A DNA stretch of 61,630 bases from Bryobacterales bacterium. Lineage in GTDB: Bacteria > Acidobacteriota > Terriglobia > Bryobacterales > Bryobacteraceae. A model generated the notes under the pieces. That model did not search any database. It had not been told where the DNA came from and was given only the letters and a program-made list of their open reading frames with translations. Location: positions 186,137-247,766 of the forward strand of contig PMUP01000013.1 of the NCBI GenBank assembly GCA_003166865.1, read 5' to 3'. Shown piece after piece: positions 1 to 61,630 of this stretch (its first letter is position 1; each line of letters opens with the position of its first letter). The position numbers were made by a program, and so were the translations under genes.

Positions 1-174
1 CCGCTTCCGCATGGTCACACCCAGCAGCCGCAGGTCAGTCATCAAGATCATCCCTCCGAACAGCGCGATGCCTACCATGTGCAGGGACAGGACGATCGGA
101 TAGACATAAGCCGATCCACGCAGGGCGGTAAAAAAATCCGTTAGCTGGATCCATTGGACAAACGTCAGAGGCAT
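1..174 (-). CDS. DUF6644-like membrane protein (partial, 3' end off window)
   Basis: The ATG lies at 172-174 on the minus strand and the frame stays open to base 1, so only the first 58 codons are present. The translated start (MPLTFVQWIQL) is followed by a hydrophobic helix (YVYPIVLSLHMVGIALFGG) and by TDLRLLGVTMRKR. This resembles the helix and short cytoplasmic turn of the neighbouring 182-634 protein (FPVLECFHIVGFALSIG, then DFSLLGIGM), so the two are probably paralogues. It starts 7 bases after the stop of that gene and should be co-transcribed with it. The family has no established function; a membrane location is the only supportable statement. Confidence 0.6.
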   Translation of the reverse strand, partial: MPLTFVQWIQLTDFFTALRGSAYVYPIVLSLHMVGIALFGGMILMTDLRLLGVTMRKR

Positions 175-181
175 GCGATAG

Positions 182-634
182 CTAACCTAAGCTCAAGCCG
201 GGATAGACGAAGCCGATGAAAATTCCGCCGAAAATAACGCCGCACCATAAGAACAGCGACACGCACGCTACCATCTTTCCGTTGGCCGGCGGCGTATCCG
301 AAGAGACTGTCTTGCGATGAATCGTGTAGTGGAATATGACGGCTGACACAAAGAAAAACATCTTGATCAGAAACGGCCAGTTGAGATAGTACATGTCGGG
401 GTCCGACGAAAACAGCAGCAGTCCGGAAAACAGCATCAGCACCAGACCGCCCAGCGTCCAAAGCGCCGTGTCCTTGGAAAGCTGCGCCGGAGTCTGATGG
501 CGCATGCCGATGCCCAGCAGTGAAAAATCCACGATGGCGACGGTTCCGATCGACAGTGCGAATCCGACGATGTGGAAGCACTCAAGAACCGGAAACGCGA
601 GCGCGGAAGAGTTTAAAGGATTCTCGATTAGCAT
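182..634 (-). CDS. DUF6644-like integral membrane protein
   Basis: A 150-residue protein starting MLIENPLNSSAL. It shows about four hydrophobic helices: VLECFHIVGFALSIGTVAIV, LWTLGGLVLMLFSGLLLF, WPFLIKMFFFVSAVIFHY and a C-terminal LWCGVIFGGIFIGFV. The frame remains open upstream to 847, but the extra 71 residues are basic, not membrane-like, and overlap the start of the divergent peptidase gene, so I chose the ATG at 634. The pattern fits DUF6644, small membrane proteins of unknown role common in Acidobacteria and Proteobacteria. It is the first gene of a two-gene unit with the partial paralogue at 1-174. Confidence 0.65.
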   Translation of the reverse strand: MLIENPLNSSALAFPVLECFHIVGFALSIGTVAIVDFSLLGIGMRHQTPAQLSKDTALWTLGGLVLMLFSGLLLFSSDPDMYYLNWPFLIKMFFFVSAVIFHYTIHRKTVSSDTPPANGKMVACVSLFLWCGVIFGGIFIGFVYPGLSLG

Positions 635-821
635 TCTTGTGGGGATCTGAGGCCACACCCGCCAAGCCAGTCTATCAAAACCCCGCGAAAAATCCAGTCT
701 CGGCGGGGTCACGTCGTGGTCAGTGACCGGTAAGTGACCTACTCTCCGCGACGTTGTGGGGAATCGGGGCAGCCGGCGCGACCCGTAGCAGATTCGGACG
801 AGGCCCAAATATAATACCCTC

Positions 822-2456
822 ATGCGCGCGTTTGCGATTGCCCTCACTTGTGTGACGACCGCTCTGGCCGCCGATCAAGTCGACCTCGGTGTGGTCTACC
901 GCATCAAATCCGAAGCCTTTGATCATTCCAAAGTAATGGAACACCTCGAATACCTCAGCGATGTGTATGGCCCACGGCTCACCGCGTCGCCGGAATTCAC
1001 CGAGGCGGCGGATTGGGCCGTGCAGCGCCTCCGCGAGTACGGACTGGTCAACGTTCACATGGAGAAGTGGGGGCCGTTTGGCCGCAGTTGGTCGCTCCAA
1101 AAGTTTTCCGTGGAGATGATCCGGCCGCGCTACTCGCTGCTGGCCGCGTGGCCTTTGGCGTGGTCGGGGACCACCAACGGACCCCTTCGGGGCGAACCAA
1201 TCCTGGCGCCGGCTCCGCGCAACGATCGCCAGCAATCCGACGCCGATCTGGACCGCTATATCGAGAAGTACAAGGGCAAGCTGCGAGGCAGAATCGTACT
1301 AATCTCAGAGCCTCTCCACAATATCGCGACCTTGGAATCGGCGCCGGAACTTCGTCGCTACACCGACGCCGAGTTGCACGATCTCGCCGCCGCGCCGGAC
1401 CCTCTCGATAAAATACTCATCGATCCGAAGGATCTGGTGATACCCGACGATCCGGAAGAACGGGCGCGGTTCAATGCCAGCCTGCCTCCTAACCTGCAGG
1501 ACCAGCTACGCGCCAAGCGGGAAGCCTTCAACGCCAGGCGAAATCAGTTTTTCCTGGAAGAGGGCGCGCTCGCGCTGGTTCAGGCGGATCAGCGGGCTCG
1601 CGATGCATTGACCTTTTCCGAGGGAGCGGACCCCAAGAAGCCGGCGCCGCCGCCAATCTTTGTCGTCACCTCGGAGCACTACAACCGCATCACGCGTCTG
1701 CTCGACACGAAGATCAAGGTCGAATTGGAGGTCAACCTCCAGGCGAGATCGGCGGAAGGAGCGGAGCCTTACAACTTGGTCGGCGAAATCCCCGGCAACG
1801 CAAAGAAGGACGAAGTGGTCATGCTGGGCGCGCATTTCGACTCCTGGCACAGCGGGACTGGCGCCACCGACAACGGGGCCGGAAGCGCCGTGATGCTGGA
1901 GGTGGTGCGCATCCTCAAAGCGCTCAACCTGAAGATGGATCGCACGGTGCGCATCGCACTGTGGAGCGGCGAAGAGCAGGGCCTGCTGGGGTCGAAAGCA
2001 TATGTCAAGGAGCATTTCGGCGACCCCAGGACCATGCAGGTGACTGCGGCCCACGCCGCGCTGTCCGGTTATTTCAATCTCGATAACGGCAGCGGCAAGA
2101 TCCGCGGCGTCTACCTGCAGAGCAACGACGCGATGCGCCCGTTATTTGAGCAGTGGCTGCAGCCATTCCACGATCTCGGCGCCACCACGGTAAGCATCCG
2201 CAACACGGGCGGCACCGATCATTTATCCTTCGACGCGGTCGGCCTGCCGGGCTTCCAGTTCATCCAGGATCCGCTCGACTACTCCACGGTCACCCACCAC
2301 TCGAGCATGGATGTCTACGATCACGCGATCCCAGCCGATCTGATGCAAGCAGCAGCCATAATCGCATCCGTTGTTTATGATGCAGCCACCCGGCCCGAGA
2401 TGCTCCCTCGGAAACCGCTGCCGCCTCCGCAGGATCCCAGCCTAGCCACCAAGTAG
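822..2456 (+). CDS. Secreted M28-family zinc peptidase
   Basis: 544 residues with an N-terminal signal peptide (MRAFAIALTCVTTALAA). The C-terminal half is an M28 aminopeptidase/carboxypeptidase fold with all five expected zinc-site positions: His338 (AHFDSWH), Asp350 (TDNGAG), the glutamate pair 384-385 (WSGEEQG), Asp421 (LDNGSG) and His492/493 (VTHHSSMD). The region between the signal and the catalytic domain has the inserted protease-associated-like segment often seen in exported M28 enzymes. The expected activity is hydrolysis of peptide or amino-acyl bonds outside the cytoplasm with two zinc ions. The gene stands alone, divergent from the DUF6644 pair and convergent with the serine hydrolase. 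The exact substrate cannot be told. Confidence 0.9.
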   Translation: MRAFAIALTCVTTALAADQVDLGVVYRIKSEAFDHSKVMEHLEYLSDVYGPRLTASPEFTEAADWAVQRLREYGLVNVHMEKWGPFGRSWSLQKFSVEMIRPRYSLLAAWPLAWSGTTNGPLRGEPILAPAPRNDRQQSDADLDRYIEKYKGKLRGRIVLISEPLHNIATLESAPELRRYTDAELHDLAAAPDPLDKILIDPKDLVIPDDPEERARFNASLPPNLQDQLRAKREAFNARRNQFFLEEGALALVQADQRARDALTFSEGADPKKPAPPPIFVVTSEHYNRITRLLDTKIKVELEVNLQARSAEGAEPYNLVGEIPGNAKKDEVVMLGAHFDSWHSGTGATDNGAGSAVMLEVVRILKALNLKMDRTVRIALWSGEEQGLLGSKAYVKEHFGDPRTMQVTAAHAALSGYFNLDNGSGKIRGVYLQSNDAMRPLFEQWLQPFHDLGATTVSIRNTGGTDHLSFDAVGLPGFQFIQDPLDYSTVTHHSSMDVYDHAIPADLMQAAAIIASVVYDAATRPEMLPRKPLPPPQDPSLATK

Positions 2457-2502
2457 GGGGAACGGCGCCGCATTCGATCGGATCACAGCCCTAGGGCTCT
2501 GC

Positions 2503-3747
2503 TTATTGAATAGCCTGATAAGCCATCCGCTGGAACTGCTGCGCCGCTTCAGTGTTGGGCGGTAAGATATTGATCAGGAAAATCCCGAATAGATTCTCCT
2601 TCGGATCAATCCAGAAGCTCGTTCCCGCCGCTCCGCCCCACCAATAGGAACCTTCCGAAGCCGGTTCGCCCGATTTCCCGGGCGAAGGGTTAATCGCAAA
2701 CGTCAACCCAAATCCCGCATACGCCGGCAGCACGCCAATGTGCGGCATTCCGCCCAGAGTTTCGGTACGCATCATCTCCACCGATTTCGGGCTGAGAATT
2801 CTCACACCATCAAGCTGGCCATTGTTCAGCAGCATCTGGTAAAAACGCGCGTAATCGTCAAGCGTGGAAGTCAGCCCCGCGCCTCCCAGCAGCAGGTTCG
2901 GTTTCTTCTTAAAACTTTCCTGCGCGGGCAATGTCGATTTCTGGATGCCTCGTGCACCCTCTGGCTTGGGCGCATACAGCGTTGCTAGTCGGCTCCACTT
3001 TTCCTCACTCACGAAAAACGCCGTGTCTTTCATCCCCAGTGGTTTGAAGATCTTGTCCTCGAAAAATTTGTCGAGGGTGGCGCCCGAAAGCACCTCCACC
3101 AGCCGCCCCAGCACGTCGATCGAATATCCATAACGGAACGCCGTTCCCGGCTGCTCATTGAGCGGAACGCTCGCCAGCCGCCTGGTGGCCTCGGCCAAGT
3201 CGAAATTCACCAGCGGAGCCCCGCCCATCATTTCAATCTTGCGGTAAACGTTTTCACCTGTCTCGTCCTTCGGTCCGGAATAATCCAGGCCAGTTGTGTG
3301 GCGGAACAGATCTTTCACTAGAATGGGATGGTGCAGAGGCACCGTGTAGAAAGTGCGTTTTCCTGCCGCGTCCGTTCCCTCCTTGCCGACCCGTGTCTTG
3401 CCAAATTCCGGCAGATATTTCGACAGCGGATCGTTCATCGAGTACAGCCCGTCCTCGTAGAGGATCATGGCCGCGACGCCCGTGACGGCCTTGGTCATCG
3501 AGTACATGCGGACAATCGTGTCGGAATTATAATCCCCCCAAGCACCGCGAAAGACGATCTTGCCGTTCCGCGAAATCAGCCCGGAAGCTCCCGCCAGGTC
3601 CCCAGCTTCGACATGCTTGTTCATCACGCTGTTGATTCGATTGAGGCGTTCGGCCGACATGCCATTCTGCTCCGGTGGGCTGGAGGGAAGCGAGGCCGAA
3701 AAGACGAGCGAAAGGGCAAGCAGAGAAAGGGTGAGGAACTTTTTCAT
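2503..3747 (-). CDS. Exported serine hydrolase, class C beta-lactamase family
   Basis: 414 residues with a signal peptide (MKKFLTLSLLALSLVFSAS). The SxxK motif is SMTK with Ser83 and Lys86, preceded by VRMY, and the second tyrosine motif is in FRYGYSIDV. The C-terminal half contains the conserved GGAGLTSTLDDYARF block and a glycine-rich GGAAGT strand in place of the KTG triad. This is the beta-lactamase / D-alanyl-D-alanine carboxypeptidase / EstB superfamily (Pfam Beta-lactamase). Members of this subgroup are usually esterases or peptidases, not drug-resistance enzymes, so I do not call resistance. The gene is monocistronic and convergent with the M28 peptidase, 46 bases away. Confidence 0.88.
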   Translation of the reverse strand: MKKFLTLSLLALSLVFSASLPSSPPEQNGMSAERLNRINSVMNKHVEAGDLAGASGLISRNGKIVFRGAWGDYNSDTIVRMYSMTKAVTGVAAMILYEDGLYSMNDPLSKYLPEFGKTRVGKEGTDAAGKRTFYTVPLHHPILVKDLFRHTTGLDYSGPKDETGENVYRKIEMMGGAPLVNFDLAEATRRLASVPLNEQPGTAFRYGYSIDVLGRLVEVLSGATLDKFFEDKIFKPLGMKDTAFFVSEEKWSRLATLYAPKPEGARGIQKSTLPAQESFKKKPNLLLGGAGLTSTLDDYARFYQMLLNNGQLDGVRILSPKSVEMMRTETLGGMPHIGVLPAYAGFGLTFAINPSPGKSGEPASEGSYWWGGAAGTSFWIDPKENLFGIFLINILPPNTEAAQQFQRMAYQAIQ

Positions 3748-3876
3748 GGCGTCAAGAGTGTATCAAAGTCTCCTGAACCGCATCAACGACAAAGCGGCCG
3801 GAACTGTGAGGCGGCGTTCGCGCGATCGCCCCTCGGCGAGCGGCGTTTAGTATAGTAGGCGGCCAGGAGCTTAACG

Positions 3877-4683
3877 GTGACTCGGAGACAAATTGTGAAG
3901 TCCGCCGGAATCGGTGCGGCTGCGGCCGCCTTGCGTGGGATCGACGGCGCACACGCACAGGATTCGGCGCGCGCGGTGGCCTCGGTGAAGGCGCTCGTCT
4001 TCGACACCTTTGGCACCGTGGTCGACTGGCGCGGATCGATCGTCGAAGAAGGTAAGGCCTGGGGAAAAACCAAGGGCATCACCGTCGATTGGGCTCGCTT
4101 TGCCGATCGATGGCGGGCCGGATACGCGCCTTCCATGGACAAGGTGCGAAAAGGCGAAATGCCCTGGACCAACCTCGACCACCTGCATCGCGCGCTGCTG
4201 GAAGACCTGCTCCAGGAGTTTCACATCGAAGGTCTTTCCGAAGAAGAAAAGGACCACTGGAACCGCGTCTGGCACCGCCTGAAGCCGTGGCCTGATTCCG
4301 TCGCCGGTCTCACGCGCCTCAAGAAGAAGTACACCATTGCGCCGCTCTCGAACGGCAACGTCGCGCTTCTCGCTGACATGGCCAAGCACGCTGGTCTTCC
4401 ATGGGACCTTATCCTTTCGGCCGAGCTAGCCCGGCATTACAAACCCGATCGCGAAGCCTACCTCACCGCGGTTGGTCTATTGGAGCTGAAGCCCGAAGAA
4501 GTGATGATGTGCGCGGCGCACTCCGGCGATCTGATGTCCGCGCGCAGTTTCGGTATGCGGACCGGATTCATCCACCGGCCCAACGAATACGGACCGGCGC
4601 GCAAGGCGGACGATGCCAAGCCGGGCGATTTCGACGTGGTGTCCACCGACATCGGGGATTTGGGGTCGAAACTCGGAGCGTAG
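3877..4683 (+). CDS. Tat-exported haloacid dehalogenase type II-like HAD protein
   Basis: 268 residues. The start is a GTG at 3877 with an AGGAG ribosome site at 3865-3869, seven bases upstream. The N-terminus (TRRQIVKSAGIGAAAAALRG) is a twin-arginine signal. The mature part is a haloacid-dehalogenase type II fold: nucleophile Asp43 in VFDTFGTVVDW, the SNGN motif II, Lys in HYKPDREAY, and motif III around AAHSGDLMSARSFG. Cytoplasmic homologues hydrolyse L-2-haloacids to D-2-hydroxyacids. Export to the periplasm is unusual for HAD hydrolases, and the true substrate may differ. It stands alone and is convergent with the NHL protein. Confidence 0.85.
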   Translation: MTRRQIVKSAGIGAAAAALRGIDGAHAQDSARAVASVKALVFDTFGTVVDWRGSIVEEGKAWGKTKGITVDWARFADRWRAGYAPSMDKVRKGEMPWTNLDHLHRALLEDLLQEFHIEGLSEEEKDHWNRVWHRLKPWPDSVAGLTRLKKKYTIAPLSNGNVALLADMAKHAGLPWDLILSAELARHYKPDREAYLTAVGLLELKPEEVMMCAAHSGDLMSARSFGMRTGFIHRPNEYGPARKADDAKPGDFDVVSTDIGDLGSKLGA

Positions 4684-4712
4684 TAGACCTAGACCCGGAC
4701 CGTCATGCGACT

Positions 4713-5717
4713 TCATGGCGAGCGAACGAATTTGTGCAACGCCATGGATGTTACGCCGGCCGCGTAGACGTCGCCCTGGGCGTCGGCACTCACTCCTTCC
4801 GCGAGCGCGATCTTGGGATCAGTCGAGAGGTCCGGAATGAAAACCTTCACTGCGCCATCTTTCGCGCTCCCGATACGGATGCCGCGCTTCACCCCTGGGT
4901 TGATCTTCTCGTCCGACTGCGAGTCCACCGAGTACAGCGTGTCATCCTTCGAAATGAAGATCCCACTCGGACGGCCGAACTGCTTCCATTCGGCGATGAA
5001 CTTTCCGTCCTGATCGAAGATCTGAATCCGGCTGTTTCCCCGGTCGGCGACAAACAGGCGTCCTTTGGAATCCATCGCGAGGCTGTGCAGCGTGTCGAAT
5101 TCGCCGGGTCCCGATCCCTGCTTGCCCCAAGCCTTGATGAATTTCCCGTCCTTTGAAAACTTCACGACGCGCGCGTTGGTGCCCGCGCCGTGCCCGTCGC
5201 CAACAAAAATGTCGCCGTTCGGTGCCACGGCCACACCCGACGGGCCATTGAAGGTATCGGGCCCGTTCCCGGCGACGCCGGCCTTCCCCAGCGTCATCAG
5301 CAACTTTCCTTTCGGGCTGAACTCAAAAACCTGCTGGCCCTTGCCGTCTTTCGCCGCTGCGTCCGTAACCCAGATGTTGCCGCTGCGATCGATCGCCATC
5401 CCGTGAGCCTGCACAAACCCCGTACCGAAACTATTGACCAGCTTGCCGGACGAATCGAACTCGAGGATGGCTGGTTCCTTCCGATGGAACACCCAGACGT
5501 TGCCGTGCCCGTCCGGATCGACGGAAATCACCTGCCCCCACTCGGTGCCCGCTGGAAGCTGCGCCCAGTTCTCCACTGGGTGATAAGGATTCGGTAGATC
5601 ATTCGTAGCCGCGGCACTGACTTGGGCGTACACCCTACCGCCCGACATTCCGACGACGGCGCCGATGAACGCGACAATTGCCAGAGACGTGACTTTCACT
5701 CGACGTGGATGCGACAT
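4713..5717 (-). CDS. Secreted NHL-repeat six-bladed beta-propeller protein
   Basis: 334 residues with a signal peptide (about residues 8-31, ending in VYAQ). Repeated NHL blades are visible, each with a hydrophobic strand, GxxxxVxDxxNxRIQxF-like core and a closing FGxxG: for example VDPDGHGNVWVFHR, IDRSGNIWVTDA, APNGDIFVGDGHG, DSKGRLFVADRGNSRI and SKDDTLYSVDSQ. It resembles the peptidyl-alpha-hydroxyglycine lyase-like propellers that are abundant in Acidobacteria. No catalytic residues can be assigned with confidence, so the function is left open. It is an isolated gene with no operon partner. Confidence 0.8.
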   Translation of the reverse strand: MSHPRRVKVTSLAIVAFIGAVVGMSGGRVYAQVSAAATNDLPNPYHPVENWAQLPAGTEWGQVISVDPDGHGNVWVFHRKEPAILEFDSSGKLVNSFGTGFVQAHGMAIDRSGNIWVTDAAAKDGKGQQVFEFSPKGKLLMTLGKAGVAGNGPDTFNGPSGVAVAPNGDIFVGDGHGAGTNARVVKFSKDGKFIKAWGKQGSGPGEFDTLHSLAMDSKGRLFVADRGNSRIQIFDQDGKFIAEWKQFGRPSGIFISKDDTLYSVDSQSDEKINPGVKRGIRIGSAKDGAVKVFIPDLSTDPKIALAEGVSADAQGDVYAAGVTSMALHKFVRSP

Positions 5718-5843
5718 GGCAGATTCTCCCTAGGCCCCATAGCCTGAATGATTCTACATCAGCCGAATGCCCGCCCTCACACACACTTCACACACCCGCT
5801 TTACACCGCCGATTCCGGGTGATAGAGTCCCCATCGAGGTCGC

Positions 5844-6461
5844 ATGAAAAAACCAATCTCCAAAAAGCAAGGTGCTTCCCGACGATCGTTCCTGGCAGGC
5901 TCCGCCACGGGGCTGAGTTCGGTATGGCTCGCCTCACAGTGGCCCGGAATCCTGGCGGCTCAAGAGCACGCTCAAAAGGTCGCCCGATCCGGCAAGCCAG
6001 GCAAGCTCGGATTTTTCTCAGAGGAACAGGCCGCAGAAGTTGAAAGCGTGGCCGCTCAGATCATTCCCACCGACGAAACTCCCGGAGCCCGCGAAGCCGG
6101 GTGCCTTTATTTCATCGATCGCGCCCTGACTACTTTCGACCGGGAACAGCAGCCGGTCTACACGCAAGGACTGGAAACCCTGCAGGCCAAAACGCGCGAA
6201 CTGGTTCCGAATGCCGGCAAGTTTAGCGGCCTGACTGCGGCTCAGCAGATCCAGGTGCTCAAGGCCATCGAAACAACCCCATTCTTCGCGCAGATCCGGC
6301 TGCATACCATCACGGGTTTCGTCGCTAACCCCGAGTATGGCGGCAACCAGGACAAGATCGGTTGGAATCTGATCGGATTCGAAAGCAAATTCCATTATGC
6401 GGCGCCGTTTGGCTACTACGACGGCCAGAGCGAGCTCTCGGCTGGGACCAGGAAAGGTTAA
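5844..6461 (+). CDS. Gluconate 2-dehydrogenase subunit 3-like Tat protein
   Basis: 205 residues with a twin-arginine signal (ASRRSFLAGSATGLSSVWL). The mature part matches the gluconate 2-dehydrogenase subunit 3 family: an AAQIIPTDETPGAREAG motif, YFIDRAL, and a GFVANPEYGGNQDKIGW block. In characterised FAD-dependent dehydrogenases this small subunit carries the Tat signal and escorts the catalytic GMC subunit to the periplasm. It is followed after six bases by exactly such a GMC enzyme (6468-8123), so the two form an operon and a complex. No cytochrome c subunit gene is attached here, so the electron acceptor must be encoded elsewhere. Confidence 0.9.
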   Translation: MKKPISKKQGASRRSFLAGSATGLSSVWLASQWPGILAAQEHAQKVARSGKPGKLGFFSEEQAAEVESVAAQIIPTDETPGAREAGCLYFIDRALTTFDREQQPVYTQGLETLQAKTRELVPNAGKFSGLTAAQQIQVLKAIETTPFFAQIRLHTITGFVANPEYGGNQDKIGWNLIGFESKFHYAAPFGYYDGQSELSAGTRKG

Positions 6462-6467
6462 GACGCT

Positions 6468-8123
6468 ATGGCAAAGTTTAAACCCAACACGCAAGTTGAT
6501 TTTGTAGTGATCGGTTCGGGAATCGCCGGCGGCATCATGGCCAAGGAACTCTCCACCGCGGGGTTTCAGGTGGTGATCCTCGAACAGGGCGATTACCTGC
6601 ACGAAAAGGATTTCCGTTACGATCAGTTGAAGAAAACGTCCACCTCGTCGCTGCTCAACGATGATGTACCGACCACCTTTCGTCAGACCGATAAGGAGAA
6701 GGCAGTCCATAGCACTGCGTTTCGGTATGGCCGCTGCGTGGGAGGCGGAACCGTTCACTACTCGGGAAGCAGTTGGCGCCACCACGAAAGCGACTTCATC
6801 GAGCGCAGCATTTACGGTCCCGTCGCCGGGACCGGATTTGCGGATTGGCCTCTCACGTATGCCGAGTTGGAGCCTTACTACACCAAGGTCGAATGGGAAA
6901 TCGGCTACTCCGGCCTGGGCGGCGTGAGCCCGTTTGAGTCTCCCCGATCCAAGCCCTACCCTTTGCCCCCGATGCCGAATAAGTCCTCCGGCGTCCTGAT
7001 GGAGCGAGCGGCCCAGAAGCTGGGGTATCATGCGGTCCCGGTGCCGGTCGCAATGCTGTCGCAGGCGTATCGCGGGCGCTCGGCATGTATTCATTGCGGA
7101 TTTTGTTCGGGGTATGGATGCAAGGTGGGCGCCAAGTCGAGCTCGCTCGCGAGCGTGATCCCGATCGTCGAGAAGTCCGGCCGGTGCGAGCTTCGCACGA
7201 ATTCCTATGTCCGGGAGATCTCGGTAGACAAGAACGGCCGGGTGACCGGGGCAGTTTATTTCGACGCCAATAAGAAGGAAGTGTTTCAGAGGGCCAAGGC
7301 GGTGCTCCTGTGCGCCAACGGCCTGGAATCGCCCCGCTTGCTGCTGCTCTCCAAGTCGAGCCTCTTCCCCAATGGACTGGCGAACACCAACGGCGTCGTC
7401 GGAAAGTATTTCATGCCCGGATGCGGCGCCAGCGCTCACGGAATATTCGAGCACGAGTTGAACGAATACAAGAGCGTGACCACGACCCGCGGCATCGAGG
7501 ATTTCTACAATGCCGATCCCAAGCGAGGCTACTATGGCGGCGGCAGAATTGACGCTCGGGGCAATAACGGGCCCATCACTTTCGCGCTCGGGGGATTGCC
7601 GCCGGACACTCCGCGTTGGGGATCTGACTACAAGAAGGCGTTGAAAGAAAACTTCAATCGCACGCTGACCATCCAGGCCTTTTGCACGGCGCTGCCGCAA
7701 GAGAGCAACAACATTACTTTAGACCCGGACGTGAAGGATGCCTGGGGACTCGCGGCCATGCGCGTCACCTACAAAGATCATCCCGACGATATGAAGAACA
7801 AGGCGTTTTTCCGGGAGCGTGCACTCGAACTGGTGGATGCGGCGGGCGCTATCAAGAAGTGGGCGGATCCGGTCCGGGAGGAAAAAGCCATGGGGCATAC
7901 CATGGGCACGTGCCGCATGGGTAACGACCCGAAGACTTCGGTGGTCGACAGGTTCAACCGCGCCCACGATATTCCCAACCTGTTCGTGGTGGACGGGAGC
8001 AGCTTCGTCACCACTGCCCGCAACCACCCTACGTGCACCATCTCCGCGCTCGCCTTCCGCGCGGCGGACAACATCATCCGCATGTCGAAGAATGGGAGCA
8101 TCAAGGCGCCTACGGATTCGTAA
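6468..8123 (+). CDS. GMC-family FAD-dependent dehydrogenase, catalytic subunit
   Basis: 551 residues without its own signal peptide. The FAD-binding GxGxxG is VIGSGIAGG at residues 14-22; a second conserved block is GGGTVHYSG, and a Cys-rich insert (CIHCGFCSGYGCKVGAKSS) sits mid-protein, as in the gluconate 2-dehydrogenase and sorbitol dehydrogenase subgroup. The C-terminal active site is in TARNHPTCTISA with His520, preceded by TMGTCRMG. It oxidises an alcohol or sugar and probably passes electrons to a quinone or cytochrome. Co-export with the Tat subunit encoded just upstream (six-base gap) would place it in the periplasm. Substrate unknown. Confidence 0.92.
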   Translation: MAKFKPNTQVDFVVIGSGIAGGIMAKELSTAGFQVVILEQGDYLHEKDFRYDQLKKTSTSSLLNDDVPTTFRQTDKEKAVHSTAFRYGRCVGGGTVHYSGSSWRHHESDFIERSIYGPVAGTGFADWPLTYAELEPYYTKVEWEIGYSGLGGVSPFESPRSKPYPLPPMPNKSSGVLMERAAQKLGYHAVPVPVAMLSQAYRGRSACIHCGFCSGYGCKVGAKSSSLASVIPIVEKSGRCELRTNSYVREISVDKNGRVTGAVYFDANKKEVFQRAKAVLLCANGLESPRLLLLSKSSLFPNGLANTNGVVGKYFMPGCGASAHGIFEHELNEYKSVTTTRGIEDFYNADPKRGYYGGGRIDARGNNGPITFALGGLPPDTPRWGSDYKKALKENFNRTLTIQAFCTALPQESNNITLDPDVKDAWGLAAMRVTYKDHPDDMKNKAFFRERALELVDAAGAIKKWADPVREEKAMGHTMGTCRMGNDPKTSVVDRFNRAHDIPNLFVVDGSSFVTTARNHPTCTISALAFRAADNIIRMSKNGSIKAPTDS

Positions 8124-8170
8124 CCGACGGCACGGGCGTTCTCGTGATGGCGACGACGCGACTTCGGGAC

Positions 8171-9379
8171 TCACGCTTGTAGCCGTTTACCACCAACAAC
8201 CACGGCGTAGGGGAAGAGTTTCCGGTGACCGGTCCGCTTGGTATCCGCGTTATCGACGAACTCGAAATCTCCTTCCTTAAGGTCGAGCACGGCTACGTCG
8301 GCAACCGCACCGGTTCGGAGCGATCCATAGGCCTTGAATTCGGGAATGGCGCGCGCTGCGTTCGCCGTCACGCGCGCGATCACCTGTTCCACTGGCATGC
8401 CGAGCAGCATGAATTTCGACATGACATTCGGAAGATTGAACACCTGGTAGGTTCGCCCGATGGCTGTCATATCGGAGGAGATAGTGTCCGGCAGAAAGTC
8501 CTGCTGCATGGCGCGTTCCGCCACATCCCACGTGATGTGTCCGCTGCGGCCGTTGCCGACGTCGAACAGAATTCCGCGCCGTCTCGCCTCGCGGACCTGC
8601 GGCAGCACCCGCCCGTTGTCATCCAGGATGCCGTGCGGCGGCGGCGAATACAGGTGCGTTACGATGTCGCCTGGTCTGAGGAGCGCAAGGATCTCGGGAA
8701 GTGGCGATACGGATTGGCCCACGTGCACCATGATGGGCACTTTCAGCGGGTCCGCCACTTGACGCGCGCGGCGCACGGCTTCCAAATCGTGTTCGCCGGC
8801 GACGGTGCGCGAGAGCCGGGCCTTGATGCCGACGATCCACTGGCGATTGCGTTCGATGACCTGGCGCGTCCGAGCGACGTTGGCATTCTCGATATCGAGC
8901 AGTTCGCCTTCCGGCAAAACTCCAAGATGTCCGATGTTCAGAAGAATCCGCACACGGTTCGGTGAGCTTTGGGCGATCGCGAGCAAATCGTCCGGGTTGT
9001 CGGAGCCGCGCGAACCCGCGTCCAGCAACGTCGTCACGCCGTCCGCCAGGCAAGTTGCCGGCGGCAGAAGCTTGTCGGCCAAATGAGTGTGAATGTCGAT
9101 TAATCCGGGCATCACCAACTTTCCGGTCGCATCGAGCACCTCCTTGGCGGCAGAGGGAGCGATATTCGGCCGGATCGCCGAGATGCGTCCGTCACGTATC
9201 GCGACATCCGCCACGCGATCCAAGCGCTCGGCCGCGTCTAGCACCCGGCCGCCTCGAATGACCAAGTCGTATTCGGCCGCGAACAGGCGCGTGGGCTGTG
9301 CGAGAACAGCAGGCGCCAGAGCGCTCGCGCGAAGAAACTGCCGGCGGATCATCTTGGGAGCTTCGGCGTCACTTGCCAT
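8171..9379 (-). CDS. Exported amidohydrolase/deacetylase-family metallohydrolase
   Basis: 402 residues. The ATG at 9379 has a GGAAG site upstream; an internal ATG at 9352 would begin at MIRRQFLRA, and either start keeps the twin-arginine-like signal (IRRQFLRASALAPAVLA). The amidohydrolase fold shows the metal motif PGLIDIHTHLAD, a candidate carboxylated lysine in VGIKARLS, then MVHVGQS, THLYSPPPHG, and SSDMTA near the end. This is closest to the EF_0837-type deacetylase/dihydroorotase-like subgroup. Likely role: hydrolysis of an N-acyl or cyclic amide outside the cytoplasm. It is downstream of the small zinc-ribbon gene with a 24-base gap, and convergent with the GMC operon. Confidence 0.85.
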   Translation of the reverse strand: MASDAEAPKMIRRQFLRASALAPAVLAQPTRLFAAEYDLVIRGGRVLDAAERLDRVADVAIRDGRISAIRPNIAPSAAKEVLDATGKLVMPGLIDIHTHLADKLLPPATCLADGVTTLLDAGSRGSDNPDDLLAIAQSSPNRVRILLNIGHLGVLPEGELLDIENANVARTRQVIERNRQWIVGIKARLSRTVAGEHDLEAVRRARQVADPLKVPIMVHVGQSVSPLPEILALLRPGDIVTHLYSPPPHGILDDNGRVLPQVREARRRGILFDVGNGRSGHITWDVAERAMQQDFLPDTISSDMTAIGRTYQVFNLPNVMSKFMLLGMPVEQVIARVTANAARAIPEFKAYGSLRTGAVADVAVLDLKEGDFEFVDNADTKRTGHRKLFPYAVVVGGKRLQA

Positions 9380-9403
9380 GCGGGTGCTTCCAGGACCGAA
9401 GCG

Positions 9404-9568
9404 TCAAACCGATACCAACCGAGCAGTTCCATCCGGCTCGTACTTCACTTCATACGCCCGCTTGCAGTCTTGACATTCCAACAACTCACTGTCGATCGCT
9501 GAACTCTGAACGCTAGCGAAATTCTGAGAGTCGCAGCTCGGGCAGCGGTATTTAGCGGTGCTGGTCAT
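9404..9568 (-). CDS. Small zinc-ribbon protein (54 aa)
   Basis: A short frame of 54 codons plus stop on the minus strand, starting MTSTAKYRCPSCDS. It has two CxxC knuckles, CPSC (Cys9, Cys12) and CQDC (Cys32, Cys35), separated by 19 residues, and ends in a short strand rich in charged residues (YEVKYEPDGTARLVSV). This is the geometry of a rubredoxin-like or zinc-ribbon module. It precedes the exported amidohydrolase by 24 bases. No function can be assigned; similar micro-proteins may bind nucleic acids or other proteins. Confidence rests on the cysteine spacing and the intact frame. Confidence 0.65.
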   Translation of the reverse strand: MTSTAKYRCPSCDSQNFASVQSSAIDSELLECQDCKRAYEVKYEPDGTARLVSV

Positions 9569-9643
9569 GCGGCAATGCTACCAAGGACAAGTTTCAGTTG
9601 CATGAGAGTTCCGCGGGCCGATCGGGATTGAATCGAGGTTGCC

Positions 9644-11203
9644 TCATTGTAGCTTCAGGAATCGCGGAAGACTCTCAGCCGAGCCGCCTGCCGCGCGGGC
9701 GAGACTCAGCTTCGCCACGTTATGCGCGAACACGCTGTTGATGTAGTCCAGTTCCGCGGACGCCACGGAGGACTGCGCTTGCGAGACTTCCACTGAATCC
9801 GTGATGCCCGCATCGAAACGCTGCCGGGTCAAGGTGAGGGTCTCGCGGGTGACGTCCCGGTTCTGGCGGGCGACCTCAACCTGGCTGGTGGCAGTCTGCA
9901 AGTCCAGAAACGCGTTACGCACTTCGCTTTCCACGCGGCTTCTCAGATCTTCCAGTTCAGCCCGGCGTTGTGCGGCCGCCGCATTCGCCTGCTCGATATC
10001 GCCTTCGGTGCGGCCGCCCTGCCAGATGGGGATGCGGAGAGTTCCGGCGGCCGAGAACGTCCCGTGCGATTGCGAAGGAGTCTCTCCGATCGCTCCGTAA
10101 TCGGCGTTCAACGATAAAGAGGGCAGGCGTTCGGCGCGGGCGGCAGCCACGGAGCGCTCCGCGGCGCGAATCTGGGCCTGGGCCGCTTTGATATCGGGGC
10201 GTTGCGTCAATGCCTGCGTGACGGCGCCTTCCTCATCGGCGACGGGCGCTTCGGCGAAAGGCACATCGTCGGACAGCTCGTAGCGATCGTTCGGCGGCAG
10301 TCCGGTCAGCCGGGCCAGATTGATTTTCTGCTTCGCGAGATCGTTCTGCAATGAAGCCAGGCGCTGCTTTTGCGTCAGCATCTGGACCTGGCTCTTGTTG
10401 ACGTCGATCTGAGCGAGCAGCCCGACACTGCGTTGCTGAGCGGTCTGTTGATAAAGGGCGTTGGCTGTCTCCAGTTGCGCTTTGGCCGATTCCACCCGGG
10501 CGCGAGCGGCGATGACCTGAAGATAAGCGCCTCCCACGGCGAGGACCACCAGATCCTTGGAATCCTGCGCGAAGAATTCGTTGGCGTGGAGCGTTTCTCT
10601 TGCGGACCGGTAATTGTTCCACGCGGTGAGATCGGCCACGGTCTGGGTCAGGCGTGCGCGCAAATCGAAATAGTTGAACGGGCCGACGATGGACGGAATG
10701 CCGATGCCCGGAAAAGGGGACGAGATGCGCAAGCCCTCCGCGCGGAGGTCGATCTGCTGCACGGTCTCCGACAGGCTGCCGCTTACATTGGGCATCAGGG
10801 CGCTCCGGGCAACCAGAGTTTGCCCGTGCGACTGCCGCAGGGCGAGGGTCAGGCCAACCGAGCCGAGGTTATATTCCAGGCCGCGCGCGACAGCTTCCCG
10901 CAAGGAGAGTTTCCCGGAGAACGGCATCTTCGAGGTGCTTAACTCGCTGCCGGTATAAGGTCCCGCGGCTTGAATGGAGGGATTGATGGTGTTGACGCTA
11001 GTCGTCGTGCCCGCGATGGGCGACTGAGCCGCGTTTACGGAACCCGACTCGCCCGTTCTTCCCGACAGCGGAAGCTGGTTTACCTGCGAGCCTGTCGACT
11101 GGCCCCCCGGGGCGCCGAACTGTCCGAAAGCCGTGGTTTCAAGCAGAGCCGCCAACAGCAAAGCCCCGGCGCCTATCAGCGAAGGTTGGATTCTTCTTGT
11201 CAT
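9644..11203 (-). CDS. TolC-family outer-membrane efflux channel
   Basis: 519 residues with a signal peptide (about residues 1-27, ending in TTAFGQ). It has the two TolC-type repeats: SLREAVARGLEYNLG near residue 100, long alpha-helical segments rich in Ala, Gln and Glu (VESAKAQLETANALYQQTAQ), and a second repeat with SLSLNADYG, IWQGGRTEGDIEQA and TRQRFDAGITDSVEVSQAQ. It should form a trimeric channel across the outer membrane for the ABC exporter encoded directly upstream (gap of five bases). The closest E. coli layout (ybhGFSR) does not include its own channel gene, so here the exporter is self-contained. Confidence 0.93.
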   Translation of the reverse strand: MTRRIQPSLIGAGALLLAALLETTAFGQFGAPGGQSTGSQVNQLPLSGRTGESGSVNAAQSPIAGTTTSVNTINPSIQAAGPYTGSELSTSKMPFSGKLSLREAVARGLEYNLGSVGLTLALRQSHGQTLVARSALMPNVSGSLSETVQQIDLRAEGLRISSPFPGIGIPSIVGPFNYFDLRARLTQTVADLTAWNNYRSARETLHANEFFAQDSKDLVVLAVGGAYLQVIAARARVESAKAQLETANALYQQTAQQRSVGLLAQIDVNKSQVQMLTQKQRLASLQNDLAKQKINLARLTGLPPNDRYELSDDVPFAEAPVADEEGAVTQALTQRPDIKAAQAQIRAAERSVAAARAERLPSLSLNADYGAIGETPSQSHGTFSAAGTLRIPIWQGGRTEGDIEQANAAAAQRRAELEDLRSRVESEVRNAFLDLQTATSQVEVARQNRDVTRETLTLTRQRFDAGITDSVEVSQAQSSVASAELDYINSVFAHNVAKLSLARAAGGSAESLPRFLKLQ

Positions 11204-11208
11204 GTGTT

Positions 11209-12378
11209 CTAACTGAGTTGTTTCCGGAAGCGCCAGACGCTCGCCGAAACCATGATGAGCGTGAAGAGGGAGAGCACCAGAAAGTTTGGCCAGAGCGTTT
11301 CCATTCCACTGCCCTTGATCATGCTGGAGCGCGCGATCACGCTGAAGTGCCGGATTGGATTGATCCGGACCAGCGGCTGCAACCAGGCCGGAATTGCCTC
11401 AGCCGGAGTGATCGCGCCCGAAGCGGTGGTGAGCAGCGGATTGATGAAGAAGCTGGTCAACTGGGCTTGAAAAGCCGAATGCGTGAAGGTGGCGATCACG
11501 GTCCCGATGCCGATACCGGATAGTACACACAATGCCGCGCCGCTCAGCAGGACAATGATACTCCCGTGGAACGGCACATTGAATACGACCTTGATCATGG
11601 TTGTCGCGAACAGCACCATCAGGAAGAGCAGGAAAAACAACGGGGCGATTTTCGCAACGATGATTTCATACGTACCGGCGGGCGACATGAGCAACTGTTC
11701 GATGGTGCCGGCTTCGCGCTCCTTCACCATCGAAGTAGCCGCCACGATGGACCCATTCAGGATCAACAGCAGACCGAATATTCCGGTTACTACAAACCAC
11801 GAGCCGACCAGGCCGGGATTGTAGAGAAAAGCCCCCGAGAGGCGCGCCACGCCCCGGTGGCTGATATCGGATACCGAGACCTGCATGAACTTCGCGTGCA
11901 GCCCACCGTTCCCCAGATCGGCGTTATAGGTCTGGATCACGCCTTCCGCGTAGCCCTGCGCGATCGCGGCGGTGTTGGCGTTCATCGCGTTCAGTAGGAG
12001 CTGCACTGTGACCGGCCGCCCGCGTTGCAGGTCCTTGGCATAGCTGAACGGAATCAAGACCCCGGCGTCGATATCTCCTCGGCTGATCGCATCGCCGAGC
12101 TTTTCGACGGAATAGTAATATCCGGCCAACTTGAAGCTTTTGCTCTCGGTCAACGTTGACGTCAGTCCCCGGCTCTCCGGCGTCCGGCTGTCGTCAATGA
12201 TTCCCAGCTTGAGGTTCGACACGGTTGCATTGAGAACCAGGCTGAAGAGCAACAATTGCAAAGTGGGCGGAATAATCAGCGACATCGCGAGGCGCCGGTC
12301 GCGGCGGATTTGCGCGAATTCCTTGCGCAACAACGCGCGCAGGCGGTAACTGAGAAAGAATTGAGTCAATTTCTTCAT
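11209..12378 (-). CDS. ABC-2 type exporter permease (YbhR/YbhS-like)
   Basis: 389 residues. A first membrane helix near residues 30-50 (LAMSLIIPPTLQLLLFSLVL) is followed by a large periplasmic domain of about 130 residues (including LGIIDDSRTPESRGLTSTL) and then five helices, with the conserved ABC-2 block VKEREAGTIEQLLMSP. This is the ABC2_membrane_3 architecture of YhhJ/YbhR/YbhS. It pairs with the permease at 12385-13491 (six-base gap) and with the double ATPase to form the inner-membrane part of a tripartite drug exporter. Substrates in E. coli homologues include cationic dyes and some antibiotics, by family knowledge only. Confidence 0.9.
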   Translation of the reverse strand: MKKLTQFFLSYRLRALLRKEFAQIRRDRRLAMSLIIPPTLQLLLFSLVLNATVSNLKLGIIDDSRTPESRGLTSTLTESKSFKLAGYYYSVEKLGDAISRGDIDAGVLIPFSYAKDLQRGRPVTVQLLLNAMNANTAAIAQGYAEGVIQTYNADLGNGGLHAKFMQVSVSDISHRGVARLSGAFLYNPGLVGSWFVVTGIFGLLLILNGSIVAATSMVKEREAGTIEQLLMSPAGTYEIIVAKIAPLFFLLFLMVLFATTMIKVVFNVPFHGSIIVLLSGAALCVLSGIGIGTVIATFTHSAFQAQLTSFFINPLLTTASGAITPAEAIPAWLQPLVRINPIRHFSVIARSSMIKGSGMETLWPNFLVLSLFTLIMVSASVWRFRKQLS

Positions 12379-12384
12379 ATCTGC

Positions 12385-13491
12385 CTAGGCTTTCAATTGC
12401 ATGCGGCGCATATTGCGCCAGGCGATCGTATAGAAGACCGATCCGGTGAAGCCGATGATCAGGACCTTCCACCACTGCGCCGGCCATCCGCCGCCTTCCA
12501 GCAGCGCGTCGCGCACGATGTCGATGTAATACCGGCCCCAGATGAAATTCGAGAGCCAGCGGATCTGAACCGGAATGTTCTGGATGGGAAAAATCAAACC
12601 GGAGAGCATAAAGACCAGCAGAAAACCGCCCAGCGCCACCGCCTGCATGGCCGCCGCCTGGTTGGGGATGGCCGATCCGATCAGCGTTCCAAACGAAGAT
12701 ACGCAGAATGCATAGAGAATGGTGGCAACGATGAAACACGTCGGATCTCCCGCAAAATTGAGACCGAAGTAAGTGAAGAGCAGGGTGAGCAGCAGGAGGC
12801 ATTCGCAGAAAGCGACAACCATGAAAGTAAGGATCTTGCCGAGCAGAAACTCATGCGCCGAAATGCTGGACACGTAGACCTGCAGGATGGTTTTCTGCTC
12901 GCCTTCCTTCGCCGAGGCGAGCGTGGCAAGCAGGGGCGGAAAGAGCGAGAGCGCCAGCACGAAGATTCCGGGCCCGTAGAATTTTTTCGACGATCGTCCC
13001 GGGTTGTACCAGAAACGTATGGCGGCCTGCACCGGCGCAACCCGCGATCCGCCGCCGTTATTTGCATTCCATGCGCTGGTGACTTCGCTGGCGTAACCCG
13101 ACACCAGCCGGGCGGTGTTCGAATCGGAAGCGTCGATCAGCATCTGCACGGGCGAACTCACGCCTCGGGCGATGTCGCGCCCGAACCGGGCCGGGATAAT
13201 GAGCGCCGCACGGGCCTGGTTCGAAGTGAACGCGGTTTCCGGTTGCCGGTTGACGGAGAACGGCACGATGTGGAATGTGTTGGATTGCCGGAAGGCGTCG
13301 ATAAGAGAGCGCGACATGGGCGAATCGTCGAGATCCTGCACCGCGATCGGCAGATCGGCGACCGTGAGCGAAATCGCGGATCCCATGAGGATGAGCTGCG
13401 TCAACGGCAGCACCAGCGCGAGACCGAGCGCCATCTTGTCGCGAATGATCTGGATCAATTCTTTGCGTGTCTGGGCCAGAATTCTTCTCAT
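12385..13491 (-). CDS. ABC-2 type exporter permease (YbhS/YbhR-like)
   Basis: 368 residues with the same layout as its neighbour: N-terminal helix (LGLALVLPLTQLILMGSAIS), periplasmic domain (PIAVQDLDDSPMSRSLIDAF), then helices and the EGEQKTILQVYVSS coupling segment, which corresponds to the KEREAGTIEQLLMSP block of the partner. It begins four bases after the stop of the ATPase gene. The two permeases are diverged paralogues and probably form a heterodimer. The two cannot be assigned individually to YbhS and YbhR from sequence alone. Confidence 0.9.
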   Translation of the reverse strand: MRRILAQTRKELIQIIRDKMALGLALVLPLTQLILMGSAISLTVADLPIAVQDLDDSPMSRSLIDAFRQSNTFHIVPFSVNRQPETAFTSNQARAALIIPARFGRDIARGVSSPVQMLIDASDSNTARLVSGYASEVTSAWNANNGGGSRVAPVQAAIRFWYNPGRSSKKFYGPGIFVLALSLFPPLLATLASAKEGEQKTILQVYVSSISAHEFLLGKILTFMVVAFCECLLLLTLLFTYFGLNFAGDPTCFIVATILYAFCVSSFGTLIGSAIPNQAAAMQAVALGGFLLVFMLSGLIFPIQNIPVQIRWLSNFIWGRYYIDIVRDALLEGGGWPAQWWKVLIIGFTGSVFYTIAWRNMRRMQLKA

Positions 13492-13495
13492 GTGA

Positions 13496-15478
13496 TCACT
13501 CCTCTACCGCCACTTTGCCTTCCTGTCGCGCTTTTTCGACCGTGCTGATGAAGACGTCCTCCAGCGAGAAGCGCCCTTCCCTGGCGCTGATGACGCGTAC
13601 GCCGTTCGCTTCCAGCTCTCGGCGATATTTTTGTTCCGCCGTCGCGGCGTCGTCCTCGGTGATGATGTGCAGGCGCTCGCCGAACAAAGAAACGCGCCAT
13701 CGTTCGGAGTCGCTTTTCAGGAGGTCCATCGCGCGCTGTGGCCGATCCACGATGAACTCAAGCAGATGGCCGCCCTGCGCGCTCTTGATTGCGGTAGGGC
13801 TGCCTTCGGTCACCAGCTCGCCCGCCACCATGAAGCCCAGCCGGTTGCACTGCTCGGCTTCTTCCAGATAGTGGGTGGTAACGAGGATGGCGGTGCCCGC
13901 GTCGGCCAGCCGATTGATCATGGTCCAGAAGGAGCGGCGCGCCAGCGGATCCACGCCGGAGGTGGGCTCGTCGAGGAACAGGATGCTGGGTTCATGCAGG
14001 ATCGCCGCGCCGAACGCTACGCGCTGTTTCCATCCCTGCGGCAGGCTGCCCACTAACTGAACTTCTCTACCCTCCAGGCCTGAAAAAGAAGCCACCCAAC
14101 GCATCTTCTCCACGCGCTCGCGCTCGGGCACTCCGTAAACGCCGGCGAAGAATTCGAGGTTTTCGGCGATGGAAAGGTCGTCGTAGAGAGAGAATTTCTG
14201 CGACATGTAGCCGATCTGCTGCCGTATCTCCGGGGAACGAAGGCTGCCGCGCTCACCCGCCAGCTGCATATCGCCGCGCGTGGGTGGGAGCAGGCCGCAC
14301 AGCATCTTGATGGTTGTCGTCTTGCCCGCGCCATTCGCGCCCAGCAGTCCGTAGATCTCGCCGTACCGCACCTGGGTGGTCACGTTCTTGACGGCCGTGA
14401 ACGAGCCGAACTCCTTGGTGAGATTCGTGGCGCCAATCGCGATTTTGCCGCGCAGGGCGCTGTGATCGTGGTGTCCCGGAAATACCTCGTCATGAACTCT
14501 TTGTCCCAGGTTCCGCAACGTGGCGACGAAGGTGTTTTCGAGCGTCGGTTCGTCGATCCGAACGTCATCGATGACCAGGCCCTCGGCGCTCAATGCCTGG
14601 TCGGCGACGAGCTTAGCTTCCTCCGGCTTGTAAACCAGCAGGTCCAGCCGGTCGCCGAATCGCTGGACGTCGATGATCTCTTTGTCCGCGCCCGCGGTCG
14701 CGGAAAGCGTGCGTTCAGCCAAGGCCAGATTCGAAACATGTATTTCCATTCGTTTGGCATGCAGGCTGGCCCGAAGCTCGGCCGGAGTTCCGGTCTGCCG
14801 GATCTCACCCTGATGCATCAGCGCCACCCGGTTGCATCGCTCGGCCTCATCGAGATATGGGGTGGCGAGAACAATGGTCAGGCCATCGGCGGCAAGATGC
14901 GCGAGCGTATCCCAGAATTCGCGCCGCGATACGGGATCGACACCGGTGGTGGGTTCATCGAGCAACAGCACGCGTGGTTCCGGAACCAGCGCGCAGGCCA
15001 GCGCCAGCTTCTGTTTCATGCCTCCGCTTAGCCGTCCGGCCAGCCGATGTTCGAACCGGTCCATATCGAACATGCGCAAATAGCGGCGTCCGCGCTTGGT
15101 GATCTCATCGGGTGGCACGCGGCGAAGATCGCCGATATAGCGGATGTTCTCCGAGACGGTGAGATCCGGATAGAGGCTGAACGCCTGCGTCAGATACCCG
15201 GTGTGCGAGCGAGCTTCACTCGCAGGCACCCCGAACACTTCCGCGGTACCTGAGGTGGCCTGCATAACTCCGGCCAGGATCTGGAACGTAGTGGTCTTCC
15301 CTGCGCCGTCCGGGCCGATCAATCCGAAGATTTCGCCATCCCCGATTTCGAGATTGATACCCCAAACGGCATCGATGACACCGTATTTTTTCCAGAGATC
15401 GCGAATCCGGATTGCCGTAGGTCTGGACCCGGCGCCACGGCCGTTATCCGCTCCCGTAATGGAATCGGCAACCGTCAT
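13496..15478 (-). CDS. ABC exporter ATP-binding protein with two fused ATPase domains (YbhF-like)
   Basis: 660 residues carrying two complete nucleotide-binding domains. Domain 1: Walker A GPDGAGKTT, signature LSGGMKQKL, Walker B LLLDEPTTGVD. Domain 2: Walker A GANGAGKTT, degenerate signature LPQGWKQRV, Walker B LFLDEPTSGVD. The imperfect second signature resembles E. coli YbhF as I remember it. The protein powers the two ABC-2 permeases encoded next. Its ATG overlaps the stop of the HlyD gene (ATGA at 15475-15478), indicating translational coupling. A cytoplasmic, membrane-associated location is expected. Confidence 0.93.
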   Translation of the reverse strand: MTVADSITGADNGRGAGSRPTAIRIRDLWKKYGVIDAVWGINLEIGDGEIFGLIGPDGAGKTTTFQILAGVMQATSGTAEVFGVPASEARSHTGYLTQAFSLYPDLTVSENIRYIGDLRRVPPDEITKRGRRYLRMFDMDRFEHRLAGRLSGGMKQKLALACALVPEPRVLLLDEPTTGVDPVSRREFWDTLAHLAADGLTIVLATPYLDEAERCNRVALMHQGEIRQTGTPAELRASLHAKRMEIHVSNLALAERTLSATAGADKEIIDVQRFGDRLDLLVYKPEEAKLVADQALSAEGLVIDDVRIDEPTLENTFVATLRNLGQRVHDEVFPGHHDHSALRGKIAIGATNLTKEFGSFTAVKNVTTQVRYGEIYGLLGANGAGKTTTIKMLCGLLPPTRGDMQLAGERGSLRSPEIRQQIGYMSQKFSLYDDLSIAENLEFFAGVYGVPERERVEKMRWVASFSGLEGREVQLVGSLPQGWKQRVAFGAAILHEPSILFLDEPTSGVDPLARRSFWTMINRLADAGTAILVTTHYLEEAEQCNRLGFMVAGELVTEGSPTAIKSAQGGHLLEFIVDRPQRAMDLLKSDSERWRVSLFGERLHIITEDDAATAEQKYRRELEANGVRVISAREGRFSLEDVFISTVEKARQEGKVAVEE

Positions 15479-16758
15479 TTGTTGAATCGGCCCGCGGGCC
15501 AGACATCGCCCTGAACGAGAATCTCGCCATCGGACGGCATGCCGGGCTTGGCGAATCCGGTGGCCGCCTTGAGCAGCAGCTTGACGCCCACCACCTGTTT
15601 CACGCGGTCGTCGCGGAAGTAAGTGTTCTCGGGCGTGAATGTGGCCTGCGGATCGATGCGCTGCACGAAAGCATCGATCGGTTTGGTGGGCGCCGAATCG
15701 AGATACACGCGCGCGGGTTGGCCAATCTTCACTTTGCCGATCTGCCCTTCCGGCACGAATCCGCGCAGATAGACCTTGCTCATGTCGAGCAGCGTCACGA
15801 TGGCGGTGCCGGCCGTGACCACTTCGCCCGGCTCCGCGGCGCGTGTCATCACGGTCCCGTCGAATGGCGCCGTGATGATGAGATCCCGCCGATTATCCTC
15901 CGCCTCCGCAAGTTGGAACCGGGCTTGTTGAGAGGCTGCGATGGCGGAGGCAATCTCTCCCTGCTGCTGGTCGATTTGTTTGCGCACGGTATCGGCCTGG
16001 AAGGTACGAATGCCAGGATTGGAGAGGTTGGCCTGGGCCGTTGTCAGCGCGCCACGCGCGGCTTCCAGACGGCGGCGGGCGGCGGCCACGGCGGCGGACT
16101 GCTGATCGGCTGTCGTGGATGCCTGCTTGCCCTGGCGTTCGGAGACCGCGCCGGTTTTCACCAGCTTTTGATAAGCGTCGTTATCGAACTGCGCCAAACT
16201 CAATGACGCTTCCTGCTGGACGAGATCGGATTCGGCGGCCGCCAGGTCGGCTTCCGCTTGCCGCACGCGGCCGGCCGCATCCACTTTGGACTGTTCCGTC
16301 ATCAATTCGTTCTGCTGCAATCCCTGCTGGTAAACCGCAATCTGGTCATTGGCCGATTTCGCTCTGGCCTCGGCGCCGGTGAGGGCGGCGCGGGCTTGAT
16401 CTTCACGCGCCCGGACCTGGGCGTCATCCAAGGTGGCAATCGTCTCGCCGGCTTTGACGGTATCGCCTTCGCGCACACGGATTTCGATAATGCGCCCGGC
16501 CGTTTTCGGCGAGACCGCCGAATCGTCGCCTTCGATACGGCCGCTCACAGTGACAATGCTGTCCGGAATCCGGGGGTTCGCAAAATAACCTCTCCAGATG
16601 AAGAAGGCGGCTACACCCAACGCGACCACTATCAGCGGCAACACCTTCCGGCGCGGGCGCGGAGATGACGGCGGCGCCTGGGGTGATGATGGCGCGGCCG
16701 GCGCTTGACCTTGGGATGGAGCGGCGGTCGACTTGGGCTGTGTTTCCTGTTCCGTCAT
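15475..16758 (-). CDS. HlyD-family periplasmic adaptor (YbhG-like)
   Basis: 427 residues from the ATG at 16758. The open frame extends much further upstream to 17334, but that part is the shadow of the TetR gene, so it is excluded. An alternative GTG at 16770 overlaps the TetR stop (GTGA) and could also be used. The protein has a Pro/Gln/Ala-rich cytoplasmic head, one membrane helix (VLPLIVVALGVAAFFIW), a lipoyl-like half (AGRIIEIRVREGDTVKAGETI), a long coiled-coil hairpin and a closing beta domain (APFDGTVMTRAAEPGEVV). It bridges the inner-membrane ABC exporter and the TolC-like channel encoded in the same operon. Confidence 0.92.
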   Translation of the reverse strand: MTEQETQPKSTAAPSQGQAPAAPSSPQAPPSSPRPRRKVLPLIVVALGVAAFFIWRGYFANPRIPDSIVTVSGRIEGDDSAVSPKTAGRIIEIRVREGDTVKAGETIATLDDAQVRAREDQARAALTGAEARAKSANDQIAVYQQGLQQNELMTEQSKVDAAGRVRQAEADLAAAESDLVQQEASLSLAQFDNDAYQKLVKTGAVSERQGKQASTTADQQSAAVAAARRRLEAARGALTTAQANLSNPGIRTFQADTVRKQIDQQQGEIASAIAASQQARFQLAEAEDNRRDLIITAPFDGTVMTRAAEPGEVVTAGTAIVTLLDMSKVYLRGFVPEGQIGKVKIGQPARVYLDSAPTKPIDAFVQRIDPQATFTPENTYFRDDRVKQVVGVKLLLKAATGFAKPGMPSDGEILVQGDVWPAGRFNK

Positions 16759-16766
16759 TTCGTTCG

Positions 16767-17459
16767 TCACTTCTTTCTGTTTAACTGAGCTGGCGCGCTT
16801 CGAGTTGGAGTTGGCGCGATCTGGCGAAGACCCGCCAGGGAAAAACGCGCAATGTGGGTTGCGATCTGCGCGATCCGCTCGGGATTCAGTTCCAATTCGG
16901 GCCAGACTCGCGAGACCACGTGGCGCGCATGCGCGTAGTGCACCACTTGAGCGATGACGCTGTGCGTCGAAAGCCGGACCTGGTCGTGGTCGGGAGTCAA
17001 ATCGAGCATGCTGCCGATCAGCTCGCGGAAACGATCGTAAACCGGCCGCATTGTCTCGTCGATCACGCTCGCCATTGCGGGAGTGGGCTGGGCGAATTCG
17101 TGCATCATCAACCGGAAGTGCCATCCGGGACGATCGGCTCGGCAGACTCTCAGGAGCATGGCGTGGATCAGTTCGCGGAAAGCCTCCTCGGGAGGGGCCT
17201 TGCTGCCGATCGCCTTCTTGATGATTCCGTTTCCCGAAGCGCCGACCGAATGCCGGAGGACTTCGGTATACAGCTCCAGCTTGTCGCCGAAATGGTAGTT
17301 CACCAGAGCGATGTTGACGCCGGCGCAAGCACAAATCTCGCGTACGGTCGCGGCCTGGAATCCGGATTCGGCAAAGACCTGTCCCGCCGCGTCCAGAAGC
17401 TTGGTGCGCGTGTCTTCCGGTAGTACGGGGGGCTTTGATTTCACGAGCGGGCTGGCCAT
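16767..17459 (-). CDS. TetR-family repressor, CecR (YbiH)-like
   Basis: 230 residues. The N-terminal helix-turn-helix is typical: DTRTKLLDAAGQVFAESGFQAATVREICACAGVN split over residues 16-50, followed by NYHFGDKLELY. The C-terminal ligand domain matches the CecR/DUF1956 group. In E. coli, cecR heads the ybhGFSR exporter operon and represses it; here the same order holds, so I infer autoregulation and control of the exporter. Its stop overlaps a possible GTG start of the HlyD gene. The operator is probably the AT-rich repeat just upstream (17471-17489). Confidence 0.88.
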   Translation of the reverse strand: MASPLVKSKPPVLPEDTRTKLLDAAGQVFAESGFQAATVREICACAGVNIALVNYHFGDKLELYTEVLRHSVGASGNGIIKKAIGSKAPPEEAFRELIHAMLLRVCRADRPGWHFRLMMHEFAQPTPAMASVIDETMRPVYDRFRELIGSMLDLTPDHDQVRLSTHSVIAQVVHYAHARHVVSRVWPELELNPERIAQIATHIARFSLAGLRQIAPTPTRSAPAQLNRKK

Positions 17460-17470
17460 CTAAACAGCAG

Positions 17471-17489
17471 TTTAAAATGAATGTTTAAT
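17471..17489. promoter_or_regulatory. Candidate operator of the TetR/efflux operon
   Basis: An AT-rich imperfect inverted repeat in otherwise GC-rich DNA: TTTAAA, seven bases, TTTAAT (five of six arm positions match), lying 12 bases upstream of the TetR start codon. Position and symmetry fit a TetR-type autoregulatory site. This is inference from symmetry alone. Confidence 0.4.
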
Positions 17490-17544
17490 TCTGTCAAGGG
17501 CGGTTCGCCCTCGCGTTCCCCGCGATCGCGTCGGGCATCCGGCC

Positions 17545-18459
17545 TTAGCCGCGTTTGGAAGATGCATACCAGGCGTCTGCCACCGTTTCGGCACACTGCA
17601 GGAATTGCCGCGCGTTGGTGGAAAGATATCGTCCGGGCTTCCAGGTGGCCACTACCGTGCGGCGCGGAGTCGGGGCTTGAATTCGAACCATCGAGATATT
17701 CTGGCCGGCCGGGTGACGGAGCACCATTTCAGGCAAGAGCGTGATGCCCAGATCGGAGGCAACCAAGTACTGAATGGTCTCGGCCTGTTCGCTTTCGAAG
17801 GCCACCTCGGGCTCAAATCCCGCGTTCCGGCAATACTGCAAAGTCACCTCGCGCGTATTGTGCCCCGGAGTTTTGTACAAAATGAACTTCTCCCGCTTCA
17901 AGCGCCCGATCGGCACGCTAGCATGTGCGCTCAACGCGTGTTGCGTCGATACGCCCAGGCAGAATTCCTCCGTAAACAGCGTATGCGGCTTCAAACCAGC
18001 CGATCGGTGCGGACGCAGCGCGATGCTCAGGTCGATTTCGCGGCTAAGCAACAGGGCGGTGAGCATCGGCGTGGTACTCTCCTCGCGCAGCAGCACCCTC
18101 ACCTTCGGAAAGCGAGACTTGAACTCCTTGAAAACCGCCGGCAGAAAGTGAGCCGCGATGGTCGGTATCACTCCAATCCGGACCACGCCCAAGGTCCCGC
18201 CGTGGACCTCCGCCATGCGCACGCGAGCCTCCACGTTGTCAGCCAGTATCTTCTCGGCGTAGGGAAGCAGTATCTCGCCCGCGGGTGTGAGCGTAACCTG
18301 TTTGCCGGTGCGTTCGAATAGCGTCACGCCGAGGTCCGCTTCCAGCCGCTGCACGTGCACAGTCAGTGCCGGTTGCGTTTTTCCGAGCGTGTCGGCCGCG
18401 CGCGCGAAATGCCGCCGCCGGGCGACGGCACGAAAGCATTCCAGTTGAGCAACAGTCAT
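17545..18459 (-). CDS. LysR-family transcriptional regulator
   Basis: 304 residues from the ATG at 18459 (MTVAQLECFRAVARRRHF); a TTG four codons upstream is less likely. The winged HTH is classical: FARAADTLGKTQPALTVHVQ, then RLEADLGVTLFERTG and LTPAGE. The effector-binding domain follows (GVVRIGVIPTIAAHFLP). Divergent from the CoA-transferase gene at 18529, with 69 bases between the start codons, so it probably controls that gene in response to an acid or CoA-thioester-related ligand. The coupling is inferred from the divergent arrangement. Confidence 0.9.
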   Translation of the reverse strand: MTVAQLECFRAVARRRHFARAADTLGKTQPALTVHVQRLEADLGVTLFERTGKQVTLTPAGEILLPYAEKILADNVEARVRMAEVHGGTLGVVRIGVIPTIAAHFLPAVFKEFKSRFPKVRVLLREESTTPMLTALLLSREIDLSIALRPHRSAGLKPHTLFTEEFCLGVSTQHALSAHASVPIGRLKREKFILYKTPGHNTREVTLQYCRNAGFEPEVAFESEQAETIQYLVASDLGITLLPEMVLRHPAGQNISMVRIQAPTPRRTVVATWKPGRYLSTNARQFLQCAETVADAWYASSKRG

Positions 18460-18475
18460 CGAACTTAACAAAAGA

Positions 18476-18500
18476 TTATCAGAAAAATACTCTTTGATGA
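18476..18500. promoter_or_regulatory. Candidate LysR binding site between divergent genes
   Basis: An imperfect inverted repeat TTATCA - 13 bases - TGATGA (five of six positions pair) in the AT-rich gap between the LysR gene and the CoA-transferase gene. Size and position fit a LysR recognition site, but no consensus can be proven by eye. Confidence 0.35.
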
Positions 18501-18528
18501 TTGATCGCGTTCGAGATTTACCTTAGCA

Positions 18529-19749
18529 TTGCCAGATACCGTGCTACACTCCAGCGGCAATTGCGCTCCACTCCAGGGTGTACGGGTTCTGGATCTGACC
18601 CGCGCCGTGGCGGGACCCTTCTGCACCATGCTGCTGGGCGATCTGGGCGCTCGGGTCATCAAGATCGAGGAACCGCGGACCGGCGATGAAACCCGCCATT
18701 GGGGTCCTCCCTTCATCGGAGGCGAGAGCGTTTACTTCCTGGCTCTCAATCGCAACAAAGAAAGCGTCGCGCTGGACCTGAAGCTTTCGAGCGATGTCGC
18801 GGCGTTACGGCGCCTGGCCGCGGAAGCCGATGTTGTGGTTCAAAACTTCCGGCCCGGCGTGGCCGAACGATTGGGCATCGATTACAGATGCCTGCGGACC
18901 GATAATCCGCGTCTGATCTACGCCTCCATCTCCGGTTTTGGGCTCACCGGACCGGACCGCGAGCGGCCAGGTTATGACTTGATCGTCCAGGCCATGAGCG
19001 GCATGATGCTCGCCAACGGATCGGCGGGCGAGCCCGCGAGAGCCTGCTTCCCGGTAGCCGACGTGCTGGCCGGACAATTCGCCTCCCAAGCGATCTTGGC
19101 GGCGTTGTATGAGAGGCAAAGGACCGGCCAAGGAACACACGTTGAAGTCTCGCTGCTCGAATCGTTGCTGTTCGCAATGTCACTCCAGTCGGCTGCATTT
19201 CTGTTGACGGGCAAAAGTCCCGCGCCCCAGGGCGCCGAGAATTCGACCGTCGTTCCCTATCAGTTGCTGCGATGCCAGGACGTACCACTCGCGGTGGGCG
19301 TACCGAACGACCGCATCTGGCGGCGCTTCTGCGATGCCTTGGGCAAGCCGGAATGGGCCCAGGATGAGCGCTACCGCAATAATAAAAGCCGCTCCTCGAA
19401 CCGCGTCACCCTGATCGAGGAAATCGAAGCCATTATGGGCCGGCGATCAAGCGCCGAATGGACAAAGATTCTGGATCGGCATCAAGTACCTTGTGGACCG
19501 CTACTCTCGGTGGCGGAGATATTCCAACACCCCCAAATGCTTGCGCGAGACAACGTCGTGGAAGTGGATCATCCCACGGTTGGTCCGCTCAAACTGCTCA
19601 GCAACCCGATGCGATTCGTGGACAGGACGATGGGGTATCGATCGCCTCCGGTGCTGGGACAGGACACCGCGAAAGTAATAGAAGAACTCGAATCACAAGC
19701 ATCAACCGAGCCGGTTGTCAGCAACCGATCGGGAAGAAGACTTTTATGA
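18529..19749 (+). CDS. CaiB/BaiF family III CoA-transferase
   Basis: 406 residues. No ATG is available; the start is probably TTG at 18529, since the domain begins soon after (PLQGVRVLDLTRAVAGP). Conserved features: CTMLLGDLGARVIKIEEP, NRNKESVALDL, NFRPGVAERLGIDY, SGFGLTGPDRERPGYDLIVQ, and the catalytic aspartate in PVADVLAGQFA followed by RQRTGQGTHVEVS. Enzymes of this class move CoA between carboxylic acids through a glutamyl/aspartyl-anhydride mechanism. The substrate is not deducible. It is divergent from the LysR gene and is the last gene before the riboswitch region; its stop is 59 bases before the next promoter. Confidence 0.9.
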   Translation: MPDTVLHSSGNCAPLQGVRVLDLTRAVAGPFCTMLLGDLGARVIKIEEPRTGDETRHWGPPFIGGESVYFLALNRNKESVALDLKLSSDVAALRRLAAEADVVVQNFRPGVAERLGIDYRCLRTDNPRLIYASISGFGLTGPDRERPGYDLIVQAMSGMMLANGSAGEPARACFPVADVLAGQFASQAILAALYERQRTGQGTHVEVSLLESLLFAMSLQSAAFLLTGKSPAPQGAENSTVVPYQLLRCQDVPLAVGVPNDRIWRRFCDALGKPEWAQDERYRNNKSRSSNRVTLIEEIEAIMGRRSSAEWTKILDRHQVPCGPLLSVAEIFQHPQMLARDNVVEVDHPTVGPLKLLSNPMRFVDRTMGYRSPPVLGQDTAKVIEELESQASTEPVVSNRSGRRLL

Positions 19750-19808
19750 ACGGATTGCATCGCAACGTCCAAAACTTGCCGTCTAAAATCTGCTGGTCTG
19801 GAATTTCC

Positions 19809-19837
19809 TTGACAAGCTTAGCGTGCTGGCTTACACT
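19809..19837 (+). promoter_or_regulatory. Near-consensus sigma-70 promoter of the riboswitch operon
   Basis: TTGACA at 19809-19814, a 17-base spacer, then TACACT at 19832-19837. The -35 box is perfect and the -10 box matches four of six. Transcription should start near 19844, just before the first glycine aptamer (19861). It is downstream of the CoA-transferase stop, so the operon has its own promoter. Confidence 0.75.
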
Positions 19838-19860
19838 TGCTGGCAATCGAAATGTTGTGC

Positions 19861-20030
19861 TGACGGGAGAGACTGGCCTTGGCCAGCGCCGAAGGAGCAA
19901 CCGCCCCGGAAACTCTCAGGCAAAAGGACCGTCACTTCAGGAGATCTGGAGAGTGGTTGCAGCGGAGCGGCGAGTTCGCTACGTTTTGACCCGCCGAAGG
20001 AATAACGTTCTCAGGCAAACCGACAGATGG
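19861..20030 (+). promoter_or_regulatory. Tandem glycine riboswitch (two aptamers)
   Basis: Two copies of the glycine aptamer core lie back to back. Aptamer 1 (about 19861-19935) has GGGAGAGA, GCCGAAGGAGCAA and CTCTCAGGCAAAAGGAC; its P1 helix pairs ACGG (19863-19866) with CCGT (19929-19932). Aptamer 2 (about 19942-20030) has TGGAGAGT, GCCGAAGGAATAA and TTCTCAGGCAAACCGAC; its P1 pairs ATCTG (19944-19948) with CAGAT (20024-20028). The linker between them is short, as in cooperative tandem glycine riboswitches. No intrinsic terminator with a U-run is visible before the next start codon, so control of translation is likelier. The downstream gene is not gcvT but an outer-membrane protein, which is atypical. 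Confidence 0.9.
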
Positions 20031-20060
20031 GGCCAGAAAGAGCTGGTGAGTTAGCCCATG

Positions 20061-20096
20061 TCGGCATTCCATCCCACGTCCGCATTCCATACCACG
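20061..20096 (+). repeat. 18-bp tandem repeat (x2) in the riboswitch leader
   Basis: TCGGCATTCCATCCCACG at 20061-20078 is followed directly by TCCGCATTCCATACCACG at 20079-20096, with two mismatches in 18. It sits between the second aptamer and the ribosome site of the downstream gene, where the expression platform should be. Function unknown. Confidence 0.7.
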
Positions 20097-20124
20097 GGAA
20101 CCAAGATCAAAATACATGTTCAGT

Positions 20125-20130
20125 GAGGAG
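20125..20130 (+). promoter_or_regulatory. Ribosome binding site deciding the start of the TonB-linked gene
   Basis: GAGGAG, six bases before the ATG at 20137. The earlier in-frame ATG at 20116 lies upstream of this site and would place it inside the coding region, so 20137 is chosen. This is the likely target if the riboswitch controls translation. Confidence 0.7.
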
Positions 20131-20136
20131 AATGTT

Positions 20137-23100
20137 ATGTGCTTTTGGCTACGCCCGCTGCAAAGAAAGAATTTGCTGCTGCTTGTATGTTTAGCGCTTC
20201 TGGCCGGCGCCCCGCTATTCGCGCAGTCTACATTTGGTACTTTTGTGGGCACTGTTCAGGATCAATCCGGCAGCGTCATCTCAGGTGCCGTCGTCACCAT
20301 CACTAACCTCGAAGATAACAACGTTCGCAGCGCCACCTCAAACAGCAGTGGGCAGTACCAATTGCTGACTGTGCCGCCCGGCCGTTACTCCATATCGGTG
20401 GTCAGTGCCGGGTTTGGTCTTACCAAAATCAACGAGGTCACGCTCGACGCACGCCAGGAGAGGCGCGTCGATGTGAGCCTGGCGTTGGCCTCAGTCCAGC
20501 AGAGCGTGCAGGTGAGCGCGGAGGCCGCGGCCATCAACACCGAGAATGCGACCATCGTCAACACGATGAGCAATCAGGAGGTGACGCAATTGCCGGCGAA
20601 CTATCGCGGCGCTTCCACTAGCCCGCTCGGGGCGATTGTTGCGTCGGCCAACGTCACTCAAGATCAGTACGGAAACATCGGCCTCACCGGCTCACAGCCG
20701 TACCAGGTCGATTACTCGGTGGACGGCGCGTCCAGCGTAAACATTATTTATAATTCCCCCGCCAGCAACATGTTCCCTTCCTCCGAGATGCTGGCCGAGT
20801 TCAAAGTGTCGGCGATCAATAATAACGCCGAGTTCGCTACCACCGGCGACGTCACTGTCACCACCAAGAGTGGCGCGAACGCCATCCACGGAAGCGCCTT
20901 CGAGTATCTTCAGAATGCCGCCCTGGACGCCACCATCTACGGGTCGCCGGAGAAGCAGGCCAAGGTTTGGAATACGTTCGGCGGCAGTTTGAGCGGCCCG
21001 GTCGTAATTCCGAAACTTTACAACGGGCACGATAAAACATTCTTCTTCATTGACACCGAAGAGAACCGCAGACCCGGCTCACAGTTGGTGATCGATAACC
21101 TGCCCACCGCGGCCATGGTGTCAGGCAATCTCAATGGCGTGCCGGGCCCGCCTGCCGTGAACCCATTCACTGGTGCGCCGTTTCCCAACAACCAAATCCC
21201 GTCCATCCTGCTTAATCCGGTCACCCAGAAGCTTCTCACCACTTACTACCCCGCGCCCAACGACTTCTCCGGCTCAACCACGGGCGACTACAGGTCGCAA
21301 CTGAAGCTGGCGAATGAAACCAACGGATACGACGTCCGCATCGATCAATATATCGGAACGAAGAATCAGCTCTTCGGACGATGGACCTGGAAGAATCTTC
21401 CACAGCAGTCGACTACAAACAGCGGATTCGGGAACCAGGCACAGACCGCCCAATTATTGCCGCCAACCACCAACAACGAGACGGACAAGAATCTTATTCT
21501 TTCCGACAACTACACGATCACGCCGCACATCGTCAACGAGTTTCGATTTGGTTGGAGCCGCCTGGACATAGTCTCAACTTTTCCTTATCAAGGCGCGCAG
21601 GTCGATGCTTTCCTCGGATTGACTGGACTAGACCTGTCACGCGCCGGTACTGCGGGTGCCTTCCCTGGGTTCGATTTCAGCAGTGGAACGGGCTTTACTA
21701 ACCTCGGGCACGACTCCATAGGACCCGTGGGTTCCAAGGTGACCCAATTCGACGACAATCTTTCCTGGATCAAAGGCAAGCACACCATGAAGTTCGGTGC
21801 TGAGCTGCATCAAGTGGAGTACAACAGGATCGATGATTTCGGAGCATCCGACGAGTTCGGGTCATTCACCTTCAACGGCGACTTCAGCGGCAACGCATTT
21901 GCTGATCTTCTACTGGGTTTGCCGGCGACCGATCAAGTCTTCGTGACTGGACCTCACCTCGATCAAAAATCCAACCACTTCGCGGTCTACGCGCAGGACG
22001 AATGGCACGCGTCCAAGAGTCTCACCTTCAGCTTTGGCTTACGCTGGGAGCTCATGCCGCCCTTCTCGGAGAAAAATGGCAACATAGCCAATTTCAACCC
22101 GGCCACCGGCGGGATTGTCGTGCCCGACATCGCGCTTAAGGTGCTTCCTCCGGCAGCTTCTGTTTTGTATACCCTCAACGCGTGCTCTCTCAAACCGCTA
22201 CCCAACCCTGCTTACCCCTGTACACCGGTGGAGGATGCCAGCCAGGCAGGCCTGCCCACATGGCTGCGCTATACCGACTATCATGACTTCGATCCGCGCG
22301 CCGGCGTCGCATGGCGGCCTTTTGGTAACGACAAGACCGTGTTCCGGGCTGGTTTTGGCATCTTTACGGTTCCCAGCCTCGGTTGGGAAGCTTATATGAT
22401 GACAGGCGTCGCGGTAACCGACGCACCATTTTATGTCAACTCTATCACCAACGGGGTTCCGCTCTTCAAACTTCCAGCCGCTGGGTACGGCAACGGCGGA
22501 CTGACTCCGGCCGTGGTTGGTTCGTTTAATGTCTTCGAGGCACAGGATATTCATTACAGGGATCCCGCGTCAGCGCAGTGGAACGTAACCATCGAGCGGG
22601 AGCTCTGGAAGAACTGGACTGCGCGCGGCAGCTACATCGGAGAAAACACCTATGGTCTATCAATCAATGTAGACAAGAACCAATGTCATGCCAGCCCCGC
22701 CGGACCCTGCATCAAACCCTATCCGCAGTACAATTTAATCGTTTCGATGGAAAACCTGGGATTCGCGAACTATCAGGCCATGGAACTGCAGCTCGCTCAC
22801 CGTTTTTCTGGAGGATTCTCTTTACAGGCTACGTATGATTGGGCCAAAGATCTAACCAATGTGGCCGACGCCCCAGTAGGATACGGTACCGAAGCGGGCA
22901 ACTTCTCAGGTGGCTATTTAGTGAACGATCAGTACGCGCTGAGGGATGACCGGGGCAACGACGCAGGGCCACGACGCCAGCGTTTCTTGTTAACCGGAAT
23001 CTACCAGCTTCCATTCGGGCACGGCAAACCTTTCCTGGCGAACTCTAACAATTTCGTCAATGCAGCGCTGGGCGGGTGGCAGCTCAGTACGATTATTCTT

Positions 23101-23553
23101 TCTGAGACTGGGCCCTTCATGACCGCCATTGACAGCAACCCAGCCGTCAGCGTGTCTAACCTGAATGAACTCTATCGGGGGACGACGATACGGCCCGACC
23201 AGATCGGAAATTGCAACATTTCGAATCCCGGACCGAACGGCTGGTTCAATATCAACGCATTCGCTCTGACACCGCAGGGTGCGGGCCGCATCGGAAACGA
23301 GGGTGTCGGGAATTGCGTAGGCCCGCCGACGACTACCGTGTCGGCTGGACTATCAAAGACCTTCGCGATATGGGAGCGCCTCAGGATGCGCTTTGAGGCT
23401 ACCTACACGAATCTTCTGAACCACCCGAACTTCCTGCAGCCGCAATCCATGGACATTTCCTCACCCAGCACTTTCGGTGTGACACAAACGGTGCAGTCCG
23501 CCGAAAACGGCGGGAACCGCGTGGGCCAACTTTCCTTGCGACTCGACTTTTGA
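20137..23553 (+). CDS. Oar-like TonB-dependent outer-membrane protein with carboxypeptidase-regulatory domain
   Basis: 1138 residues from the ATG at 20137. A signal peptide (LLLLVCLALLAGAPLFAQ) precedes a carboxypeptidase-regulatory-like beta-sandwich (TFVGTVQDQSGSVISGAVVT), a plug-like region (around SQPYQVDYSVDGASSVN) and a long beta-barrel ending in LSLRLDF with the C-terminal phenylalanine of outer-membrane barrels. This Oar/TonB-dependent family is greatly expanded in Acidobacteria and usually imports sugars, peptides or other large nutrients. It is the first gene after the tandem glycine riboswitch and is followed after seven bases by a cytochrome gene, so it opens an eight-gene operon. 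The ligand is unknown; glycine-linked control suggests an amino-acid-derived or peptide substrate. Confidence 0.88.
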   Translation: MCFWLRPLQRKNLLLLVCLALLAGAPLFAQSTFGTFVGTVQDQSGSVISGAVVTITNLEDNNVRSATSNSSGQYQLLTVPPGRYSISVVSAGFGLTKINEVTLDARQERRVDVSLALASVQQSVQVSAEAAAINTENATIVNTMSNQEVTQLPANYRGASTSPLGAIVASANVTQDQYGNIGLTGSQPYQVDYSVDGASSVNIIYNSPASNMFPSSEMLAEFKVSAINNNAEFATTGDVTVTTKSGANAIHGSAFEYLQNAALDATIYGSPEKQAKVWNTFGGSLSGPVVIPKLYNGHDKTFFFIDTEENRRPGSQLVIDNLPTAAMVSGNLNGVPGPPAVNPFTGAPFPNNQIPSILLNPVTQKLLTTYYPAPNDFSGSTTGDYRSQLKLANETNGYDVRIDQYIGTKNQLFGRWTWKNLPQQSTTNSGFGNQAQTAQLLPPTTNNETDKNLILSDNYTITPHIVNEFRFGWSRLDIVSTFPYQGAQVDAFLGLTGLDLSRAGTAGAFPGFDFSSGTGFTNLGHDSIGPVGSKVTQFDDNLSWIKGKHTMKFGAELHQVEYNRIDDFGASDEFGSFTFNGDFSGNAFADLLLGLPATDQVFVTGPHLDQKSNHFAVYAQDEWHASKSLTFSFGLRWELMPPFSEKNGNIANFNPATGGIVVPDIALKVLPPAASVLYTLNACSLKPLPNPAYPCTPVEDASQAGLPTWLRYTDYHDFDPRAGVAWRPFGNDKTVFRAGFGIFTVPSLGWEAYMMTGVAVTDAPFYVNSITNGVPLFKLPAAGYGNGGLTPAVVGSFNVFEAQDIHYRDPASAQWNVTIERELWKNWTARGSYIGENTYGLSINVDKNQCHASPAGPCIKPYPQYNLIVSMENLGFANYQAMELQLAHRFSGGFSLQATYDWAKDLTNVADAPVGYGTEAGNFSGGYLVNDQYALRDDRGNDAGPRRQRFLLTGIYQLPFGHGKPFLANSNNFVNAALGGWQLSTIILSETGPFMTAIDSNPAVSVSNLNELYRGTTIRPDQIGNCNISNPGPNGWFNINAFALTPQGAGRIGNEGVGNCVGPPTTTVSAGLSKTFAIWERLRMRFEATYTNLLNHPNFLQPQSMDISSPSTFGVTQTVQSAENGGNRVGQLSLRLDF

Positions 23554-23560
23554 CAGCCAA

Positions 23561-24337
23561 ATGACAAGCCGCCTGCTATTTCTCGCCGGCTTTGTGCTTG
23601 CCTGCCGGCTGCTTCCGGGCCAGGAATCAGAACTGGTGCAGCCGAAGGCAACGCCCGAAGACCGGGCTGAGGGCCAGCGGATTTTTGGAACGCAGTGCTC
23701 TTACTGTCACGGGCCGAAGGGCGAGGGCGGACAAGGCGCGGTGCTGGCGCTGCCCCAGCTTTCTCACGCGCCCGACGACCTGAGTCTGTTTCGTGTCATC
23801 CGTGACGGTATTGCCGGGACCAAGATGCCAGCGAGCGCGCTGGCTCCCAACCAAATCTGGCAAGTAGTGGCGTTTGTGCGGGTCCTGGGCCGCGTCGAAG
23901 CAGCGAAATTAACCGGCGATCCCGCCCGTGGCCGGCAGATTTACGCAACAAAGGGAGGGTGCGCGCGATGCCACACCATGGGCGGCCATGGCGGCGGCAT
24001 CGGACCGGACCTCAGCGACATCGGCACGCGCCAAAACGCGGCCCAGGTGCGGACCTCGCTCCTCGATCCAGACGCCTCCGTGCCGCTGGACTTCCTTCAG
24101 GTCCGCGTGGTGACGAAAGACGGGCACAGTTTTACTGGAGTCCGCGTAAACGAAGACTCTTTCTCCATTCAGATTCGCGACCTCTCAAACCAATTTCATT
24201 CCTTCTGGAAGAGTGAACTGACCGAAATCTCTAAAGAGCCGAGGCGTTCTCTCATGCCGAGCTTCCGGAACACCCTCACTCCAGGGGAACTGGACGATTT
24301 GATCGCATATTTGGAATCTCCGCAAGGCGGCAAATGA
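23561..24337 (+). CDS. Exported diheme c-type cytochrome with heme-binding-domain tail
   Basis: 258 residues with a signal peptide (LLFLAGFVLACRLLPG). Two heme-attachment sites are present: CSYCH (Cys46, Cys49, His50) and CARCH (Cys134, Cys137, His138). A C-terminal beta-rich module follows (LDFLQVRVVTKDGHSFTGVR ... SELTEISKEP), as found in Acidobacteria/Planctomycetes cytochromes. It probably accepts electrons from the PQQ dehydrogenase encoded immediately downstream; the two genes overlap by ATGA at 24334-24337. The same order of domains recurs fused in the 26881-29208 protein, so this cytochrome plus its neighbour look like the split version of that fusion. Confidence 0.9.
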   Translation: MTSRLLFLAGFVLACRLLPGQESELVQPKATPEDRAEGQRIFGTQCSYCHGPKGEGGQGAVLALPQLSHAPDDLSLFRVIRDGIAGTKMPASALAPNQIWQVVAFVRVLGRVEAAKLTGDPARGRQIYATKGGCARCHTMGGHGGGIGPDLSDIGTRQNAAQVRTSLLDPDASVPLDFLQVRVVTKDGHSFTGVRVNEDSFSIQIRDLSNQFHSFWKSELTEISKEPRRSLMPSFRNTLTPGELDDLIAYLESPQGGK

Positions 24338-25920
24338 AAGGCATTCTTTTACTACTCCCAGCAGTCATGCTTTTGGATGGGCAGGTCCCGTATGAGCGCA
24401 TCCTCAACGCGCATTCGGAGCCAGGCAACTGGCTGACTTACTCGGGAGATTATCAAGCCCATGGCTATTCCGCGTTAGACCAGATCAATACATCGAACGT
24501 CGACCGTCTCAAGGTGGCCTGGATGTATCAGACCGGCGTGCTAGGTCATTTCGAGACTACGCCTCTGGTTTTCGATGGAGTCATGTATATCACCGAGCCG
24601 CTCAGTGGTGTGACGGCGCTCGATCTCCGCACAGGCCGTCCAATTTGGACTTACAAACGACCGCTGCCCAAGGGCGTAATCGTCTGCTGCGGGCTGGTGA
24701 ATCGCGGACTAGCGGTTCTGGATGACCAGCTCTTCCTGGGCACGGTGGATGCGCACCTGGTTGCGCTGGACATGCGGACCGGGCGTGTCCGTTGGGACGT
24801 GGAAGTAGCCGATTACAAGGCCGCCTACTCGATTACCGCCGCACCGCTCGTTCTGAAAGATAAAGTCATCATCGGCATAGCCGGCGCCGAATACGGTATC
24901 CGCGGCTTCCTGGACGCATACGATGTAAAGACCGGTGCGAGATCCTGGCGCTTCTACACGGTGCCTGCGCCGGGCGAGCCCGGCAACGAAACCTGGGCGG
25001 GCGATAGCTGGAAGACCGGCGGCGCTCCCACTTGGGTCACCGGCGCGTATGACCCGGAAGCCAACCTGGTGTATTGGGGAACAGGCAACCCTTCGCCGGA
25101 TATGATCGGCGACGAGCGCAATGGCGACAATCTTTACTCCGACGCCCTGATCACTCTCGACGCCGACACCGGAAAGTTGAAATGGCATTTCCAGTTCACT
25201 CCGCACGACACGCTCGACATGGATGCCAACCAAGTGCCGGTGCTCGTGGACGCCGACTTTCGCGGCCGGCCCAGGAAGCTGGTACTGTTCGCCAACCGGA
25301 ACGGTTTTTACTACGTGCTGGACCGGCTCACCGGCGAATATCTCGTGGGCAAGCAATTTGCGCGGCAGAATTGGGCCATGGGACTCGACCCGCATGGGCG
25401 TCCCATCTGGAATCCGGCGGCAGTCCCGAGCTTTGAAGGAGCGCTCGTGTATCCGGACGATGATGGCACGGCAAATTGGTTCAGCCCATCGCTGGACTTG
25501 AAGACCGGGCTCTTGTATCAAAATGTTCGGGAGAAGGGAGCCATCCAGAAGCGCACCACCAAAACCCTCTCCTTCGAGCCCGGGCATCTATACATGGGAG
25601 CCGATCGATTGCCGATCCCCGGCGAAGAGCCGTGGGGAGCGCTGCGGGCGCTAGATTGGCAAACCGGCGAAATGCGTTGGGAATTTCGAGTGCAAACCCC
25701 ACCTTGGTGCGGAGTTCTTTCCACCGCGGGCGGCTTGGTCTTCTCTGGAACCATGGAAGGCGACTTCTTCGCCGTCGACGCAGTGTCAGGCAAACTGGCT
25801 TGGCGATTTCAGACCGGTGGCGCCATCTGGTCGAATCCGATCAGCTACCTGAGTGAAGGGAAGCAGTATATCGTGGTCGCCGCCGGCGATGCCCTCATGG
25901 CTTTCAGCGTCGACCGATAA
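24334..25920 (+). CDS. PQQ-dependent alcohol dehydrogenase (stand-alone propeller)
   Basis: 528 residues with a short signal peptide (MKGILLLLPAVMLLDG). An eight-bladed quinoprotein propeller is evident: W-motif blades such as AWMYQTGVLGHFETTPLVFD, LDLRTGRPIWTYKR and LDADTGKLKWHFQFTPHD. The vicinal disulfide pair typical of methanol/ethanol quinoproteins is present as Cys118-Cys119 (GVIVCCGLVNRG), and TPHDTLDMDANQVPVL holds the acidic residues near PQQ. It would oxidise an alcohol or aldehyde in the periplasm and hand electrons to the diheme cytochrome encoded just upstream. No PQQ biosynthesis genes are in the window. It is three bases before the cyclase gene. Confidence 0.9.
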   Translation: MKGILLLLPAVMLLDGQVPYERILNAHSEPGNWLTYSGDYQAHGYSALDQINTSNVDRLKVAWMYQTGVLGHFETTPLVFDGVMYITEPLSGVTALDLRTGRPIWTYKRPLPKGVIVCCGLVNRGLAVLDDQLFLGTVDAHLVALDMRTGRVRWDVEVADYKAAYSITAAPLVLKDKVIIGIAGAEYGIRGFLDAYDVKTGARSWRFYTVPAPGEPGNETWAGDSWKTGGAPTWVTGAYDPEANLVYWGTGNPSPDMIGDERNGDNLYSDALITLDADTGKLKWHFQFTPHDTLDMDANQVPVLVDADFRGRPRKLVLFANRNGFYYVLDRLTGEYLVGKQFARQNWAMGLDPHGRPIWNPAAVPSFEGALVYPDDDGTANWFSPSLDLKTGLLYQNVREKGAIQKRTTKTLSFEPGHLYMGADRLPIPGEEPWGALRALDWQTGEMRWEFRVQTPPWCGVLSTAGGLVFSGTMEGDFFAVDAVSGKLAWRFQTGGAIWSNPISYLSEGKQYIVVAAGDALMAFSVDR

Positions 25921-25923
25921 TTT

Positions 25924-26874
25924 ATGATGCGGAACGCAGCCATCTCTCTTCTTATCGCTGCGGTCTTGTTGCCTGCCGAATCCGATCACAAGGTGACGAA
26001 AGCTGACATCGACCGGTGGATGACCGAGTTTTCCAATTGGGGCCGCTGGGGTAAAGACGATCAGCTCGGCACGCTGAACCTCATCACTCCCGCCAAGCGC
26101 CGGCAAGCCGTCGCGCTGGTGAAAGAGGGCTACTCGATTTCAATGGCCCACAACGTCCTCACCGAGAAGGCAGTCGACAATGAGAATCCGTTTGTACATA
26201 CCATGTTGCCCGCTGCCGGCGGATTCCACATGGACAACTACAATGTCTCTTTCCATGGAATGGGGCAGACGCACTTCGATGCGCTGTGCCACGCGAGTTA
26301 TCAAGGGAAACTTTATAACGGCTTCCCGGTGGACCAGATTACCGCGCAAGGTTGTCCCGAGGATTCGGTTCTTCCGGTCAAGACCGGCATCCTGACACGC
26401 GGGGTGATCATCGACATCGCGAGGCTGAAGGGCGTGGATTATCTGGAGCCGGGCACGCCGATTTATCCGGAAGACTTAGCCGCATGGGAGAAGCAAACGG
26501 GGGTGAAGGTTTCGGCCGGGGATGCGGTTTTCGTTCGTAGCGGACGCTGGGCCATGCGCGCCGCCAAGGGTCCTGGACCGGCCTTCGCGGGCCTGCACGC
26601 TTCTTGCGCTAAATGGCTGCACGACCGCGGTGTCGCGGTCTTAGGCGGGGATGCCGACCCAGAAGTGATTCCATCGCAAGTGGAAGGCATTGGCGCGCCG
26701 ATCCACCTCATGGCATTGGTCGCGATGGGTCTCCCTCTTTTCGACGAATGCGATCTGGAAGACCTGGGTAGGGAAGCGGCAAAGCGCAAACGCTGGGTTT
26801 TTCTGTTCACCGCGGCTCCGCTGGCGGTTCCTGGCGGCACGGGTTCTCCCATCAATCCGATCGCAACCTACTAA
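25924..26874 (+). CDS. Exported cyclase-family (kynurenine formamidase-like) metal hydrolase
   Basis: 316 residues with a signal peptide (AAISLLIAAVLLPAES). The Cyclase family (PF04199) motif HxDxxxH is visible in GMGQTHFDALCHASY, followed by RGVIIDIARLKG, a typical strand, and the GDAVFVRSGRW block. Family members are zinc or manganese hydrolases that open N-formyl or lactam/lactone bonds (kynurenine formamidase, isatin hydrolase). Export is unusual for characterised members but common in Acidobacteria. Location between two PQQ dehydrogenases suggests it acts on their substrate or product. Gap to the next gene is six bases. Confidence 0.85.
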   Translation: MMRNAAISLLIAAVLLPAESDHKVTKADIDRWMTEFSNWGRWGKDDQLGTLNLITPAKRRQAVALVKEGYSISMAHNVLTEKAVDNENPFVHTMLPAAGGFHMDNYNVSFHGMGQTHFDALCHASYQGKLYNGFPVDQITAQGCPEDSVLPVKTGILTRGVIIDIARLKGVDYLEPGTPIYPEDLAAWEKQTGVKVSAGDAVFVRSGRWAMRAAKGPGPAFAGLHASCAKWLHDRGVAVLGGDADPEVIPSQVEGIGAPIHLMALVAMGLPLFDECDLEDLGREAAKRKRWVFLFTAAPLAVPGGTGSPINPIATY

Positions 26875-26880
26875 AGAACG

Positions 26881-29208
26881 ATGACGACAAGAACACTCCG
26901 ATCCTGTGCCCCGGTTCTCCTGGCCGTGCTCCTATGCGCGTGGCCGGGAAGGGCGCAGGAAAACGAGACCGGCAAGAAGCTGTTTGCAACTCGCTGTGCC
27001 AGTTGCCACGGCGCTGACGGCGGCGGCGGTGAGTTCGGTCCCGACATCGCTGATGTGCGCGGGTTAGGCCATCGAGACATGAAGGTTGCGGACATTATCA
27101 AGAACGGTCTTGCGGATTACGGCATGCCGGCATTTCCGCTGCCGCAGCAGGATGTGGATGCATTGGCGGCTTTCGTCAGCGGACTGCGCGCCCCGGCCTT
27201 CGAGCATCCACCGGCTGGCAATGCCGAGGCAGGCGGGAGCTTCTTCTTCGGAAAAGGAAACTGCGCGAACTGCCACCTGGTAAAGGGACGCGGAGGTGTT
27301 CTGGGGCCAGACCTATCCAACCTCGGACGCGACACCAGGCTGGCGCGGATCCAACTGGCTTTGCGCGATCCCAATGCGCTCGGCATGGCGGGCTACAAGT
27401 TGGTTTCGGTTCGCCTGCGTTCCGGGCAAACTATCCGCGGTCTCGCCAAGAACGAAAGCAATTACGATCTCCAGTTACAGGACCTGGATGGGAAATTGCA
27501 TTTTGTGACGCGAGAAGAAATTGCCGAGGAGATCGCCGAGCCGAAAGGTTTGATGCCTCCGCTCAGCGCAACGGATTCCGAGCAACGCGATCTGCTGGCA
27601 TTCCTCAGCCGGCTTGCCAAGGACAACTCGATATCTTCGCTCGGGGCGGGGACGGCCGCGCTCGCGGGCGATCCGGCATTCTCGGCCATAGCCGCTCCCA
27701 AACCGGGCGATTGGCCGACCTACCACGGTCACCTCAGCGGAAATCGCCATAGCGAGCTCATTGAGATCAACAACGCAAATGTCGCGCAACTGGGGGCCAA
27801 GTGGATGTTCCCTATCGCGGATTCCAATCATCTGGAAGTGACACCGGTGGTTGTGGACGGCGTGATGTACGTGACCACCGCCAACCAAGCCTATGCGCTG
27901 GACGCTCGCAGCGGGCGGCAGATCTGGCATTACTCTCAACCTCTGACCAAAGGCGTTATCGGGGATGCCGGTACCGCCATCAATCGCGGTGTTGCGGTTC
28001 TGGGCGACACGGTTTTCATGGTCACCGATCATGCCCATATCATCGCGCTCAACCGTCTGAGCGGCGAACTTCTCTGGGACACCGAAATGGCCGATTATCG
28101 CAAGAACTACGGCTCTACGTCGGCTCCGCTGGTGGTCAAAGATCTGGTGCTTTCCGGCACCTCCGGAGGCGACGAGGGAGCGCGAGGTTTCGTGGACGCT
28201 TACAAAGCTTCCACCGGCGAACACGCATGGCGATTCTGGAATATGCCGGCGCCCGGCGAGCCATTGTCAGAAACCTGGGTCGGCCGGGTGATGGAATCGC
28301 AACACGGATGCGTGGATGGATGGTTGACCGGAACCTATGATCCGAGCACGGATCTGATCTACTGGCCGACCGGCAATCCGTGCCCCGACTACAACGGTGA
28401 CGAGCGTAAGGGCGATAATCTCTACTCCAGTTCGGTTCTGGCGCTCGAGCCTGCGACCGGCAAACTTCGCTGGCACTTCCAGTTCAGCCCGCACGACCTG
28501 CATGATTGGGACGCCACCGAGACGCCGATGCTCATCGACGCTGAATTTCGCGGCCGCCCGCGCAAGCTGCTGGTTCAGGCGAATCGCAACGGCTTCTTTT
28601 ACGTTCTCGATCGCGTAACCGGCGAGTTTTTGCTGGGCGAACCCTTCGTCAAGAGACTCACCTGGGCCAGCGGCATCGGCGGGGATGGCCGTCCAAAGCT
28701 AGTGCCGGGCCAGGAACCATCGGAGCAGGGAATAAAGACCTGCCCTTCGGTTTCGGGTGCGACGAACTGGATGTCCACGGCCTACAGCCCGGCCACCGGG
28801 TTGTTCTATGTGATGGCGCTCGAGTCCTGCGCTATTTATACGAAATCGTCGGCCTGGTGGGAGCAGGGGCAATCGTTCTACGGCGGCGCAGCGCGGCGAG
28901 TCCCAGGCGAGACCGATCAGAAATTCCTGCGGGCCATCGATATACAGACTGGCAAGATCGTCTGGGAAGTTCCCCAGGTCGGATCGAGCCATAGCGGTGG
29001 AGGCGTGCTCTCGACGGCGGGAGGCTTGGTGTTTTTTGGCGACGACAACGGTGCATTGGCGGCGGTTGATGCAAAGACCGGTAAGGCGCTCTGGCATTTT
29101 CACACCAACGAGACCCTGCGCGCGTCGCCCATGACTTACATGGTGGATGGAAAGCAATATATCTCCATCGCCTCCGGTTCGAACATCATCGCGTTTGGAT
29201 TGCCATAA
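26881..29208 (+). CDS. Quinohemoprotein: diheme cytochrome c fused to PQQ dehydrogenase
   Basis: 775 residues with a signal peptide (VLLAVLLCAWPGRAQ). The N-terminal third carries CASCH (Cys39, Cys42) and CANCH (Cys128, Cys131), then the heme-binding-domain tail (VSVRLRSGQTIRGLAK ... EEIAEEIAEPKGLMPP). The remaining two thirds form a PQQ propeller (LDARSGRQIWHYSQPLTKGV, ALEPATGKLRWHFQFSPHD). Unlike its neighbour, the vicinal-cysteine position reads KGVIGDAGTAINRG, with no cysteines. It is the fused equivalent of the split pair 23561-25920. It overlaps the next gene by one base (TAATG at 29206-29210). Confidence 0.9.
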   Translation: MTTRTLRSCAPVLLAVLLCAWPGRAQENETGKKLFATRCASCHGADGGGGEFGPDIADVRGLGHRDMKVADIIKNGLADYGMPAFPLPQQDVDALAAFVSGLRAPAFEHPPAGNAEAGGSFFFGKGNCANCHLVKGRGGVLGPDLSNLGRDTRLARIQLALRDPNALGMAGYKLVSVRLRSGQTIRGLAKNESNYDLQLQDLDGKLHFVTREEIAEEIAEPKGLMPPLSATDSEQRDLLAFLSRLAKDNSISSLGAGTAALAGDPAFSAIAAPKPGDWPTYHGHLSGNRHSELIEINNANVAQLGAKWMFPIADSNHLEVTPVVVDGVMYVTTANQAYALDARSGRQIWHYSQPLTKGVIGDAGTAINRGVAVLGDTVFMVTDHAHIIALNRLSGELLWDTEMADYRKNYGSTSAPLVVKDLVLSGTSGGDEGARGFVDAYKASTGEHAWRFWNMPAPGEPLSETWVGRVMESQHGCVDGWLTGTYDPSTDLIYWPTGNPCPDYNGDERKGDNLYSSSVLALEPATGKLRWHFQFSPHDLHDWDATETPMLIDAEFRGRPRKLLVQANRNGFFYVLDRVTGEFLLGEPFVKRLTWASGIGGDGRPKLVPGQEPSEQGIKTCPSVSGATNWMSTAYSPATGLFYVMALESCAIYTKSSAWWEQGQSFYGGAARRVPGETDQKFLRAIDIQTGKIVWEVPQVGSSHSGGGVLSTAGGLVFFGDDNGALAAVDAKTGKALWHFHTNETLRASPMTYMVDGKQYISIASGSNIIAFGLP

Positions 29209-30617
29209 TGCGATTCGTCGTCACAAGTGGATTTCTGTTGGCTGTATTGGCCGTCGCCGAAGCCCAGGTGGCCGACGAACAGGCGCTGCCCCCGGCGCCG
29301 GGCCGTCGAGTAGTCAGTGTGACGCCGGCTCCAGGTGAATTCAACGGGCCGTCCATTGCAATCAACCCTGCCAACCCTCAGCAAATTGTTGTCGCATTCG
29401 GATCGCGGGTAACCGCCGATTATTCCACCGATGGCGGTGAGCACTGGGCGATGTCCGAGGGAACAGCGCCAACCAACTACCGCGCTTCCGGCGACATCTC
29501 GGTCACCTACGATCACCGGGGCCACGCCATTTTGTGCTTCATCGCCTTCGACGGCGCAGGCTCGTGGAGATATTGGGGCCACAACCCCAAACGAAATAGC
29601 ATCCAGATCCGCCGCTCGCTGGATGGCGGGAAGACCTGGGAGCCTCGCACGATCCCGGTGATCGAGCACGCTGAGGGTCCTGGCATTCCATTCGAGGATA
29701 AACCTTATGTTGTCGCGGACAATCAAGCGAAGAGCCCCTACGCGGGAAATCTGTACGTCGGCTGGACGGAGGATCGAACGGCCGATTCTCTAATACTTTT
29801 CTCTCGCTCCACGGATGGCGGGCTGACCTGGTCGGCGCCTATGCGGATCAGCGACCGTCCCGGGACGCCGCGTGACGATGAAGGCACGGTGCAGGGATTT
29901 AGTGGTGTGGTTACGCCCGATGGCGCGTTGCACGTGATCTGGAGCGATCGGGGTCACATCGTCTACGCTGTTTCGCGCGACGGCGGAAAGACTTTTTCGC
30001 GCAACCATTGGGTGGCCGAAGCCGGTCCGTCGAACTTCATGGTGTTTAACGCCAATCACGCCAATGGCTACCCGCAAATCGACATGGCCGTCGACAAGGT
30101 CGGCAAGGCCGGCAAGAATGGTGGGCCCGCCCGGCTGTACGTTGCCTGGAACGATTACCGCAACGGAGACGTCGACATCTTCTGCGCAACTTCGATGGAT
30201 GGCGGCCGGACTTGGGGGCCCCCAGTTCGGGTCAACTCCGACCCGCTGCATAACGGCGCGGATCAGCTATTCCAGTGGTTGGCCGTGGACCCGTCGTCCG
30301 GCGCGGTGAACGTAGTGTTTTATGATCGCCGGCGGGACCCCGCCAACAAGACGGTGGATGTCACGCTCGCCCGATCCACCGACGGCGCGCGAACATTCCG
30401 CAATTATCTTCTGAGCGAGCATTCTTACGATCCGCTGGATAGCGAGATCGGGGAGTATACCGCGCTGGCCGCGCTCGGCGGGCGTGTTTACGGAAGCTGG
30501 ATGGAGGTAGTGTCGCAGCCCGGCTCGTCTTCGCCGCCAGGTGGAAACTCGCGGACGGCATCATTCATTCGCATTGGCACGGCGGATTTTAGCTCGCCGG
30601 GGACCGGCCAGAAATAG
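29208..30617 (+). CDS. Secreted BNR/Asp-box repeat protein (sialidase-like propeller)
   Basis: 469 residues with a signal peptide (VTSGFLLAVLAVAEAQ). Six Asp-box repeats (SxDGGxxW) are visible: STDGGEHW, SLDGGKTW, STDGGLTW, SRDGGKTF, SMDGGRTW and the degenerate STDGARTF. That fits a six-bladed sialidase/neuraminidase-type propeller. The arginine triad and catalytic Tyr/Glu pair of true sialidases cannot be confirmed, so exo-sialidase activity is not claimed. It is translationally coupled to the quinohemoprotein gene (one-base overlap), hence part of the same operon. Confidence 0.8.
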   Translation: MRFVVTSGFLLAVLAVAEAQVADEQALPPAPGRRVVSVTPAPGEFNGPSIAINPANPQQIVVAFGSRVTADYSTDGGEHWAMSEGTAPTNYRASGDISVTYDHRGHAILCFIAFDGAGSWRYWGHNPKRNSIQIRRSLDGGKTWEPRTIPVIEHAEGPGIPFEDKPYVVADNQAKSPYAGNLYVGWTEDRTADSLILFSRSTDGGLTWSAPMRISDRPGTPRDDEGTVQGFSGVVTPDGALHVIWSDRGHIVYAVSRDGGKTFSRNHWVAEAGPSNFMVFNANHANGYPQIDMAVDKVGKAGKNGGPARLYVAWNDYRNGDVDIFCATSMDGGRTWGPPVRVNSDPLHNGADQLFQWLAVDPSSGAVNVVFYDRRRDPANKTVDVTLARSTDGARTFRNYLLSEHSYDPLDSEIGEYTALAALGGRVYGSWMEVVSQPGSSSPPGGNSRTASFIRIGTADFSSPGTGQK

Positions 30618-30695
30618 AAGCTGTTGTGAACGAGGTTGCGCAAATCCTACAAGATTGCGCGAACGGATATAATAGACTACACCGAAGGAGACTGT
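30618..30695 (+). promoter_or_regulatory. 78-bp spacer with possible internal promoter
   Basis: This is the only sizeable gap in the operon. It holds a perfect TATAAT at 30668-30673 but no convincing -35 box 16-18 bases upstream, and a direct repeat TTGCGC at 30636 and 30655. A GAAGGAG ribosome site at 30684-30690 sits five bases before the ATG at 30696. An internal promoter for the last two genes is possible but not demonstrated. Confidence 0.3.
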
Positions 30696-31940
30696 ATGAC
30701 TTCACGCCGCCAATTCCTAGCTGCTAGCGCCGCCGCAGGCGCTTTCGCCGCCATACCAGCGCGGGCTGCTAAAACAAGTCCCACCGGATTTCCCTACACC
30801 GAGTTCGAGGCACGTATCGCTCGGCGCGATTTCCGTGACATGACCAAGGACGTTCTACCCACCCCCTGTATGGTCGTTGACGAAGCGCTGTTCCAGCGGA
30901 ACTTGAAGATCATGGCGGATCAGATCAAGTCGACCGGTATCAGCATTCGCCCGCACGTCAAGATTCATAAGAGCGTGGATGTCGCCAAGATTCAGCTCGC
31001 ACACGGCGGAATCGGACTCACCTGCGCCACCATCGCCGAGGCGGAGCTCATGTCCAATGCCGGCCTCAAGAACGTGATGTGGACCAAGCAGCCCGCCAGC
31101 AAGAACGGCATAGAACGAGCGGTCGCGCTCTCCATCAAAGATCCCACCTTCATGTTCGTGATCGATGATCCCATCGTGTTCGATTGGATTGAGCAGGCGG
31201 CTATTGCCGACAGCGCCCACCTCAAGGTCCTGGTATCGGTGGACGCGGGCCTGAGCAGGCAGGGCATAGAAAATGGTCAGCCTGCCGTCGATCTGGCACA
31301 GAAGATTGCATCTTCCAAGCACATGCAGTTTGAGGGCATCATGGCGTATGCCGGCGCTGCTGCCCATACCAAGACGTTTGAGAAGCGGCGTGTGGAATCC
31401 GCCAAGGACATGGCTGCGCCGAGAGAGACGGTGGAGTTAATCAAGAAGTCCGGACTGCCGGTGAATATCTTCACTGGTGGCTCGACCGGCACTTACAACA
31501 TCGACCATGAGAACGGCCTCACCGAGCTCGAAGTGGGATCCTACGTATTCATGGACACCAGGTACTTCGTTATCGGCGGCAAGAGCGACGACACGAATTA
31601 TAACGATTTCGCCGGCGCTCTCACCGTACTTACCACCGTGGATAGCAGACGCCATCCCAGCCAGGTTACGATCGACTACGGCAACAAGGCCGGAGTCAGG
31701 CCGACCGACAAGGTGAAAGGGATGCCTTGGCTGGACGTTTCGACCCAAGGCGCGGAGTACGGCCTCCTCAAGTGGAAGGACGGAGACCGGGACCTCAAGC
31801 TGGGCGATCGGGTGGAAATCTATTGCACCGTCCTGGACGACAGCACAAGCTACTACGATCGGTACTATGTCGCTCGTGGCGATCAAATCGTCGATGCTTG
31901 GCCCATCATGGGACGTGCTCCCGGCGCGGCGTGGCGCTGA
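30696..31940 (+). CDS. Tat-exported DSD1/D-threonine-aldolase-like PLP protein
   Basis: 414 residues from the ATG at 30696 (the frame opens at 30636, but the GAAGGAG site decides the start). The N-terminus (MTSRRQFLAASAAAGAFAA) is a twin-arginine signal. The fold is the alanine-racemase-type barrel: TPCMVVDEALFQRN, then RPHVKIHKS with the candidate Schiff-base lysine (Lys89), GIMAYAGAAAHT, FTGGSTGTYN, and the C-terminal DRYYVARGDQIVDAWPI. Characterised relatives are D-serine dehydratase and D-threonine / D-3-hydroxyaspartate aldolase; the aldolases release glycine. The metal motif near the C-terminus is degenerate (DRVEIYCTVLDDS where SHCD/SHCC is expected). It overlaps the next gene by ten bases. 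Confidence 0.82.
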   Translation: MTSRRQFLAASAAAGAFAAIPARAAKTSPTGFPYTEFEARIARRDFRDMTKDVLPTPCMVVDEALFQRNLKIMADQIKSTGISIRPHVKIHKSVDVAKIQLAHGGIGLTCATIAEAELMSNAGLKNVMWTKQPASKNGIERAVALSIKDPTFMFVIDDPIVFDWIEQAAIADSAHLKVLVSVDAGLSRQGIENGQPAVDLAQKIASSKHMQFEGIMAYAGAAAHTKTFEKRRVESAKDMAAPRETVELIKKSGLPVNIFTGGSTGTYNIDHENGLTELEVGSYVFMDTRYFVIGGKSDDTNYNDFAGALTVLTTVDSRRHPSQVTIDYGNKAGVRPTDKVKGMPWLDVSTQGAEYGLLKWKDGDRDLKLGDRVEIYCTVLDDSTSYYDRYYVARGDQIVDAWPIMGRAPGAAWR

Positions 31941-32893
31941 TACTCAAATCAGTTGTCGCTGCGTGCGTCGCTCTACAACTGACGGCTGTTGGGCAAGACC
32001 AGAAACCTCCGCCACGCAAGTTTGAGTTGAAAGCTGAATCCGACGATTTCTGGAAGCTGATCGATCGAGGAGCCAAGCTCGAAAAGTTCGCGGGCGGATT
32101 CGGATTCACCGAAGGGCCCGTCTGGGACTCGCGAGGGTTCTTGTATGTCAGCGATGAAATACAGAACGAAATCTTTCGCGTGTTCCCGGGCGGACGCCGC
32201 GAAACGGTATTCAAGACCGGCGATCCCGACGGAAGCACCTATGATCGCAAGCATCGGCTGATCACTACCGCTAGCGTGTTGCGGGCGATAGTGGAGGTGA
32301 AGCCTGACGGCTCCTACCAGGTGCTGGCTGACAAGTACGAAGGGAAGCGTCTGAACAGCCCCAATGACGTCCTGCTGGGGCCGGACGGCGCGCTTTACTT
32401 TACCGATCCAACGCTCGATTTGGTAAAAGGCGAGAAGCAGGAAATCCCGTTTCAGGGAGTGTATCGCCTGGCTGCCGATGGATCGCTGCGCCTGTTGACG
32501 AAGGATCTCGCGCAGCCCAATGGCCTGGCGTTTTCGCCCGACGGCCGGCTGCTGTATATCGACGACTCCATGAATCGCGACATCCACGTCTACGATTTCA
32601 GTTCGAAGGGCGAACTAAGCAACGGACGGCTTTTCGGTAAGGAAGAAGGGCCGCCGGACTCGTTCGTGCCGGATGGAATGCGGGTGGATCGCCAGGGAAA
32701 TGTCTACGTGACAGGACCGCTGGGAATCTGGATTTGGGATCCCAAGGGAAAGCACCTGGGCACCCTCGTGTTACCCGAGATGCCTGCAAATCTGATTTGG
32801 GGTGACGCCGATTTCAGCACGCTTTACATCACCGCCACCACGTCCGTGTACCGGTTGAAGACCAAGGCGCGCGGCTTCGTTCCCTATGAATAG
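31931..32893 (+). CDS. Exported SMP-30/gluconolactonase-family protein
   Basis: About 320 residues. The frame is open further upstream, but that part shadows the PLP gene; the best start is the GTG at 31931, giving a signal-like N-terminus (LILKSVVAACVALQLTAVGQ). The propeller motifs are clear: GFGFTEGPVWDSRGFLYVSD with the metal-binding glutamate, RLNSPNDVLLGPDGALYFTD with the conserved Asn-Asp, and AFSPDGRLLYIDDS. SMP-30 enzymes hydrolyse sugar lactones with a divalent metal ion. A lactonase after PQQ oxidations makes chemical sense, since PQQ enzymes can generate lactones. Last gene of the operon, convergent with DUF711. Confidence 0.88.
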   Translation: MALILKSVVAACVALQLTAVGQDQKPPPRKFELKAESDDFWKLIDRGAKLEKFAGGFGFTEGPVWDSRGFLYVSDEIQNEIFRVFPGGRRETVFKTGDPDGSTYDRKHRLITTASVLRAIVEVKPDGSYQVLADKYEGKRLNSPNDVLLGPDGALYFTDPTLDLVKGEKQEIPFQGVYRLAADGSLRLLTKDLAQPNGLAFSPDGRLLYIDDSMNRDIHVYDFSSKGELSNGRLFGKEEGPPDSFVPDGMRVDRQGNVYVTGPLGIWIWDPKGKHLGTLVLPEMPANLIWGDADFSTLYITATTSVYRLKTKARGFVPYE

Positions 32894-32898
32894 CCAGC

Positions 32899-34137
32899 TC
32901 AGCGCTTCGCGCCCGGCAGCGCCTGCACGGTTGTGTTCTTCAAGAAGGCGCTCTCGGTAAACTCGGTCCTTTCCCCGGGCTTTTTCCCAGGGGCCGGAAG
33001 CAACCGCGCGGCAAGTGGCTTGTTCCACTTGTAGGCGAGCGAGGCGAGATCCCCTAAAATGCGCGCAATCTGCTGCTCGCTTATATCGCCTTGTAATGGC
33101 ACTGTGTCCAGCCCGCCGGCGCACACCGCCGAGTAAGCCAGCATCGAGTCCAGGCTGAAGGTCCCTTCCGCCCACCGGCGGGCCAGAACATTGTCCTCGA
33201 GTATCGGAACCATCAGGCCCGAGTAACCGGTGCGCTTCACCGGCGTGGATTGTACGGCGTGCGTAATAATTCTGGCGGCAGTCAAAGTGCCGCTGGATCC
33301 AAACGGTCCACCGATGAACGATTCGATCGCGCCGCCAATGGAGCGGTCTCCGAGTGGCGCGGGAGTGGCGTCGATGCCTTCGTACGTCCACCCGCTGCTG
33401 GATGCAATCTGGATCGCCACCTTCTCAGCTTCCTTGGTGTATTGAGCGAACGCCTCCGTTAGGTGCTGTTCAGCTTCGCGAGGATCGTGATAGCGTTCGA
33501 ATACGTCGGCCACCACGTTCGCTCCCTCCATCGCGATCGCAAAAGCGTGTCCCTGGCCCAGATGATAGGAGCCGGGGTAATAGGGCCCATACGGTTTCAC
33601 CATCGCAATGGCGCCGAAGTTGAAGTTGCCGTCGCCGTGCGGGCTGTGCTCGGAAACCGCCTTGATCAACTTCGCCGCTTGCTGGACGGCGCGCCAGTGG
33701 ATGCCTTGGTCGTCTGCCACGATCAGGTTGGCATTGACGCCGGTGTCCGCTAGAACGTCCGCCAGAAAAGCCACCGGTGCAGTGTCGTCGCCGTCGTGGA
33801 TCATCGCCGGGCCGATGTTGAGCGCGGATCCGCCTTTCGAAGCGGCATCGAGCATCTTGCGGATCAACCGCAGTGCATCCTCCCGTTTCATCCCTTTGGT
33901 GTAAATGGGGAAAGGCTGCGTGGTGATGCGTCCACCCGCGCCCTCGAATCCGGCCCGATTGAAGGCTATTTTTGCGGCCGCCAGGAACTTCTGTGTCTGC
34001 TCGATCCCGGCAGTGGCATTATTCGGATCGATTTCGATGAACGCTGTGACGGCGCGAATCCGTGGACGGCTGTCCGCCCCAAAAACCACGGTGGAGAGGC
34101 AAAGAGCCAGCAGGATTTTTCGCACGGCTTGGATCAT
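32899..34137 (-). CDS. Exported DUF711-family protein
   Basis: 412 residues with a signal peptide (ILLALCLSTVVFGADS). The rest matches DUF711/UPF0210: RAVTAFIEID near the start, SALNIGPAMIHDGDD, GSYHLGQGHAFAIAMEGANV, GSIGGA-like DRSIGGAIESF, GTLTAARIITHAVQ and GYSGLMVPILEDN. Homologues are usually cytoplasmic and of unknown function, although they resemble pyruvate-formate-lyase-related folds. Export is therefore unusual. It starts four bases after the stop of the RidA gene, so the two form an operon, convergent with the glycine-riboswitch operon. Confidence 0.82.
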   Translation of the reverse strand: MIQAVRKILLALCLSTVVFGADSRPRIRAVTAFIEIDPNNATAGIEQTQKFLAAAKIAFNRAGFEGAGGRITTQPFPIYTKGMKREDALRLIRKMLDAASKGGSALNIGPAMIHDGDDTAPVAFLADVLADTGVNANLIVADDQGIHWRAVQQAAKLIKAVSEHSPHGDGNFNFGAIAMVKPYGPYYPGSYHLGQGHAFAIAMEGANVVADVFERYHDPREAEQHLTEAFAQYTKEAEKVAIQIASSSGWTYEGIDATPAPLGDRSIGGAIESFIGGPFGSSGTLTAARIITHAVQSTPVKRTGYSGLMVPILEDNVLARRWAEGTFSLDSMLAYSAVCAGGLDTVPLQGDISEQQIARILGDLASLAYKWNKPLAARLLPAPGKKPGERTEFTESAFLKNTTVQALPGAKR

Positions 34138-34141
34138 GGAT

Positions 34142-34582
34142 TTACTTTCGAGCCGTCACGGTAATCTCGACATGCGCGCCCGCGCCGGCCAGTTTCGCGA
34201 CGCCCACGGTGGTGCGTGTTGGGCGCGGCTCCTTGAAGACCTGCAGGTAGACCGCATTCATACGCTGGAACAGATCTATATCGGTTAGGTACACCTGCAC
34301 AGCGACCACATCGGAGAAGTCCATGCCGCCGGCTTGGAGGATCGAACCGACATTATTCAGGCACTGGCGAACCTCGTCCTCGAAGTTGTCAGGCATCTTC
34401 GCCGTCTTGAAATCGGCTCCAGTCTGCCCGGAAACATAGAGTGTGTCTCCTGCCAAAATGCCCGCGCTAAAAGGTCTCCCGGCGGGAAAGTCCTTGGGCG
34501 TCACGATCTTCTTGTCGGCGGCCGCAGCGCAAAGCGACAGCATCAGGGCACAGCCAACCATTTTTGACATGAGATTGAGCAT
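34142..34582 (-). CDS. Exported RidA-family protein
   Basis: 146 residues. An N-terminal hydrophobic segment (MVGCALMLSLCAAAADK) looks like a signal peptide, with no clean lipobox. The rest is a RidA/YjgF/UK114 fold: PFSAGILAGDTLYVSGQTG, NVGSILQAGGMDFSDVV, VYLTDIDLF, and PTRTTVGVAKLAGAGAHVEI with the conserved arginine that binds the carboxylate of the substrate. RidA hydrolyses reactive enamines/imines released by PLP enzymes acting on serine or threonine, or by amino-acid oxidation. An exported copy beside an exported PLP protein is suggestive. Co-transcribed with DUF711 (four-base gap). Confidence 0.85.
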   Translation of the reverse strand: MLNLMSKMVGCALMLSLCAAAADKKIVTPKDFPAGRPFSAGILAGDTLYVSGQTGADFKTAKMPDNFEDEVRQCLNNVGSILQAGGMDFSDVVAVQVYLTDIDLFQRMNAVYLQVFKEPRPTRTTVGVAKLAGAGAHVEITVTARK

Positions 34583-34650
34583 GCCGAGATGATAGCTTAC
34601 TTAGCCCCAGCCACGCCCGTTTTGTCGGGTCCATAAAAAGGGCCAGGCGC

Positions 34651-34770
34651 CTATTGCCCTCCTGGCATCGCTTCTCTGGGAGTCGCAAAACGGAACACAT
34701 TCCCAATGTTGCGTAGCAGGAATGTGATGGCCGCGTTCGCGCCGACCCGTTTGTTACCGTCGATGAGCCA
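34651..34770 (-). pseudogene. Remnant of a second Fic/Doc gene
   Basis: Thirty-nine codons and a stop on the minus strand, without a start codon. The peptide begins WLIDGNKRVGANAAITFLLR, which carries the DGNKR part of the Fic motif (HPFxDGNxR) and the following helix. It lies just beyond the stop of the frameshifted doc gene (34772-35157). It appears to be a scrap of another death-on-curing gene, perhaps from a recombination between two copies. Confidence 0.6.
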
Positions 34771-34771
34771 A

Positions 34772-35157
34772 TCAATTCCTCAGGTTGCTTCGCTTGGCGT
34801 GAACGCGCAGCCATTTCTCCAGTTCGACGAATTGCATCGTACCGCTCTCGTAGAGGCCAATCAGGAAGGAAAAGGCTTCTAGGTCGTCGAACTCCAGCAG
34901 ATATCCGTTTACCTTCAGAAAAGCCGCCGTCACAGTGACTGCGACCCGCTTGTTCCGTCTACGAACGGATGGTTTTGCGACAAGCTCTCCCAGAGTGCGG
35001 CCGCCTCCTGAATAATGTCCTCGTAATAGCCGCTTTGTGGCCTCGCCAAAGCGGATTCGAGAGCGCCACGATCCCGAACGCCAAGGGAACCTCCGAACTT
35101 CGCGATTAACCGGGCGTGGACGGCGATTACCTCGTCAATAGTCGGAAAAGAGGTCAC
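34772..35157 (-). pseudogene. doc: doc-family Fic toxin with a frameshift in the Fic motif
   Basis: The GTG start at 35157 overlaps the antitoxin stop (GTGA). The first frame encodes a normal Doc N-terminus (HARLIAKFGGSLGVRDRGAL, ALARPQSGYY) and reaches NHPFVDG, then goes out of frame near 34954. One extra A there (GGA-AC to GGA-AAC) would restore NKRVAVTVTAAFLKVNGYLL, then VELEKWLRVHAKRSN and a stop at 34772. The full product would be about 129 residues, the usual Doc length. Doc phosphorylates EF-Tu; without the NKR part it should be inactive. Either a recent single-base deletion, an assembly error, or slippage. Confidence 0.75.
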
Positions 35158-35333
35158 TGCGCCAGACGTCGGAGCAGTTCCGGGTGCTGATCGATGAACT
35201 CTTCAACGGCCGCGAGAAATGGTGATGATGGAGACGAACCCTTTCGCTTGAGGAAGTCGACGAACTGCTTAACGGACTCCTGTTCCTCCGGCGTAAGTGA
35301 GCTAATTGCAGCGGCAAGATTCTCAGCGGCCAT
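35154..35333 (-). CDS. Small antitoxin-like protein upstream of doc
   Basis: Fifty-nine residues, too short for most gene lists: MAAENLAAAISSLTPEEQES, then KQFVDFLKRKG, and a C-terminal FIDQHPELLRRLAQ. The N-terminus resembles short DUF2281/antitoxin-type helices, and the stop overlaps the GTG start of doc, as in toxin-antitoxin operons. It probably neutralised Doc through its C-terminal tail. The frame is intact, while the toxin gene is broken, an order expected for decay of such a pair. Confidence 0.6.
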   Translation of the reverse strand: MAAENLAAAISSLTPEEQESVKQFVDFLKRKGSSPSSPFLAAVEEFIDQHPELLRRLAQ

Positions 35334-35502
35334 ATCTGCCTTTCATGCGCAGTATACCTTGCCCAGACGGTGGCTCTCCAAGAATGCGGTTTTGCAACCA
35401 ACTACCCGAGACGCAAGTTATTGTCTCTAAAGGGCCAGCGGAGGCTAGACAAAAAGGCAAACCAGGCGAAGCTGATGGCACGCTACCCTTACTAAGAAGC
35501 CC

Positions 35503-37992
35503 ATGCCATCCAAGAAACCCGAAGTGATGAGTCCGGCCGGACATTGGCCGCAGCTCCACGCGGCGATCGAAGCTGGCGCGGATTCCTGCTACTTCGGCCT
35601 CAAACACTTCACTGCGCGCGCGAAGGTTGGCTTTGAACTGAGCGAGCTACCCGAAGTGATGCGTACGCTGCACCGCCGGGGCGTACGGGGTTGCCTGACG
35701 TTCAACACACTCGTCTTCGAACACGAACTAGCCGAAGCGGCGCGCGCGCTCGGTCTCATTGCGGAAGCCGGTGTCGACGCACTCATCGTGCAGGACATCG
35801 GCGTGCTCAGACTGGCGCACCAGATCGCGCCGGATCTGGAACTTCACGCCTCCACGCAGACCAGCATCACTAGCGCGGAAGGCGTCGAGTTCGCGCGGGC
35901 GCAGGGGGCCCATCGCGTCACATTGGCTCGCGAATTATCTTTGGAGGAAGTGGCCGCAATCTACGCCAAGACTAACGCGGATCTCGAAATCTTCGTCCAT
36001 GGCGCCTTATGCGTAGCCTATTCCGGACAATGCTTCTCGTCCGAAGCATGGGGTGGGCGAAGCGCTAATCGAGGCCAATGCGCGCAGGCCTGCCGGTTGC
36101 CTTACGAAATGTTGGTCGATGGCGCTCGCAAGCCACTGGCCGACGCGCGTTATCTCCTCTCTCCCGGCGATCTGTCGGCGTTGCGGCACCTGCCGCAGAT
36201 CATCGCGACAGGGGTGAGGTGCCTGAAAATTGAGGGCCGCTACAAAGGGGCCGATTACGTCGCATTAACCACCCGGGCTTACCGTCAAGCCGTCGATGAC
36301 GCTTGGGCGGGCCGCCCATTGTCGATCACTCCGCGCCAGGAGTTGGAACTCGAGCAGGTCTACTCACGCGGCCTCGGGCCGCACTTCATCACGGGCGTGA
36401 ACCATCAGAAGGTTGTGAATGGCCGCGGCCCGCGCCATCGCGGTGTGCATATCGGCATCGTCACCGCTGTTCTCGATGCCAGCGTGTCCGTGCAGCCGAC
36501 GGCGGCGCACGAAATTGCTCCGCTGAAACCGGGTGATGGCGTCGTGTTCGATGCGGCCGATTGGCGCAGCCCGCAGGAAGACGAGGAAGGGGGACGCGTC
36601 TACCACGTGACGCCCCAGCTTGACGGCACCCTGGAGCTAAGCTTCGCCAATAACGCAGTGAATTGCCGCCGGATTCGCGCGGGCGATCTGGTGTGGCGCA
36701 CGCACGACCCTCAACTGGATCGAGCAGCGCGTCCATTCCTTGATCCGGTGGCGCCGGTCTCAAAGCAGCCGCTCACGGTGCAGGCGACGGCAGGAGAAAA
36801 CCAGCCGCTGCATACTCGCTGGATCTTGCCAAGCGGGGTTTCTGTCACAGTGGACTCGCCTGGCATGCTGAGCGCCGCGCAGAATCGCGGGATCACCGAA
36901 GAGACTCTGAAAGAACAACTCGGCAGACTCGGCAACACGCCGTATGAACTCGCTCATCTGAGCGCTGAGATCATCGGCTCCGTTTTCGTGCCCGTCTCGC
37001 TATTGAATCGAATGCGGCGTCAGGCCGTCGAAAAACTCGAGGCGCTCCAATCGCGTCCCATAATCCGAGTGATTCATCCCACGCCCAAACTTCGGCGTAA
37101 AGCGCGTCGGTCTGAGGCCGCCATCGCTCAACTCCACCTGCTCGTCCGCGGCCCCGAACAGATGGAAGCCGCAATCGCGGCCAAGCCTGATAGCATCACT
37201 TTGGATTATTTGGATCTTTACGGGTTGCGCCCCTCCGTGCAACGCGTGAAGGCGGCCGGCGTGCAGGTTCGAGTCGCCAGCCCGCGCATTCTGAAACCTG
37301 GTGAGCGCCGCATCGTGGATTTCCTGCTCAGTCTTCAATGCCCGATTCTGGTTCGCAGCACCGGCATGCTGCACGCTCTCAAGGGAACCAACGGCCAACC
37401 ACTAATCGGCGATTTCAGCCTCAATACCGCCAACACTCTGACTGCCGAAGCGTATCTTGAATTGGGTCTGGCACGCCTCACCCCGACGCACGATCTCAAC
37501 GCCGCGCAGATCTCCGCATTAGCCGCAACCATCGGTCCGGAGCGGATGGAAGCCATTGCCTATCAACATCTGCCCGTCTTCCACACAGAGCATTGCGTCT
37601 TCTGCCGATTCCTCTCCACCGGCACTACCTACCGCGATTGCGGCCGTCCATGCGAACAACATCGGGTCGCCCTGCGAGATTCACAAGGCCGTGCGCATCC
37701 TGTAATAGCCGATGTTGGCTGCCGGAATACGGTCTTCGGCGCGGAGGCGCAGGAAGCAAGTGCGCATCTCGATTCGTGGCGCCAGGCCGGCATTCATCAC
37801 TTTCGTCTGGAATTCGTCCATGAATCGGCACACGAGGTTCAACAAGTCACTGACACGTTTCAAGCATTTCTCGCCGGCAGAATCAACGCGGCACAGCTGG
37901 GCAATGAACTCAAGCGATATGCTCCCGCGGGAGTCACGGAAGGAAGTCTCTTCGTGGCCCAGGACTTCGAGCGTTTCCCGATTCTGCAGTAA
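35503..37992 (+). CDS. U32-family peptidase-like protein (RlhA/TrhP group)
   Basis: 829 residues without a signal. N-terminal U32 domain: PEVMSPAGHWPQLHAAIEAG, ADSCYFGLKHFTARA, LHASTQTSITSAEGVEFA and the cysteine cluster EIFVHGALCVAYSGQC ... CAQACRLPYE, which binds iron-sulfur in RlhA and TrhP. The middle and C-terminal parts (GPHFITGVN, then CVFCRFLSTG and CGRPCEQHRV) correspond to the DUF3656 extension. RlhA hydroxylates 23S rRNA and TrhP hydroxylates tRNA in E. coli; this protein could do either. First gene of a three-gene plus-strand operon; the next ATG follows its stop directly. Confidence 0.85.
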   Translation: MPSKKPEVMSPAGHWPQLHAAIEAGADSCYFGLKHFTARAKVGFELSELPEVMRTLHRRGVRGCLTFNTLVFEHELAEAARALGLIAEAGVDALIVQDIGVLRLAHQIAPDLELHASTQTSITSAEGVEFARAQGAHRVTLARELSLEEVAAIYAKTNADLEIFVHGALCVAYSGQCFSSEAWGGRSANRGQCAQACRLPYEMLVDGARKPLADARYLLSPGDLSALRHLPQIIATGVRCLKIEGRYKGADYVALTTRAYRQAVDDAWAGRPLSITPRQELELEQVYSRGLGPHFITGVNHQKVVNGRGPRHRGVHIGIVTAVLDASVSVQPTAAHEIAPLKPGDGVVFDAADWRSPQEDEEGGRVYHVTPQLDGTLELSFANNAVNCRRIRAGDLVWRTHDPQLDRAARPFLDPVAPVSKQPLTVQATAGENQPLHTRWILPSGVSVTVDSPGMLSAAQNRGITEETLKEQLGRLGNTPYELAHLSAEIIGSVFVPVSLLNRMRRQAVEKLEALQSRPIIRVIHPTPKLRRKARRSEAAIAQLHLLVRGPEQMEAAIAAKPDSITLDYLDLYGLRPSVQRVKAAGVQVRVASPRILKPGERRIVDFLLSLQCPILVRSTGMLHALKGTNGQPLIGDFSLNTANTLTAEAYLELGLARLTPTHDLNAAQISALAATIGPERMEAIAYQHLPVFHTEHCVFCRFLSTGTTYRDCGRPCEQHRVALRDSQGRAHPVIADVGCRNTVFGAEAQEASAHLDSWRQAGIHHFRLEFVHESAHEVQQVTDTFQAFLAGRINAAQLGNELKRYAPAGVTEGSLFVAQDFERFPILQ

Positions 37993-38406
37993 ATGGCGGA
38001 CTATCACAAAGCCGGATTGCTGCACTTAAAAGACGGGCGCGTCCTGCTCTGCCGCAAAAAGCACACCACATCACTGCTGATTCTGCCGGGCGGCACTCTA
38101 GAGCCAGGGGAGACTGCCGAAGAATGTCTGAGGCGCGAGTGCCGCGAAGAGTTGGGCGAAGTGGAGGTCTCAAACCTCCGTTACCTTGGCGATTACGAAA
38201 GCTCTGCGGCCGGACAGGATGACAAAACCGTAAAGATCGAGCTGTACGCGGGTGAGCTCGAAGGCACGCCTGCCGCGCACTCTGAAATACAAGACTTGGT
38301 CTGGTTCGGTCCGCGGGATGACGCTGCGCTGCTTGCGCCCAGTCTTCGCAACGTCATCTTTCCCGACCTGCGCCGGCGTGGACTCTTGGCCCCCACGTCA
38401 TACTAG
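37993..38406 (+). CDS. NUDIX hydrolase
   Basis: 137 residues. The Nudix box is complete: GGTLEPGETAEECLRRECRE followed by ELGEV, with the REUxEE glutamates. The protein should cleave nucleoside diphosphates linked to another moiety; the substrate is not predictable. It starts on the base after the stop of the U32 gene, so the two are co-translated. Start ATG at 37993. Confidence 0.9.
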   Translation: MADYHKAGLLHLKDGRVLLCRKKHTTSLLILPGGTLEPGETAEECLRRECREELGEVEVSNLRYLGDYESSAAGQDDKTVKIELYAGELEGTPAAHSEIQDLVWFGPRDDAALLAPSLRNVIFPDLRRRGLLAPTSY

Positions 38407-38410
38407 TAAA

Positions 38411-39556
38411 TTGTCGGAATTACTGACCCCGCCGCCGCTGGAAGCCTGGGCGAAATGGATCTCCCCGGAAACGCTGTTGTCCCAGGTTTACAACACCGCG
38501 CCTTATCTCAAAGATCGAGTGCCGGCGCCGGAATCCGGCAGGCTGATCGAAATGGGCGGAACGCCTGATGGTTTCCTCCGCATCCTCGCGAGTTGGGAAA
38601 ATATTCGCCGCCCCGATCTTAACCAGGCTGAGCAGCTGCAGGACTATTTCGCTCTTTGCCTCTCCTGTCACCATGCAACCGTCGCCACGTTCGTGCCCAC
38701 CGATGTAGATACGAAAATCCGCGGTATCGCGTGGCGCGAAACACCCGACCCTGAAGTGCTGAAGCCCATGATGCGTTTTGCCCTCGGTGCCCGCGGCTGG
38801 ACGGAGGAGGGAATCTCGACACGTTCGATTCGCGGCGTCAGTGGCCACAACGGGGAGCATTGGAGTGCAATCGCGGGCGGGTTGGGCCGCATGCTGGAAC
38901 TCGGCGACACCGCTTCGGCGGAGGAAGCCCAGGCCGCCATCGAAGCGGAAATCGTTCGGGAACAAGCCGTTTTCGATCAGGTAGCCGCCGAACGCGACGG
39001 CGAGCTCGACTTGCTGCGTCTGGCGATGACGCTCGCCCACAACCGCGGCGACCTCACGCAGGGCATGGGCTTCTGGAAGAAGACGCCTTTAACGCTCCCG
39101 CTGATCGAACATTTCACGACGCGAGGCCGCTTTGAACTGGCAGTTCGCATGTACCAGGACACGGGGCTTTCGGCCGAGGGTCACCGGCACTATCCGCTCC
39201 GCCCAGTCAAGGCGCTACGTCGCACTCCGGCCACGCTGCTGCCACTATGCCCTTTCCTGGACGATTGGGGTACGGTTGTCGCCAAGCTGGAGGAGAATGA
39301 CGAAGTGCTTGCCGCACTGGTGATGGGCTGCCAAAAGCTCAAAGGACAGCAGGGTTACTACCGCGCGATTGCTGGCATGTACGCAGCATCGTCGGGTGCT
39401 TTCGACCGTGCTGCGTCGCGCATGCCTAACGCTACCCAACGCCTGCTCCGCAGCGCCGAAATGCGCAAGCTGATTGACGTCCCACGTGTCTCATTTGAAT
39501 CCATGATGCGCAAGCGGGCACGTGCGTCACTTATTAAGCTACGCGACTCCGGATAG
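38411..39556 (+). CDS. Unrecognised cytoplasmic protein
   Basis: About 381 residues from a TTG at 38411 (the frame is open further upstream inside the NUDIX gene, but that is a shadow). I do not recognise the family. Visible features: a Cys-containing LCLSCHHATVATFVPTDVD segment, a helix-rich middle (AEEAQAAIEAEIVREQAVFD), and a basic C-terminus (SMMRKRARASLIKLRD). No signal peptide or membrane helix. It follows the NUDIX gene by four bases and is probably co-transcribed with it and U32. A link to RNA modification or nucleotide clean-up is only a guess from neighbours. Confidence 0.6.
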   Translation: MSELLTPPPLEAWAKWISPETLLSQVYNTAPYLKDRVPAPESGRLIEMGGTPDGFLRILASWENIRRPDLNQAEQLQDYFALCLSCHHATVATFVPTDVDTKIRGIAWRETPDPEVLKPMMRFALGARGWTEEGISTRSIRGVSGHNGEHWSAIAGGLGRMLELGDTASAEEAQAAIEAEIVREQAVFDQVAAERDGELDLLRLAMTLAHNRGDLTQGMGFWKKTPLTLPLIEHFTTRGRFELAVRMYQDTGLSAEGHRHYPLRPVKALRRTPATLLPLCPFLDDWGTVVAKLEENDEVLAALVMGCQKLKGQQGYYRAIAGMYAASSGAFDRAASRMPNATQRLLRSAEMRKLIDVPRVSFESMMRKRARASLIKLRDSG

Positions 39557-39691
39557 GACTTAGCGGTGACACGGATATCGGCGGCCGCCGAGATTTGGTG
39601 CATTCCGTTGTTGCAGGACCAGTTCAGCTGCTATCTGGAAGCCAGGCGGTCGTTCGGAAGCCGTACTGTTAGTAATCTCATCTTCGAGTTC

Positions 39692-41581
39692 TTATGGCAA
39701 GGTAAACGCAACCAGTGAATCGGAGGCCACAATCGCGACATACTGCTTGCCATCCTTGCCCTGATAAGTGATCGGGTTGGCGTTGGCTCGCCGATCGAGC
39801 TTGGTGACCCACAACTGTTTGCCGGTCTTCGCCTCGATAGCGCGGAACCGGTTGTCGTCGGTGGATCCGACGAACAAGACTCCGCCCGCGGTGACGATCG
39901 CGCCCGCGAGCGCGGGACGTCCCGTATTTTGCTTTGCTTCTGGAAGCCCTTCCGTGATGCCTAGCGGGATCTGCCAGGCGAACTCTCCCGTCACGGTATT
40001 CACAGCAATAAGCCGTCCCCAAGGTGGTTTCTGGCACGGCCATGCTGTGCCGCCGACGCGCACTTCGAAGTTTCCCCGGCCTGGGCCGGAGCCATCCAGC
40101 GTGATCCGATCGTAAGGAACAGGCGAACCTTCCGGCGTCTTCTCCATCCAACCAAGTGCACCTTCGTCCTGCGACACCACGAACGCGTAGCCGGAGTTTG
40201 GGTCCCAAGCGATTCCGCCCCAATTGGCGCCTCCCAGGGCGCCGGGAAACACAAGCGAACTTTTGATGGGCGCACTTTCAGCACGATAGGCCCATGTCGT
40301 GTATGGGCCTTCGTTATTAACGCCGCCATTTTTCGCGATCAGGTCCTTACAAGCCTCGACGTGCTCCGCGGTAGTATCCTCGGCGGTGACAAGGTCCTCG
40401 GCGCGATAACTATCGCGCGCGATCGGCGGAGGTTTCAACGGGAACGGCTGCGTTCGAAACGCCTGCTCTCCAGGAACGTCGCTCTTGGGGACCGGACGCT
40501 CTTCGACTCCGAAAATTGGCCGGCCCGTTTCGCGATTGAGAATGTAGATGTAACCCGATTTGGTGGTCAACGCCAGCGCGGGAATCGTCTTTCCTCCGCG
40601 TGTAATATCAAACAGCGTCGGCGGAGCGGGCGGATCGTGATCCCAGAGATCGTGATGAATGGTTTGAAAGTGCCACTTGTATTTCCCCGTTTGGACATCG
40701 ACGGCGACAATTGAATTGCCGTACAAATTTGCGCCCTTGCGGTCGCCTCCGTAAAAGTCGCTCGCGGGCGAAGCCAACGGCAAATACACTAGGCCGCGAC
40801 GCTCATCCACGCTGAAATAAAACGGCCAGGCATTGACGCCGGAGCGGTTTTTCCAACTGTCGTCTTCCCAGCTATCGTGTCCCGGTTGGCCGGGCTGTGC
40901 TACGGAGCTGAACTCCCACAGCTTCGCGCCGGTTCGCGCATCGAAAGCACGCGCATTTCCGGGCGCGCCGATCGGACCGGCCGGCGTATTCGCACCCACC
41001 ACCACAACATTCTTATAGATGAGTGGAACCGAGTTATACGGCACCACCATGTCCAATTCGCCTTCCTTGCCGAAACCGGGATCGACCTTGCCCGTGTTCG
41101 CGTTCAGCGCGATCAGCCTGCGCCCCACGGTGAACAGAATGCGCGGCGGATTGCTCTTATCGCCTGGCCAATACGCAACGCCGCGACGCGACGGCGCGCC
41201 TCCCGTGACCGAATACTCCCAGATTTTCTTGCCTGACTCCGGTTCCAGAGCCACCACGCTGCTGGCTGCGGGCAGATACATAACACCGTTCACCACGATC
41301 GGCGTCGCTTCCGAATTGGCGCCGCCCCGGCCTCTACCCGGGCCCTTCTCGGCTGCCGCCGATGCATCGGACTGCAGACGGTAGCTCCAGGCCTGAGCAA
41401 GGCCGCCGACATTGTTGGTTGTAATCTTGGCCAGAGGCGAATAACCGGTGCCGGCCGTGTCGTGCCGGTAGAGTGGCCAGTCGCCATCGACGACTTTGGC
41501 GGGCTGGGCTCCAACCGGCGGCGCGAAAATCGTTGTGGAAACGATGGCGGCGGCAAACAGGCTCATACATGTGCGGCGCAT
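39692..41581 (-). CDS. Exported PQQ-dependent dehydrogenase, glucose-dehydrogenase-like propeller
   Basis: 629 residues with a signal peptide (SLFAAAIVSTTIFAPPVGAQ). Propeller blades with W-motifs are visible: DWPLYRHDTAGTGYSPLAKI at the start, VALEPESGKKIWEYS, DVQTGKYKWHFQTIHHDLWD, and NTVTGEFAWQIPLGITEG. The IHHDLWDHDPP motif and the final GGVLFVGSTDDNRFRAIEAK are typical of the membrane glucose-dehydrogenase-like PQQ group. No cytochrome domain or vicinal cysteine pair is present. It oxidises an alcohol or sugar in the periplasm. Isolated gene, convergent with the operon before it; substrate unknown. Confidence 0.88.
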   Translation of the reverse strand: MRRTCMSLFAAAIVSTTIFAPPVGAQPAKVVDGDWPLYRHDTAGTGYSPLAKITTNNVGGLAQAWSYRLQSDASAAAEKGPGRGRGGANSEATPIVVNGVMYLPAASSVVALEPESGKKIWEYSVTGGAPSRRGVAYWPGDKSNPPRILFTVGRRLIALNANTGKVDPGFGKEGELDMVVPYNSVPLIYKNVVVVGANTPAGPIGAPGNARAFDARTGAKLWEFSSVAQPGQPGHDSWEDDSWKNRSGVNAWPFYFSVDERRGLVYLPLASPASDFYGGDRKGANLYGNSIVAVDVQTGKYKWHFQTIHHDLWDHDPPAPPTLFDITRGGKTIPALALTTKSGYIYILNRETGRPIFGVEERPVPKSDVPGEQAFRTQPFPLKPPPIARDSYRAEDLVTAEDTTAEHVEACKDLIAKNGGVNNEGPYTTWAYRAESAPIKSSLVFPGALGGANWGGIAWDPNSGYAFVVSQDEGALGWMEKTPEGSPVPYDRITLDGSGPGRGNFEVRVGGTAWPCQKPPWGRLIAVNTVTGEFAWQIPLGITEGLPEAKQNTGRPALAGAIVTAGGVLFVGSTDDNRFRAIEAKTGKQLWVTKLDRRANANPITYQGKDGKQYVAIVASDSLVAFTLP

Positions 41582-41651
41582 GAATTCGACGATGAGTATA
41601 TCGCTTTGCTGCCGCGGCTGGGTGGCGATCCCTTCGGAGGCTTCGTCGGAC

Positions 41652-41810
41652 CTAACGCACGCATCGGGAAACTCTGCGGTGCTTTAGTATACGGCTCCGA
41701 TAGCTCGGTACTCCGTTCAACTGTTTCCTGAATCCACCAACAACCCAGTTAGTTTCACAAAGGGTGGCCTTGATATGAGCTCTATTCGCATCCTCCAGCG
41801 TGCTTCCATA
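41652..41810 (-). pseudogene. Decayed Fis-type DNA-binding tail of a sigma-54 regulator
   Basis: A minus-strand frame reads LEDANRAHIKATLCETNWVV then GGFRKQLNGVPSYRSRILK. This is close to the C-terminal HTH_8 domain of NtrC/FhlA-like activators (compare the usual RxHIxxxLxETNWVxxGPRGAA ... LGxxRTTLxxRMxKLGI). The second helix is damaged, apparently by small insertions and deletions, and no AAA+ domain precedes it. I therefore call it a remnant. It fills part of the 476-bp gap between the PQQ dehydrogenase and the TetR gene. Confidence 0.5.
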
Positions 41811-42057
41811 CCACCAGCATGTATAAAAATTTATACGCGCCCGCGAGTGCAAGTCAAGATGCTCGGTGAACAATCTGCATGCGCAAGAAGGGGTCAATTC
41901 TGGTTGTCTCCAAGGATTCCAACGAGCCAACGGGAATCGAAACCCTCCGCGGCATCCGACCTGGTTTCATCTAGTCAGCTAATTCTCCATACTCCGAACC
42001 AACTAATTCCGTTCGACGACCCTCACGGAGCCAAGCCGTGAGAGCAACAGACTGTCC
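41811..42057. other. Rest of a 476-bp intergenic gap, with a perfect small palindrome
   Basis: Nothing coding is seen here. At 41821-41836 lies GTATAAAAATTTATAC, a perfect 7-base inverted repeat with a two-base centre. It is AT-rich in GC-rich surroundings and could be a regulator site, but no gene start is close by. Confidence 0.4.
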
Positions 42058-42681
42058 TCAGGAAAACTCAGGCCACTGAAGCATTGCCGCCCTGGCCACG
42101 GCAAGCAGTTCCTTTTGCGTTGCCCCGTCCCTAGCCTGAATCGTCATGCCCTGCATGACCGTCATATAAAACTTGCCCAGCGCGGCTGCGTTCGTGCGGG
42201 GAGGGAGTTCTCCGTCCCTGACACCACGCTTAATCTTGGCGGTGATGCGCGCCTCCGCCTCAAGGCGGCAACCCCTGAGTGCGGCCTGCAAGTGGGCTGA
42301 TTGAGGCGAGCCGTTTATGGCGGACGCAACCACCATGCATCCGGGCGGATGGTCCTTGGTATTCGTCAACTCGATCGCCGAGGCTTCGAGAAGCCGCTCG
42401 ATGGCGCCCCGTGCGGTTGCCTCCCCGGCGAGGATGCGGCCCGAATTCCCGAGGTCGGACTTGTAACGCTCCACGGCCTCCAGATACAGGCGCTCCTTGT
42501 CACCAAACGCGGCGTAGAGGCTGGGCGCAGTAATTTCGATAGCGGAGGTCAGGTCGCTGATTGACGTCGACTCGTACCCCTGACGCCAGAACAATTCCAT
42601 AGCACGATGAAGCGCCGCTTCCCGGTCGAATGCCCGAGGACGTCCGCGTGCCTTTCTGGGTCTTTTTGAGGGTCTTGCCAC
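42058..42681 (-). CDS. TetR/AcrR-family regulator
   Basis: About 207 residues from the GTG at 42681; a TTG at 42720 is an alternative, and neither has a strong ribosome site. The DNA-binding domain is clear: RGRPRAFDREAALHRAMELF, WRQGYESTSISDLTSAIEIT and SLYAAFGDKERLYLEAVERY. The C-terminal domain (LLEASAIELTNTKDHPPGCM) is of the AefR/YxaF type. It is divergent from an SDR oxidoreductase (42791), which it probably represses; relatives respond to electrophiles or aromatic compounds. Confidence 0.88.
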   Translation of the reverse strand: MARPSKRPRKARGRPRAFDREAALHRAMELFWRQGYESTSISDLTSAIEITAPSLYAAFGDKERLYLEAVERYKSDLGNSGRILAGEATARGAIERLLEASAIELTNTKDHPPGCMVVASAINGSPQSAHLQAALRGCRLEAEARITAKIKRGVRDGELPPRTNAAALGKFYMTVMQGMTIQARDGATQKELLAVARAAMLQWPEFS

Positions 42682-42703
42682 CTGTAACGAGATACTAAAC
42701 CGC

Positions 42704-42746
42704 TTGACTCTTTCGCGCAACCACCTATTGTATAATGATCGCTACA
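42704..42746 (+). promoter_or_regulatory. Promoter and possible operator of the SDR gene
   Basis: A perfect TATAAT at 42731-42736; the best -35 match, TTGACT at 42704-42709, is 21 bases away, longer than ideal. A symmetrical TGTA-10 bases-TACA (42729-42746) overlaps the -10 box and could be the site for the divergent TetR regulator. Confidence 0.4.
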
Positions 42747-42790
42747 GAATGAGGTGCACGCCGTGAGCCACACATCAATGGAGCACAATT

Positions 42791-43549
42791 ATGAACGCAA
42801 ATAAACTGGATGGAAAAGTAGCAGTTATCACCGGCGCTACCAGCGGCCTCGGCCTCTCCACGGCGAGACGGTTTGTCGCGGAAGGTGCCTATGTTTTCAT
42901 TACCGGCCGCCGCCAGAAAGAGCTGGAGGAAGCCGTCAGGAAAGTCGGCCGCAATGTCACCGGCATTCAGGGCGACATCGCCAATCTGGCCGATCTCGAT
43001 CGTTTGTATGGACAGGTAAAAAAAGAGAAAGGACACATTGACATCCTGGTCGCCAATGCCGGGGGCGGCACATTCGCTCCGCTCGGCGCAATAACGGAAG
43101 AGCATTTTGACACAACATTCGACGGCAACGTCCGGGGCACACTTTTCACAGTGCAGAAGGCCCTGCCGCTGATGAAAGACGGCGGCTCTATCATCCTGAC
43201 GGCTTCGTCTGCTGCCTCGAAAGGCATGGACGCCTTCAGCGTCTACGCCGCCAGCAAAGCCGCCATCCGGTCCTTCGCTCGCGGCTGGACGACCGACCTC
43301 AAGGCGCGTAAAATCCGTGTTAACGCCATCAGCCCGGGCGTCGTGCCAACAGAAGGTTATAACACCAGCCTAGGCATGAGCGCCGAGCAAGTCGTCCAGT
43401 TCTCGCAGCAGATGTCGGCCAGCATCCCTCTGGGGCGTGTCGGCACGCCGGATGAAGTCGCCAAAGCCATGGTTTTTTTGGCATCGGATGACTCAAGCTA
43501 CATCTCGGGAATCGAGCTCGCTGTCGACGGCGGCATGAACCAAGTTTAA
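42791..43549 (+). CDS. Short-chain dehydrogenase/reductase (SDR)
   Basis: 252 residues, classical [11 protein letters not shown] (TGxxxGxG), VANAGGG (NNAG-like), the catalytic serine in ILTASSAAS, and YAASK (YxxxK) for catalysis. [11 protein letters not shown] and [17 protein letters not shown] close the fold. The Asp/Arg pattern after strand two (ITGRRQKEL) suggests NADP(H). The ribosome site GGAG lies before the ATG at 42791. It is divergent from a TetR gene, a common arrangement for stress-induced reductases. Confidence 0.92.
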
Positions 43550-44210
43550 GCCAAGGCAACCCGTTTAAATCCTGGAAGTGGCATTCCCACGGGCGAGGAC
43601 AAAGCGCAGCGGAATAAGGAGCAAGAACGCACATGAAGAACAAGTGTGCCCTGGCCTATCATCCGCGATCAGTTCTCGTCGGCTGGCGGAGCCGCGGACG
43701 CTGCTGCCGAGTGAGCGAACGGCAAACCTTCCGGACTGGCTCTAGTCACCAGCCAGTTGCACAATAGGCACAAACGGATTTTCTTCGTATTAGCGCGCGG
43801 AGCATGCAATCGATTTTCAAATCCATGCCCTGCGTACTATTCATGGGGCGCATCAACGAATTCCGCTGGGATGACGAGCGCTCAACACGAGACGTCGGTA
43901 CAGAACTTGTACATTGACGCGGCAGTCTTCTTGTAAACTTTTGAAACAAAACGTGTGGCTCCCCAAGAACATACTATTGCAACTTTTTCTCCACCAGCGA
44001 TTGCGCACCATTTCTATGGCCCGGGGTAGCCATCTTGAGGGTAACCGTAAGAATTTCGGACGCATGAACCGTGAACCGGATTGGCGAGCACGTCTGGCGA
44101 CTATGCCGGCCCGTATAAGAAAGGCGAGCAACGATCTTGACGCGGAGGTAAAGACTGATTCACGAGGCCAGGGGACGTGTCGACAACAGCGTTTGGACTG
44201 TGCGTCAGTT
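43550..44210. other. 660-bp stretch without a recognisable gene
   Basis: Only short frames with no recognisable motif occur on either strand, and none has a good ribosome site. The sequence is slightly more AT-rich than its surroundings, and has a possible weak promoter (TTGACG at 43914). I see no transposase, tRNA or hairpin of note. It may be a site of former gene loss. Confidence 0.5.
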
Positions 44211-45665
44211 TCAGCCCCTCCTCACGACAACGATACAGATCCCATCCCAAGTTGCACGCTGCATGCCCTTCGGGGGCGCGTTCTTCAGTGGAACGATGCC
44301 TACATTTCTGGGGTCAAGTTGGAAGCGGGCCTGAAGATACTCGCGGACGAGCATGGCACGGCTGCGGGAGCGCCGAAGCTGATCGGCGGGAGCGTCGCCA
44401 TTCCAATAACCTTCGATAACAACGGGACTCTCGACTATGGGATCGCCGTTTTCTGTGAGCGCGGCATTCAGCAGTGCGATCCCTTTGGCAGACAGTTCCT
44501 CCCCGTTCGAGCCGCTTTGAAACAGCTCAGGGCCCGATAGCCACACTCGATGGTTCTGGGGATCAGTGAATGCGCGATCCTTGCGATACTGATCTGGCGA
44601 GATCTCGCTCAAATTGTAATAGCCTCTCCTTTTGAAGAAGCCGCGGGTCAAGAAGTTGTGCTTCAGAGCTTCGGTTGCGTCGGCGAGATTGGCAGTCGCA
44701 GTATTCGCATTCGTAAGCGATTCCCGGATGTTCACGCCCGGGCTCATGCCGAATCGATCGGGTTTGTTCATTTCCGCAGATATTTGGCGCACTTGCCGGG
44801 CGCTGTCATTCAAGCTATCCATCAGCTCGGCGGCCTTTGTCGGAATCCGACGCGAATTCAGGTCCGAAACCAGGGCATCGGCCTGACGCGACGCATGACC
44901 AAGATCAGCGGTGGCTTGTTGTGCGTTATTGATCGTCTCGCGAATCCGGCTCGCCAACGCTTCGTCCCGGAGGATCATCCCCGCCGGACCGCGGCCCGCC
45001 TTGAGATCGGCCACGATATCCTGGACATCCGTTGTGGCGGTAGTGACGGTCCGACGAATGTGGTTCGCCAACTCATCGTCGCTGAGAAGCATTCCCGCGG
45101 TGCCATGACCTCGTTTGAGGTTGACCACGACATCGTTGGCGTTCGAAACCGTAGTAGTGATACCGTCCAATGCGACACTAAGTTTCCCACCCACCGTTTT
45201 GAGCATTCCATCGGCGTCGCCAAGTAGCCCGTTGCCACGGGCCAGCAAATCCGCAAGCTCTGTGGGCTCCTGGCTAGGAATGGACGCGAGCGCTTCCGCT
45301 TCGACAGCCTGAGCGCTGCCTGGGCGGACCGAGAGGTATGTGCCGCCTACGATGCCTTCCGTGCCAATCGTGACGATGGAATCGGAGCGTACCAGGCCGC
45401 GCAGCCTCGCATCGATCCTCCATTTGACCCGAAAACGCGACGACGGAGAATTCGGCACGGCGATGGCGAGCACCTGGCCGGCATCCATTCCCGCAACACG
45501 AACCTTAGCCCCCTTCGCCAAGCCCGCGAGATTTACAAACTCGGAATAGTATTCCGTGTGGTGCGCGAATGCCTGATGGCGGTCTCCGACTACAAACATC
45601 CCGATTCCGAACAGCAGCAGTCCGCCAATCACGAACAAACCGATACTTGCGTTTCGATTCTCCAT
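44211..45665 (-). CDS. MlaD/MCE-family protein with OmpA-like C-terminal domain
   Basis: 484 residues. One N-terminal membrane helix (IGLFVIGGLLLFGIGMFVVG) is followed by an MCE domain (FVNLAGLAKGAKVRVAGMDA, TIGTEGIVGGTYLSVRPG), a long helical region with repeated NN/Q-rich segments (LKRGHGTAGMLLSDDELANH and LKAGRGPAGMILRDEALASR), and a C-terminal OmpA-like domain (LFQSGSNGEELSAKGIALLN, RRSRSRAMLVREYLQ). MCE proteins carry lipids across the periplasm from MlaE/MlaF. An OmpA-like tail could bind peptidoglycan. It is downstream of the MlaF gene (five-base gap). Confidence 0.85.
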   Translation of the reverse strand: MENRNASIGLFVIGGLLLFGIGMFVVGDRHQAFAHHTEYYSEFVNLAGLAKGAKVRVAGMDAGQVLAIAVPNSPSSRFRVKWRIDARLRGLVRSDSIVTIGTEGIVGGTYLSVRPGSAQAVEAEALASIPSQEPTELADLLARGNGLLGDADGMLKTVGGKLSVALDGITTTVSNANDVVVNLKRGHGTAGMLLSDDELANHIRRTVTTATTDVQDIVADLKAGRGPAGMILRDEALASRIRETINNAQQATADLGHASRQADALVSDLNSRRIPTKAAELMDSLNDSARQVRQISAEMNKPDRFGMSPGVNIRESLTNANTATANLADATEALKHNFLTRGFFKRRGYYNLSEISPDQYRKDRAFTDPQNHRVWLSGPELFQSGSNGEELSAKGIALLNAALTENGDPIVESPVVIEGYWNGDAPADQLRRSRSRAMLVREYLQARFQLDPRNVGIVPLKNAPPKGMQRATWDGICIVVVRRG

Positions 45666-45670
45666 GCCAA

Positions 45671-46411
45671 TTACTCCGTTACCAGGTTGCGAGCGACCTC
45701 ACTGTCGCTGTGTTCAATTTGCCCGAACGAGCCATCGGCGATTAACCGGCCTTTGTCGAGCACTACGATGCGATCGCCAAGCCGTTTGGCGCCGCGCACG
45801 TCATGTGTAACCACGATCAAGGCAGTGTTGTGTTCCTGCTTCTGCATCAACAGAAGGTCATCGATTTCGGAGGAGGTGATCCGGTCCAGGCCGCTGCTCG
45901 GCTCATCCGCAAGCAAAATCTTGGGTTCCAGCACGAGAGCACGGGCCAATCCAGCGCGTTTCCGCATGCCGCCCGAAAGTTCCGAAGGCATCGTCTTCTT
46001 GTCGCCAGCCAAGCCGACCTGGTGAAGAACCTTGTCAATGATGAGATCCGCCTCTTCTTGCGATTTGCCCGTCAATCGTAAAAGAGGCAAAGCCAGATTT
46101 TCATAGAGGGTTAATGAGTCAAAGAGTGCAGCGTCCTGGAAAAGAAAACCCATCTTGCGCCGCACTCGCGAGAGTTCGGATTCCGCCAGATGCGTGATCT
46201 CATCCTGTTCGACCCAAATCTTTCCCTGGTCCGGCTTAATGAGCGAGACGATGAGCTTCAGAGTTACGCTCTTACCGGTTCCACTACGCCCAAGAACGCA
46301 AAGCGCTTCGCCCGCGCGTACGTCAAACGAGACATCGTGCAAAACCTGCTTCGTGCCGAAAGATTTCGACACGTGATCGAAAGCCACTGCCGAGCCTCGG
46401 CCATTGATCAT
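45671..46411 (-). CDS. MlaF-like ABC transporter ATP-binding protein
   Basis: 246 residues, a single ATPase domain: Walker A GRSGTGKS, Q-loop GFLFQDAALFDSLT, signature LSGGMRKRAGLARA, Walker B KILLADEPSSGLD, and the H-loop VVTHD. The segment KRLGDRIVVLDKGRLIADG closes the domain. It pairs with the MlaE permease, whose stop overlaps its start (ATGA at 46408-46411), and with the MCE protein encoded next. Function: energising lipid transport between the membranes. Confidence 0.92.
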   Translation of the reverse strand: MINGRGSAVAFDHVSKSFGTKQVLHDVSFDVRAGEALCVLGRSGTGKSVTLKLIVSLIKPDQGKIWVEQDEITHLAESELSRVRRKMGFLFQDAALFDSLTLYENLALPLLRLTGKSQEEADLIIDKVLHQVGLAGDKKTMPSELSGGMRKRAGLARALVLEPKILLADEPSSGLDRITSSEIDDLLLMQKQEHNTALIVVTHDVRGAKRLGDRIVVLDKGRLIADGSFGQIEHSDSEVARNLVTE

Positions 46412-47178
46412 AAGGCGCTCTCCGGAAATATGAAGAAGATGAACTTGATCAAGAACACATCGACGAGAATAATCAGCAGCGAAGAGGCCACCACGCTTGT
46501 GGTTGCTGCTCGCCCTACCCCTTGTGCACCCTCATTCGTCTTGTAGCCGAGAAAAGACGAAATCGTCCCAATGATGAATCCGAAGACGGCTGTCTTGAGG
46601 GTCGGCGCGTAGAAGTTTGACCACTCAAACGAAGCGAACGATCGACTGATGTAGAGCCGAAACGACAGCCGCGACGACGCATATTCGGAGAGAAAACCTC
46701 CGAGCAGGCCCGAGAAATCCAGAAACAGCGTCAAGAGCGGGAGCGCCAGCGTACACGCGACAATACGTGGTACCACCAAGAACTTGAAAGAGTCGATGGA
46801 AAGCGATTCAATGGCGTCGATCTGTTCGGTCGCCCGCATGTTGGATAGGACCGCCCCGATTCCTGAACCGACTCGCCCCGCCACTAGCAAACCCGTGACC
46901 AGCGGACCGATCTCCAGAAAGAACGCCAGCGCCTGAACAGTGGGGATCCACGCCGTCGCACCGAAGGTAACCAGCGTGCTGCGCGTGTGCAGCGTCAAAA
47001 CCGCGCCGAGAGCGAAGCCAGAAGCAATCACGAGTGGAAGCGATTTTGACCCTATCTCCGCAAGCTGCCGCTGGATTTGCTCGCCTTCAAATGGACGCCG
47101 GAAGAGGCTGGTGACAGCCCGAAACCCGAAGACGCTGACGTCGCCCGCGATTTCGAAAACATTACTCATGTCGGACAC
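46408..47178 (-). CDS. MlaE-family lipid-transport permease
   Basis: 256 residues with several membrane helices: SLPLVIASGFALGAVLTLHT, FLEIGPLVTGLLVAGRVGSG, IVACTLALPLLTLFLDFSGL, FGFIIGTISSFLGY and a C-terminal ASSLLIILVDVFLIKFIFFI. The motif GSGIGAVLSNMRATEQIDAI is diagnostic for MlaE (GxxxGAELGTMRVTEQIDAL in relatives). It should form the inner-membrane core with MlaF and the MCE protein. Upstream lies the duplication scar at 47335-47407. Confidence 0.92.
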   Translation of the reverse strand: MSDMSNVFEIAGDVSVFGFRAVTSLFRRPFEGEQIQRQLAEIGSKSLPLVIASGFALGAVLTLHTRSTLVTFGATAWIPTVQALAFFLEIGPLVTGLLVAGRVGSGIGAVLSNMRATEQIDAIESLSIDSFKFLVVPRIVACTLALPLLTLFLDFSGLLGGFLSEYASSRLSFRLYISRSFASFEWSNFYAPTLKTAVFGFIIGTISSFLGYKTNEGAQGVGRAATTSVVASSLLIILVDVFLIKFIFFIFPESAL

Positions 47179-47334
47179 TTTTCGCAGCGACCAGGAGAAC
47201 AGTGGTCAAGGCCTTGTTCGGAGCGTTCCAAGCGCTTACGCGTTCTCGTGATCCGACCAAAGCACCCGGCGCGCGGCTCGACGCTGACCACTTTGCCGAC
47301 AACCAGGACCGCAACATTCGTTCGTTCGGACCGA

Positions 47335-47407
47335 GCCTTCATCTTGTTATTCCTTCCGTTTGTTCGGAAATAGCAATCGCGCCTGAAACCTTGCCGACCA
47401 GCTTGTC
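47335..47407 (-). repeat. Duplicated 73-bp fragment: 3' end of a paralogous outer-membrane gene
   Basis: This stretch matches 49076-49148 with only a few mismatches. Read on the minus strand it encodes TSWSARFQARLLFPNKRKE and a stop, nearly the same as the end of the gene at 49088-50026 (TSWSARFQAQLLFPKKQKE), and then a following ATGAAGGCT. There is no intact copy of the gene upstream, so this is a scar left by duplication and deletion between the MlaE gene and the CoA-transferase. Confidence 0.7.
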
Positions 47408-47413
47408 ACCCGG

Positions 47414-48907
47414 CTAAAGCCAGCTTGGTTGCCACGAACCCAACGGAGTCAATGGATACTTGTATTCTCCCGGCGTCTTCGACATCTCGATCATTTCCTT
47501 GACACCGCTATAGCGACCCATTGGCGTATCGACAACGAATGTATCGGGATCCGGATAGAGGTGCTCATCATTTGAGCCGGCCGTTTTTGTCGCGTAGTCG
47601 CGATCGAAGATGCCCAACTCAGCAAGCCAGAGAGCCGTGCGTGACAACGAAACCACGACGCGGTAGCTTCCGCCCTCCTTCGCGCGCCGTAGCAGTGCCG
47701 ACAGGATGCCGCAGGTTGCGAGCCAACCCGCTACGTAGTCGCAGGCCACGAAGATCGACGGATGTGCTGGCTTCTCATCGCTACCCTCAATGTTGTCGAG
47801 GCCCCACGCGAGAGTGGCGGTGATGTCGAAGCCGACGCGACTCGACCACGGTCCGGTTTCGCCGGCCCAGGTAATCTGTGTATCGATTAGACCCGGACGC
47901 TGTTTAATCGTTTCCTCCGGCGTGATATGGAATCGCTCCCGCCATCCCTTGCGGCGATTCGAGACGAATACGTCGGCCTTGGAAAGGAGCTCACGGAACT
48001 TCGCTTGGCCTTCCTTGTTACCCAACTCAAGCATGGTGGACCGCATTCCGACATGCGAGGTGTAATGCCATAGCGTGTGCTCGATATCGGATGGCCGCCA
48101 CACGTTGAGCGCGTCGGCGCCATGCAGGGCCATTGCGCGGCCGATCGATGGGCCCGCAATGACGTGAGTTGTAGCGAGCTGACGGATACCGTCGAGCGGA
48201 GTCTTCGGATTGGGCGTAAATGGTATTGGGTCGCTTTCGCCTACTTTCTCGACGCTGACGAGGGGCATCAGCCCCACGGATTTAGTGAAGGCATCCATCT
48301 TCAGCACGTCTTTGATGTTGCGGGCGAGCGGCATGGGGATGCCCGCTTTCTCACCGGCTTCTTCAAGTTCCTCGCCGTTCCACTCTTTCACCGAGTCGCG
48401 TACCGCTTCATAAAAGCCACCCTTGGGTTTAAGAAGATCGAGTGCGTGCTGGCGTAAAGCCGGAAACACATCGGCAAGCATCACCCACTTTCCATCCCTG
48501 GTGGGAACAATATCCGGACCGCCGAGAAATGGGCTATGTGAATCCGTGCGTCCGGGGAATCCATTGACCAGTTCCCACTTTCCGTCGAGGAACGGTGTGA
48601 GGCGCCGCAAAGCCTTACGCACGTCGACGTGAATATCCTGCCCCTCGCCTGTACGCTCCTTCCATATCTTTGCGATCAGGATCGCCTTAACCGCGAGCGA
48701 GATTGCGCTAATAGCTCCATATGGCAATCGATCGGGCGTGACGGGATCAGAGCCGTAATAGGTGACCTTACCTCCGGAATCGGAAGTTGTTGCCCCTAAG
48801 CTTTGTAGTAAGGACTCGACATGTACGGGTAAGTCTATCGTGTTGCTCCGTAATTGATTGTCGTAGTTGGCGGTTATGTTTTTCGCCAGCTTCTCTGCTG
48901 CATTCAT
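47414..48907 (-). CDS. CaiB/BaiF-type CoA-transferase with repeated domain segment
   Basis: 497 residues; ATG at 48907 with an AAGGAG site. A first segment (YGAISAISLAVKAILIAKIW, ERTGEGQDIHVDV) resembles the middle of a CaiB domain but lacks its aspartate. A longer second part begins LDGIRQLATTHVIAGPSIGR and runs through ALHGADALNVWRPSD, then ADVFVSNRRKGWRERFHIT, ACDYVAGWLATCGILSALLR with the candidate catalytic aspartate, to the end. It probably uses CoA chemistry on an aromatic or branched acid. Neighbouring outer-membrane and decarboxylase genes point to aromatic acids. Confidence 0.75.
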   Translation of the reverse strand: MNAAEKLAKNITANYDNQLRSNTIDLPVHVESLLQSLGATTSDSGGKVTYYGSDPVTPDRLPYGAISAISLAVKAILIAKIWKERTGEGQDIHVDVRKALRRLTPFLDGKWELVNGFPGRTDSHSPFLGGPDIVPTRDGKWVMLADVFPALRQHALDLLKPKGGFYEAVRDSVKEWNGEELEEAGEKAGIPMPLARNIKDVLKMDAFTKSVGLMPLVSVEKVGESDPIPFTPNPKTPLDGIRQLATTHVIAGPSIGRAMALHGADALNVWRPSDIEHTLWHYTSHVGMRSTMLELGNKEGQAKFRELLSKADVFVSNRRKGWRERFHITPEETIKQRPGLIDTQITWAGETGPWSSRVGFDITATLAWGLDNIEGSDEKPAHPSIFVACDYVAGWLATCGILSALLRRAKEGGSYRVVVSLSRTALWLAELGIFDRDYATKTAGSNDEHLYPDPDTFVVDTPMGRYSGVKEMIEMSKTPGEYKYPLTPLGSWQPSWL

Positions 48908-49083
48908 AGTCCATCTCCTTGTTGTGATCGGTTGCTCACCTTCGCATGTCTTAAAAACTGGTTGGACACAGTTGGGGTGTGAACCCGGATGAGCACCTCT
49001 CCAGCCTGCGGAACAGGATCGGGAAATTCGCGTAACACGAGTACTTCGGGGCCACCCGTCGTTCGAACTTGAATAGCCTTCAC
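48904..49083 (-). pseudogene. Truncated quinone oxidoreductase/MDR N-terminal fragment
   Basis: Fifty-nine codons starting GTG at 49083: VKAIQVRTTGGPEVLVLREF, then PDPVPQAGEVLIRVH. This is the exact N-terminal strand pattern of zeta-crystallin-like quinone oxidoreductases. Homology stops after RVH; the remaining residues are unrelated, and the frame ends in ATGA across the CoA-transferase start. Only the first 35 residues of a roughly 320-residue enzyme survive, so it is a remnant. Confidence 0.7.
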
Positions 49084-49087
49084 CTTG

Positions 49088-50026
49088 TTATTCCTTTTGT
49101 TTTTTCGGAAATAGCAATTGCGCCTGGAACCTTGCCGACCAGCTTGTCGTGCCGTCCGGACGCTCGACGTTGCGAAAGAATTGTGTATAAATGTTCACAG
49201 GCAACTTGCCGAAGTGGACGATCTTTCCCACTCCGCCGCCGACGGGCACTACCCATCTTTGGTTTGAATTAACTTCCCAGTTCGCAGTAATGATAGGAGA
49301 CGAAGTCAGATACCATCCATGTCGGAGGTTGTAGTTTGCGAAGGGCTGCATGAGCATCTGATTTACGTCAGCGCGCGCCGCAGGTCCCGCGACAGAGAAC
49401 AAGTTCTGCACAAGGGTTCCAAACAGCCAATGACCTTGAATTCTAAGCACAACGACAGTCGGTCCGACGCTTAGCTTCTTCGTCCCGAGGATCTCCTGCG
49501 AGGCCGTAGGGAACGAAACCACTGGTCCCGCGCCCCAGATCACCGCGCCGGCTTTGGCTGGCGATAGAAATAGCGATAGTTGGACGTCTCCTACTCCAGT
49601 CGTTCCGTCCACGGTTGGCGCCAGATCAGGCACTTGGATTACGGGGATTATGGTCCGCGTAATAAGAGTCCAATCGTCGGACAGCTTGAAGGGCACAACA
49701 GGCTTCATCTCTAGGACGTAACTGTCTTCTTTGTTGATGCCCGTTTGAGGATTAAAGTCATTTTCCAACGGCACGGAGATTAAGCTCGCGATGGGATTTT
49801 GAGCTTGCTTAGCGATCTCTGAAGACTCCTGCGCCCACACAGGCAGAGCTGCCGGGAACAGCGCGCTCACCGCGACCAATATGGCGAGGAACGTCGGCCG
49901 AAATCGCGCTGGCCGTGGGATGGGTGCTTCGCGCACGATGCTCAGCGCGTTATTGGATCGCCGCTCTGTCCTGTCAGTTGACAGGACACGCTTCGAAAGC
50001 TGCGATAAAGCCGTAATGTTTGTCAT
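49088..50026 (-). CDS. Outer-membrane transporter-like beta-barrel protein
   Basis: 312 residues from the ATG at 50026, where AAGGAG lies eight bases upstream (the frame opens earlier at 50143 but without a site). A long N-terminal region (PARFRPTFLAILVAVSALFP) contains the signal peptide ending in PVWAQES. The rest is beta-rich with alternating residues (SLISVPLENDFNPQTGINKE, WGAGPVVSFPTASQEILGTK, PVNIYTQFFRNVERPDG). It resembles barrel proteins sometimes misannotated as neuromedin U, linked to hydrocarbon and aromatic uptake. An upstream 29-bp element is shared with the decarboxylase gene. Confidence 0.7.
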   Translation of the reverse strand: MTNITALSQLSKRVLSTDRTERRSNNALSIVREAPIPRPARFRPTFLAILVAVSALFPAALPVWAQESSEIAKQAQNPIASLISVPLENDFNPQTGINKEDSYVLEMKPVVPFKLSDDWTLITRTIIPVIQVPDLAPTVDGTTGVGDVQLSLFLSPAKAGAVIWGAGPVVSFPTASQEILGTKKLSVGPTVVVLRIQGHWLFGTLVQNLFSVAGPAARADVNQMLMQPFANYNLRHGWYLTSSPIITANWEVNSNQRWVVPVGGGVGKIVHFGKLPVNIYTQFFRNVERPDGTTSWSARFQAQLLFPKKQKE

Positions 50027-50083
50027 AATGTCGCTCCTTGCAAAGGCCACTATTGAATACTGGCACCGTATTAGCGAATAAAT

Positions 50084-50112
50084 AAGGTGTGCAAGGGCTA
50101 GCTCACCGTGAT
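50084..50112 (-). promoter_or_regulatory. Shared 29-bp upstream element, copy A
   Basis: This stretch matches 59320-59348 at 25 of 29 positions, with an identical 14-base core AAGGGCTAGCTCAC (50093-50106). It contains the small palindrome TCAC-C-GTGA. It lies 57 bases upstream of the start codon of the outer-membrane gene at 49088-50026. Likely an operator or activator site. Confidence 0.6.
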
Positions 50113-50262
50113 GTTGATGATCTGATAACAGCAGGGACTCCAATGCTCAACAGGAGGGTAAGAACGCGCGACGTGCGGTGTGCATTGCCCGGCTACTGCT
50201 TGGTTCGCCAGACGGTCAGCGGGCTACGCCGGCGTTCTTACTGAGGAAGTGAGGCGAGACTA

Positions 50263-51678
50263 TCAGGATGGAATTACCAGTTCCCGTAAATGCTGATGTT
50301 GATTGTAGGGCGGGTAGCGCAATCCAGCAACATCCAGTTTCGTACTGTGATAAAGGACACCGCGGGCGTTGCTGTAGGCACGAAATCCCCACTCGCCGTG
50401 ATATTTGCCCATTCCGGAGTTTCCGACGCCGCCAAATGGCAAATCGTGAATAAGCGGCTGCAACGTACATTCATTAACTCCCGCATCCCCGGAAGCTGTG
50501 GAGTGCAAAAGTCGCTGCGTCAGCGACGGGTCTTCGGAGAATATATACAAGCCGAGTGGGCTCGGCCGCGCATTGATGAATTCGATCACCTGTTCAGCAT
50601 TGTCAACCTCGATCACGGGCAAAATGGGACCGAAGATCTCTTCCTGCATGGCGGGCGAATCTAACGGCACATCTACAAGTACCGTTGGAGCGATAAAACG
50701 GTCTGCGCGATCGTGCTGTCCGCCATGGTAAATCGTCCCGCTGGCGAGAAGATTCGCCAGCCGATCAAAGTGGTGGAGACTAACAATCCGGCCGTAGTCC
50801 GGGCTCTTCTGGGGATCTTCCCCGTAGAACTCAAGCAACGTTTCTTTTAGACATTTCAAGAATTCGTCGCGGACATCCTTGAACACGAGCACATGATCAG
50901 GGGCAGTGCACGACTGGCCGGCATTAAACCAGCGTCCAAAGGCGACACGCCGGGCCGCGATCCGCAGATTGGCCGAAGAGTGGACGATGCAAGGATTCTT
51001 GCCGCCAAGCTCCAGAACCACGGGAGTCAGATTCTTTGCCGCGGCTGTCATGACGATCTTGGCGACGGTCGTGCCACCGGTAAAACAGATGTGGTCCCAC
51101 GGCTGTTCCAGCAGGGCGGTGGTTTCTTTTTGTCCGCCGAGAACGACCGAAAACGCGTTTCGGTCGAGATACTCAGGGACTAGCCGGTCGATCACATCGG
51201 AGGTGGCAGGAGCCAGGTCTGGCGGTTTGACAACAGCCGCGTTACCGGAGGAAATCGCCGCGATCAGCGGAGACAACGTTAGCATCACGGGATAGTTCCA
51301 CGTCCCGATGATCAGTCCCACTCCGAGGGGATCGAACTGTAACTTCGCGTGCGACGGGGTCAGCATCAGCGGCGTGCTCACGGGCACAGGCTCCATCCAG
51401 TGCCGCAGGTGTTCGAGAACGTGGGCGATCTCACTGGTCATGTACTTCACGTCGACCCAATCGGCCTCAGTCCGGCTGCGGCGGAGGTCCGTCCACAATG
51501 CCTCGTAGAAGTCCTCGGCGTGCTCCCGCATCATTGACCGCAAAGCGATCAACTGCTTTTGCCGCCACTCTATGGAGCGGGTAGCGCCCGATAAAAAATA
51601 GTTCCGATGGCGAGTAAGCAGGCCACGTGGGTCAAAAGTGTTCGCAGTTTTAAATTGCGTCAGTGTTGGCTCTGGCAT
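50263..51678 (-). CDS. Class 3-like aldehyde dehydrogenase
   Basis: 471 residues. The catalytic motifs are present: LIIGTWNYPVMLTLSPLIAA with the Asn, CFTGGTTVAKIV for nucleotide binding, LELGGKNP with the general-base glutamate, and FNAGQSCTAPDHV with the nucleophilic cysteine. Conserved EEIFGPILPV and PFGGVGNSGMGKYHG near the end. The length and N-terminus are typical of ALDH3 enzymes, which act on aromatic and medium-chain aldehydes with NAD(P). It follows thiG by 17 bases and could oxidise the aldehyde made by the decarboxylase of the same gene run. Confidence 0.92.
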   Translation of the reverse strand: MPEPTLTQFKTANTFDPRGLLTRHRNYFLSGATRSIEWRQKQLIALRSMMREHAEDFYEALWTDLRRSRTEADWVDVKYMTSEIAHVLEHLRHWMEPVPVSTPLMLTPSHAKLQFDPLGVGLIIGTWNYPVMLTLSPLIAAISSGNAAVVKPPDLAPATSDVIDRLVPEYLDRNAFSVVLGGQKETTALLEQPWDHICFTGGTTVAKIVMTAAAKNLTPVVLELGGKNPCIVHSSANLRIAARRVAFGRWFNAGQSCTAPDHVLVFKDVRDEFLKCLKETLLEFYGEDPQKSPDYGRIVSLHHFDRLANLLASGTIYHGGQHDRADRFIAPTVLVDVPLDSPAMQEEIFGPILPVIEVDNAEQVIEFINARPSPLGLYIFSEDPSLTQRLLHSTASGDAGVNECTLQPLIHDLPFGGVGNSGMGKYHGEWGFRAYSNARGVLYHSTKLDVAGLRYPPYNQHQHLRELVIPS

Positions 51679-51695
51679 TTTCAGTTCTCCTTAAA

Positions 51696-52529
51696 TCAAA
51701 TGGCCCGTTGGTATGGCAACCGCAATGAATCCGTCGCAAACGGGCGCCCAAGTTCTGGGGTGCTGGGCACCGCTGCGTCTTGCACTGCCATTGGCCCAGC
51801 AAGGAACGCGGCGCGGCCAGCCCTGACGGCGCTGGCGAAGGCGCCCGCCATTCGAACTGGATCAAGGGCTCGCGATATGGCGGTGTTCAACAGGACTCCA
51901 TCAAAGCCCCACTCCATCACCTGACAAGCGTGAGACGGAAGGCCGAGGCCTGCATCGACAATCAAGGGAACTTCAGGAGCCCGTTCCCGTAGTTCGCGGA
52001 GGGCACGTGGATTGCGTGGCCCCTGCCCAGTTCCGATGGGGGCTGCCCATGGCATAAGTACCTCACAGCCAGCGTCCATCAATCGTCTGCAAAGAACCCA
52101 ATCCTCCGTGCAATACGGTAAGACTTGGAAGCCACGCCTTACGAGTTCGGCAGCTGCCTCCACCAGACCATATGGATCTGGCTGAAGGTTAACTTCATCT
52201 CCGATGACTTCAAGCTTTATCAGATTGGTCTGAAACATTTCGCGCGCCATGCATGCCGTCGCTATTGCGTCACGCGCGGTGAAACACCCTGCAGTGTTGG
52301 GCAAAATCGCGTGGCCCGTTTCCCGGACGAAGTTCCAGAACGATTGGCCCGCATAGCTCGATCCCGAGATCTGGCGCCGTACTGACAGCGTAAGCATTGC
52401 GGGCGCAGCGGCGCGAATCGCGTCGGCCAACACGGACGGAGAATCATAGCGCCCGGTACCGAGCAGCAAACGGCTAGCAAAGTTCTCCTTATACAAAGTC
52501 AGGCGATCTTCGATCTTGGGTGCTTCCAT
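51696..52529 (-). CDS. thiG: Thiazole synthase ThiG
   Basis: 277 residues from the ATG at 52529, one base after the ThiS stop; the longer frame upstream is not used. Features: FASRLLLGTGRYDSPSVLAD, the Schiff-base lysine in NLIKLEVIGD, VNLQPDPYGLVEAAAELVRR, VLPYCTED, PIGTGQGPRNP and VPLIVDAGLGLPSHACQVME, GVLLNTAISRA. ThiG joins deoxyxylulose phosphate, ThiS thiocarboxylate and dehydroglycine into the thiazole moiety of thiamine. Downstream genes: aldehyde dehydrogenase after 17 bases. Confidence 0.95.
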   Translation of the reverse strand: MEAPKIEDRLTLYKENFASRLLLGTGRYDSPSVLADAIRAAAPAMLTLSVRRQISGSSYAGQSFWNFVRETGHAILPNTAGCFTARDAIATACMAREMFQTNLIKLEVIGDEVNLQPDPYGLVEAAAELVRRGFQVLPYCTEDWVLCRRLMDAGCEVLMPWAAPIGTGQGPRNPRALRELRERAPEVPLIVDAGLGLPSHACQVMEWGFDGVLLNTAISRALDPVRMAGAFASAVRAGRAAFLAGPMAVQDAAVPSTPELGRPFATDSLRLPYQRAI

Positions 52530-52530
52530 G

Positions 52531-52728
52531 TCAACCCCCTGCTGCTGGATGGACGATGTCGATCCTGTCGCCAGGCTCGATGTGGCACTCTTCGTACGTT
52601 CCGCGTGGAATAACCTCTGCATTGCGGGCCACGGCAAACGGAGCTGCCGGAGACAATTGGCTCAGCAATGCTGCGAGTGTCTGAGGTTCGGGCAACGGAT
52701 GCGTTTGGCCGTTCACGATCACAAACAT
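52531..52728 (-). CDS. thiS: Sulfur carrier protein ThiS
   Basis: 65 residues with a ubiquitin-like fold: MFVIVNGQTHPLPEPQTLAA, then PFAVARNAEVIPRGTYEE and GDRIDIVHPAAGG with the C-terminal Gly-Gly that is adenylated and thiocarboxylated. It delivers sulfur to ThiG. Its start overlaps the end of the thiO gene by ten bases. No thiF gene is in the window to activate it. Confidence 0.93.
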   Translation of the reverse strand: MFVIVNGQTHPLPEPQTLAALLSQLSPAAPFAVARNAEVIPRGTYEECHIEPGDRIDIVHPAAGG

Positions 52729-53786
52729 GGGTGCAAATCGTCCTGAACGGCAGCGAAGACGACTTCGGAGCTCTTGTCCCGCAGGGACAGAATGGCCAAG
52801 ACTTCCTCGGTGATCGCAGGTGTCAGTAAAAACCCATGCCGATAGAGTCCGTTGATGTGCAGCACGTTTCGCTGTCGATCGAAATGAATTGCGGGTGCAT
52901 TGTCCGGGAGGGCCGGCCTGACTTGAGTATTGAACTCGAGAATACGGGCCTCGGCCAAGGCCGGTAGCACGGAATACGCGGAAGTCAAGAGCTCGAGTGC
53001 TCCGCGCACGGAAACAGTCGAATGGTCATCGCTCTCGATGCTGGTCGCCCCGACGACGAGTCGTCCTTCGGCGCGCGGAATGATGTAGACCGGGTAGCGG
53101 GGGTGCAGCAACCGCAGCGTGCAATGCAATTCGATCTCGGGCGCATGCAGACGGACGATCTCCCCGCGAACACCGCGCAACTGTGGCCAATTGCGCTTGG
53201 CGCCCATACCGCGGCAATCCACGACGATTCCGGCATTGGGGAGCTCTCCATCCGGGACAAATGTTTCCCAGTGACACTCAACCTTGCTTTGGCTGAGGGC
53301 TATGGCAACCGCCTGCAGCAGTGCGCGATTGTCTACCTGCGCTTCACCAGCAATATAGAGCGCTCGGGGAAATCTTGTCCCCAGGGCAGGTTCCAGTTCA
53401 CCGAGTTCTGGACCTGCGACGTGTTTGAGGTGTCCCTGCGCATTGCGCGAGGCGAGCGCCCTCTGGACGCGAACTGCTTGTCCGGCGTCCTCGCGGTGCC
53501 AGAGAAGCAAGGTTCCATCGCCCCGATAAAACACAGGAACCGGCAGCTCAGACAACCATTGGGGCCACAGCGAAAGGCTTCGTCTCCCCATGGATTCAAT
53601 TTGTGGCGCAGCATCGATAGCTTCGGACGTTGGTGCAATCATCCCCGCCGCCGCCCACGCCGCTGAGCCCTCCCCTCTACTGCCAGCGGCATCGTAAAGG
53701 ACGACGCGCGCACCAGCTTTCGAGGCGCGCCACGCCAAACAGCGCCCAAGCAAACCACCGCCCACGATGGCGAGATCCGGCCGCAT
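52719..53786 (-). CDS. thiO: Glycine oxidase ThiO
   Basis: 355 residues, DAO-type FAD enzyme: LAIVGGGLLGRCLAWRASKA at the start (GxGxxG), AAWAAAGMIAPTSEA, VDCRGMGAKRN, RGEIVRLHAPEI, VYIIPRAEGRLVVGATSIES, and the C-terminal NGLYRHGFLLTPAITEEVLA. ThiO oxidises glycine to iminoglycine, the dehydroglycine donor for ThiG in aerobes. It starts on the base next to the ThiC stop and overlaps ThiS. The glycine demand here may link to the glycine-sensing operon elsewhere in the window. Confidence 0.92.
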   Translation of the reverse strand: MRPDLAIVGGGLLGRCLAWRASKAGARVVLYDAAGSRGEGSAAWAAAGMIAPTSEAIDAAPQIESMGRRSLSLWPQWLSELPVPVFYRGDGTLLLWHREDAGQAVRVQRALASRNAQGHLKHVAGPELGELEPALGTRFPRALYIAGEAQVDNRALLQAVAIALSQSKVECHWETFVPDGELPNAGIVVDCRGMGAKRNWPQLRGVRGEIVRLHAPEIELHCTLRLLHPRYPVYIIPRAEGRLVVGATSIESDDHSTVSVRGALELLTSAYSVLPALAEARILEFNTQVRPALPDNAPAIHFDRQRNVLHINGLYRHGFLLTPAITEEVLAILSLRDKSSEVVFAAVQDDLHPCL

Positions 53787-56661
<2,875 letters not shown>

Positions 56662-56670
56662 GTGATCTGC

Positions 56671-57552
56671 TTAAAGCCTGAAGTCGGCGGCAAACGCGAG
56701 GGCGTTGTTGACTTTGATGTTGATTCCGGGTCCCAGGGTCGCGCCGACGTGGCCAGTTCCGATGTCGAAGCTCCATCGGGAATCGGGGGCACGCGAAATC
56801 CTGACGGCGTAGATCAGATCCGTGGGCAAGGTCGCCGTAGGAACATACTTGATTTTCTCGGGCTCCTGGTCAATCTCGAATGTAGGCGCGATGACGACAA
56901 GTTTCTTGATCGGGATCGGAAAAGCAATCCCGCCGAACGCTCGCGCCTGCCAATTGAGAGTGTTTCCCCCGTAGCCGTACTTCTGCGCATTCGTTCCGCG
57001 GACTCCTCCATTTAATAGAAAGGCGAACTTGTTTCCGAACACAAAGAGCTTCGAGCCGACCAAATAGATATCTCCGTTGGCGGCGTTCTTGTGCGCGACC
57101 GACTGGGAAACGAACGGGTCATTCGTCCGGAGCACTCCGCCCACGGAGATGGCAGGAAAATACGTGTGGCCGTGGCTGTTCGCTGAAAGAACGTTTGCCT
57201 TCACATTGAAGATGTTCATGCCCGCGAAGTTGAACAGAGGACTGATCGCCGGGTCTCCTCCGTCGGTGTGATTGCTCCGTGTAAATCCAAACTCCAGCCA
57301 GTTGCCAAAGCCTTCCTCGACTCCGACGTTTAAGTAGTCTCCGGCGACGGGTCCCGCGTCGACGATGTGGAAACTGACGGTTGGTCCGCCGAATTTCCCG
57401 GCAGCCGATGGGACCACCGCCGCCCAAGGTTGGAAGAAAATTCCGGATTGGCCGTCCATATTCAGGGCCTGGCCCTGCATCCGATCCGCTGAGAGGAACC
57501 CGGCCAGAAAGACTACAGTCAATGAAACGAACGGTGCGCTTCTTCGATTCAT
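56671..57552 (-). CDS. Outer-membrane beta-barrel-like protein of unknown family
   Basis: 293 residues from the ATG at 57552 (AAGGAAG site upstream). A signal peptide (FVSLTVVFLAGFLSADRMQG) is followed by a beta-rich chain with glycine and aromatic residues in alternation: GIFFQPWAAVVPSAAGKFGG, YLNVGVEEGFGNWLEFGFTR, HTYFPAISVGGVLRTNDPF, and a C-terminal FDIGTGHVGATLGPGINIKV ending AFAADFRL. I do not recognise the family. Its place in the decarboxylase gene run suggests uptake of the substrate. Confidence 0.65.
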   Translation of the reverse strand: MNRRSAPFVSLTVVFLAGFLSADRMQGQALNMDGQSGIFFQPWAAVVPSAAGKFGGPTVSFHIVDAGPVAGDYLNVGVEEGFGNWLEFGFTRSNHTDGGDPAISPLFNFAGMNIFNVKANVLSANSHGHTYFPAISVGGVLRTNDPFVSQSVAHKNAANGDIYLVGSKLFVFGNKFAFLLNGGVRGTNAQKYGYGGNTLNWQARAFGGIAFPIPIKKLVVIAPTFEIDQEPEKIKYVPTATLPTDLIYAVRISRAPDSRWSFDIGTGHVGATLGPGINIKVNNALAFAADFRL

Positions 57553-57633
57553 GGTCACTTCCTTATCCCTTTGGAATTCACCAGGCTGGGGGAGGACTTC
57601 GCCCACAGCCCGGCTTGGAGATTTGCTCGTCGG

Positions 57634-59271
57634 CTACTCCGCCACCAAGGCCCGCTCCTGGCGGGCAATCGGAATCGCGATCACTGTTGGGCCCTCGGCC
57701 TTGAGTGCCTTGGCGAATTCCTTCTTGATTTCATCTGTCGTATTGGCGGCAACGCCGACGCAGCCGAAGGCCTTGGCGGTGGCGACGATGTCCAGACCAG
57801 GAAGATCAAGAGCCGGAACGTTCGGCGTCTTCTCCAGGACGGCAAATTCCTTGAGAATGGCATATTCGCCGTTGCATGGCACGATAAATATGACTTTCAG
57901 TTTCAATTGGGCCGCAGTATACAGATCCTGTACCGAATACTGAATGGCGCCGTCTCCGATAGCACACACCACAGCGCGGCCGGTTCCCATCTTCTTTTCA
58001 GCAATGGCCACGCCGACCGCAGCAGGTGAGCCCCAACCCAGCCCGCCGCTCGCGAAGGTGTAGAAAGAATCGGGCTTCACAATTGGCCAGAACTGCAACA
58101 GATCGGCAAAATTTGAGGCCGTCTCATTTACCAGAATTGCGTCATCGGGCCGCAACTCACTCAGTGCGGCAAATGCCTCGAGCGCTGTCAAAGGGCTGTT
58201 CGGGGGAGATGGAAGCTTTCTGTCAATGCTCAACGGGGCGAGCGCGGGCCGCGACTTCGCAACGGGAACGGCGTCGATAAACGCTTCCAGTGCCAGTTTC
58301 GCGTCTGACAAAAGGCTGTCTCCTACAATGGCCGCCGCCGCATCGTATGGATCGTTCGTAACCTGCAATAGCTCAGCACCTTGGGGAAGGTAATCGCCCC
58401 CAACGAACGGGTAATAACGGAAGACCTGGGCGCCAATCACGATGATGAGGTCATGGCCTTGAAGTTTCTTGCTCAGCGGCCCGATCGCGATCGGTGCCAT
58501 ACCGCGAAACTGGGGGTGAGTTTGAGGGAATGACGCTCGATCGGACAACGGTGTAATATACACCGGAGCGTTCAGGCGCTCGGCGAATTTGACAGCGGCG
58601 TCCCAACCGCCTGAACGTTCAATCTCTGGTCCGTAAAGCAATACTGGGTTCTTGCTCTTCTGAATCCGCTCAGCGAACAACGCGACTCGCTGTGGATCGG
58701 GCGAGTACCGTGAACTTACACTTCGGACGACCGCGTCCCCCAGCGCTGGCTGGTCCCAGTCGTCCAGTGGGATTGAGACGTATACCGGACCCGCTGGAGG
58801 CTGCAAAGCGGCCGCATAGGCCCGCATGATCGCTCCGGGAACGTCCTGGGCTCTGACCGGTTGATACGCCCATTTCACCCAGGGGCGCGGCAACATCGTC
58901 TCTTCACGATTCGTAAGCAACGGGTCGCAAAGAATCATCTCGCGTGTCTGTTGACCGGCCGTGATGATGAGTGGCGTCTTGTTTTGAAAGGCGGTCATGA
59001 TGTTGCACATGCCGTTCCCTGTTCCAGCACCCGAGTGCAGGTTCACCAACACGGGCTTTTGGGTCGCTTGTGAAAATCCGTCGGCCATCGCCACCACCGA
59101 CGCTTCTTGAAGGCCAAGGACATATTGAAAGTCCTTTGGAAAATTCTTGAGAAATGGCTGTTCCGTGGAGCCTGGGTTTCCGAAAACAGTCGTCAGTCCC
59201 AGCTTGCGCAACAGACGGTAGGTTGCCTCGTGAACAGTCATCGGAACTTCGTTTTGCTTGTCTTTGGTCAT
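57634..59271 (-). CDS. mdlC: ThDP-dependent 2-oxoacid decarboxylase, benzoylformate-decarboxylase-like
   Basis: 545 residues from the ATG at 59271 (GGGAG site; longer upstream frame rejected). Aligned from memory to Pseudomonas benzoylformate decarboxylase: Ser35 (GNPGSTEQPF), Glu56 (GLQEAS) and His79 (NLHSGAGTGNG) are conserved, and GDGAIQYSVQDLYTAAQ with CNGEY forms the ThDP site. The position of catalytic His281 reads Tyr287 (VFRYYPF), so substrate or kinetics may differ. It cleaves CO2 from an aromatic 2-oxoacid to an aldehyde. First gene of the run with thiCOSG. Confidence 0.85.
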   Translation of the reverse strand: MTKDKQNEVPMTVHEATYRLLRKLGLTTVFGNPGSTEQPFLKNFPKDFQYVLGLQEASVVAMADGFSQATQKPVLVNLHSGAGTGNGMCNIMTAFQNKTPLIITAGQQTREMILCDPLLTNREETMLPRPWVKWAYQPVRAQDVPGAIMRAYAAALQPPAGPVYVSIPLDDWDQPALGDAVVRSVSSRYSPDPQRVALFAERIQKSKNPVLLYGPEIERSGGWDAAVKFAERLNAPVYITPLSDRASFPQTHPQFRGMAPIAIGPLSKKLQGHDLIIVIGAQVFRYYPFVGGDYLPQGAELLQVTNDPYDAAAAIVGDSLLSDAKLALEAFIDAVPVAKSRPALAPLSIDRKLPSPPNSPLTALEAFAALSELRPDDAILVNETASNFADLLQFWPIVKPDSFYTFASGGLGWGSPAAVGVAIAEKKMGTGRAVVCAIGDGAIQYSVQDLYTAAQLKLKVIFIVPCNGEYAILKEFAVLEKTPNVPALDLPGLDIVATAKAFGCVGVAANTTDEIKKEFAKALKAEGPTVIAIPIARQERALVAE

Positions 59272-59319
59272 CGGAATATATCTCCCAGTGCGATGTTCGC
59301 AGGATTCCGCGCGCGTGAA

Positions 59320-59348
59320 AACGTGAGTAAGGGCTAGCTCACAGTGAT
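59320..59348 (-). promoter_or_regulatory. Shared 29-bp upstream element, copy B
   Basis: Partner of 50084-50112: 25 of 29 positions match, with the same core AAGGGCTAGCTCAC at 59329-59342 and the palindrome TCAC-A-GTGA. It lies 48 bases upstream of the decarboxylase start codon. Two copies at similar distance from two genes facing the same way suggest a common regulator. Confidence 0.6.
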
Positions 59349-59497
59349 TAGTTGGCGGCCCCAGAAGGATATATGAGCGGCAGGAAAACGCAACAAGACG
59401 CACGCCCGTCTGCTTCGTCATAGTGTCCTGTTGGTTTGGCCTTCGCGGAGGATATTGAACGAGGGCAGATGGAACTGTGCAGCGCTGTGGAGGCCCG

Positions 59498-61450
59498 CTA
59501 AAACTGTCCCGGGCGCACCCCAAGAGGGTCGAGTATGACGCCATCCAGTAGAGCAGTAAAGCGACAGTCTTGCCGAATCGGATCGAGACGCGGATCACAG
59601 GCGAGCCAAATAAGCTCCGCTTCATGCTCCTCGTATGCGGCGGAAAGTAAAGAGATCGCGCGATCTCGATTGCCCAAAGCGAGTAGAAGCAGGGCCTGGC
59701 GGAATTTACTTATTGGCGAATTCGGAGCGAAGAGATCAGAATCGGCTGCGATCCTGCCGGCAGGGCCTGTTTCGCCGCACGCCGCCAAAACCTCCGCCAC
59801 TCCACTCATCATTACAGGCTGACCGCTTGCCTTGTCCCACAGCTCCTGTGCCATGCGCCTTGCCTCATCGCGTCGATTGTGCGAAATAAGCATCATTGCC
59901 CGGTACAGCTCGGCCTCATGCGGCAAACGCCCATACAAGAGTTGCTCCGACACATACCTTAATCCGTTCTCGTAGTTTCGAGAGAGGTATAGCAGTCTTG
60001 TATAAAGGACTTTTTGCCGGTACGAAAACGGATCGATCTGCTGAGCTTTTTGGATGTAATTCCAGGCTTCCCGCAAGCGGCTCCGCGCAGCGAGGAACAT
60101 GGCATACTGCCGATATGTTCCAGCATTCTCGCCGAGACCAAGCGCCTGTTTGAAACTTGCTTCTGCGTCTCGCCAGTTCCACGATAAAGTAAAGGCAGAT
60201 CCCATGCATGTGGGGACCAACATCATATTGGGATCCAGTTGAGCGGCCCGTTCTGCCGCTTGATGAGCATGCGTGACAGCGACGGAAGAATCAGGTATCC
60301 CGCGCAGCGCCATCTCGCAATAGGATTGAGCTACACCGCAGATGGCTCTGACGTAGCGGGGTTCAATCTCTATCGCCTCTTGCCATTTCGCCAGAGCCGC
60401 CTGAGTTCCTTCCAGCGTTCCTTCATCGAGCAGTTCTTCTGTCCTGAGCATCAATGAATGAATGGCGAGGGGCGATGCTCCTGCAGAGTTAGTCAGTTTT
60501 CCAACCATCGGTTGTTCTGGACAGACGCGGCTAATCAGAGCCGAGGCGATTCTCGCTGAGAGATTAAGCAAGCCTTGAGAGTCACGGTTTGTTTCGAACC
60601 GTTCTGACCAGATTCGAAGGCCGTCCGAGTTCACGACTCTGGACGTCACCCGTAATTGGTTGTTGTCTTCGCCGACCGTCCCTTCAAAAACGATCTGAAC
60701 ATCAAGTTTCTTGGCCAGCAAAGGTATGTCCACGGTCCCCACGCCCTCTGGGCTTTCCGAATATGCGGTAGTTACGCTTACGCCATCTGTGCGTATCAGT
60801 TGATGAATCAGGTCATCAGTCAGGAACTGGGCACAGGCGCCGGACAAAGCGCCCTTGGAGAGGTCGACAAAAGGCAAAACTGCCACACGAAGTTCCGATC
60901 TTTCAGTGAACCCCTCGACAGAACGAGCAGCTATCGCGGAAGGTTTGCTATCCTCGCCGCGCACTTTGAAAACAGGCACATAACTGCCAGGCCTATAGTG
61001 AATAAAGACCAGGTCGTCCTTACCGATGGTCTCGTAGAATTCCTGTAGTTTCCGCCGGAGTCTTCGAGCTTCGCTGCGAACAATCGAATCTTCGGTGGGA
61101 TGATAAGAAGGCTTGCGACCGTAAACGTGGGTCCCGACGACGTATTCTTTTAGTGTCTCCGCCTTACTTTCCAGGGTGGTTTCAACCGTGAAGCGCAGAA
61201 AGTGGCCAAGCCGCTCGGATTGGACGAATATCGAACTCTCCAGAATTCGAGAGAGCTGATCACGAATCGCATCTTCGGAAATCGTGTCTTTGCTCCTCGG
61301 TTCGATTGCCAATAAGCTGTTCCGCATGACAACTCCATTCACCAAGCCGCTTGGGTCACCGTTGTGTCGTGCGGGCGCCACGGTGCTAACCACTGCGAGT
61401 CCTTCCTTGACCGTGCTTCCGGGGATGATGCTTATGGCATTAGTAACCAT
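59498..61450 (-). CDS. Winged-helix-like/TolB-like/TPR regulator of acidobacterial type
   Basis: 650 residues, no signal. The N-terminal domain (SERLGHFLRFTVETTLESKA, YVVGTHVYGRKPSYHPTEDS, RSEARRLRRKLQEFYE) is a putative DNA-binding module repeated in many Acidobacteria and Planctomycetes. Then a TolB-type segment (LRVAVLPFVDLSKGALSGAC, GVSVTTAYSESP) and TPR repeats to the C-terminus (WRDAEASFKQALGLGENAGT, LREAWNYIQKAQQIDPFSYR). It probably controls the decarboxylase gene run that follows 226 bases downstream in the same direction. Ligand unknown. Confidence 0.78.
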   Translation of the reverse strand: MVTNAISIIPGSTVKEGLAVVSTVAPARHNGDPSGLVNGVVMRNSLLAIEPRSKDTISEDAIRDQLSRILESSIFVQSERLGHFLRFTVETTLESKAETLKEYVVGTHVYGRKPSYHPTEDSIVRSEARRLRRKLQEFYETIGKDDLVFIHYRPGSYVPVFKVRGEDSKPSAIAARSVEGFTERSELRVAVLPFVDLSKGALSGACAQFLTDDLIHQLIRTDGVSVTTAYSESPEGVGTVDIPLLAKKLDVQIVFEGTVGEDNNQLRVTSRVVNSDGLRIWSERFETNRDSQGLLNLSARIASALISRVCPEQPMVGKLTNSAGASPLAIHSLMLRTEELLDEGTLEGTQAALAKWQEAIEIEPRYVRAICGVAQSYCEMALRGIPDSSVAVTHAHQAAERAAQLDPNMMLVPTCMGSAFTLSWNWRDAEASFKQALGLGENAGTYRQYAMFLAARSRLREAWNYIQKAQQIDPFSYRQKVLYTRLLYLSRNYENGLRYVSEQLLYGRLPHEAELYRAMMLISHNRRDEARRMAQELWDKASGQPVMMSGVAEVLAACGETGPAGRIAADSDLFAPNSPISKFRQALLLLALGNRDRAISLLSAAYEEHEAELIWLACDPRLDPIRQDCRFTALLDGVILDPLGVRPGQF

Positions 61451-61630
61451 GCGTTACTCCAGATGTTCATAGTGGAATAGAGGTGCCGTTCGGCTTGTTG
61501 GAACGCAACACGAGTGACCTTGTCGCGTCAAAACTTTGTAAACAACGCAATTATTACAGGACGGTCACTTCCTTCTTTGTTGCTTTCTACTAAAGGTTAG
61601 TCGCGTTCTGAATTTCTGCACACCTCAGAA
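61451..61630. other. Upstream region of the TPR regulator
   Basis: 180 bases to the window edge without a gene. It is AT-richer than average. No convincing promoter pair with good spacing is seen on the minus strand, though TTGACG occurs about 100 bases before the start codon. Confidence 0.3.

Follow-up and report, generated by a model that had tools for sequence, protein, structure and literature searches.

In the 61,630-nucleotide stretch of Bryobacterales DNA analysed here (hereafter the window), a tandem glycine riboswitch points into a run of eight genes. On balance, we favour the reading that a switch of the type found ahead of gcvP has been recruited to an operon for uptake and oxidation, where it would probably act as an ON switch and without an intrinsic terminator. 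According to this proposal, the gcvP-type tandem switch would sit in the 5' leader of the eight-gene operon with a promoter-like site just upstream, and the operon itself would serve outer-membrane uptake and periplasmic quinoprotein oxidation. High cytoplasmic glycine would most likely raise expression, probably by acting on translation of the first gene, and glycine, instead of being made by the operon, would tell the cell that amino acids are plentiful. The data directly show the switch, its resemblance to gcvP switches, the gene run and the lack of this arrangement in the relatives examined; control of the operon by glycine is what we infer, together with the single transcript, the binding of glycine by the window's copy, the ON direction, the translational step and the biological meaning.

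The two glycine aptamers of the original prediction were borne out by a covariance search with Rfam RF00504, in which both scored above the gathering score of 32 bits. Aptamer 1 (positions 19,854 to 19,941, + strand) reached 68.2 bits (with an E-value of 4.3e-12 for the window scan) and aptamer 2 (19,936 to 20,036, + strand) 41.7 bits in a scan of its own genome, or 35.3 bits if the searched stretch starts at 19,940. A scan of the window reported aptamer 1 alone, the likely cause being the six bases that its match shares with that of aptamer 2. Alignments and a comparison of cores indicated that the conserved RF00504 core sequence is present, and the two aptamers were the only RF00504 matches in the genome among the 150 of 663 candidates that were scored. 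Aptamer 1 ranks sixth by E-value among the 33 RF00504 sites of a 200-genome scan of the family, and its higher score relative to aptamer 2 agrees with PMC6944388, which reports conservation of aptamer 1 in the switches of glycine-cleavage genes.

A sigma-70-like site, TTGACA-17-TACACT, lies at 19,809 to 19,837 on the + strand and ends 16 bases before aptamer 1. It matches the consensus at 10 of 12 positions, so that a near-consensus promoter, as first described, does exist as a site; its frequency in the region is no higher than chance, with four sites of such quality found in 13.6 kb versus 4.6 expected, and its position therefore tells more than its score. We regard it as a plausible promoter of the switch, short of proven. 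The leader between the switch and the first gene (20,037 to 20,136, + strand) holds no listed terminator-like hairpin, which leaves translational or Rho-type control, the former being probable. The first gene starts at 20,137, 100 bases past the switch, and nothing intervenes except an ORF of 22 codons (20,058 to 20,126, + strand) whose stop overlaps the ribosome-binding site of the first gene. The placement of the switch at the head of the run, as originally read, thus stood; the accompanying suggestion that glycine may be made by the operon was not supported, as discussed below.

The eight ORFs, all on the + strand, span 20,137 to 32,893, and their coordinates and Pfam matches agree with the nearly gapless run and the domains described previously. 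The first (20,137 to 23,553; ATG at 20,137 preceded by GAGGAG at 20,125 to 20,130, the listed ORF opening at 20,116) encodes a TonB-receptor-like outer-membrane barrel with a CarboxypepD_reg domain (PF25183, OMP_b-brl_4, 650.9 bits; PF13620, 67.2 bits). The barrel and CarboxypepD_reg portions of the proposed TonB-linked receptor were therefore matched, whereas its link to TonB goes by resemblance, since a plug-domain model was not among the Pfam matches listed. A diheme cytochrome c follows (23,561 to 24,337; PF13442, two CxxCH motifs), then a PQQ dehydrogenase (24,334 to 25,920), a cyclase-family hydrolase (25,924 to 26,874; PF04199, 64.7 bits), a diheme cytochrome c fused to a second PQQ dehydrogenase (26,881 to 29,208) and a BNR-repeat protein (29,208 to 30,617; PF13088, 57.2 bits), the hydrolase and the BNR-repeat protein each having a signal-like N-terminus by eye. 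The run closes with a DSD1-like PLP protein with a Tat-type export signal (30,696 to 31,940; PF01168, Ala_racemase_N, and PF14031, D-ser_dehydrat; alternative start TTG at 30,636) and an SMP-30/gluconolactonase-like protein (31,931 to 32,893; PF08450, SGL, 171.6 bits; GTG start chosen by eye). Intergenic gaps are, in order, 7, -4, 3, 6, -1, 18 and -10 bases, the gap of 18 widening to 78 with the ATG at 30,696 as the start of the DSD1-like gene. Judged by eye, all eight proteins open with an export-signal-like stretch; the Tat-like signal of the DSD1-like protein scored 20.6 bits, below the cut-off of 22.7.

The assignment of two of the genes to PQQ dehydrogenases held as well. Both dehydrogenases pass the TIGR03075 model of the methanol/ethanol family (557.3 and 493.1 for the first and the fused enzyme, respectively, against a cut-off of 480.05), and PqqE is encoded in the same genome (440.6; cut-off 381.35). 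We considered whether the two proteins might be empty quinoproteins of the acidobacterial type and rejected this candidate given the presence of PqqE and scores under the TIGR04528 cut-off for both (537.6 and 553.4 versus 650). The fused dehydrogenase has 22 relatives that carry a name, of which 20 are labelled Acidobacteria or member groups (such as Terriglobia, Bryobacterales and Vicinamibacterales), and the other two Gemmatimonadetes and Mesorhizobium; these labels point to an acidobacterium as the probable host. The best solved-structure match of both quinoproteins is the lanthanide-type ethanol dehydrogenase PedH (6zcv), to which the first enzyme was also aligned. Both share with it the D-x-D motif, described as a mark of lanthanide use in PMC11996626. 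The first enzyme has the vicinal Cys pair; the second departs from 6zcv in the absence of this pair and in its fusion to a diheme cytochrome.

The lineage of the switch was traced through other RF00504 sites. Within the family, matches occur in 40 of 237 genomes, own included, of which 30 came from a scan of 200 genomes with stricter filters that lose weak matches and 10 from the other 37; a phylum-wide draw, also under stricter filters, gave matches in 6 of 396 genomes, own included. Downstream genes were inspected at 48 other sites, tandems counted once (32 and 11 in the family, five in the phylum-wide draw). Glycine-cleavage genes lie downstream at 42 (fused gcvP at 40; gcvT at L061 and, as a fragment of 112 aa, at L280), and the remaining six are single aptamers ahead of other genes; none of the 48 precedes a PQQ operon. 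The gcvP genes were assigned by blastp against GcvPA and GcvPB of L061, with confirmation by Pfam at L032 and assignment by eye from the N-terminus at L211, and are present only as fragments at L039, L053, L062 and L286. Fused gcvP is reached via a gene of about 470 aa at L210 and L213, and via serine dehydratase at L045 (by Pfam) and L046 (by matching start), the latter pair suggesting that glycine-cleavage regulons take in new genes.

A 37-nucleotide core of aptamer 1, starting at 19,886, is identical at 20 of these 48 sites, all of them gcvP switches, which identifies the window's switch as gcvP-type. In ungapped comparison, at least 34 of the 37 positions match at 39 of the 40 gcvP sites (the exception, L054, matches at 26), compared with 22 at L061, the gcvT site from the window's own genus, 32 at L280 and 17 to 22 at the six single aptamers. 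In a tree whose branch support was not tested, the window's aptamer is nested among gcvP switches. Five genomes of the window's genus yielded split-type P-protein hits (a single one in G093) and no fused gcvP, and the split gcvP genes of the genome itself sit on contig C104, where no RF00504 match was found at the gcv region. Taken with the likeness of the cores, this indicates that a gcvP-type switch fronts a different operon in such a genome. The window thus shares both aptamers, the aptamer-1 core and the tandem order with the switches of glycine-cleavage operons and differs from them in preceding a receptor/PQQ operon, which places it outside the glycine-cleavage regulon, and in the distance to the first start. 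At gcvP sites this distance, measured to the longest ORF, is often 6 to 45 bases and up to 78; the 100 bases of the window are long relative to most, yet not unmatched, L211 having 190. Glycine riboswitches with targets other than gcvT or gcvP have been described for malate synthase and serC (PMC2211319, PMC9481103); like the window's switch they stand away from gcvT and gcvP, and these targets belong to glycine, serine or pyruvate metabolism, whereas that of the window is extracytoplasmic.

Counting against recruitment is the fact that the pairing of switch and PQQ operon occurs once in 49 sites: the switch type is known from glycine-breakdown genes, and among the sites examined its association with an uptake and oxidation operon turned up here only. 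The main rival to recruitment, which we hold to be unlikely but deserving of serious weight, is accordingly that the switch is vestigial, the gcvP operon having been lost or rearranged so that the aptamers now stand before an unrelated operon by chance and regulate nothing useful. The gcvP-type core, the failure to find fused gcvP in the five genomes of the genus, the split gcv region lacking an RF00504 match and the uniqueness of the pairing would all fit such a history, as would the outcome of folding. The leader (321 bases) gains no stability over its shuffled versions, 46 of 100 of which equal or surpass it (z -0.15). In secondary-structure modelling, forcing the P1 stem of aptamer 2 costs 9.9 kcal/mol and does not expose the first gene: the unpaired value goes from 0.30 in the free fold to 0.24 in the forced one at its ribosome-binding site and from 0.38 to 0.17 at its start, while the AUG of the small ORF rises no further than from 0.07 to 0.21. 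Forcing P1 likewise in 20 of 37 relatives (the other 17 being skipped or without a recognisable P1) clearly opened the start in two, L044 and L056, and not in the others. Folding thus revealed no expression platform for the window's switch. That the small ORF could couple its translation to that of the first gene is a conjecture that fits by position only. We also considered this ORF as a relic of a gcvP start and set the idea aside, the position alone fitting and the peptide being unlike GcvP by eye.

Against decay, on the other hand, stand the intactness of both aptamers, with aptamer 1 among the best matches of the family scan, the promoter-like site still in place, and the precedent of L211, which makes the spacing less odd. 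Nor did we find neighbours shared with gcvP loci. With thresholds of 35% identity and E 1e-25, the comparison of the window with the switch loci gave six hits, five of them to window genes that are ABC-type by position and one partial, none adjoining the operon and none convincing. Replacement of gcvP in place is for this reason not supported.

Recruitment leaves the sign of the response to be judged from likeness. According to PMC6944388, glycine turns up glycine degradation genes and turns down uptake genes, and because the window's switch resembles those of glycine cleavage, the ON direction is expected. An OFF switch, through which glycine would repress the operon as it does transport genes, would suit an operon that opens with an uptake-type receptor; the sequence likeness to glycine-cleavage switches speaks against it, and we consider it improbable.

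The original prediction had glycine as a possible product of the exported DSD1-like aldolase, feeding back on the operon, a reading that we now view as very improbable. The protein does resemble the D-3-hydroxyaspartate aldolase BhcC and D-threonine aldolase, with which it shares its sequence family and a PLP-lysine motif (RPHVKIHKS, aligned to BhcC, the lysine being assigned by likeness to the enzyme's Lys59). The metal ligands of D-threonine aldolase are His347 and Asp349, as given in PMC4401734; in alignment to that enzyme, the window's protein keeps the Asp and has Val at the His347 position, where 23 aligned relatives have Asn or Thr, never His. With one of two metal ligands missing, the release of glycine by this protein is unsupported, and we rejected it as a predicted source. 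Its score against the curated BhcC model is likewise low (217.4 bits; cut-off 690), and its relatives are widespread, with matches in 214 of 237 genomes in gene settings other than this operon. What survives of the proposed Tat-exported, D-threonine-aldolase-like protein are therefore the family domains and a Tat-like signal below cut-off; unlike the two aldolases it lacks the metal-ligand His and is predicted to be exported. An error of assembly that joined switch and operon is equally hard to credit, for although the genome is a draft of 107 contigs and the pairing is unique, the junction lies inside a contig of 247,766 bases, and an intact CoA-transferase gene ends 104 bases before it.

The conservation in relatives on which the original prediction had staked itself did not materialise, the whole arrangement being found at none of the 48 other sites examined. 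No copy of the eight-gene set was present around 23 loci of the DSD1-like gene (out of matches in the 214 genomes), 13 of the receptor (which has strong matches in 44 genomes), 22 of the fused dehydrogenase (every locus that its search gave) or 12 of the cyclase (drawn from 80 genomes). At several of these loci the contig stops close to the gene, and absence there is no proof. Partial echoes were encountered: a cytochrome, a PQQ dehydrogenase and one other gene before the DSD1-like gene at L086; the receptor adjoining the DSD1-like gene at L126 and L131; at L197, a receptor and a cytochrome together with a lactonase (62%) and a dehydrogenase (50%); and at L249, the fused dehydrogenase (61%) in the company of the cyclase (58%), the two starts being separated by about 7 kb. 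From these likenesses, the operon looks to have been pieced together from components widespread in the family. When 15 of 30 receptor loci and 8 of 22 dehydrogenase loci were scanned with Rfam, no glycine switch besides the window's own was found.

The six single aptamers (50.5 to 65.5 bits) belong to three genera (G112, G139 and G204). At L048 and L060 the aptamer is followed by a receptor of the same barrel family as the window's and a DUF5117/DUF4953 metallopeptidase (58% and 71% identity between the loci), and a NamZ muramidase is also present at L048. At L059 and L063 it precedes a MacB-type ABC operon with an M20 peptidase later in the operon; at L276 a MacB-type ABC operon follows, the contig holding no more than a piece of its ATPase gene, and at L277, on a cut stretch, an M20 peptidase adjoins a singlet switch of its own. 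By eye, L276 and L277 have a ghost-aptamer-like 3' stem (CTCTGG ... ACAGAG). Promoter-like sites with 10 or 11 of 12 matches lie upstream of five of the six, farther off in L060; among the gcv sites scored alongside them, none exceeds 9 of 12. Single aptamers before surface genes are a more conserved case than the window's switch.

Neither the singlet regulon nor a glycine switch with a PQQ operon was found described in searches of open-licence papers, which is weak evidence of absence. In the parts of the main text available, PMC6944388, PMC12452182, PMC3766115 and PMC2211319 do not mention Acidobacteria or TonB, and the available part of PMC9481103 does not mention Acidobacteria or the outer membrane; PMC5756330 ties its glycine switch to gcvT, and the TonB receptor that it describes goes with a cobalamin switch.

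We tentatively entertain the wider possibility that, in Acidobacteriota, glycine switches of two lineages (tandem gcvP-type and singlets) were recruited more than once to genes for outer-membrane receptors, secreted peptidases, MacB-type ABC systems and periplasmic oxidation, with glycine as an intracellular signal of protein- or cell-wall-rich food. In its favour, and in favour of recruitment in the window, a receptor of the same barrel family follows single-aptamer switches twice, in two other genera. The window would then represent a glycine switch retained while none was detected at the glycine-cleavage genes of the same genome, and the singlet regulon, with its three genera, makes the idea of foraging testable without the window's single case. 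If true, a well-studied metabolite switch would extend beyond glycine-handling targets, and foraging at the surface of the cell would take its cue from glycine.

Single glycine aptamers precede cell-surface genes at six loci from relatives' genomes, representing three genera: with their downstream genes, L048:3001-6402, L059:3001-9031, L063:3001-9978 and L276:3001-3856, and, on the reverse strand, L060 (switch at 14893-15001) and L277 (switch at 1542-1649). The genes lying 3' of these aptamers encode a receptor together with a DUF5117/DUF4953 metallopeptidase, a MacB-type ABC transporter and an M20 peptidase, a glycine regulon of which we found no published description in the open-licence literature.

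No glycine riboswitch was detected at the split glycine-cleavage genes of the window's own genome (contig C104:38000-50000, L172), unlike in its genus mate G140, where one is present upstream of gcvT. In L045:28-4361 and L046, a tandem glycine switch is followed by a serine dehydratase gene and then gcvP.

Between the window's glycine switch and the first operon gene lies a 22-codon ORF (20058-20126) that contains the repeat GCATTCCATMCCACG and whose stop codon falls within that gene's ribosome-binding site. Directly past the operon end, and convergent with it, is a DUF711 gene (32899-34137) with a signal-like N-terminus.

Orthologues of the seventh operon gene, which encodes a DSD1-like protein, form a widespread and seemingly exported group of PLP proteins (L084-L086, L114-L133). 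Most carry EIYCSNLDxST at the position of the metal-binding PxHxD of aldolases, and the group may represent a separate subfamily.
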